DNA from: a virus
Length of the DNA: 24,309 nucleotides
Strand: one strand, 5' to 3'
Virus record (IMG/VR): IMGVR_UViG_3300007351_000054
Span: 1-24,309 of that record
Part shown: one piece after another, positions 1 to 24,309 of the stretch
Numbering within the stretch: position 1 is the first letter of the stretch
Layout of the letters: each line of letters begins with the position of its first letter
The notes under the pieces: generated by a model
Seen by the model: the letters and a program-made list of their open reading frames with translations, nothing else
Told to the model about the DNA's origin: nothing
Databases searched by the model: none
Program-made: the position numbers and the translations under genes

Positions 1-958
1 TGTCAGCGGTAAGCGTGCCACCAGTCACCAGTATGCTCTGTCGCCCCGCAGCCGAGCCTGTTGCATCTATTTGAGACAGGTGCAACGTCCCCGCAGCACA
101 CCCTATGACCGCGCCGTTAGTGTCCACGGCCCCCGTTATTGTGCCGCGTGAGAGTTGGGATGTCGCAGCTCCCACCTGATCGAGAGCTCTGGCGGTTGTG
201 GCAGTTATCGCAAAGTCCACGATGGTAACTGTAGCCGTCCCGATCTGCACGCCTCCCTCTGTGGATGTCAGGCCGGTTATCGTTACAACACCAGCGTCCA
301 GATTTACTGGCGTATCAGCCGACAGGGTGTCAAGGGATGCAGTCAACCCCCCAGTGCTGGCAGTAGGATAAAAGGATGTGGTGGTGTTGCCGCTTAGGAC
401 AATGTTTGATCCGGTCAGGTTGGAGTTGGCAATAATGTTTATCCCCTGGTCGTTGCCGCTGAAAGTGCCCGTGATGATGGTGGCAACGGAGTCATCGTGC
501 ATCGAAAACCCGTCGTCAACGTTGTCGGTACCGACGATGTTAGTGTAAACGAAATTGGCCGTCCCCTGATTTTGAAATCCTTGATTTCCTGTGCTGGTGC
601 ATGTGACGTCACTAATCACACCCGTGCTCGCCCCTCTCATATCTGTGCCGGATGTGGTGGTGTCCCGGATAATGCCGTTCAGGATAGTGATGCCCGTGAA
701 TCCGTTATTGTCAATTCCCACAACGGTGTTCGTGTCGTCGCCCGAAATGGTACGCCCGGCGAGATCGATGGTGATATTATTGGCCCCTACGTTCAGCGCG
801 TTCCCGGCGTTGGTGCAGGCGAGATCGCCCGCTAGGGTATAATCGCTTGTCACGGTATCCCCACAGACGCAAGGAACCACGCCACCGCAGTTGGCACCGA
901 ACACCGCAGGCGGGGGGACCAGCAAGCCTATAAGGATGGCAATAATTATCCGTTTCAT
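1..958 (-). CDS. Secreted right-handed beta-helix protein, 3' end outside the window
   Basis: The frame is open from the ATG at 958 to the window edge, giving 319 codons with no stop, so the protein is truncated at its C-terminus by the window. Residues 1-22 look like a signal peptide: a Lys-Arg start, a run of Ile/Leu, then a helix-breaking proline patch and an Ala site. A cysteine-rich segment (Cys residues near 24, 30 and 32) follows. The body is Thr/Gly/Asn-rich with regularly spaced short strands such as NITIDLAGRTISG, the rung pattern of parallel beta-helix (pectate-lyase-like, NosD-like) proteins. The ATG overlaps the previous stop as TGATGA, so translation is probably coupled to the 197-aa gene. 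Beta-helix folds are common in phage tail spikes and in secreted adhesins. A signal peptide is odd for a virion protein, so a lysogenic or export role is possible. The fold is inferred from pattern only. Confidence 0.7.
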   Translation of the reverse strand, partial: MKRIIIAILIGLLVPPPAVFGANCGGVVPCVCGDTVTSDYTLAGDLACTNAGNALNVGANNITIDLAGRTISGDDTNTVVGIDNNGFTGITILNGIIRDTTTSGTDMRGASTGVISDVTCTSTGNQGFQNQGTANFVYTNIVGTDNVDDGFSMHDDSVATIITGTFSGNDQGINIIANSNLTGSNIVLSGNTTTSFYPTASTGGLTASLDTLSADTPVNLDAGVVTITGLTSTEGGVQIGTATVTIVDFAITATTARALDQVGAATSQLSRGTITGAVDTNGAVIGCAAGTLHLSQIDATGSAAGRQSILVTGGTLTAD

Positions 959-1551
959 CAGTCGCTCGCCCCCGTATCCGTCCAGGCCCCGCGCACGGTG
1001 TCGCAGGACCAGATCAGGGTTCCGGCCGCGTTTTTCATGCGGGTGCAGATCATTTTGCTTCCCACCACGGCAGGGGAATCAATACAGTCATTGGCGTCGA
1101 GTGTTGTGCCGTCCAGATCAAACGCCTCTCCGGTAGGAGGCCCGACCTCGATGATCTGCGCCTCCTCGACAATGATCACGACACGCGCCCCGTTGGTCAT
1201 GGCAAAGAGCGTGAGATCCACCTCTTCGGCTGCGCCCTGGTTGGTGATGGTGGTCCCCCGGCATTCATCAGCGGTGAGGACCGCGTCGGCAGTTTTTTCA
1301 ACGCGCGTAGCGGCCATGGATACGGACCCTGGGAACGTCATGTTGCCCGAGGCGTCTGAGGTGGCGCCTGGGATGGGCTCCAGTTTTTTCGAAGTCGCAT
1401 TCCATCTCCAGAGAGACCCGTCGACCACTCCAGTTTGATTGATGGTCGGATCCTTCTCTTTGGGATACTGCATCTGGCTATGAGCCACAGTGTTGCAGCT
1501 CAAAATTGCCAGGATGCAAGCCGCTGCGATAAAGGGTATTTTTCTTTTCAT
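958..1551 (-). CDS. Hypothetical secreted protein paired with the beta-helix gene
   Basis: A 197-aa protein that I do not recognise. The first 25 residues form a clear signal peptide: Met-Lys-Arg-Lys, then a hydrophobic core (AAACILAILS), then a small-residue cleavage region before QMQYP. The mature part is Thr/Ala/Asp-rich. It carries a stretch around residues 40-75 (SLWRWNATSKKLEPIPGA, then a Gly-Asn-Met-Thr-Phe-Pro segment) that resembles the short beta repeats of phage fibre and head-fibre proteins. Four cysteines lie in the mature part, at about residues 97, 157, 169 and 183. The ribosome binding site GAGGAG lies 7 nt before the ATG. The stop overlaps the start of the beta-helix gene, suggesting that the two products are made together. 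Role unknown; an exported or surface-associated accessory is my best guess. Confidence 0.7.
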   Translation of the reverse strand: MKRKIPFIAAACILAILSCNTVAHSQMQYPKEKDPTINQTGVVDGSLWRWNATSKKLEPIPGATSDASGNMTFPGSVSMAATRVEKTADAVLTADECRGTTITNQGAAEEVDLTLFAMTNGARVVIIVEEAQIIEVGPPTGEAFDLDGTTLDANDCIDSPAVVGSKMICTRMKNAAGTLIWSCDTVRGAWTDTGASD

Positions 1552-1562
1552 GGCCTAACTCC

Positions 1563-1979
1563 TCATACCTGAGAGAGTCTGACTACAATGGTCCCGGAAG
1601 TATACCCACCAGCGGGAACCCCAAGACGGTACATGACATTTGGGTCTTTGTCGCTGATCGAGGAGGGTTCGTCGCTTGATGTGTAGGAATCGACCACAAG
1701 AACGGAGGACCCCCCATCGAATGTCCGCTGCAACTCCACAGTCCATGAGCCCTCTCCAGACACGCTGATATTCGCGTTCGGTTTTCTCAGCCAATCAGTA
1801 AAGATGTTCTCTCCGGAGATAGCTTTTACGATCGCGGGATCTTCGTCAGTCTCGGTGAAATCATCCGGCACTACTGGATCAAAAGTCTGAACCGTGTGGC
1901 CCGGGATCACGTTCACCGCTTCTCCGCTGATATTCAAAATGCGGTAAGTCACCTCACCGTCGTTTCTGTAAGTCGGCAT
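1563..1979 (-). CDS. Hypothetical virion-region protein, beta-rich (138 aa)
   Basis: A 138-aa soluble protein with no signal peptide or membrane segment. The N-terminal half (residues 1-60) reads as short strands, including TYRILNISGEAVNVIPGHTV. The C-terminal half (about 70-138) has a beta-sandwich-like alternation, with SWTVELQRTFDGGSSVLVV and a final strand TIVVRLSQV. Such proteins often lie just after the capsid gene as head-tail joining, stopper or fibre-base components, but nothing here fixes which. The start is supported by an ideal AAGGAGGT site 8 nt upstream. Its first 26 bases overlap the end of the 62-aa gene before it, so the two are probably translationally coupled. Confidence 0.65.
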   Translation of the reverse strand: MPTYRNDGEVTYRILNISGEAVNVIPGHTVQTFDPVVPDDFTETDEDPAIVKAISGENIFTDWLRKPNANISVSGEGSWTVELQRTFDGGSSVLVVDSYTSSDEPSSISDKDPNVMYRLGVPAGGYTSGTIVVRLSQV

Positions 1980-2142
1980 CTTTCTTTACCTCCTTGGAGG
2001 AAGGAGCCCGATCCTTAACGGGAAGCCCGAGGGCGTCGCGTTTGACACCACCCGGGCCCCAGTCGATCCGTTCGAAATTTCTCTTACCCTTTGAACTAAG
2101 GGTGATCTGTGCGTTTGAATACAGGTTCAATCGGATAGCCAT
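1954..2142 (-). CDS. Small basic hypothetical protein (62 aa)
   Basis: A 62-aa protein, highly charged at its C-terminus (Lys/Arg/Glu-rich from residue 28 on), with a short amphipathic N-terminus (MAIRLNLYSNAQITL). GAGGAG lies 8 nt before the ATG. It overlaps the following gene by 26 bp, an arrangement typical of co-translated phage genes. No family is recognised. Its place between two beta-rich virion-region genes suggests a small assembly or linker factor, but that is inference. Confidence 0.55.
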   Translation of the reverse strand: MAIRLNLYSNAQITLSSKGKRNFERIDWGPGGVKRDALGLPVKDRAPSSKEVKKDADLQKRR

Positions 2143-2250
2143 TGCTCTCGCTCCTCGCTATTCCAGAAGGATTGGCGTTCAATAAAACATCCAGGATAGA
2201 CCCTACTTGCCCCCATTGCGCGGCCCCATCGTCCGGAGAGCCTGGATATT

Positions 2251-2727
2251 TCAGTTGTTCGGTTCAAGCTCCACCACGATAACGGCATTGGCCATTTCAG
2301 TGGTAGGCGTAGCTGTCCTCGTGAGAGTTAGATCGTAGGTGAAAACATCACCTGCCACATACTCGTTGTTGCTGGTGTCGATGACAGCCTGGGTAACACC
2401 AGTGTCGTCATCCTCCTTGGTGGTCTTGTTGGTGGAAGCCGCTCCAGCCTCACCGGAGATTTCCGGCTTGGTGGTCAGACAGGATGTGCCGTTGATCTTC
2501 ACATCGAGTTCAACAGAGAGCGCATCTCCATCATCCCTTCCGCTATCCCCAAGAGACAACCAAACATCCACTACCTTCCCTTCCCCCTTGGCCGCCCCGA
2601 GGGGAACCCCAAGATAGTCAGCCCCGATCTCGCCCGAGATCAAGCCAACAAGGGATGTTTCCATCACCTCGTTGACCTGCTTCGCGAAGCCAGGGTTGGG
2701 GAAGGGTCCGAGATATCGTCTGGTCAT
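2251..2727 (-). CDS. Hypothetical virion-region protein, possible head fibre (158 aa)
   Basis: A 158-aa protein directly after the major capsid gene in transcription order. The N-terminus (RRYLGPFPNPGFAKQ) is followed by a Gly-rich region. From about residue 50 it has alternating strands rich in Val/Asp/Thr that end in an acidic tail (VVELEPNN). A low-complexity Gly/Ala/Thr/Lys stretch lies near residues 90-105. This composition suits a capsid-decorating or fibre-like protein. AAAGGAGAAGG precedes the ATG. The gap to the next gene downstream (2143-2250) holds no gene. I do not recognise a family; structural assignment is by position and composition only. Confidence 0.6.
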   Translation of the reverse strand: MTRRYLGPFPNPGFAKQVNEVMETSLVGLISGEIGADYLGVPLGAAKGEGKVVDVWLSLGDSGRDDGDALSVELDVKINGTSCLTTKPEISGEAGAASTNKTTKEDDDTGVTQAVIDTSNNEYVAGDVFTYDLTLTRTATPTTEMANAVIVVELEPNN

Positions 2728-2754
2728 GACAAACCTTCTCCTTTCCCCAAGGGG

Positions 2755-3978
2755 TTAATGAACGGTGTAGGCGAAAACGGCGTCTTCCTGGTAAAGCACC
2801 GGGATGCCCTTATTCTGCACCCTCACCGCAATGCCGTCCGGATCCCACTCCTCGTGGGTGTCCGTCTTGAGGCCATAGTGCCGGTCCAAGTCAAACGGCG
2901 CATTCGCGAACTCGGCGATCTTTTCGTCCTCCACGGTTGAGCAGAACATGACGAATCGATCTATAGGGATGTAGTTCTTGTTCGCGTACACGAAGTCTTC
3001 CCCCGCCTTGTAGCTGGTCGAGGGCGCAGTATCTACAGTGACGGTCCCGGCATTGACATCAATGCTTTCGATGGGCTCTCCCTCTTTGGTCCTTGCGGAC
3101 ACATCGTAGAAATAGAGGGTATCTCCAACTTCGAAGTCTGTGGGATCATCCACGTAAACCACCGTGGTGGAACTCGCTGTCACGGCCGCGGTCAGCCATG
3201 CTTTGAGCTGGTAGACCTCGTCGTAAACCTCCATGTTCCCGATGCCGAGGAGGGATGCGAGAACACGCTCCGGATTGGCGAAGAGATCCCCGTCTCCGAA
3301 GCTTGACTTGGAGAGCAGATTCTGGATTGTCTGATCGAAAATCATGCTCTTCATGACGTCCGTGGTGTAAAGAGCATTGCTGAGTTTCCCGCCATTGGCC
3401 TTGCGCATGGTGTTCTTGGCATCGAAGATGTCTTCCACGATATTTCTGGACGCACCGGTATTCCACTTCCTGGAGGCACTCAGGCTGACCACGTTGTCGG
3501 TCGGGACATCGTAGTCGATCGTGTACTTCAGGCCGTTCTGCACCAAGTAAGTGAAGCTCGCCCCGCAAAGCATCTTGGCGAACATCCACTCCTTCCGGCG
3601 CTCGCACCGGTTTTTGAGGCTCTTAGTTTCGGAAGCCAGCCGCTTCTGCGCTGTATGGTACTTGGCCGTAGTGCCAGGCTGTCTCAGGTTGTTGAGGAAC
3701 TCCTCTCCGAAAAACATCTTCTCCTTCCAGAAGGCCGCAAAGGCCGCTCCGGCGCCGACGCCAAGAGGCGAAGTCATAGGAGAAGGGGAGCCTGGAGCCA
3801 CGAAAGGGGTAAGACCCCTATTGCCGATCTGGGTTTCCCACTTGATGTTGTCGGAATCCCAGTTATCCTGCCCGAACAGCTTCATCAGCCTCAGCGAGGG
3901 AGGTGTTTTCCACCTCTCGATGAGCTTCTGGAGCCGGGTGAGGCGAAGATCAGGGTAATCACTCGCTCGAATGGTCAT
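2755..3978 (-). CDS. Major capsid protein, lambda gpE-like, with an inserted beta domain
   Basis: A 407-aa protein in the right place (after protease and decoration genes) and of the right size for a HK97-fold major head protein. The N-terminal region (1-60) and the LKNRCERRKEWMFAKML helix around 121-137, followed by YTIDYDVP at 152-159, resemble the lambda gpE/Phage_cap_E family. The same is true of the C-terminal VLYQEDAVFAYTVH end. Residues about 261-331 look like an insertion: VVYVDDPTDFEVGDTLYF, then turns and strands up to AGEDFVYA. This is a small beta-barrel motif seen in many phage surface proteins. The protein would self-assemble into the procapsid shell, with the insertion facing outward. 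Family call is from pattern recognition, without an alignment. Confidence 0.8.
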   Translation of the reverse strand: MTIRASDYPDLRLTRLQKLIERWKTPPSLRLMKLFGQDNWDSDNIKWETQIGNRGLTPFVAPGSPSPMTSPLGVGAGAAFAAFWKEKMFFGEEFLNNLRQPGTTAKYHTAQKRLASETKSLKNRCERRKEWMFAKMLCGASFTYLVQNGLKYTIDYDVPTDNVVSLSASRKWNTGASRNIVEDIFDAKNTMRKANGGKLSNALYTTDVMKSMIFDQTIQNLLSKSSFGDGDLFANPERVLASLLGIGNMEVYDEVYQLKAWLTAAVTASSTTVVYVDDPTDFEVGDTLYFYDVSARTKEGEPIESIDVNAGTVTVDTAPSTSYKAGEDFVYANKNYIPIDRFVMFCSTVEDEKIAEFANAPFDLDRHYGLKTDTHEEWDPDGIAVRVQNKGIPVLYQEDAVFAYTVH

Positions 3979-3997
3979 TGTCGTTCACCTCCCTTTC

Positions 3998-4693
3998 CTA
4001 CTTCATATAAATCAAGTTGCCGTCCTCAACGCAGCCGAGGTCGGTAAGAACTTCCGCGTCATAGCCATAGAGGGCACCTTTGTAGAGCACCGCGTTCCCG
4101 AGGACCAGGTTTCCGGAGCCACCCTTGGCAAGCTCGCCAATACCGGTATCCACCCCGCCGGCCAAGATCCCTTTGGCTTCCACGAAGGGGGCTGTGGTCT
4201 TGCTCTGAATGAAAATGCACCCTCCGTTGGCCATGGTAATTTCGGTCGTCACGTTGTTGGTGACGGTGATCTTGGCGATGTGGCTATAGGTGGTACGATC
4301 AATAGCCAATATGGGCCCCAGATCGACAGCCGACGCGCCGTCAGTATCCGAGTCCGCTGCAGCCAGGTGGTCCCCGACTGCGAACTTATAGGAGTCCTGC
4401 ATGGTCACGTAGGCGTAAGCATTGGCCGCGCCGTCCAGCGTGAGATACGCAAGGCCGGGGTAGGTCGTGAGGCCCACGGAGATGCCGTTGTCGCAGCACA
4501 CATAGGGAACATACATCCCCTTGCGGCTCGTGCTTTCCGTAATGATGCCCATGACAGTGCCGGCGAGAATTACTCCATACCCGGCAGGGATGGAGATGTC
4601 TTTGATGAAGGCATTCTCAGGCCTGCTCTTGAAGAGGGCCTTGGGATCCGTCTGTCCGGTTCGGACAACACCATAAGGTTGATCACCGTACAT
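3998..4693 (-). CDS. Head decoration / capsid-stabilising protein
   Basis: A 231-aa protein encoded between the head protease and the major capsid gene, the slot held by gpD in lambda-type head cassettes. It is rich in Gly, Ala and beta-branched residues. The C-terminal block VDTGIGELAKGGSGNLVLG, then NAVLYKGAL, resembles decoration proteins that bind the outside of expanded capsids. It is longer than lambda gpD (110 aa), so it may carry extra domains; a paired cysteine (CC near residue 67) is notable. The start ATG overlaps the protease stop as TAATG, indicating coupled translation. Function rests on gene order and composition. Confidence 0.65.
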   Translation of the reverse strand: MYGDQPYGVVRTGQTDPKALFKSRPENAFIKDISIPAGYGVILAGTVMGIITESTSRKGMYVPYVCCDNGISVGLTTYPGLAYLTLDGAANAYAYVTMQDSYKFAVGDHLAAADSDTDGASAVDLGPILAIDRTTYSHIAKITVTNNVTTEITMANGGCIFIQSKTTAPFVEAKGILAGGVDTGIGELAKGGSGNLVLGNAVLYKGALYGYDAEVLTDLGCVEDGNLIYMK

Positions 4694-6198
4694 TATTCAT
4701 CACCCCCTTCTTCTTTTTTCTGGCCGCCCAACTTGAGCATGTTGGAGACCCAAGCGTCATCTTCCTCGGCCAGTTTTTTCTCGGTTTTGGCCTCCACGTT
4801 CAGATCCTCTCCGGACTTGCCTCCGGCAAACCCGGTACCCAGGATATTTGTGGTCATGCCCATGCCTTCCCACTCGGCGATCTCGGCATGCACGGCAGCC
4901 TGGTAGGCCGCTTCATCCAAGGCACCCTCTTTGATGAAGGATGCCGATGGTACACATTTGCGCACCCTCTCATGCATCTCTTCCGGGACGTCACAGGCTG
5001 CCAGGGCTTTGGTCCACACCCTGTCTACAGCTGCATCGATTCGCACCTTTTTTTCCTGCTCGGCGCGGATGTAGTCGGTTTTCTCCAACTTCAGGATTCG
5101 GGCATCCTGGTCCTTGATCATCTTGTCCCTTTCCTGAAGTTCACCCTTCAGACCCGAGATCTGGGCTTCGAAGCCTTGTTGCTTGGCATCGAAGGAGGCA
5201 CGCAGATCTCGTTCGACCTCCATCCGGAACTGAGTGAACATCTCCGGGTTTTCGGTCTTAAACTCTGCCAATGTCTTGAACATCGCGCTCTCGACCTCCT
5301 TGTTTCTGGCCCCTCGGGCCGTGCTCGTTGTTTTGCCCGCCGTCCTCACGTCCTCCACGATAAAGTCGATGACCTCGTCAAAGTTCATCACCTTATCCGC
5401 CAGGCCGATGTCCACGGCGTGCTGGCCCATGTAACAGGCCGCCTCGGTCCCTTTCACGGTCTGCACATTCAGGCCGCGATTTCTTGCTGCGGTATCCGCG
5501 AAGAGGCCGTAAATGTCCTTCAGCTCCTTCATCGCGGATTCTTGTGCTTCTTTCGAAAGAGGAGAGTGCGGGTCGAAATCGACCTTTCTCTCTCCCACAA
5601 ACAGGTTCGTGACTTTGACACCCATCTTCTTGTTGAATTCGGACTGGTCTACGTGGACCATCCGAACTCCAATGGAACCCACTCCTCCCGTTCTCGGAAG
5701 GAAGACCTGCTTGGCACTCGATGCGAGCAGGTAGCCGGCCGAATACGCCATCTCGTTCACATAGGCGTAGACCGGTTTCTTGGAATTGTGGATTTCATCG
5801 CCCAAGTCGAAGATGCCTGCAGACGATCCACCGTGGCTGTCGATGTCGAGCAGGATCGCGTCTACCTTTGAGTCGCCTTCCGCCCGATGGAAATCCTCCC
5901 GAATGCCTTCGTAGGAACGCAGCCCGGAGAGTGCCTCCATACCCGCCCTTCGATGCACGAGACTCCCGATGATGGGAATCACCGCAATCTCGACGCGGCC
6001 GGTGGTTACCGGAGCACGTGCTTTGGCCATTTCAGAGGCCTGTATCTCACCGCCTTCGAGACCGATCCGCTCTCCCAGCACGCGCACGATGACGTCCAGC
6101 TTCTGAGGCGAGATCATCAAGGGAGTGTTGAAGACCTGGAGCGCTATGTGCGGCAGGAATCTCGATCCGCTTTTTATTTCCACATCTTCGTTGGGCAT
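4693..6198 (-). CDS. Prohead protease, S49 (SppA/lambda gpC-like), with scaffold-like C-terminus
   Basis: This enzyme would cleave scaffold and head proteins during capsid maturation. Residues about 65-265 form the S49 peptidase domain. DAILLDIDSHGGSSAG is the strand and oxyanion region, Ser153 in AYSAGYLLAS is the likely nucleophile, and Lys205 in GERKVDFDP the likely general base, the Ser-Lys dyad of SppA and phage gpC proteins. From about 290 to 390 the sequence is charged and helical, with a probable coiled coil. As in lambda C/Nu3, this part may act as a fused internal scaffold. I chose the ATG at 6198 because GGGAGGA lies 5 nt upstream; an in-frame TTG at 6222 would add eight residues but has no such site. 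The product is 501 aa. The stop overlaps the decoration gene start. Confidence 0.88.
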   Translation of the reverse strand: MPNEDVEIKSGSRFLPHIALQVFNTPLMISPQKLDVIVRVLGERIGLEGGEIQASEMAKARAPVTTGRVEIAVIPIIGSLVHRRAGMEALSGLRSYEGIREDFHRAEGDSKVDAILLDIDSHGGSSAGIFDLGDEIHNSKKPVYAYVNEMAYSAGYLLASSAKQVFLPRTGGVGSIGVRMVHVDQSEFNKKMGVKVTNLFVGERKVDFDPHSPLSKEAQESAMKELKDIYGLFADTAARNRGLNVQTVKGTEAACYMGQHAVDIGLADKVMNFDEVIDFIVEDVRTAGKTTSTARGARNKEVESAMFKTLAEFKTENPEMFTQFRMEVERDLRASFDAKQQGFEAQISGLKGELQERDKMIKDQDARILKLEKTDYIRAEQEKKVRIDAAVDRVWTKALAACDVPEEMHERVRKCVPSASFIKEGALDEAAYQAAVHAEIAEWEGMGMTTNILGTGFAGGKSGEDLNVEAKTEKKLAEEDDAWVSNMLKLGGQKKEEGGDE

Positions 6199-6220
6199 CT
6201 TTGTCCTCCCTTCACCGGGC

Positions 6221-6266
6221 AAAGCAAAAGGGTATCTGAGTCTGGGTCCCAGATACCCTTCGCTTT
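6221..6266 (-). other. Strong intergenic hairpin between portal and protease genes
   Basis: The 11-bp perfect arms AAGGGTATCTG (6228-6238) and CAGATACCCTT (6250-6260) are flanked by a second matching pair, AAAGC (6221-6225) and GCTTT (6262-6266), for about 16 bp of stem around an 11-nt loop. No run of T follows on either strand, so it is not a classical intrinsic terminator. It sits in the message between portal stop and protease start, where it could protect or stop exonucleases, or set relative expression. The strand is assigned from the surrounding transcription. Confidence 0.7.
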
Positions 6267-6334
6267 GTTGCCTTGCCCCTCAGGTTGGCCTACCCTCGGA
6301 ACAAACCCGTTCTGCCGGATACAACTTGTATGTT

Positions 6335-7921
6335 CTAACCGCTACCCTTTTTCTGGGGTTTTGGTTTGGGAGACTGCTTCTTTGTTTTCGATGGCTCAGC
6401 CTCGGTCAATTCCTGGTGCTGCTCCTGGTCCACTGCCAGGATGGTCTTGGGATACTTCTTGTCTTCGGTCGCCTTCTGCAGGCGAAGCCTCTTGTATCCC
6501 CTGAATCCCATCTTACGCATGAGCACTTCGTTCGGGATGCCGGCCGTGTCATTCAGCGATCCATGCTTCACTCCCAGAAGCGCCTTAGCCTGTCCTTCGG
6601 TATTTTCGATTTCCGAGATTGGAAAAGTAATATCCAAGCACCGCTCAGGCTTCTTCTTGCGGACCTTGAACACGGGCTCCTGATTTTTGTCGAAGTCGAC
6701 CGCCTCTTCAACATCGAAAGTCTTGGGGAATTCGGCGATCTCCCCTTTAAGGAAGAAGATATTTCCCCAGAAGTCATACCGAAGCCAACGTTCGAAGTAC
6801 ACCATCTCGTCGCTTATGCGGTCGCTCATGGGCCCCCGGGAAGCTTTCACGCTGGCGAAGGTTCCCTTGGACTCTCCGGTGGTGACGTCCTGCGCCTCAT
6901 TGAGGCCTGAGGAGATCATCTGCATCACGTCCGAGTCCCCGCCGCTGATCTTGGGAAGCTGTGGCATTTTCGCCTCAACCTCCATGTTGGGGCCGATAAC
7001 GAGTGTGCCGCCTGGAGTCTTGGCTGCCGCGATGCCGGTCTTTGCTCGTTCCTCGTCGGTCAGGTTGAGCCAGGTGATCCAGGACTTCACGTCCGTGAAT
7101 TTGACCACCCACACGTAAGAGCCGGAGGACTTCTTATGGTCGATCTCGTACATCTTCAGGGTCTCCCAATGGTTCAGCCATTGGAGAATCGTCTGGAGAT
7201 GCGAGGTGCTCCTCTTCGTGATGAGTCCCAAATCCCAGGAGACGATGAAACGGTAGAATCCGCCAACAGACCGGAATGACCTTTTGCGGGTTCGGCTTGG
7301 ATCCAGCATCTTGGCGCTGAAGCCATCCTGAGCCTTCGCCACCCGATAAAGTTCAGGGTAGCGGGCAAGGTAAATGGAGGGGATGTGCTCCTCGATGTCG
7401 TTGTCGGTGTCCTTGATGCAGTAAACGAGGGGCATCCTGGTCTTTCGCGGATGGAAGATGATTCCGTGCTCAGGCTCTCCCTCGATCACATCCGGATCGA
7501 TAAAATCCACTTCGACGAATCCGTCGTCATGACATGTGAAGCACAAATGCAGTTCACCACCGATGAAGCCCCTTGTAACAAACTTGGGCCAGTAGTCGTA
7601 AAGCCGATTGCGGTAATCCGTCTCGGTCTCGTCTATGGCATCGTCGATCTCAGTGATGTCCGATGCAGTTGCAAAGCCATTGCCGCAGATGCGGCCTACA
7701 AGACCCCTGGTGGAGGTGTTGACGTGCGGGTTGGAATGAAACTTGCCCCAGATGTGGGCGTGAAGGGTCTGCCTGTCTATGGGAGTGGCTTCCTTAGATG
7801 AGCCAGCCGAAAGAGGAAACCCGTCAGAGTCCCGTTGCTGCTCGGAACCAGAGGGTGCATACTGCCAGGGAACTGAAAACTGGCGGTCGCGGAAATTGTT
7901 TTCGTCGGCTATTTGATTCAT
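6335..7921 (-). CDS. Portal protein
   Basis: A 528-aa protein between the terminase and the head protease, the usual place and size of the dodecameric portal that forms the DNA entry vertex. It has no signal peptide. The central part is mixed alpha/beta. A block PGGTLVIGPNMEVEA, then PQLPKISGGDSDVMQMIS, then VTTGESKGTFASVKASRG, matches the pattern of portal proteins around the stem and wing (a Gly-rich turn followed by a Ser/Thr-rich stretch and long helices). The C-terminus is Lys/Pro-rich and disordered. I use the ATG at 7921. An upstream in-frame TTG at 7984 lies inside a probable promoter -35 box, so that extension is unlikely. No strong ribosome binding site is seen before 7921. The family is inferred from position and pattern. 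Confidence 0.75.
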   Translation of the reverse strand: MNQIADENNFRDRQFSVPWQYAPSGSEQQRDSDGFPLSAGSSKEATPIDRQTLHAHIWGKFHSNPHVNTSTRGLVGRICGNGFATASDITEIDDAIDETETDYRNRLYDYWPKFVTRGFIGGELHLCFTCHDDGFVEVDFIDPDVIEGEPEHGIIFHPRKTRMPLVYCIKDTDNDIEEHIPSIYLARYPELYRVAKAQDGFSAKMLDPSRTRKRSFRSVGGFYRFIVSWDLGLITKRSTSHLQTILQWLNHWETLKMYEIDHKKSSGSYVWVVKFTDVKSWITWLNLTDEERAKTGIAAAKTPGGTLVIGPNMEVEAKMPQLPKISGGDSDVMQMISSGLNEAQDVTTGESKGTFASVKASRGPMSDRISDEMVYFERWLRYDFWGNIFFLKGEIAEFPKTFDVEEAVDFDKNQEPVFKVRKKKPERCLDITFPISEIENTEGQAKALLGVKHGSLNDTAGIPNEVLMRKMGFRGYKRLRLQKATEDKKYPKTILAVDQEQHQELTEAEPSKTKKQSPKPKPQKKGSG

Positions 7922-7955
7922 CTCGTGTACACAAGATATTGGGGTATGAAAAGGA

Positions 7956-7984
7956 GAGATAACAAGTAAGATGTGCGTTGTCAA
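7956..7984 (-). promoter_or_regulatory. Probable sigma-70-type promoter for the portal-capsid genes
   Basis: On the minus strand a perfect TTGACA (7984-7979) is followed after 17 nt by TATCTC (7961-7956), a partial -10 match. Transcription would start near 7949, about 28 nt before the portal ATG. It lies in an AT-rich gap and would give the head genes a start independent of the terminase gene. Confidence 0.5.
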
Positions 7985-8124
7985 GCAAAAAAGTGGGGTA
8001 TAAGCATAAAAAAGTGAATAGTATGCAATATATCTTTCTTAATATGCACATTGATCTTTTTATTTATATATTGATTTTGAATGATAAATAATTTATTCGA
8101 TTTGCTGTAAACAATCTAAATCAA
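7985..8124. other. AT-rich intergenic spacer between terminase and portal genes
   Basis: This 140-bp stretch is far richer in A and T than any neighbouring gene, with runs such as TTTTTATTTATATATTGATT on the plus strand. No gene is supported. A short reading frame across it lacks a binding site and has poor composition. It may end or insulate the terminase transcript and supply an UP-like element for the promoter at 7956-7984. No convincing terminator stem is visible. Confidence 0.5.
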
Positions 8125-9945
8125 TCATTTATAATTCCCGCGAAGCCCCTGAGCTGGAAAGAATGACCCAAAGTCGATCTTGCCCTTGCGTTCTCGGAAG
8201 TCGAGCGGGGACAGGCTCCTTCCGGTGTATAAACACCCTCCTATCACGTAAATGGAATCGTCCTGCACGCCTTCCTTACGCTTCTTCTCCGGGGATCCGT
8301 ACCATTTCGCGTCCGGATCATAGTCGAAGTTTTCAGCCTCTTCCCTCAAGATGTCCTGGTCTCCCTTGCTGCCCTTGATTGCCAAAGGTGGCGCCTTTAA
8401 CCGGCCATCCCGCAGAGCCAGATAGAGCTCGGTGAACATGGCATGCTGCCGGTCGAAGGTCGGCTGCCAGAACTCGGGCTTGATGTCCCGATCGGTGAGC
8501 CAGGTCTCGAGATCCCACGCGCCCCATCGCTCTGACCCGAATACGTCAATTTCGTAAAGCGTATGAATCAGAGACAACTCGGTCTTTATGTCTTCCAGGG
8601 AACTGGACTCGATGACCTTGAGGTGCAAAAGGAGGTAGATGTATGGCAGGGTCTCCCCCTCTTTGGCTACGATCAGCTTGCCCTTGCTCCCGGGAAGTCC
8701 CTTGGCAATGGCTCCTACGACGGTCCGTGCATTGGTCTTGGTTTTCATTGGGTCGGCGCGATCGAGTGCGGCGATAATCGCCCAATGCGTGTTGAATAGA
8801 TCAGTCAGTCTTCCCAAGCTGTCGATGGGAGCTGCGGCGGGGATCCCGTTTTCCTGTAGGGCATAGTAATCGCTGACATGCCACAGCCTGGATTCGATTT
8901 CCTGAATGCTGGCAGTGGTCGTGACTCCCATGGATTCGGCCTTGCCGGGCCCCATGCTTATCTCTATCCCCTCTTTCAGTTTGTTCCTCTTCAGAAGCAG
9001 TTCCATCATCTGCGTGTGCGAGGTCTGATCATGATCAATCCCGAGATACTGTGTGGCTTCCACCATCTCAGACGTGAAGAGTTTGGATCCCCCGGCGGAC
9101 CAAAGGTTCCTGAAGTAGCGGTCGAAATCCGCGGGCAGCCACTTGGCCTTGTAGGAATCCAACTGCTGTTGTGTGTTTCTAGGATGCCAGTAATCGCGGT
9201 AGTCTGCGTCCTTGCTGAATCGGTAGGAAAAGAAGAGAGTGGGGTCGTCCCGCTTCGTCCAGGTATCAAAAAGCCTATAGAGAATATGGTCCTTGCTCGA
9301 TACGGTGGAATCAAGGATCCCTAGAGCGTTGGGGGTATTTCTCATTGATCCATCGAGCTGAGTGAAATACTTGGGATTCTTCATGTCGAAGATTTCAGAG
9401 AAGGTGTACCCGGTAATGTTTGACAGAATACCCGTGGACGTAGAGATAGGGCGGATTGAAGACTGGAGCACACCCCGGCTGTCCCTGAATTCGATTGCCT
9501 TCTCCTTAACGCTGTCGATCCCGATCTCTGAAAGGAGCTTGGGCGAATTCAAGATGGTTTTTGTCATTTCGTCGTAATGGACGAACTTGATCTGGTCTTT
9601 GGAGTTGGCGCCACAGACGATCAGTTGGCGCGGAAAGCAGAAGAACTTCCAAAGCTGAATGAGAACGGCTCCAACCGATTTTCCTTCACCTCGTTGCCAA
9701 CAGAAAACTATTAGACGGTAGACGAATTCCCCGTTCTCCATTCGGAGAGCTTCGCAAAAGACCTCCTTTTGGTGCTCCCAGAACTGCCTGTAGGAACGGC
9801 CGGTCCCAGGGTATGGGTCATTCGGAAGGTCCCCGATCTGAACCCAGGCTGGCACAGTTGATCCAGGAGGATAAATCTGCACGCGGACATTTTCATCTGC
9901 CCACATGCAGAAGCCTTCGCCGCCATTTCGATATTCGGGTTTCAT
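8125..9945 (-). CDS. Terminase large subunit
   Basis: The 606-aa motor and nuclease that packages phage DNA into proheads. A Walker A-like motif, QRGEGKS, lies at residues 84-90 after a hydrophobic strand (YRLIVFCW). A Walker B-like segment, ITGYTFSEIFDM, lies near 177-188. The strand LIVCGANSKDQ at 108-117 fits motif Ia of terminase ATPases. The C-terminal half should be the RNase H-like nuclease: IIAALDRADP (390-399) supplies the first acidic strand, and further acidic residues follow around 476-500 and 555-575. The length is normal for a large terminase. No clear Shine-Dalgarno site precedes the ATG, which lies 10 nt after the stop of the small membrane-protein gene. A small terminase subunit is not recognised nearby. 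Confidence 0.9.
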   Translation of the reverse strand: MKPEYRNGGEGFCMWADENVRVQIYPPGSTVPAWVQIGDLPNDPYPGTGRSYRQFWEHQKEVFCEALRMENGEFVYRLIVFCWQRGEGKSVGAVLIQLWKFFCFPRQLIVCGANSKDQIKFVHYDEMTKTILNSPKLLSEIGIDSVKEKAIEFRDSRGVLQSSIRPISTSTGILSNITGYTFSEIFDMKNPKYFTQLDGSMRNTPNALGILDSTVSSKDHILYRLFDTWTKRDDPTLFFSYRFSKDADYRDYWHPRNTQQQLDSYKAKWLPADFDRYFRNLWSAGGSKLFTSEMVEATQYLGIDHDQTSHTQMMELLLKRNKLKEGIEISMGPGKAESMGVTTTASIQEIESRLWHVSDYYALQENGIPAAAPIDSLGRLTDLFNTHWAIIAALDRADPMKTKTNARTVVGAIAKGLPGSKGKLIVAKEGETLPYIYLLLHLKVIESSSLEDIKTELSLIHTLYEIDVFGSERWGAWDLETWLTDRDIKPEFWQPTFDRQHAMFTELYLALRDGRLKAPPLAIKGSKGDQDILREEAENFDYDPDAKWYGSPEKKRKEGVQDDSIYVIGGCLYTGRSLSPLDFRERKGKIDFGSFFPAQGLRGNYK

Positions 9946-9955
9946 GTCTTAATAG

Positions 9956-10195
9956 CTAAGGACTCACCTTGAACTCTAACTGAGGGATGCAAATATCCTT
10001 GATAGTCTTGGCCTGTAGATCAACCTCGACTAGACGGTACATTTTTTTGTCTGGCTCGGTCGTATACGCGGAAGCCTTATCTTCCCACACAAGGACGGCG
10101 GCCGCTTCAGGGGAAGACACGATTTGTTTTTTCTCAGACCCCGTATAACCACCGAAAGACCAAGTGATAATGGTGATAAGAATCAAAATTTTCAT
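9956..10195 (-). CDS. Small exported or membrane-anchored protein (79 aa)
   Basis: A 79-aa protein starting with a hydrophobic stretch (KILILITIITWSF) that could be a signal peptide or a membrane anchor, followed by a polar domain of about 60 residues. There is no lipobox cysteine in the hydrophobic stretch; the only cysteine is near the C-terminus. The site AAGGAGG lies 6 nt before the ATG. It sits immediately before the terminase gene. A spanin- or superinfection-exclusion-like role is possible, but nothing in the sequence proves it. Confidence 0.65.
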   Translation of the reverse strand: MKILILITIITWSFGGYTGSEKKQIVSSPEAAAVLVWEDKASAYTTEPDKKMYRLVEVDLQAKTIKDICIPQLEFKVSP

Positions 10196-10234
10196 AGGCT
10201 CCTCCTTATTCCTTAATGGTTGTAACCTCAGACC

Positions 10235-10468
10235 CTATTGCACCACTTCCAACACGGCATGCCCCTGATCCTTCATGACAGCCGAAAGGATGATCCTCAA
10301 GGCCATGGCGATACGACCTCCCCGGCCGATCACCTTCCCAAGGTCATCCCTGGCGACCGACAGTTCGAGTACCGTAATCTGCTGACCATTCAACTCCTTC
10401 ACGGACACTTCTTCAGGGTTATCAACGATTGCCTTTGCCAACGTCTCGATCAATTCTTTCGGTTTCAT
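10235..10468 (-). CDS. khpA: KhpA-like single KH-domain RNA-binding protein
   Basis: A 77-aa protein matching the KhpA (YlqC/UPF0109) pattern over its whole length. It has an N-terminal helix (KELIETLAKAIVDNPEEV), a strand pair, and then LGKVIGRGGRIAMALRIIL, where GRGG (residues 48-51) is the GXXG loop that contacts RNA in KH domains. Cellular KhpA pairs with KhpB and affects small-RNA and mRNA handling, and normally lies among ribosomal-protein genes. Here it lies between SSB and the packaging genes of a phage. I chose the ATG at 10468 because AAAGGAGC lies 6 nt upstream; the frame stays open further, to 10498. A phage copy could reshape host RNA regulation, which is inference. Confidence 0.88.
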   Translation of the reverse strand: MKPKELIETLAKAIVDNPEEVSVKELNGQQITVLELSVARDDLGKVIGRGGRIAMALRIILSAVMKDQGHAVLEVVQ

Positions 10469-10514
10469 TTTCAAGCTCCTTTTCATAATTTTAATCAATG
10501 ATTACAATAAGATA

Positions 10515-10913
10515 TCAGAAAGGAATGTCGTCTTCTGGAATGGAAATAGGTTCTTCTCGATCCTCAGCGTGACTACTTCCACCACCGCTCTTCCCTTTGC
10601 CGCCGCTCAGGATCTGCATCTTATTCGCGATGATATCCGTGGCATATCGCTTGTTCCCTTCCTTATCGTCCCAGGACCTGTAAGTGATCTTTCCCTCAAT
10701 GTAGACCGAAGAACCCTTGCGTAAATATTCGGAGCAAATTTCTCCCAGCTTATTCCAGGCAGTTATTCGGTGCCACTGTGTTGTCTCTTGGTCTTTGTAC
10801 TTCTCGGTGGTGGCCATGCTGAAAGTCGCCACAGCCTTGCCGGAAGGTGTGTACCGCAATTCAGGGTCTTTTCCAAGGTTCCCCACCAAAATAACGAGGT
10901 TCGCTGATGCCAT
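10515..10913 (-). CDS. ssb: Single-stranded DNA-binding protein
   Basis: A 132-aa SSB. Residues 1-105 form the OB fold with the family's hallmark order: NLVILVGNLGKDPELRYTPS, then KAVATFSMAT, QWHRITAWNKLGEICSEYL, and KGSSVYIEGKITYRSW. A Gly/Ser/Lys-rich linker leads to the acidic tip DDIPF, which in SSBs recruits replication and repair partners. It would coat single strands during phage replication. The start is the ATG at 10913, which overlaps the previous stop as TGATG with GGAGAAG upstream; the GTG three bases earlier is a less likely start. Translation is coupled to the cysteine-motif protein before it. Confidence 0.95.
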   Translation of the reverse strand: MASANLVILVGNLGKDPELRYTPSGKAVATFSMATTEKYKDQETTQWHRITAWNKLGEICSEYLRKGSSVYIEGKITYRSWDDKEGNKRYATDIIANKMQILSGGKGKSGGGSSHAEDREEPISIPEDDIPF

Positions 10914-11653
10914 CACTCTTCTCCATCTTCAGAGTAAATTGCCGATTCATCCATGCCATTGTAGAGCGCTTCATATTCTGAAATCTCTTCTCGGGTCTCT
11001 TCGACTTCCCGATCCGCAGGGCATTCCGGTTCGTCTTCATCTTCCTCTTCCTCCTGGTCCGTTTCTGCCTGAATGGTCTCCTCCAAAAGCTCTTCATAAG
11101 CCCCACGTCGGCCGGTTTTGAAAATGCCTTCGGCATCTTCCGCCGAAGGCATCTCCTTGGCCCCGCCGAATTTCTTCTCCCATATCTCAGTGAGCTTGAG
11201 ACCTCCTTCAATCAATGCAATGCTCTTGAGGGTGTCGTCATGCGCCTTGTACTGGGGGTACATGTGGATTCTGCCCTTACTGTCCTCGTAGGCCATGCCA
11301 AAAGGCTTTTTGTTCACCATGTCGATCGCCATGAGATCGATGTTGATCTTCACGAGCCGTTGCATGAGAGGAAGGAGTTTCCTGCCGATCTCATCCAGCC
11401 TGCGCTGGCTCAAACGATCTCCAATGCCGTTCAGGGGATCCACCAAGGGTTGGTAAAAGGAGTTGACGTAGAGCTCCTCGTATTTGCACTTGCCTGACTT
11501 CTTGTGGGAACATCTCTCGTGGATTGGACAATTGGGGCCCCTGCAGTCGCTTATGGGAAGGGCCTGGATCAAAGCCTTGCCCTTGACAAAGCCCACCACT
11601 ACTCGAAGATCGTTCATCACTTTTTTCTGAATTTCCGTTTTCTTCTTCTTCAT
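10913..11653 (-). CDS. Hypothetical protein with a cysteine cluster and acidic tail
   Basis: A 246-aa protein. A likely metal-binding cluster, CRGPNCPIHERC followed by CKYEE, lies around residues 37-58 (four Cys plus His). The middle (75-130) is helical, with LSQRRLDEIGRKLLPLMQRL. The last 60 residues are strongly acidic (EEEEDEDEPE). The start ATG at 11653 overlaps the radical SAM stop as TGATG, and the stop overlaps the SSB start, so three genes are translationally chained. The frame is open upstream inside the radical SAM gene, but that part is a shadow. The role is unknown; position suggests DNA metabolism or a terminase-small-like partner, neither proven. Confidence 0.75.
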   Translation of the reverse strand: MKKKKTEIQKKVMNDLRVVVGFVKGKALIQALPISDCRGPNCPIHERCSHKKSGKCKYEELYVNSFYQPLVDPLNGIGDRLSQRRLDEIGRKLLPLMQRLVKINIDLMAIDMVNKKPFGMAYEDSKGRIHMYPQYKAHDDTLKSIALIEGGLKLTEIWEKKFGGAKEMPSAEDAEGIFKTGRRGAYEELLEETIQAETDQEEEEDEDEPECPADREVEETREEISEYEALYNGMDESAIYSEDGEE

Positions 11654-12384
11654 CACAACTCCGTCAGGCTTTTCTTCAGGTAGTAGCTCGCTCCATACTC
11701 GGTCATAAGTGATTTCACTTTCTTCCGGAAGGCAATCCAGTCCACGCTCCGCTCGATCTCGGGATAGTGATTGATCTTCCCCACTTTCCAGTGGTCCACG
11801 ATGCTGTGAAGATCCTTGATGATGGTCAAGGCCTGAACCGGATCGATCACCGGCTCCATCGATATCCAGGTCCGGATCCCCATAGCCTTGGCCTTCTCGA
11901 TAGCCTCGATTCGATCCCGGACGGACGCGGCGCCCGGCTCCCATTCATCAACGGATGACTGGTCAGAAAAGATGAGGGTTGTCCCGAACGAACACTTCGG
12001 GTACCCGGCCAGCAGGTCAAAGTCCCGTGCCGCACGCATGCCGCCTTTGGTCAGGATGGTAAAAGGTCGTTCATGCGCCATCAGGATCTTGATCACTGCT
12101 CTTGTGATACCAAGCTCGGCTTCTCCAGGCTGGTACACATCGCCGATGAAGGAGAGGAGGATCTCCCGGGTGTCTCCTGCTTCTTGCAGAGCCTGTGCGT
12201 CACTCTCGACCCGCTGGCAAACGTCATCCTTCAGGCCGTGCCCCGAGAAATAGTCTTCAGGTAATACGCGTGAAGTAGCAGGTCCGAAGCAATAGCGACA
12301 CCCATGCTGACATTTTTTAAAGATGTTCAGCGCCAGTGGCGCGTATTCCAGGGCTTTTCCACTTGGCTCATAGATGATCCGCAT
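11653..12384 (-). CDS. Radical SAM enzyme, spore-photoproduct-lyase-like group
   Basis: A 243-aa protein with the radical SAM cluster motif CQHGCRYCF (Cys25, Cys29, Cys32: CX3CX2C) after an ALNIFKK strand, like the NIYRGC-type start of the SPL/Rv2578c-related family. Such enzymes use a 4Fe-4S cluster to cleave S-adenosylmethionine and make a radical. The rest fits a partial TIM barrel: TREILLSFIGDVYQP, PFTILTKGG, CSFGTTLIFSD, and RTWISMEPVIDP. The substrate cannot be read from the sequence; DNA repair or base modification fits its place before SSB. I chose the ATG at 12384 because GGAGGAG lies just upstream. The stop overlaps the next gene's ATG. There is no sign of damage. Confidence 0.88.
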   Translation of the reverse strand: MRIIYEPSGKALEYAPLALNIFKKCQHGCRYCFGPATSRVLPEDYFSGHGLKDDVCQRVESDAQALQEAGDTREILLSFIGDVYQPGEAELGITRAVIKILMAHERPFTILTKGGMRAARDFDLLAGYPKCSFGTTLIFSDQSSVDEWEPGAASVRDRIEAIEKAKAMGIRTWISMEPVIDPVQALTIIKDLHSIVDHWKVGKINHYPEIERSVDWIAFRKKVKSLMTEYGASYYLKKSLTEL

Positions 12385-12497
12385 AACTCCTCCAGTTTTA
12401 TGCCTTCCCCGGCCTGCAATCTCTCCGTCCCTTCCAGAGCGTGCCACACGCCGTCGGCGAGTTCCCAGGCCTATTGAGAGCAGGAAGGCATGATTCG

Positions 12498-13097
12498 TTA
12501 AACCATTCTCGGCATTTTGACCGTGTAATCGAGATCAAATTCACGCTTCAGCAGCAGTGCGGTTTGATGGATCTCTCTTACCTGAGAAACCTTCTCATCC
12601 ATGATCTTCTCAAGCTCTTGCAGTGCTGCCATTCCGATCGACTTGCGATCTGGCGCGTAGGCCTTGACGTCTTCCGGAATATCTTTTGTCTGTTTTTCAA
12701 CCACTGTTTTTCCCTTCCTTTTGGCATACCGGACAGTCTGATCGAAACGCCTGCAATTCTTGCAAACCGTGTCAAAGTACTTGCCGCCGGTTGTCCTGTA
12801 AAAATTATTCTCTGTTTTAGGAAGCAAATCCTTGCATCGAACGCACTTGACTTTCTCGACCGATTCAATCTCTTCCGAAGGGTTTGCCTCTGCCCGGGCT
12901 CTGCCAGTCTCGCAATCCAGGCACTCACGCCGGATGGTCCGGCGGTTTTTCGTGACCTCCCGATTGATTGGGTTACCATAGGCGTCCTTGGTTGGCGTCC
13001 CAGCGAGGTACTCCTGCGCTTCTTGGTAGAGCTGCACACAGCGCTCTTCGGTCAGCTTGAGTTTTCCGGGAAGTTTGGAGCAGGGGACGAGATTCAT
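12498..13097 (-). CDS. Zinc-finger-like protein, HNH/endonuclease VII-like cysteine pattern
   Basis: A 199-aa protein with two paired-cysteine knuckles: CLDC near residue 73, and CVRC...CKNC around 95-120, with KTENNFYRTTGGKYFDTV between the latter two. That spacing resembles the zinc knuckle at the start of phage HNH or recombination-endonuclease-VII-type proteins, but I see no clear HNH catalytic triad. The C-terminal third is helical and charged. GGAGG lies 7-8 nt before the ATG at 13097, which overlaps the stop of a 29-aa gene as ATGA. A DNA-binding role is likely; nuclease activity is unproven. Confidence 0.7.
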   Translation of the reverse strand: MNLVPCSKLPGKLKLTEERCVQLYQEAQEYLAGTPTKDAYGNPINREVTKNRRTIRRECLDCETGRARAEANPSEEIESVEKVKCVRCKDLLPKTENNFYRTTGGKYFDTVCKNCRRFDQTVRYAKRKGKTVVEKQTKDIPEDVKAYAPDRKSIGMAALQELEKIMDEKVSQVREIHQTALLLKREFDLDYTVKMPRMV

Positions 13098-13183
13098 TGA
13101 CCAGCCTCCTCCATCTTCATAGGATCTTTCGCCCAACACAGGTCCTCGTCTTGGTTGAAGTAGTGCCAACATAACTTAGTCAT
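13094..13183 (-). CDS. 29-aa microprotein coupled to both neighbours
   Basis: A short frame of 29 codons beginning MTKLCWHYFNQDEDLCW. Its ATG (13183-13181) overlaps the stop of the winged-helix gene as TGATG, and its TGA overlaps the ATG of the zinc-finger gene as ATGA. A gene inserted exactly between two stop-start overlaps is unlikely by chance. GAGG lies about 11 nt upstream. Two cysteines, a histidine and two tryptophans in 17 residues suggest a metal-binding knot or a binding peptide. It could instead serve only to carry ribosomes to the next gene. Confidence 0.5.
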   Translation of the reverse strand: MTKLCWHYFNQDEDLCWAKDPMKMEEAGQ

Positions 13184-13539
13184 CACTGGCCATCCTCATT
13201 CCATTTCCAGTCCTTGATAAAGACGTACAATCCCTTCTTCGGCGGCCTGAACGATCCTGGCTCGATCATCCGGATCAGCTTCGCAATCCGGAGTTCGTTG
13301 ATGTACCGAGAAAAGGCTTTGTGATCCATCTTGCTCGACTCATCCGACGGCCCAAACCGCACCTGGTTCTCGACATTGTTGATGTAGGTCCCATCCGGCA
13401 AACGACGTCTGTATTGGCCACACATGTCGAGGTAAAGCGATCGTGCCGACCTGGATAGGTTTCTCCATGTCTTGCCATTGAGAAGGCCATAGGGAATTTT
13501 TGCGAATTGCTCCTTGCCTTTCTTCCCTTTGTTGCCCAT
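13183..13539 (-). CDS. Winged-helix replication-initiator-like protein
   Basis: A 118-aa protein resembling the N-terminal DNA-binding domain of phage replication proteins (O/RepA-like). FAKIPYGLLNGKTWRNLSRSARSLYLDM is followed by a short turn, a helix pair KMDHKAFSRYINELRIAKLIRMI (a likely recognition helix) and a beta wing, GLYVFIKDWKW. The basic N-terminus (GNKGKKGK) could add DNA contact. It is shorter than a full initiator and lacks a partner-loading domain, so it may be a split replication protein or a regulator. No good binding site is visible before the ATG. The stop overlaps the 29-aa gene. Confidence 0.7.
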   Translation of the reverse strand: MGNKGKKGKEQFAKIPYGLLNGKTWRNLSRSARSLYLDMCGQYRRRLPDGTYINNVENQVRFGPSDESSKMDHKAFSRYINELRIAKLIRMIEPGSFRPPKKGLYVFIKDWKWNEDGQ

Positions 13540-13580
13540 GAGATACCATCACTACGCCTTCTTGTTCTTGATCTGAAATT

Positions 13581-13970
13581 TCATATTTCGTCGATGCTTT
13601 CATCAGTGGATGGATGGCACATCGGATAATCTTCGGAACCTCCTGCAACCGAAACGGGGCCTGGATACCCTGGACCTGGATTCGAATTATTAATATGACT
13701 GCATCTTGCTGGGACCTCAATTTCAGGGGCATACCTGATTGCCTCAAGAGGGACTGGTTTCATATCTTTCAGGGCCTGGACGATTTCACCGAGAAAGCCA
13801 TTGGTAAGCTTCTGCTCCTTCAGGAGCTCTCGCCCGATCTCGTTTCGATCCATGAGCGCTTCAAGGGCGGACTCATTGTATTCCCGACCTTTCCTATTAA
13901 GGCTCCATGCCAGCAGCAGGAAGACCAAAAAGCCTATGCCCATACCACCAAACAAAAGCGTAGCGTCCAT
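13581..13970 (-). CDS. Single-pass membrane protein with coiled coil (129 aa)
   Basis: Residues 5-22 (LLFGGMGIGFLVFLLLAW) form one membrane segment. A charged helical region (about 25-70, probable coiled coil) and a Gly/Pro-rich tail containing NPGPGYPGPV follow. The N-terminal start has no long leader, so the protein is probably anchored with its bulk in the cytoplasm or periplasm. AAGGAGA precedes the ATG. The layout resembles some phage holin-adjacent or membrane-tether proteins, but I recognise no family. Confidence 0.65.
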   Translation of the reverse strand: MDATLLFGGMGIGFLVFLLLAWSLNRKGREYNESALEALMDRNEIGRELLKEQKLTNGFLGEIVQALKDMKPVPLEAIRYAPEIEVPARCSHINNSNPGPGYPGPVSVAGGSEDYPMCHPSTDESIDEI

Positions 13971-13974
13971 ATCG

Positions 13975-14223
13975 CTATTCTCCTTCCGTTTTATGAAGTA
14001 CGAGAATTTTCATTTCAGGAGGTAATACCAGAACTCCTGCTTCGCCTTTCGCAGTCCTTTTCCATGTTTCCATTACTTTATCTTTCTCAGTTTGTGGGAG
14101 GCTTGCCCAACTTCTAAAAACCGCATGGTCAGTGAACTGAAGTACCAAAACGTCTCCCTTGGTGATTACCACATTCGCTTCCTCGACTACATTTCCGTCC
14201 ATATCCTGAATCTGAAATTTCAT
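13975..14223 (-). CDS. Small hypothetical protein (82 aa)
   Basis: An 82-aa acidic protein starting MKFQIQDMDGNVVEEANVV. It has two or three strands at the start (DVLVLQF) and a helix with a conserved-looking TEKDKVMETWKRT block, ending in PPEMKILVLHKTEGE. The start at 14223 is fixed by GGAGG, embedded in the last codons of the previous gene (Glu-Ala-stop), 7 nt before the ATG. The frame runs further upstream but without support. The function is unknown. Confidence 0.65.
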   Translation of the reverse strand: MKFQIQDMDGNVVEEANVVITKGDVLVLQFTDHAVFRSWASLPQTEKDKVMETWKRTAKGEAGVLVLPPEMKILVLHKTEGE

Positions 14224-14225
14224 GG

Positions 14226-14471
14226 CTACGCCTCCAGCTTTTTCTTGCAGAACGGGCAAGTATCCGTGTCCGTCGTGATCCGCTTCACCCCGGCGCCCAG
14301 TTGCACAACTTTGAATGGGATGTTCCGGTTGGAAAGGAAGGTAATCAGCCATTGAGCCGCGGCATTGAAAGACAACGTTTCGTCGATCTTCGGCCTTTCT
14401 TCGGGATCAGCTACTTCTTTGATCGCGTTCTTGATTTTTCCTATCCATTCAGGATTGACTCTCGCTCTCAT
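14226..14471 (-). CDS. Small hypothetical protein with C-terminal CxxC (81 aa)
   Basis: An 81-aa protein. The N-terminal two thirds are helical (WIGKIKNAIKEVADPEERPK, then AAAQWLITFLSNRN), and a short strand region leads to TCPFCKKKLEA. A single CxxC at the very end suggests half of a zinc knuckle, completed by dimerisation or by a partner. AAAGGA precedes the ATG. The gene ends two bases before the next start, and its last codons carry that gene's binding site. No family is recognised. Confidence 0.65.
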   Translation of the reverse strand: MRARVNPEWIGKIKNAIKEVADPEERPKIDETLSFNAAAQWLITFLSNRNIPFKVVQLGAGVKRITTDTDTCPFCKKKLEA

Positions 14472-14474
14472 GGC

Positions 14475-14789
14475 TCACATTCCTTTCTGCAGCTCGATCC
14501 AGGCCTGCTCATTTGCCTCTTTGAGTTCGGCTTCCTTGTGTGCGATATGAGCCCGGATAATGGATTCTGCCAACTGAGGAGCTACCTGAAAGATACGATG
14601 CCCGTTATCTCCCGAAGGAACGCCAAGCTCCAGATGCCTTCGACGGCCAAAAGCGTCCTTCAGGGTTGGCTCCCCTATGCGGGTCCTTTCTTTTTCCCTT
14701 GTCTCTTTCATGTCGGCCAGCAACTTCTCCCCAGCCTCAATTTCCCTCATGCAGTGCCAAATCCTTTCGCAAGTCTCTTTAGAAATCAT
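14475..14789 (-). CDS. Helical hypothetical protein (104 aa)
   Basis: A 104-aa mostly helical, charged protein (ETCERIWHCMREIEAGEK at the start; AHKEAELKEANEQAWIE at the end), likely a coiled coil. A central segment rich in Gly, Arg and His may form a turn. GGGAGGTG lies just before the ATG. It is the first full gene after the tRNA pair in the direction of transcription. A 16-codon frame (MDDHEASRILEAGGEK) ends on its ATG as ATGA and could be a leader, but is too short to call. The function is unknown. Confidence 0.6.
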   Translation of the reverse strand: MISKETCERIWHCMREIEAGEKLLADMKETREKERTRIGEPTLKDAFGRRRHLELGVPSGDNGHRIFQVAPQLAESIIRAHIAHKEAELKEANEQAWIELQKGM

Positions 14790-14859
14790 TTCTCACCTCC
14801 CGCTTCGAGTATTCGTGATGCCTCATGGTCATCCATGGGGTTCTTCCCTTTTTGTGAAA

Positions 14860-14930
14860 CCTGCCAGCCGTCAGCGTTCGAGAACGAGCGAGCTTTTCAG
14901 GGCTCCAGCGTCCGAGTGGCGGCCGGCAGG
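14860..14930 (-). ncRNA. Structured element just downstream of the tRNA genes
   Basis: The region is closed by 10-nt arms (minus strand CCTGCCGGCC and GGCTGGCAGG), with nine clean pairs and one C-U or A-C position. Inside lie GAGC-CCTGAAAA-GCTC and a GTTC/GAAC pair. It begins 9 nt after the CCA end of tRNA-Ser(GCU). It could be a processing stem for the tRNA transcript or a degenerate tRNA: the inner loop CCTGAAA equals the anticodon loop of the neighbouring tRNA-Ser. The strand is inferred from the tRNAs. Confidence 0.4.
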
Positions 14931-14939
14931 ATTGGGGTT

Positions 14940-15027
14940 TGGCGGAAGGTACAGGATTTGAACCTGTGCAGGTGTTACCCTGGCCTCGGATTAGCAATCC
15001 GGCACCATTCCTCTCGGTCAACCTTCC
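14940..15027 (-). tRNA. tRNA-Ser (anticodon GCU)
   Basis: An 88-nt tRNA. The acceptor strands GGAAGGT and ACCTTCC pair fully, the discriminator is G, and CCA is encoded. The anticodon loop TTGCTAA gives GCU, reading AGC and AGU. A long variable arm and a T-loop with TTCAAAT fit a serine tRNA. The top of the anticodon stem has a C-A mismatch (27:43). G73 is the expected serine discriminator. Confidence 0.93.
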
Positions 15028-15032
15028 CGTAT

Positions 15033-15116
15033 TGGAGGAGGGCAGAGGAGTCGAACCTCTTGAGCTTTTACACTCTACGGTTTTCAGGACCGCTTGCCAC
15101 CGTTGGCATACCCTCC
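15033..15116 (-). tRNA. tRNA-Ser (anticodon UGA), with C33
   Basis: An 84-nt tRNA. The acceptor GGAGGGT pairs with GCCCTCC (one T-G at the base), and CCA is encoded. The stem GCGGT/ACCGT encloses the loop CCTGAAA, which sets the anticodon as UGA, reading UCN-type serine codons. The long variable arm (GAG...CTC) and the T-arm AGAGG-TTCGACT-CCTCT support serine. Two oddities: position 33 is C instead of the near-universal U, and the discriminator is U rather than G. Only 5 nt separate it from the second serine tRNA. Confidence 0.88.
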
Positions 15117-15125
15117 TGAACGTGT

Positions 15126-15347
15126 TCATACTTCCGGCCCCACGTCATAGACTTCTGGATTTCTCATGGAGGACGTAAGGAACATTTTCAATTCCTCGTA
15201 GGTGAGCTTTTCCAACTCGGCTTTCTCCTCAGGATCAAAGGGAACGGTATGGATCAAAACCATCTTCTCACCATCAGAGGTGGTGATCTCGGTTTGGAGA
15301 CATTGATCGAGCATTGCTTTGATTTCCAGGGGAAGAGGTCTCATCAT
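15126..15347 (-). CDS. Small hypothetical protein (73 aa)
   Basis: A 73-aa acidic protein (MMRPLPLEIKAMLDQC..., ending in NPEVYDVGPEV), with a strand-turn centre and a helix EEKAELEKLTYEELKMFL. Its ATG at 15347 overlaps the stop of the transporter gene as ATGATG, with GAGGG 5 nt upstream. The frame is open upstream to 15422, but that part lies inside the transporter gene. It ends 10 nt before the first tRNA. No family is recognised; co-translation with the transporter may mean a shared role. Confidence 0.6.
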   Translation of the reverse strand: MMRPLPLEIKAMLDQCLQTEITTSDGEKMVLIHTVPFDPEEKAELEKLTYEELKMFLTSSMRNPEVYDVGPEV

Positions 15348-15823
15348 TGGCGCCCTCTCAATACCAGTGACCACAGAAACCCTCCTCCCACCTTCGCCGC
15401 GAACTGACCCAATACAATCCACGGCATGAGTACGCCGAAAGCGATTGTGGGAAACAGGATAGAGTCAACAGCACTGCTTCCTAAATTGGAGTAATTCATT
15501 TTCAGGATTCGTTTCTTCTGGAAAAACATCTGATAGAGGATGGCATCCACAATTAAAGCCGCAGCAAAGGCGACCACTGAAGCCACACCGATCATCCCGG
15601 CATTGCTATTAATGATGTAAGTGATTGCAGCTCCAGCGACGACCAGTAGAAACATCTTGAGCGCCAACCCATGACCGTGCCATGCTTCGTGTATACGGTC
15701 CCTTAGACTCAAATCGAAGCCAATCAGGATGAAAGAGTTTACCACCGTTGCTGCTGGTCCGAAGTACGCCGCTGAAAGATTTGCTGCCGTGATCGCCGCT
15801 AGGAAAATCAGAACTGCAAGCAT
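15344..15823 (-). CDS. VUT-family membrane transporter (YhhQ-like, queuosine-precursor uptake)
   Basis: A 159-aa membrane protein with about four or five hydrophobic segments (near residues 1-20, 22-38, 55-75, 78-98 and 115-135). It shows the VUT/DUF165 signature: an Asn in an early helix (ITAANLSAAYFGP), SFILIGFDLSLRDRIHEAW, VASVVAFAAALIVDAILY, and NYSNLGSSAVDSILFPTIAFG near the C-terminus. YhhQ-type proteins carry preQ0/preQ1 across the membrane. Its start lies 16 bp inside the DpdA-like gene, with GAGGAGA upstream, so the two are made together. That pairing supports import of a 7-deazaguanine base for DNA modification. It is a little shorter than cellular YhhQ (about 220 aa). Confidence 0.85.
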   Translation of the reverse strand: MLAVLIFLAAITAANLSAAYFGPAATVVNSFILIGFDLSLRDRIHEAWHGHGLALKMFLLVVAGAAITYIINSNAGMIGVASVVAFAAALIVDAILYQMFFQKKRILKMNYSNLGSSAVDSILFPTIAFGVLMPWIVLGQFAAKVGGGFLWSLVLRGRQ

Positions 15824-16395
15824 GATTGTCTCCTCTCGATACCCTCCATGAAGGCGTTTAATTGATGTTTGTTTCCCCTAAAAAACCCTGTGCCATCCAC
15901 TGAATCAGCACCTATCATCTGCGCCCAATGCAATCGCAGTCCTGTACTCACCCTTCCGATATGAAGGAGAGGAGCCACGCCCTTGAATCGATGAGCATGT
16001 TTCAGTTTCCACTCAGTTGACCCTCCGATGAAACAACAAGTAGCAGTCTGGGGAACGTCCTGGGGTTCCATCCCGTCCTGACAGGCAAAGGCAAGAGGGC
16101 CAAATGGTGCTACGCGAAGATGCCACCTGTGCCAACTCCTGAACGTCCCTTCGGAGTCACCAACAACATCGGGGACAACAATCCAGAGAGGTCGGTGCAG
16201 TTGCAGCGTCCTATGGAGATGTGCCATGAAAGCCGCAGGAATAAAGCCAGTAAATGCTCCATTGTCCAGCGCATAGGGCATATACTCAGGCGGTTTTTTC
16301 CAGTCCCTTGGAGACATGAGCCATCCAATGGAACCCGGATACCTTCCGGCGAAGAAGTGAACGATACCCTTGGCGTTATTTGCTGGCATGATCAT
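15808..16395 (-). CDS. dpdA: DpdA-like DNA-guanine transglycosylase
   Basis: A 195-aa protein related to tRNA-guanine transglycosylases, of the short phage DpdA kind. DpdA swaps guanine in DNA for a 7-deazaguanine such as preQ0, protecting phage DNA from restriction. Motifs in order are MPYALDNGAFTGF (Asp44, in the place of the TGT general acid-base), WIVVPDVVGDSEGTF (72-85), PLAFACQDGMEP, CFIGGSTEWK (121-130), LLHIGRVSTGLRL (143-155), and IGADSVDGTGFFRG, whose Asp164 or Asp167 would be the nucleophile. It lacks the C-terminal zinc site of full-length TGT, as expected for small DpdA. The ATG at 16395 overlaps the previous stop as TGATG; the AAGGAG site is rather far (about 14 nt). The stop lies inside the transporter gene. 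No preQ0 synthesis genes are in the window. Confidence 0.88.
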   Translation of the reverse strand: MIMPANNAKGIVHFFAGRYPGSIGWLMSPRDWKKPPEYMPYALDNGAFTGFIPAAFMAHLHRTLQLHRPLWIVVPDVVGDSEGTFRSWHRWHLRVAPFGPLAFACQDGMEPQDVPQTATCCFIGGSTEWKLKHAHRFKGVAPLLHIGRVSTGLRLHWAQMIGADSVDGTGFFRGNKHQLNAFMEGIERRQSCLQF

Positions 16396-16634
16396 CAACG
16401 TCGATAGCTCTCCTTCTTCGGTTTGTGCTTCGGGCAGTAATCCAGGTCGGGATCGACATGGACGGCGCAGTATCCGCAAAGCGGAGCATCGCAGGTTTTT
16501 CCGTCCCCGATGTCTCCGTCACAAAGGAGACTTGCCGGACTCCCGCAGACACTGCAGGTCTGGATTTTTTGTCGGCCACGGCTACAGATGAAACCTTGGC
16601 TTCCATCAGCCCATTTGAAAGGCGTACACGGCAT
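16395..16634 (-). CDS. Cysteine-rich zinc-binding protein (79 aa)
   Basis: A 79-aa protein with ten cysteines and two histidines in motif order CSVC, CDGDIGDGKTCDAPLC, CAVH, CPKH, a compact two-zinc B-box/ribbon-like pattern seen in small phage proteins. The N-terminus MPCTPFKWADGSQGFIC is a strand leading into the knuckle. A G-rich purine stretch (GAGGGGGG) precedes the ATG by 7 nt. Its stop overlaps the dpdA start, so the two are co-translated, and a helper role in DNA or DpdA binding is conceivable. No proven function. Confidence 0.75.
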   Translation of the reverse strand: MPCTPFKWADGSQGFICSRGRQKIQTCSVCGSPASLLCDGDIGDGKTCDAPLCGYCAVHVDPDLDYCPKHKPKKESYRR

Positions 16635-16676
16635 GTGATGTCCCCCCTCAAGTTCGGTTTGTGACTCAACGTGAAG

Positions 16677-17000
16677 TTAAGGCGTGGACGGTATTACTTG
16701 CCCACACTTCGCACAATGAGTACCGCCCCATATATATTCGGGTGGCCTGCATTCGCAGCGGGTAGCCCGTCGCTCTTGAACGACTTGTTGGGTTGCTACC
16801 GGCTTACCTCGAATCTCCCAGGTCGATATCCCATCGAACATGAAGCTCAGACTGGTTCCGTCTGTGAAGGTGAAAACGAGCTGGTCGTCTATGAGGGATC
16901 GATCCACAGTTACAGACTCAATGGTTTTTCCCGAAACGACTTCGTTTATCGCGCTCACATTTTCCGAATTGAATCCGTGTAGATCTTTATCTGTTCGCAT
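16677..17000 (-). CDS. Hypothetical protein with C-terminal zinc ribbon (107 aa)
   Basis: A 107-aa protein. Residues 1-60 are beta-rich: KTIESVTVDRSLIDDQLVFT, then DGTSLSFMFDGI, a pattern like small phage domains with paired strands. The C-terminal segment has CEC...CAKC (about 82-99), a probable zinc ribbon. The site GAGGGGTGG lies inside the last codons of the previous gene, and the ATG follows that stop by only 2 nt. A short gap separates it from the cysteine-rich gene downstream. The function is unknown. Confidence 0.65.
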   Translation of the reverse strand: MRTDKDLHGFNSENVSAINEVVSGKTIESVTVDRSLIDDQLVFTFTDGTSLSFMFDGISTWEIRGKPVATQQVVQERRATRCECRPPEYIWGGTHCAKCGQVIPSTP

Positions 17001-17002
17001 GG

Positions 17003-17524
17003 CTACGCCACCCCTCGATGTTTGATGTAAAGCTCATGGTTGCCCATGGGATTCTTCTGTTCAAGGTTTTCGGCAACCAACTTTCGCCACTGAGGAGGAG
17101 GCGTGACACCAATCCCCTTGCCGTGCCATTCGACGTAGTAGTTCCACCAAAGCCAGATCATCGGGGCTACGAGATATGAACGTTTGTCGGGAAGCCAGAG
17201 TTCGCTTCGTGGATATCCTGATTCTTCAGGACAGTGCCCAGCAATAAAAAGGAAGGGTTGCCCTCCGAGGTTGGCGAAGCGCAGTGGACCGAAGTTGAAA
17301 AGCCATACCGCAAAGTGCGCGCCGCGCTCCCAGTGCCCCTTCTTGGCCGTATCGTCAGAAAGGTACTGCCGCCCCCACACGCCGATATCGTGGATGAAGA
17401 TGCAGATGATCTGCCACCACTTCGGCCAGGACCTGTACGTGATTCTCCAGGCTGCAAGGACACAGAGTCCGTGGAAAAACGGATTGTGGCAACCGAACAA
17501 AACCGATCGTGTTCCCTCTTTCAT
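17003..17524 (-). CDS. Putative HD-type metal hydrolase, Trp-rich
   Basis: A 173-aa protein very rich in Trp, Phe and His. A possible HD-domain set can be traced: His18 in the first helix, His45-Asp46 in IICIFIHDIG, His64 and His70 in KKGHWERGAHF, and Asp113 in LPDKRSYLVAP. HD proteins hydrolyse phosphoesters or nucleotides with bound metal, so a phage nucleotide-pool role would fit. The hydrophobicity might instead mean membrane association; segments near 35-50 and 115-128 are borderline. The ATG overlaps the previous stop as ATGA. The domain call is tentative. Confidence 0.6.
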   Translation of the reverse strand: MKEGTRSVLFGCHNPFFHGLCVLAAWRITYRSWPKWWQIICIFIHDIGVWGRQYLSDDTAKKGHWERGAHFAVWLFNFGPLRFANLGGQPFLFIAGHCPEESGYPRSELWLPDKRSYLVAPMIWLWWNYYVEWHGKGIGVTPPPQWRKLVAENLEQKNPMGNHELYIKHRGVA

Positions 17525-17853
17525 ACCTTCCCCTCATCAACCCGCCAAACCCGAACGGCATTGAGCGGCCGGCCCATGAAATCCTTTTCCCGCCGCATCC
17601 GAAGCTTCTTCCCGGGGTACCGCCTATGGAAAGCCGTCATGGCCCCCCTCACTCGAGACTGAAGCTTCTTGAAGTTCTCCCCCTTATCGATCTCCACCGT
17701 GTAAAGACGACTCTGGGAGATCTTCTCTCCATTCTTCTCCTTGGAGACCGTAGCCGGCTTCAGGCTTTCAAACCCGTACTTCGACTTTCCTTTTCGCTCC
17801 ACCGGACTTTGGGTAGGAATAGGGATATTTTCCTCAATTTTACCGATAAGCAT
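17521..17853 (-). CDS. Basic hypothetical protein (110 aa)
   Basis: A 110-aa, strongly basic protein. The first 45 residues are Pro/Lys/Ser-rich and probably disordered. The rest reads as strand-helix-strand: SRLYTVEIDKGENFKKLQSR, VRGAMTAFHRRYPGKKLRMR, and a final VRVWRV strand. Charge and pattern suggest nucleic-acid binding. AGGAGG precedes the ATG by 9 nt. It is the first gene after a 220-bp gap with direct repeats, so a promoter for the genes to its left may lie there. No family is recognised. Confidence 0.65.
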   Translation of the reverse strand: MLIGKIEENIPIPTQSPVERKGKSKYGFESLKPATVSKEKNGEKISQSRLYTVEIDKGENFKKLQSRVRGAMTAFHRRYPGKKLRMRREKDFMGRPLNAVRVWRVDEGKV

Positions 17854-18073
17854 AACTCCAAACCTCCTGTACCCATTTGCAACTCAAAGAAACCCATTCT
17901 TTTTTCCTTGTAGGGCATTTTGCCCCCCAAGAAGCCATTTTGTAGGGCATTTTGCCCCCCAGACTTGGCAAGATTACTTGGTTTGAATTGGTTTGATCGG
18001 CCTATTTCGCGTGCCACATCTATCTATCTATATACGCACTACTCTTTTCCAACCCACCCAAACCAAAATCTGT
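17854..18073. promoter_or_regulatory. Gene-free control region with tandem repeats
   Basis: There is no credible gene in these 220 bp. It holds the 22-bp tandem repeat (17908-17961), a second short direct repeat TTGGTTTGA at 17978-17986 and 17988-17996 (10-bp period, one DNA turn), and a tetranucleotide run (ATCT) at 18018-18031. On the minus strand TTGGAA (18052-18047) with TAGATA 16 nt on is a weak promoter candidate for the genes to the left. Repeats on one helical face are typical of operators. Confidence 0.45.
17908..17961. repeat. Two 22-bp perfect direct repeats, each with a hairpin
   Basis: Identical 22-bp copies lie at 17908-17929 and 17940-17961, a 32-bp period (about three turns). 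Each contains the imperfect palindrome GGGC-ATTTT-GCCC followed by extra Cs. They could be operator or iteron sites. Confidence 0.8.
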
Positions 18074-18331
18074 TTAGTTTAGGAACACCTTTCTCGAAAC
18101 GACTCGACCTTGCAGGAATACACCCAAGACAGGTGCATTCCTATAATCAAAACTGATTCTAACGCAGTTCTCACACATGAAAAACGGCTCCGTGGATGCA
18201 GCCCCAGCTCTGACACAGATCGTCGTCCTCTCCATGGTCACCCCTTCCAGTGAAAACCGCTCGCAGATCGAGCACTGCTTCGGCTCCTTCAAGGGTTCGA
18301 TCGGTATTCCTCCAGGTGTCTCAGTCTTCAT
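18074..18331 (-). CDS. Small zinc-ribbon protein (85 aa)
   Basis: An 85-aa protein with CSIC (about residue 20) and CENC (about 53) spaced like a treble-clef or ribbon. The segment between has strands (TTICVRAGA), and the C-terminus is basic (GRVVSRKVFLN). I chose the ATG at 18331 because GAGGGAG lies 5 nt upstream; a GTG two codons earlier is less likely. The ATG overlaps the previous stop as ATGA. It is probably a nucleic-acid- or protein-binding accessory factor; no family is recognised. Confidence 0.65.
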   Translation of the reverse strand: MKTETPGGIPIEPLKEPKQCSICERFSLEGVTMERTTICVRAGAASTEPFFMCENCVRISFDYRNAPVLGVFLQGRVVSRKVFLN

Positions 18332-18663
18332 AAACACTCCCTCTCCGGATCGAATTCAGCGTCAACAACTTCGCCGGGAACCCCGGAGTCAGTCTCCTCC
18401 TTCTCCGGCAACTTCACATCCGTCATCGCCCCGGCACCGCATTTCCGGCACACGTACACCTCGATATGGATCGTCAAATCCTTCCCGGTCAGATTGCCGG
18501 CCGCCAATTTCGAGATATGGCCCAGTTTGTAAGCCTTATCAAAAAGGACGCTCCCACACGGGCATACAATCTCGGTCGCCTGACGAGGATCCACCATCTG
18601 TTGCGGAATTCGATTCATCTTCTCCATCCTCCTTTTCGTCTGTTTTCTGGCCCTTGAGCTCAT
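18328..18663 (-). CDS. Zinc-ribbon protein (111 or 96 aa)
   Basis: A protein with CPCG (in TEIVCPCGSVLFDKAYKLGH) and CRKCG about 35 residues later, separated by HISKLAAGNLTGKDLTIHIEVYV, a pattern common in small phage zinc-ribbon proteins. The tail is acidic. Two starts are credible. The ATG at 18663 has GGAGGT overlapping the previous stop, giving a basic N-terminus (SSRARKQTKRR). The ATG at 18618 has AAAAGGAGG 9 nt upstream and gives 96 aa. The stop overlaps the next gene. The function is unknown. Confidence 0.65.
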   Translation of the reverse strand: MSSRARKQTKRRMEKMNRIPQQMVDPRQATEIVCPCGSVLFDKAYKLGHISKLAAGNLTGKDLTIHIEVYVCRKCGAGAMTDVKLPEKEETDSGVPGEVVDAEFDPERECL

Positions 18664-18670
18664 TTTTCCC

Positions 18671-19189
18671 TTACCTCCACTCCACCGGTTTCAGATCCTT
18701 CCGCTGACGCAAAGGATGTTTCGGAAACCCCTCCCTGGTCAGACCCAGCACATGAAACCCCGGAACCATCTCCCTCACGGCCTTCCCCCGATCCATAAAA
18801 CCACCATGCACGCCCCAGCAGGCAACGTTCAATGCCACTTTTTCCGATATCTCCCGGATCCAGCGGTCATTCTCCGGCCCCACCGGATCTTTCCCGTGCT
18901 CCAGCGCTTGATAAAGGCCCTCAGGAAAAGTCGATCGCAACCCAAACAGGTTCACAACAAACATCGCCGTAAACCCCCAAGCCTTCGCATACCCAATCCA
19001 TCTGGTCACCGTAGGATCATTCTTCCTCTCATCCGCCGTCGAGGGATTCAACCCATGGAAAGCAACTACCTTTCCCCGGTCCTTTTCCCCAAATAAAAAA
19101 CCGGAATCCCATTTGCGCCAAAGCACATAACGGTAATCCCGGTCTTCCGAAAAAATCGCTCCGCTTTCCATCTCCGATACCATCGCCAT
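18671..19189 (-). CDS. DUF1643 family protein
   Basis: A 172-aa protein that fits DUF1643 (PF07799) from end to end: VVAFHGLNPSTADERKNDPT (42-60), RWIGYAKAWGFTAMFVVNLFGLRST (63-87), DPVGPENDRWI, ACWGVHGG and GFPKHPL (154-160). The family occurs widely in bacteria and phages. Its conserved Asn-Pro-Ser, Asn and His residues suggest an enzyme, possibly acting on nucleic acids or nucleotides, but its activity is not established. It is the first gene behind the strong minus-strand promoter at 19266-19293, so it is probably made early. GAGGG lies 9 nt before the ATG. Confidence 0.9.
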   Translation of the reverse strand: MAMVSEMESGAIFSEDRDYRYVLWRKWDSGFLFGEKDRGKVVAFHGLNPSTADERKNDPTVTRWIGYAKAWGFTAMFVVNLFGLRSTFPEGLYQALEHGKDPVGPENDRWIREISEKVALNVACWGVHGGFMDRGKAVREMVPGFHVLGLTREGFPKHPLRQRKDLKPVEWR

Positions 19190-19265
19190 TCCCGTTTTCC
19201 CTCTTCAGCCCGAAATCACTAGTAAATCCCCAACCCCGATAGAAGAAAAGCAACATTTAAGGCGT

Positions 19266-19293
19266 ATTATGCACACCCAAATGGAGATGTCAA
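19266..19293 (-). promoter_or_regulatory. Strong sigma-70-type promoter for the minus-strand arm
   Basis: On the minus strand TTGACA (19293-19288) is a perfect -35 box, followed after 16 nt by CATAAT (19271-19266), five of six to the -10 consensus. The start would be near 19259, giving a leader of about 70 nt to the DUF1643 ATG. This is the best promoter in the window and probably drives early genes. Confidence 0.75.
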
Positions 19294-19439
19294 GACTTTT
19301 CGGGCGGGCTATGCAAAATCTGGATTTTATAGGGAGAAAATTGTGGCGAGTACCCGATTGCCCTGGGAGGGGTGGGGATGCTTTAGGCGAATGGAGGGGG
19401 GGGTATGTTATTGATATTGTTAGATATAATGATAGAACC

Positions 19440-19870
19440 GGATAATAACCTATTATCCAGTCCCATGGTATGATGATTTATCATACCGTCTCAAGTGAGA
19501 CATGTCTCATGATACAGTGAGACACAAGTGGGACAGTCCATTTGACCGGCTGGTATCCCGACACATTGCAATTCTGCAATGTCCTGTATTGCAATAATGC
19601 AATGCAGATATGCAATGCCCTGTAATACATTGGAATAACGATAGCTTATACGAGTGTGTCAAACCTGCCTCAGTGCCCTTGTCCTTGCCTTGCCAGAATA
19701 CCTTGGAATAACAAGCTATTGTAGGTGCTATGGTAAAAAGACCACAGGATATGTGGTAAAAACGCCACAAAAGAGAGCTTTACGCCACATGTTGTGCTAG
19801 CTATGCACGTCTCAAATCCCTTGTGTTATCGCATTGTTGTGCGATACATTCACCATATGTGCATATGTGG
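19440..19870. repeat. Array of at least ten different short inverted repeats
   Basis: Perfect or near-perfect palindromes follow one another: GGATAATA-acc-TATTATCC (19440-19458), GGTATGAT-gattt-ATCATACC (19467-19487), GTCTCA-ag-TGAGAC (19488-19501), TGTCTCA/TGAGACA (19503-19524), CATTGCA-attc-TGCAATG (19564-19581), ATTGCA-ataa-TGCAAT (19588-19603), TGTGG/CCACA (19752-19769), GTGC-tagctat-GCAC (19794-19808), TATCGCA-ttgttg-TGCGATA (19827-19846), and CATATG-tg-CATATG (19854-19867). Arms are 4-8 bp and loops 2-8 nt. The TGAGAC and TGCAAT families each recur. Operators for several repressors, an origin, or a compact hairpin array are all possible. Confidence 0.85.
19624..19712. repeat. Near-identical 16-bp direct repeat pair
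   Basis: AATACATTGGAATAAC (19624-19639) and AATACCTTGGAATAAC (19697-19712) differ at one base and lie 73 bp apart, seven helical turns. ATAGCTT and AAGCTAT just after each copy are inverted relative to one another, so the pair could loop. Two TGGTAAAAA motifs (19731 and 19754) follow. Confidence 0.7.
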
Positions 19871-19922
19871 CATACAGAGTGCATAGGCAACAGGGCAATC
19901 TAGCAAGGAGGGTACAGGGCAG

Positions 19923-20150
19923 ATGGAACACCGAGTAGAGAGAGAGATAAGGAGAGTACAGGGAGAAGGTAGAATCCCCACAATGAAGGGACTTCGTTCT
20001 GCTCTCTCTGATCTCCTCTCAGTAGAGCTTGAAGCATCTCTGGTACTGCTCTCCTTGCAGGGAAGAGTAGTACTGCATCCAGTAGACAGAGAACCGGGAG
20101 CAATGGAGTACATAGGAGTATGGTACGGAGTGGTAACCTTAACCAAATGA
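19923..20150 (+). CDS. Small winged-helix-like regulator (75 aa)
   Basis: A 75-aa basic protein. It reads as a compact winged helix: REIRRVQGEGRIPTMKGLRS (helices 1-2), ALSDLLSVELEASLVLLSLQ (helix 3 and turn), then GRVVLHPVD and a strand GVWYGVVTLT as the wing. AAGGAGGG lies 10 nt before the ATG. It is the first plus-strand gene after the inverted-repeat array and is followed 13 nt on by the sigma-like gene, so it is a good candidate to bind those repeats. An overlapping minus-strand frame is low-complexity and was rejected. The fold is inferred, with no family match claimed. Confidence 0.6.
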   Translation: MEHRVEREIRRVQGEGRIPTMKGLRSALSDLLSVELEASLVLLSLQGRVVLHPVDREPGAMEYIGVWYGVVTLTK

Positions 20151-20163
20151 AGGGAGACAGACA

Positions 20164-21228
20164 ATGGAGCAGAGGCAGACATTGGCAGAAGTACACGCAG
20201 AGATTGAGACGAAACAGACCGAGCTTCACGACTACGTAACATCCAAACTAGCCGCACTGGTAGACCGAAGATCATATCTCACTGACACCTTGACCGGAAT
20301 GGAGACAGAACACTCTTCCCTAATCCATGATAGTTCCATGGATACTGAAGACTCGCTCATTGAATTGACAATCCGGTTTTCAGACAATCCTTATCTGCTC
20401 TTGACTGTGAACGATGTACGTGCATACTGCAAGACCGTTTCAAAAAGGGCAATGCTCAAAGGCGAACAAAAACGGAATGGACTTCTTTCCTTGAACGAAA
20501 CGGATTCGGACGGTGAAACTCACGTCGATATCCCTTCACCTATCGGCATGGTTGGCAGATACGATACGCTGAAGTCAATCATCCTTCACCTTGCACGCAA
20601 ACAAGACGGCCAACCAAGACAAGGAGTAAACCGTAACCATCTGCGCGTTTTCGTTCTGTCCTACCTTTCCGGACATTCTCAAGTTGACATTGCTTCAAAG
20701 ATCAATGTCTCGGTCGATACGGTCAACCGACTGCGCAAAAGGATTGACTCGCTTATCCTGTCCATGCCTTTGAGGGACAATGTTGGCAGGGGATTCGAGG
20801 ATTCACTGAGATGGACACAAGGGAATGGTAGCCCTTCTCCATGGGCAACTGTCCAGGATGAAAACCCCAGTGAACTGATCTCCGTTTCTCCCGATGGATA
20901 CAGGCCGATGCAAGACAATCGACCGGACTACAGAGAATCAAAGCACTATCCCTTGCACCCTCTGAATCCTCCTATTCCTTCCAAGGTTCCATCTTCATTC
21001 CCTGTCAAGGGAACTGACAAGGGTATTGCCAAGGAAGCTCGATACGGCATGGTCTATAACCCCTTCCGGTCACATGCGGCTACCAGTGAGCATACGGCCA
21101 TGTGGCCGTCCAAAGACAAGCCCCGTAAGCCGGTCAACCTGGATGCTTTCACGGACTATCAAACATCCTGGCATGAACCAGAAGCGATTGAATACGTCTC
21201 TGAAGAGCATTTCAAGTCAATCCTGTAA
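20164..21228 (+). CDS. Sigma-70-like transcription factor
   Basis: A 354-aa protein. Residues 1-70 are helical with a coiled-coil feel. Residues 75-125 resemble sigma region 2 and its exit: LLLTVNDVRAYCKTVSKRAML, then LLSLNETDSDGETHVDIP, like the Leu-Asp-acidic linker between sigma regions 2 and 4. Residues 158-195 are region 4-like: NHLRVFVLSYLSGHSQVDIA, then SKINVSVDTVNRLRKRI, a helix-turn-helix. The remaining 150 residues are Pro/Ser/Lys-rich and not recognised. It would direct polymerase to phage promoters or act as a regulator. AAGGGAG precedes the ATG by 7 nt. A terminator follows. The resemblance is by pattern; a transposase- or RNA-polymerase-independent DNA-binding role is the alternative. 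Confidence 0.65.
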   Translation: MEQRQTLAEVHAEIETKQTELHDYVTSKLAALVDRRSYLTDTLTGMETEHSSLIHDSSMDTEDSLIELTIRFSDNPYLLLTVNDVRAYCKTVSKRAMLKGEQKRNGLLSLNETDSDGETHVDIPSPIGMVGRYDTLKSIILHLARKQDGQPRQGVNRNHLRVFVLSYLSGHSQVDIASKINVSVDTVNRLRKRIDSLILSMPLRDNVGRGFEDSLRWTQGNGSPSPWATVQDENPSELISVSPDGYRPMQDNRPDYRESKHYPLHPLNPPIPSKVPSSFPVKGTDKGIAKEARYGMVYNPFRSHAATSEHTAMWPSKDKPRKPVNLDAFTDYQTSWHEPEAIEYVSEEHFKSIL

Positions 21229-21245
21229 GCCAGCTACAGCGATTC

Positions 21246-21277
21246 AACCGGGTAGCCTTAGACTACCCGGTTTTTTT
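21246..21277 (+). terminator. Rho-independent terminator after the sigma-like gene
   Basis: The stem AACCGGGTAG (21246-21255) and CTACCCGGTT (21263-21272) around a 7-nt loop is followed by a run of seven T (21271-21277). It is a textbook intrinsic terminator, 18 nt after the stop codon. Confidence 0.93.
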
Positions 21278-21347
21278 ATGCTCCTTGCATTTTGGTCGCG
21301 GTTTTCCATCGGTCAAAGACTCTATAGCTTAGAGGTTGGAAGAAAGA

Positions 21348-21527
21348 ATGAAGAGAAAGGAGAGAGAAAGATTGAATAAGAAGTCCCTTTACAAAACTGC
21401 CGTATGGCATGGGGAATATGTTTCCCTTTTGAAGTATTTCGAAAAGGGGGACTATTTCCATGTCAAAACCCAGTCAGGTGATATTTACGGCATTCCTAGC
21501 CATGAAATGACTGGGTTTTGCCTTTAA
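21348..21527 (+). CDS. Small hypothetical protein with beta-barrel-like core (59 or 51 aa)
   Basis: The core LYKTAVWHGEYVSLLKYFEKGD, then YFHVKTQSGDIYGIPSHEM, reads like a small SH3- or KOW-type barrel. Two starts compete. The ATG at 21348 has GAGG 12 nt before it and gives 59 aa. The TTG at 21372 has AAAGGAG 9 nt before it and gives 51 aa, and fits better with the purine-rich leader. It lies between a terminator and the giant RNA candidate, and its 3' third carries a 13-bp inverted repeat (see 21464-21520). The function is unknown. Confidence 0.55.
   Translation: MKRKERERLNKKSLYKTAVWHGEYVSLLKYFEKGDYFHVKTQSGDIYGIPSHEMTGFCL
21464..21520 (+). other. 13-bp perfect inverted repeat inside the small gene
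   Basis: CAAAACCCAGTCA (21464-21476) is exactly matched by TGACTGGGTTTTG (21508-21520). Both arms are coding (Lys-Thr-Gln-Ser and Met-Thr-Gly-Phe). The right arm is followed by CCTTTAA and then the RNA region. It could be a terminator-like or processing hairpin for this short transcript, or the 5' boundary of the RNA. Confidence 0.7.
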
Positions 21528-21529
21528 CC

Positions 21530-22610
21530 CCCGATAGCCCTGGCGCTTGGGCTTGAATCTGTGCGCGGTGTCTGCCGGTCTCGACCATACTGAGACCGGA
21601 TGAATGGAGCCCGCGAGCTTGACGGTTCGCGGCCTGCATTCAGTCTCGATACCGGTTAATCCCGGTCTTGACTGAGGACCAAAGTCCTTGTACTCGGGCT
21701 GTCTGACGGCTGGCCATCCGCCCCGTTCTTGGCAATCCATATGGGTTCAAGGCGAGCTGCCTGCGAGTCAGCGCAGGGTAGTTCTGGGAGCTGCCGGTTA
21801 GTCCCGGGCTCGATCCAACCAGAACGAGCATGAAGGGATCTGCGACCTGGATGAATCCCGCCGGTCATGAATCCAGGCCAAGGCGCGTTGACTGGTCGTC
21901 GAACACCACGACGTAAACCAAGGTGGGGGCTTGCTTCGGCCTGACAAAATGGAGTGCGCGGGGTTCCGCGGTCTATCAGGTGCCCTCTGGGCTTAAAATG
22001 CCTGACTGCCATCCCTACCATGCGCAACGGGTAGCTTTTGCAGACTCCCCGGTCTTGCATGGGTGCGATTTCTAGGTCTGCATAGTCCAAACCTCACGGA
22101 CGATAAACAAGAGGCGGCCCGTGCTTCGGGCGAAAGTCCAGCTGTACCTGGCAAGGGTGGTTCTCTCTGCCAGCAAAATCTGTGAAACAACCCCCGGGCC
22201 CACCGGGTAATGTGCGGACGTGGATCTGTTCTTGGATCTGCGGCCATAGCACCTGAGATGGTGCGCTGAATAGGAAAATATCGACTCGTGAGCTGAAGGG
22301 AGAGTATTCCGGAAAATCTCTGGAAAATGCTCCGACCTTGGCCAGCTTGGGCGGGAGAACGAGCGCGATCCTCAGAAATTCTGGGAAAAAACCTGGATGC
22401 TGTGATCGAGTCGAGACGATACTGGACGGCGTGCTGTGACCTTGTGTTGTGGTTGCTGGGAAAAGAACGGTGAAACGACCCTCCGAACTCCAAGGGGGGA
22501 GAGTCTTGGCTCATGGATACGCTGCAAATGGTGTCGAATGCCGACGCTTGAACAGAGCCATGGAAAAGATTCTTCCCCTTTCTTCTTCAGGCTCGTTGAG
22601 TCTGAATAAA
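21530..22610 (+). ncRNA. Candidate giant structured non-coding RNA (about 1.08 kb)
   Basis: No believable gene lies here, yet it folds into a chain of stems. Examples: CCGGTCTC/GAGACCGG (21575-21599); TGAATG/CATTCA enclosing CCGCGA/TCGCGG (21601-21642); TCAGTC/GACTGA (21640-21675); AGGAC-CAAA-GTCCT (21675-21688); GTTCTGG/CCAGAAC enclosing GAGC/GCTC (21781-21825); CCTGGAT/ATCCAGG (21846-21877); TCAGG/CCTGA around GCCC-tct-GGGC (21976-22005); TGCAGAC/GTCTGCA (22039-22082); GCCCG/CGGGC (22117-22131); CTGGC/GCCAG (22148-22173); CCCGG/CCGGG (22193-22207); GCACC/GGTGC (22249-22264); TTCAGGCTC-gtt-GAGTCTGAA (22586-22606). U-G pairs in AATCC/GGGTT (21734-21747), TTGCA/TGCGA and the last stem fit only plus-strand RNA. 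Size, ornateness and a phage setting recall GOLLD and ROOL RNAs; class membership is unproven and the ends are approximate. Confidence 0.65.
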
Positions 22611-22627
22611 ACCTGGAGGAAAAGGCA

Positions 22628-22768
22628 ATGGAGAAAAGCGTGCTTGAATATGTGATCCGCGCCTGTGAGAAAGAACTGGGGAAAAAGGGAATCACTGACG
22701 ATTACCGCAATCGTCTGTTCATCCTGAAAGAGAAAGCCCAGGAAATGCTCAAGCTGGATTTCATGTAG
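22628..22768 (+). CDS. 46-aa helical protein after the RNA region
   Basis: A frame of 46 codons (MEKSVLEYVIRACEKELGKK, then GITDDYRNRLFILKEKA, then QEMLKLDF). It is entirely polar-helical, with heptad-like Leu/Ile spacing. GGAGG lies 8 nt before the ATG. Composition and binding site make it credible despite its size. A hairpin GCCCGC-cactga-GCGGGC (22786-22803) follows the stop. It could be a small regulator or an RNA partner; no family is recognised. Confidence 0.6.
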   Translation: MEKSVLEYVIRACEKELGKKGITDDYRNRLFILKEKAQEMLKLDFM

Positions 22769-22841
22769 CCATTTGCCACATCTCTGCCCGCCACTGAGCG
22801 GGCCTGAAGAAGAAAATCGGGAAAAGGAGGAACTCTGGAAA

Positions 22842-22988
22842 ATGGACATTCTGAACAATCCGGGAATTGGCGGATTGGTTGGCGTCGCGGCGGTATGCCT
22901 GCTGTCCATCGGGATCATCCTGAATGGACTGTGGCAGTACTGGAAATTCCGCAGAGGCTTGAAGAAACGGATGTATCCGCGTGGATAG
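22842..22988 (+). CDS. 48-aa single-pass membrane protein
   Basis: A frame of 48 codons. MDILNNPGIGGLVGVAAVCLLS begins it; residues 8-30 form one membrane helix, ended by Trp-Gln-Tyr-Trp. The basic tail (KFRRGLKKRMYPRG) should stay in the cytoplasm. AAAAGGAGG lies 11 nt before the ATG. An upstream in-frame start (22773) would add a poor, hairpin-encoded segment and was not used. Small membrane proteins of this form serve as holins, exclusion factors or toxins; which applies here is unknown. Confidence 0.6.
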   Translation: MDILNNPGIGGLVGVAAVCLLSIGIILNGLWQYWKFRRGLKKRMYPRG

Positions 22989-22997
22989 ACCACGATT

Positions 22998-23058
22998 GGG
23001 GAAATTCAGTATGACATTTTGTCATACCGGAAATTTCTCCACTGGTGCTCTATGCACC
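22998..23058 (+). ncRNA. Structured RNA element 1 in the parB leader
   Basis: GGGGAAATT (22998-23006) pairs with AATTTCTCC (23032-23040), enclosing the perfect hairpin GTATGAC-atttt-GTCATAC (23009-23027). After a 3-nt ACT comes GGTGC-tctat-GCACC (23044-23058). The outer stem uses one G-U pair that fits plus-strand RNA. A related outline recurs in element 2, sharing the block TTTCTCCACTGGTG. Confidence 0.6.
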
Positions 23059-23082
23059 TGTCTGCCTGTCTGTCTTTCCTCC

Positions 23083-23106
23083 CTGGTGGCCTGCCGAGGC
23101 TACCAG
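23083..23106 (+). other. Hairpin between the two RNA elements
   Basis: CTGGTGGCCT (23083-23092) and AGGCTACCAG (23097-23106) form a 10-bp stem with one G-U pair and a GCCG tetraloop. No T-run follows, so it is not an intrinsic terminator; it probably belongs to the structured leader. Confidence 0.55.
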
Positions 23107-23107
23107 C

Positions 23108-23265
23108 GGGGAAATTCCTGCACCACGGATTTAGGCTTTTACCGTGGGTACTCCGCCATGCGGTTCGAGTCCGCACGGAGCTTGCTGAGATGATCGGCCG
23201 TGAGCCTCAGCAGGTAGCCCGGCATGGTGCTGGCCTGGAATTTCTCCACTGGTGTCCTTGACACT
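23108..23265 (+). ncRNA. Structured RNA element 2, multi-branched, with a T-arm-like hairpin
   Basis: An 11-bp closing stem, GGGGAAATTCC (23108-23118) with GGAATTTCTCC (23237-23247), encloses four further stems. These are CCACGG/CCGTGG (23123-23147); CTCCG/CGGAG around TGCGG-TTCGAGT-CCGCA (23151-23180), whose inner part looks like a tRNA T-arm; TGCTGAG/CTCAGCA (23183-23212); and AGC/GCT near 23216-23231. After ACT comes GTGTC-ctt-GACAC (23252-23264). It repeats the closing stem and trailing hairpin plan of element 1. Confidence 0.65.
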
Positions 23266-23279
23266 ATCTCGGCTGGAGG

Positions 23280-23360
23280 GTGATTGTGGCTTGTCGAAGT
23301 CAGCATCGGGGAAAATCTCGAACTCCCCCGATGGTGCCTTTGGCGCCGGAAAACAATCAC
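23280..23360 (+). promoter_or_regulatory. Structured parB leader with duplicated Shine-Dalgarno segment
   Basis: GTGATTG (23280-23286) pairs with CAATCAC (23354-23360), enclosing CATCGGGG/CCCCGATG (23304-23333) and GGTGCC-ttt-GGCGCC (23333-23347). The sequence CTGGAGGGTGA occurs at 23273-23283 and again at 23360-23370. The second copy is the parB binding site, the first sits in the closing stem. Folding could therefore control parB translation. Confidence 0.5.
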
Positions 23361-23375
23361 TGGAGGGTGACTACT

Positions 23376-24309
23376 ATGGAAAGAAAGCCGAGAACAAAGA
23401 AGCAACCGGAGATCATCTCTCCGGTGGTCGTGGTGGCTGCAGCACTGGCTGAAGCCGAGAAAACCGTGGTCTCCATCGCTGACCTGCGCATGATCCCGGT
23501 CTCGAAAATCCATCTGGACCCGAATCAGCCAAGAGAGGTTTACAACAAGGCCTCGATCGCGGAGCTGGCCGAATCCATGATCAAGAACGGATTCGATGTT
23601 GGCTTTGCCATCATCGTCCGCCCTCATCCGGAAATCGCCGGGGAATTCATGGCGATTGTGGGTCACAGGAGAACATTGGCCGCGAAGGAAGCGAAGCTCT
23701 CGGAAATCCCATGCCAGATGAGGACCGATCTCTCCGAACAAGGGATCTATGAGTTGCAACTTCTGGAAAACGAGAAGCGCCAGGATCTCACCATCATGAA
23801 CAGGGTGAGGGCAACCCAGCGTGGCCTCGATCGCGGCATGACCCTGGAAAGACTGGCCGAGGTTTTCACGGTGTCAGTCGCAACGCTCCAGAAAGATCTT
23901 GAGTTGCAGTCCCTCTCGAAAGACCTCCACGTCCATGTGGATGAGGGACGGATCTCGAAAGACGTTGCCCGGAAATTGGCCACTTCCCCGCTCATAAGCG
24001 AATCCCAGCAGTTGTGGGCCTGGAACAACCTTCTGAGAGACAAGCGTACTTCGGCGGCCATGGTGGCAGCGTTGGACGCCTACCTCGACAAGCTCGCTCA
24101 GAAAGACCTGTTCGCGGATGCGAAAAAGGCCGCTGCGGACAATGGCGGGCTCATGAAGATCCGAAAGGCCTCCGTGGCCCTACAGAAAAGCATCGTCGAG
24201 TTCGAGAAAAGGAACTACCACACCGACCCCAACGTGGTGAGCGCCAGGAAAAACGAGTTGCCTACACTGAAGCAGCTTGTCGCATCCCTGGAACGAATCG
24301 CCAAGGGAA
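23376..24309 (+). CDS. parB: ParB-family partition/regulatory protein, 3' end outside the window
   Basis: The frame is open from the ATG at 23376 through 311 codons to the window edge. Residues about 38-120 form the ParB N-terminal domain: IPVSKIHLDPNQPREVY, IAELAESMIKNGF, IVRPHPEIAGEFMAIVGHRR (with GHRR in the place of the GERR motif) and LSEIPCQM. A LQLLENEKRQDLTIM segment, the ENxxR box, follows. A helix-turn-helix lies near 150-180 (GMTLERLAEVFTVSVATLQK). ParB proteins bind centromere-like sites, often with CTP, for segregation; phage copies may instead act as regulators or nucleases. No parA is visible. GGAGG lies about 10 nt before the ATG inside a structured leader. Confidence 0.88.
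   Translation, partial: MERKPRTKKQPEIISPVVVVAAALAEAEKTVVSIADLRMIPVSKIHLDPNQPREVYNKASIAELAESMIKNGFDVGFAIIVRPHPEIAGEFMAIVGHRRTLAAKEAKLSEIPCQMRTDLSEQGIYELQLLENEKRQDLTIMNRVRATQRGLDRGMTLERLAEVFTVSVATLQKDLELQSLSKDLHVHVDEGRISKDVARKLATSPLISESQQLWAWNNLLRDKRTSAAMVAALDAYLDKLAQKDLFADAKKAAADNGGLMKIRKASVALQKSIVEFEKRNYHTDPNVVSARKNELPTLKQLVASLERIAKG

Follow-up and report, generated by a model that had tools for sequence, protein, structure and literature searches.

What purpose could be served, in a phage genome, by a string of unlike inverted repeats packed into the gap between two diverging sets of genes? The question is raised by positions 19440-19870 of the IMG/VR virus record IMGVR_UViG_3300007351_000054 (24,309 bases, linear, without end repeats), which was analysed over its full length and is hereafter called the window. 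The leftward genes comprise a head and packaging block (terminase, portal, S49-type protease and capsid), followed by the genes of SSB, a KhpA-like protein, a radical-SAM protein and DUF1643, and they reach about position 19190. The rightward genes begin with a 75-aa ORF at 19923, which is followed by the gene of a 354-aa protein. The palindromes occupy the non-coding gap between these two operons, in DNA of 43% G+C as compared with 52.6% for the window. The 75-aa protein has no match in Pfam, PHROG or NCBIfam, and its single-sequence structure model, of low confidence (mean 55.5), has a helix-helix-strand-strand order; the model of the 354-aa protein is also of low confidence (mean 39.5).

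The occurrence of many palindromes in this divergent region, as announced by the original prediction, was confirmed with all the coordinates checked. Within 19440-19870, we counted 11 exact inverted repeats with arms of at least 6 bases and spacers of at most 8 bases, eight of them non-overlapping, whereas 1000 dinucleotide shuffles of the same stretch gave 1.1 on average and never more than 6. Similarly, there are six repeats with arms of at least 7 bases (shuffle mean 0.3, maximum 3) and three with arms of at least 8 bases (shuffle mean 0.09), the excess being only mild for non-overlapping repeats with arms of at least 5 bases (8 versus 3.4; p 0.014). A count no higher than that of shuffled sequence had been named beforehand as the outcome that would tell against the string, and the palindromes clearly exceed it. 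Furthermore, 6 of the 18 repeats with arms of at least 7 bases found in the whole 24,309-base record fall in this stretch, which makes up 1.8% of its length. In palindrome density the stretch ranks third in 1.75 Mb (144 loci from relatives plus the window), and one of the two denser stretches, in the relative L114, is a non-coding region that repeats a single palindrome, CCGGTT-N3-AACCGG.

The features of the stretch and of its surroundings are collected in Table 1.

Table 1. Positions of the features discussed in the text, numbered from the first base of the window.
Feature	Position	Strand	Remarks
118-aa protein (p118), candidate DNA-binding part of an initiator	13183-13539	-	homology to a protein of L083
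Sigma-70-type promoter match, 11 of 12	19266-19293	-	best promoter match nearby, outside the palindrome string
Perfect DnaA-box match, TTATGCACA	19267-19275		overlaps the leftward promoter match
A+T-rich stretch flanking the arrays	19404-19458		candidate unwinding element
TATAAT hexamer, possible rightward -10	19425-19430	+	no recognisable -35; no paired promoter called
Inverted repeat GGATAATA-ACC-TATTATCC	19440-19458		within the A+T-rich stretch
GTCCCAT, degenerate further half-site	19460-19466	-	faces TGGGAC at 19529; pairs with 19528-19534
Inverted repeat GGTATGAT-N5-ATCATACC	19467-19487		
TGAGACA array, candidate iterons	19487-19535		six heptamers with at most one mismatch, both orientations
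Inverted repeat ACATTGCA-N4-TGCAATGT	19563-19582		part of the CATTGCA array
CATTGCA/TGCAATG array, candidate second iteron or operator set	19564-19617		five half-sites, both orientations
Two direct copies of the 16-mer AATACMTTGGAATAAC	19624-19639, 19697-19712	+	73 bp apart
Two direct copies of TGGTAAAAANRCCACA	19731-19769		
Inverted repeat ACCACA-N5-TGTGGT	19741-19757		in the region of the TGGTAAAAANRCCACA copies (19731-19769)
Inverted repeat TATCGCA-N6-TGCGATA	19827-19846		over a weak promoter-like spacer
Inverted repeat CATATG-N2-CATATG	19854-19867		
75-aa ORF, possibly a small winged-helix protein	19923-20150	+	first gene past the palindrome string
354-aa protein with a sigma-70 region-4-like HTH	20164-21228	+	Pfam Sigma70_r4_2, E 3e-5, below the curated cut-off
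Terminator-like inverted repeat	21246-21272		after the rightward 75-aa/354-aa genes
ParB-like protein	23376-24309		ParB_N E 1.5e-13; TIGR00180 3e-22; gene runs off the end of the record

The core of the stretch consists of two arrays of short half-sites, TGAGACA and CATTGCA, both of which occur in the two orientations. Six TGAGACA sites stand in 49 bp where 0.14 would be expected (from 70 sites in the window), and these, together with the five TGCAAT half-sites, are repeated beyond chance. More generally, the count of 6-mers repeated at least three times is 16, as compared with 7.2 in shuffles (p 0.002); of 230 stretches elsewhere in the window, 3 attain this figure. These repeats modify the original prediction, according to which the palindromes are all unlike and follow each other every 20-60 bp. 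Several families are indeed present, but GTCTCA/TGAGAC and ATTGCA/TGCAAT each occur five times, in both orientations, and there are two pairs of direct repeats. The spacing is uneven, 19604-19740 holding no repeat under the limits of arms of at least 6 and spacers of at most 8 bases. On the other hand, the statement that these are not the operators of a single repressor holds, since the sites do not share one sequence and comprise two or more half-site families as well as single palindromes. Of the two promoter elements that had been pointed out, the TATAAT is real, with the first palindrome starting 10 bases after it, but it lacks a -35, and the palindrome said to lie exactly between a -35 and a -10 shares two bases with the proposed -10 (TACATT, 19845-19850).

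Relatives were collected through terminase and portal alignments (80 loci each), yielding with L002 a total of 144 loci, of which 110 are independent as judged by shared 30-mers. The closest portals (L003-L005) are 76% identical, and their contigs stop short of the palindrome region. Apart from the query's own contig, no close relative was detected by blastn or tblastn in phages, in plasmids, or by exact peptide scans; tblastn with the capsid protein gave two weak matches, and the portal was found in three short MAG contigs among genome contigs. None of the early genes directly beside the string is common to the relatives' loci, save for a single distant homologue of the 354-aa protein (357 aa; pairwise E 1e-6) in the full record of the relative L149.

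The original prediction would have been refuted by the loss of all palindromes in close relatives, a comparison that we ran on single motifs in distant ones. At least four TGAGACA sites within 400 bp occur in 4 of the 110 independent loci (L083, L112, L114 and L057, the last being the same region as L117), in DNA that reads as non-coding, and the other motifs show no comparable recurrence in the relatives' loci: GTATGAT does not recur, and CATTGCA forms no cluster of at least four sites in 400 bp in the 110 loci. As controls, none of 420 permutations of the heptamer otherwise reaches four loci, and one other of 2240 heptamers with three G+C does so. Because about six motifs of the window were examined, the recurrence of TGAGACA in relatives is only moderate after correction. 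Taken by itself, the DNA of the window's TGAGACA array has no match in phages, and that of L083 has merely three, to Lactobacillus phage records at E 10.

It is the clusters of the heptamer, and not the palindromic pairs, that discriminate the family. Palindromic pairs alone were rejected as a family mark: TGAGAC-N0-12-GTCTCA occurs in 3 of 38 records (reversed control, 3 of 38) and GTCTCA-N0-12-TGAGAC in 4 of 38 (reversed control, 1 of 38), and the pairs of two records (G030 and G020) fall within coding ORFs. In the seven rows of the window's phage family, the surroundings of the TGAGACA arrays contain 25 palindromes of other sequences, where about 4.1 are expected (window, 4; L170/L114, 8; L068, 5; L112, 3; L117, 2; L157, 2; L176/L083, 1), as compared with 20 in the remaining 28 rows, where about 11.1 are expected. 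Therefore, the array is accompanied by unlike palindromes in several members of the family, with sequences that vary from one member to the next.

All IMG/VR viral contigs were then scanned with the pattern TGAGACA-N0-12-TGTCTCA-N0-12-TGAGACA and, as a control, with the reversed motif. The pattern was found in 48 stretches versus 2 for the control, and just 2 of the 48 (L157 and L176, the latter being L083's contig) carry the terminase and portal of the window's family; L170 is L114's contig, which ends before the terminase and portal genes. The 48 stretches form 37 groups, 31 of which have at least four sites within 400 bp; the other six have three sites each, which may be due to chance. In 7 of these 31 independent groups (L159, L166, L177, L185, L190, L191 and L204), the array lies within one long ORF with a wHTH-like N-terminus. 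Five of these ORFs have strong matches to replication-initiation, O-like or DnaD-like PHROGs (L159, 3e-17; L177, 5e-25; L190, 4e-20; L191, 1e-24; L204, 2e-24), that of L190 also matching Pfam Phage_rep_O (5e-18); L185 has a weak match to an initiator family (0.04) and L166 has none in Pfam or PHROG. In all seven ORFs the first site stands 25-46% into the ORF, just past the N-terminal wHTH, and the sites of each ORF are spread over two or three reading frames; therefore, what is conserved is a DNA motif and not a peptide. In the other 24 of the 31 loci, the array lies outside an initiator-type ORF, and none of 10 neighbouring proteins sampled from nine such loci is an initiator, one of them being a CI-like repressor (L186) and another a DNA methyltransferase (L167). 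The matches of plasmids to the array stretch of L190 are weak. A limited literature search found no earlier statement that one heptamer is common to the initiators of unrelated phages, which would be new; the operator of KfrA (PMC7783346), which was also considered, is a different one.

From the presence of TGAGACA arrays within replication-initiator-type genes of unrelated viruses, and judging by sequence comparison, we favour, with evenly balanced confidence, the proposal that the stretch serves as a replication origin and control region of the iteron type, placed between divergent operons. Of the three readings offered at the outset (sites for several regulators, an origin, or a hairpin-based element), the origin is thus the best supported and the hairpin one, at the RNA level, is weak; the other motifs may in addition be sites for several regulators. 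In the proposed mechanism, a winged-helix initiator would bind the TGAGACA heptamers (19487-19535), and perhaps also the CATTGCA heptamers (19564-19617). The bound initiator would bend and open the adjoining A+T-rich stretch, and the replication machinery would then be loaded. As for the other palindromes, they would act as operators at which the divergent promoters are regulated, or as sites of a second initiator. The A+T content is 70% at 19400-19449 versus 47% in the window, the most A+T-rich place of the record being elsewhere (about 8006-8080). The cumulative GC-skew minimum of the record, at 19237, is 270 bases from the TGAGACA array but coincides with the change of gene direction, which the skew also tracks in the window; in L114, L112, L177 and L159 the skew minima are far from the array.

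The initiator itself can be proposed through a homologue in L083. The protein p118 of the window shares 37% identity over 103 aa with L083:2682-3041. This L083 protein has matches to HTH_36 and to DnaD-like/initiation PHROGs, and its contig also bears the TGAGACA array, so that p118 is a candidate initiator through this homologue only. Against the origin proposal, the array of the window is not within an initiator gene, and the gene of p118, which has no family match of its own, lies 6 kb from it. In a scan of 48 records from relatives, HTH_36 was detected in eight; of the four array-bearing records, only G002 gave a match, and G003, G004 and G005 gave none.

The lambdoid origin is situated midway along gene O (PMC7466680, PMC6022878), with iterons that are each an inverted repeat, plus an A+T-rich tract (PMC7466680). 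The stretch resembles it in having several short sites in a row, an inverted-repeat character and an A+T-rich tract alongside, and the arrays of L159, L177, L190, L191 and L204 are at the corresponding place in genes matching O-like or DnaD-like families. The window differs from ori-lambda in that its array lies in non-coding DNA among other palindromes, with heptamers in both orientations, and its candidate initiator gene is not adjacent. None of the O-like genes of eight named phages that were inspected holds TGAGAC sites. On inspection, four of them (Caldibacillus CBP1, Sphingopyxis VSN-002, Microcystis Mvi-Yong1342-1 and Pseudomonas LESphi3) have clusters of a heptamer, in 4-7 copies, just past the wHTH, which differ from TGAGACA (GTAAGCA, CCCCGCA, CCGAAGC and GGGTGCA, respectively), and the other four show no clear heptamer cluster.

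The position of the stretch also suits a hub of transcriptional control without origin function, in which operators for several phage and perhaps host regulators would serve the divergent operons, with TGAGACA as the operator recognised by some widespread regulator. The divergent intergenic location with its strong leftward promoter match, the two putative DNA-binding proteins encoded immediately rightward, the CI-like repressor adjoining the array in L186, and the location of most arrays of other viruses outside initiator genes are all consistent with such control. We nevertheless regard it as possible but rather doubtful, for it leaves unexplained why arrays stand at the same relative place within initiator-type genes in 7 of 31 loci; as a single operator system it is excluded by the presence of at least two half-site families. 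The operators of lysis-lysogeny switches, of the lambda oR/oL type, are likewise divergent and intergenic with several palindromes, and their sites share one sequence; the window differs from them by its several site families, and no CI/Cro-type pair was identified beside these. It is improbable, in our view, that the palindromes are instead the hairpins of a structured RNA leader of about 490 nt, running rightward from the TATAAT at 19425-19430 and controlling the 75-aa/354-aa operon. For the + strand of 19432-19922, the predicted fold lies well below those of shuffles (z -8.9; -6.5 in a same-range comparison), a closing stem (19460-19466/19528-19534) encloses three hairpins, and, when G-U pairs are allowed, there are 8 hairpins of at least 8 bp on the + strand versus 4 on the - strand (shuffle mean 1.05 each), a weak lean to the + strand. 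An RNA leader was given up as the main reading when the contrast between z -8.9 (+) and -4.3 (-) proved to come from different ranges: with one range used for both, the - strand is nearly as low (z -5.5 versus -6.5), a strand difference of just 1.5 sd. Since both strands fold far below shuffles, we read the folding as a symmetry of the DNA and keep the RNA as a rival. Moreover, half-sites that recur in identical form are what one expects of DNA sites, not of hairpins, the TATAAT has no -35, and no Rfam family matches at the gathering score, the six sub-threshold matches being of unrelated kinds and far below it.

A last alternative, which we hold to be very improbable, is a centromere-like site for partition by the ParB-like protein with a ParB_N domain that the record encodes at 23376-24309, its gene running off the record. 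A TGAGACA array does lie a few bases from TGTTCCACGTGGAACA, which we take to be the canonical chromosomal parS, at 8266-8311 of L182, an unrelated locus in a viral contig. However, a scan of the stretch with what we take to be the parS consensus, a TGTTYCACGTGRAACA-like 16-mer, found no site with fewer than four mismatches, the best, at 19487, having four.

Other parts of the record and of its relatives deserve mention in their own right. A region of about 1 kb (about 21500-22500) without a convincing ORF folds in a strongly one-sided manner on the + strand, with z -6.4 (+) versus -3.5 (-) at 21533-21703 and -7.3 versus -1.8 at 22220-22475. It has no Rfam match at the gathering score and a single 35-base blastn match among the loci (L195, E 0.03), and it is a candidate for a large structured phage RNA, judging by these predicted folds. 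Further on, 23009-23260 contains repeats such as CCGGAAATTTCTCCACTGGTG (two copies, 90%) with local hairpins, and 22951-23150 has a folding z of -6.0 on both strands. Two adjacent tRNA-Ser genes (anticodons gct and tga) lie on the - strand at 14940-15116. A queuosine-precursor-transporter-like protein (Vut_1, E 9e-7; 15344-15823) is encoded beside a PHROG_15826 protein (15808-16479), which looks like a DpdA-type transglycosylase, and these neighbours possibly serve a 7-deazaguanine DNA modification. In L149 (200-635; L155, 2204-2635), 24 consecutive 18-bp units of consensus TGAAYNNNRTTCA stand upstream of the gene of this relative's 357-aa homologue of the 354-aa protein, which hints at a second array of the iteron type in the corresponding position; we set it aside as evidence for an origin, as an 18-bp period leaves reading frames uninterrupted and the repeat may be decayed coding sequence.

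A broader proposal, which we consider unlikely though worth stating, is that TGAGACA is a shared iteron code, used by unrelated phages because their initiators have a DNA-reading domain in common, and placed within an O-like initiator gene in some of them and in a non-coding string of palindromes in others. The family of the window would then have relocated its origin from the initiator gene to a separate hub of several kinds of sites. The origins of uncultivated phages are rarely located, and, if such a code were true, they could be found by a search for heptamer arrays alone. The ratio of 48 stretches to 2 also provides a large set for testing the co-evolution of initiator specificity and site. 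Iteron origins are an already known kind, of which that of the window would most likely be a new case in an uncultivated family. If the array does work as iterons, the phage family of the window would have a non-coding origin built of several families of sites.

Follow-up and report, generated by a model that had tools for sequence, protein, structure and literature searches.

The window, a 24.3-kb virus fragment (24,309 nucleotides), carries the genes of a tailed phage, among them those for a capsid protein, an S49 protease, a terminase and a single-strand binding protein (SSB), and the non-coding RNA described here is divergent from its late genes. Reading along the plus strand, a sigma-like gene is followed by an intrinsic terminator, an ORF of 59 codons, the RNA segment, two small ORFs and parB (Table 1). 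The terminator is the only plus-strand terminator-like site between 19200 and 24309, and it sets the sigma-like gene apart from the RNA unit. Between the RNA and parB no plus-strand terminator was detected, either in the window or in L029, the corresponding locus of a related phage. Upstream of the RNA, the window showed no clear sigma-70 promoter, and a longer form of the leader ORF (21336-21524) had no family match. Elsewhere in the window, the intergenic stretch at 19401-19600, between the late genes and the sigma-like gene, has a strong fold on either strand (z -5.1 and -6.2) and is possibly a bidirectional terminator or operator. Two adjacent tRNA-Ser genes, with anticodons GCT and TGA, lie among the late-strand genes at 14940-15116 on the minus strand.

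Table 1. Position, strand and basis of the features of the RNA-parB region; coordinates refer to the window unless another locus is named.
Feature	Position	Strand	Basis or remark
Sigma-factor-like gene	20164..21228	+	weak Sigma70_r4_2 match; homologues with sigma matches
Intrinsic terminator after sigma-like gene	21246..21272	+	10-pair stem, then T run
Leader ORF, 59 codons, basic N-terminus	21348..21527	+	ORF list
Structured non-coding RNA, about 1.1 kb	21528..22627	+	fold, homologues, substitution pattern
Conserved core of 3' domain	22186..22300	+	two-phage model match; alignment A5
Core hairpin 1	22219..22242	+	two-sided changes at 3 of 9 column pairs (A5)
Core hairpin 2	22249..22264	+	100% paired; two-sided changes at 3 of 5 pairs
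Long 3' closing stem, 16 pairs	22492..22581	+	fold z -5.49 for 22480-22615
Terminal hairpin, 9-bp	22586..22606	+	hairpin count
Array of 25 (GG or GAG)AAAW motifs, RNA 3' domain through parB	22273..24247	+	motif positions
Small ORF, 46 codons	22628..22768	+	no family match
Small ORF, 48 codons, hydrophobic	22842..22988	+	no family match
parB, continues past window end	23376..24309	+	ParB_N Pfam match 1.5e-13
RNA copy of phage G002	L015 1628-2664	-	between short leader ORF and parB
RNA copy of phage G005	L029 4619-5776	+	between short leader ORF and parB

A first-pass annotation, made from the sequence alone, had proposed a very large structured RNA on the plus strand at 21530-22610. We moved its boundaries slightly, so that the non-coding segment extends from 21528, after the 59-codon ORF, to about 22627. 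Folding of this segment gave a minimum free energy of -465.2 kcal/mol against -414.6 +/- 9.9 for 60 dinucleotide shuffles (z -5.12), none of which was as stable; on the minus strand 15 of the 60 shuffles were as stable as the native sequence (z -0.57), and a slightly shorter piece gave z -4.84 and -0.90 for the plus and minus strands, respectively. The excess of stability over shuffled sequence that the annotation had named as a check is thus present on the plus strand, and since stability exceeds that of shuffles on this strand only, the argument drawn from wobble pairs for a plus-strand RNA is supported. The three wobble stems on which it was built all exist, but those at 21734-21747 and 22055-22068 have just 5 bp by inspection, and that at 22586-22606 is a stem of 9 bp. 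The description of the region as holding over a dozen perfect stems carries no weight of its own, as a count of simple hairpins with stems of 6 bp or more, G-U pairs included, stays at chance level (15 against 12.4 +/- 2.6 in shuffles, where the maximum was 18); without G-U pairs there are 2, against 1.4 in shuffles. The folding excess is that of a global long-range fold together with the 3' part and not of the number of local stems, and in a sliding 200-nt scan most of the signal came from the segment's two ends.

Starting from the portal-like protein, we reached four related uncultured phage contigs. In G002 (IMGVR_UViG_3300028840_005054) a related parB is directly preceded by about 1 kb of non-coding DNA in the same orientation, and alignment of parB led to G005 (L029), where the arrangement is the same; parB is homologous in both phages, with 40% and 52% identity to the ParB of the window (alignment A3), the second value being that of G005. 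An ORF of 53-62 codons precedes the RNA in all three phages, with no obvious sequence similarity among the three, and dnaN, the sliding clamp gene, lies further downstream in the G005 cluster. G002 and a further contig, G003 (IMGVR_UViG_3300017963_000257), have the same late genes, shifted throughout by 4217 bases, with identical scores against G005, and were therefore counted as one phage. The RNA-parB end is absent from G003, which is probably explained by a contig break. The sigma-like gene, which in the window points in the same direction as the RNA, has the opposite orientation at L015 3149-4054 and L029 3227-4051, so that an inversion of this gene by itself appears to have taken place. 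A short hairpin, GGTGTCCTTGACAC(C), stands just upstream of parB both in the window (about 23251-23265) and in G002 (L015, about 1090-1105, minus strand) despite the divergence of the surrounding DNA.

The comparison thus covers three RNA copies, whose alignment was guided by their position. Those of G002 and G005 have blocks of 75 nt at 88% identity and of 63 nt at 83% in common, and from both of them the window copy has diverged much further. The 18 differences of the G002/G005 block are spread evenly over the three codon positions (5/7/6), which speaks against a coding role of the RNA segment in any frame and agrees with the view of the first-pass annotation that 21530-22610 holds no credible gene. 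Plus-strand stability also exceeds that of shuffles in both homologous copies (z -3.92 in G002 and -5.65 in G005). Because the minus strand of G005 is likewise unusually stable (z -6.46), the preference for one strand rests on the window, on G002 and on the core pairs described below. DNA similar to the window or G005 copy was absent from 50,697 phages and 72,556 plasmids, and 395 genomes from the phylum of L041 held neither a close capsid relative nor an RNA match. Matches to the core motif in viral and bacterial collections other than those in G002 and G005, most of which look like ordinary coding sequence, had no RNA similarity beyond the scanned pattern and were set aside.

To guard against circularity, a model was made from G002 and G005 alone. 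It found a single match in the window, at 22188-22306 on the plus strand (23.8 bits, E 2.8e-4), and one across 189 kb of other loci, of 16.6 bits and inside a coding gene. The latter, a weak match in L019 (E 0.11, with dense GGAAA motifs), was rejected, as the gene it falls in is tape-measure-like and encodes 2455 aa. In alignment A5, 6 of the 14 pairs of the two core hairpins are changed on both sides and 97.6% of cells are paired, a count that rests on three sequences; when the partner was slid by 1-3 columns as a control, there were 0-1 such changes and 36-43% of cells were paired. The outermost pair of the first hairpin (22218-22243) fails in the window, the second has a hexaloop UGARAU after an invariant GCCAUAGC, and G-U pairs are present in the core. 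Along most of the G002/G005 alignment the plus strand scores better, and the margin of folding over column shuffles is largest (z -6.9 and -8.4) at the 3' end. There a long stem is conserved between the two phages, and at the same place the window has a stem of different sequence. The 5' two thirds of the RNA are poorly alignable, their divergence being too high for a firm consensus. The proposal of a very large plus-strand structured RNA is thus supported by two homologues and by compensatory changes, and we consider it very probable that the segment represents a real and new RNA family.

Inside the 3' domain of this RNA begins an array of short sense-strand motifs that the first-pass annotation had not seen. 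The fuller form of the motif is CGRGAAAWT, and its density is about 12 per kb. In the relatives the array spans 1867-106 (minus strand) in G002 and 5412-8776 (plus strand) in L029, again on the sense strand, and in the window unit 25 motifs in sense orientation stand against 2 in antisense. Motifs are missing from the initial 720-790 nt of every RNA copy, and the three 3' domains (250-380 nt) hold 7, 4 and 6 sense motifs against shuffle means of 1.65, 0.91 and 1.30. In all three phages the array extends beyond the RNA into the non-coding DNA that follows and across parB. In parB 7, 9 and 8 sense motifs compare with codon-shuffle means of 1.9, 3.8 and 4.4 (p <0.001, <0.001 and 0.028), p-values that are post hoc because the three phages in which the motif came to notice also served for its test. 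Ten other genes, dnaN and nine more, had no motif excess over codon shuffles. We relied on such shuffled controls because a gene of L019 shows that raw motif density means little in A-rich genes. The exact form CGRGAAAAT falls in the array unit in 6 of 6 cases in G002 and in 8 of 10 in G005. An unbiased ranking of 6-mers in parB placed CGAGAA first and GAAATT, GAGAAA and GGAAAA within the top seven, which is moderate support, given that unrelated top words of control genes reach similar z-scores. Sequences on either side of the motifs show some tendency to pair with each other, closing A-rich loops, an effect of modest size (mean stem score 8.1-8.7 against 5.8-5.9). An expectation-maximization (EM) model of the motif moved away to purine-rich sequence of a generic kind, and we dropped it.

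Very large RNAs have been described from phages in only a handful of cases. The first-pass annotation had considered membership in GOLLD or ROOL and, alternatively, a new class. No Rfam family reached its gathering score in the RNA segment, the only match in the window being a tRNA elsewhere, and the best matches of Rfam 15 families to the three copies were below threshold, scattered and inconsistent between copies. The covariance models of GOLLD and ROOL were silent in all three, at E-values of up to 5-10, so that membership in either was not borne out and the new class is the better supported alternative. ROOL is a large phage or prophage RNA of unknown function, and GOLLD, many members of which exceed 800 nt, has a conserved 3' region and a variable 5' region; both are often found near tRNA islands (PMC12286853). 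The present RNA resembles ROOL in being large and phage-encoded and GOLLD also in its conserved 3' and variable 5' parts; it differs from ROOL in lacking a model match and in lying away from a tRNA island, and from GOLLD in lacking a match even at permissive E-values and in sitting in a putative early parB operon. Its nearest tRNA lies on the opposite strand at a distance of about 6.4 kb, and none was found in L015 or L029 (nor in L016, L017 and L019), a further difference from GOLLD, whose association with tRNAs is frequent and not universal. An abundant transcript of roughly 800 nt comes from a 1-kb orf-less segment between gp139 and gp140 of phage ICP1, away from tRNAs (PMC7567579). Compared by description, the two share the orf-less phage segment and the distance from tRNAs, but the ICP1 RNA is located at the lysis cluster. 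We found no report in the literature of a large RNA tied to parB.

These likenesses bear on whether the RNA acts on its own. Among the marks of GOLLD are a homo-oligomeric nanocage and induction in lysis. The present RNA could be a stand-alone, abundant giant RNA, processed out of the putative early operon or transcribed apart from it and perhaps self-assembling as a multimer, with a GOLLD- or ROOL-like role in trans, a serious contender that we consider nearly as likely as the cis reading set out below. Its size in an orf-less phage segment, the layout it has in common with GOLLD (PMC12286853) and the ICP1 precedent (PMC7567579) all speak for such a role, but the Rfam models of GOLLD and ROOL match none of the three copies, a terminator between RNA and parB was not detected, and the array that the RNA shares with the downstream mRNA suggests a link in cis. 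The same array invites an explanation at the level of DNA. The half-site of Noc, a member of the ParB family, is GGGAAAT, and the motif resembles it; with such units repeated beside parB, and parB itself inside the array, one could see in it a ParB-binding centromere or a replication origin, with the stems as DNA hairpins. The motifs are, however, nearly one-stranded and non-palindromic, and both the plus-strand folding excess and the G-U core pairs point to RNA. Moreover, ParB proteins have specificity residues RTAG for parS and QKKR for NBS (PMC7383237), and in our own reading of alignment A3, aligned to Caulobacter ParB, the corresponding positions are V-D-S/D-D/E, which is neither. With a one-sided array and residues that depart from both sets, a DNA-level ParB site becomes improbable. 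Least likely, in our judgement, is a GC-rich spacer stable by chance or a decayed coding sequence: the number of simple stems is within chance, and antisense frames free of stops reach 197 aa, but compensatory changes, homologues and differences spread evenly over codon positions all stand against it.

Our preferred reading, held tentatively, is that of a large structured phage RNA (1.0-1.2 kb) of a new class, which would lie at the head of an early parB operon and act in cis, and the cis mechanism itself we hold no more firmly. Antitermination RNAs of the put/nut type reduce downstream termination in cis, and the boxB hairpin is small, its loop being rich in A. The put RNA of HK022 and the nut (boxB) sites of lambda are RNA elements that act in cis in the early transcription of their phages (PMC9378689). 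The present RNA lies at the head of a gene cluster, that of parB, a position that would fit such a role, and no plus-strand terminator was detected before parB; it differs in its length of about 1.1 kb, in the dozens of motifs that run through coding sequence, and in that an N-like protein was not identified for it. A cis link is suggested by the array common to the RNA 3' domain and the downstream mRNA. The RNA would be made from the plus strand, in the leading part of an early operon that consists of the leader ORF, the RNA, the small ORFs and parB, which we infer to be transcribed early and as one unit. Its conserved 3' domain may be the platform on which an RNA-binding or polymerase-associated factor nucleates, and this factor would then proceed along the downstream mRNA on the array of GRGAAAW/A-loop hairpins, and the early parB transcript could in this way be controlled through antitermination, protection or localisation. 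That the 3' domain and the downstream mRNA, parB included, share one dense, strand-specific hairpin code, and that a phage or host factor loaded on the RNA coats or controls the whole transcript, is a more speculative idea, and we regard it as less likely than not.

The location of this RNA is well defined, since a replication and partition operon begins with it, and a linked motif code that reaches into a gene would offer a concrete handle on the role of such RNAs. If the idea of a shared hairpin code is true, the RNA would be a kilobase-scale cis-acting platform, of which, to our knowledge, there is no counterpart.
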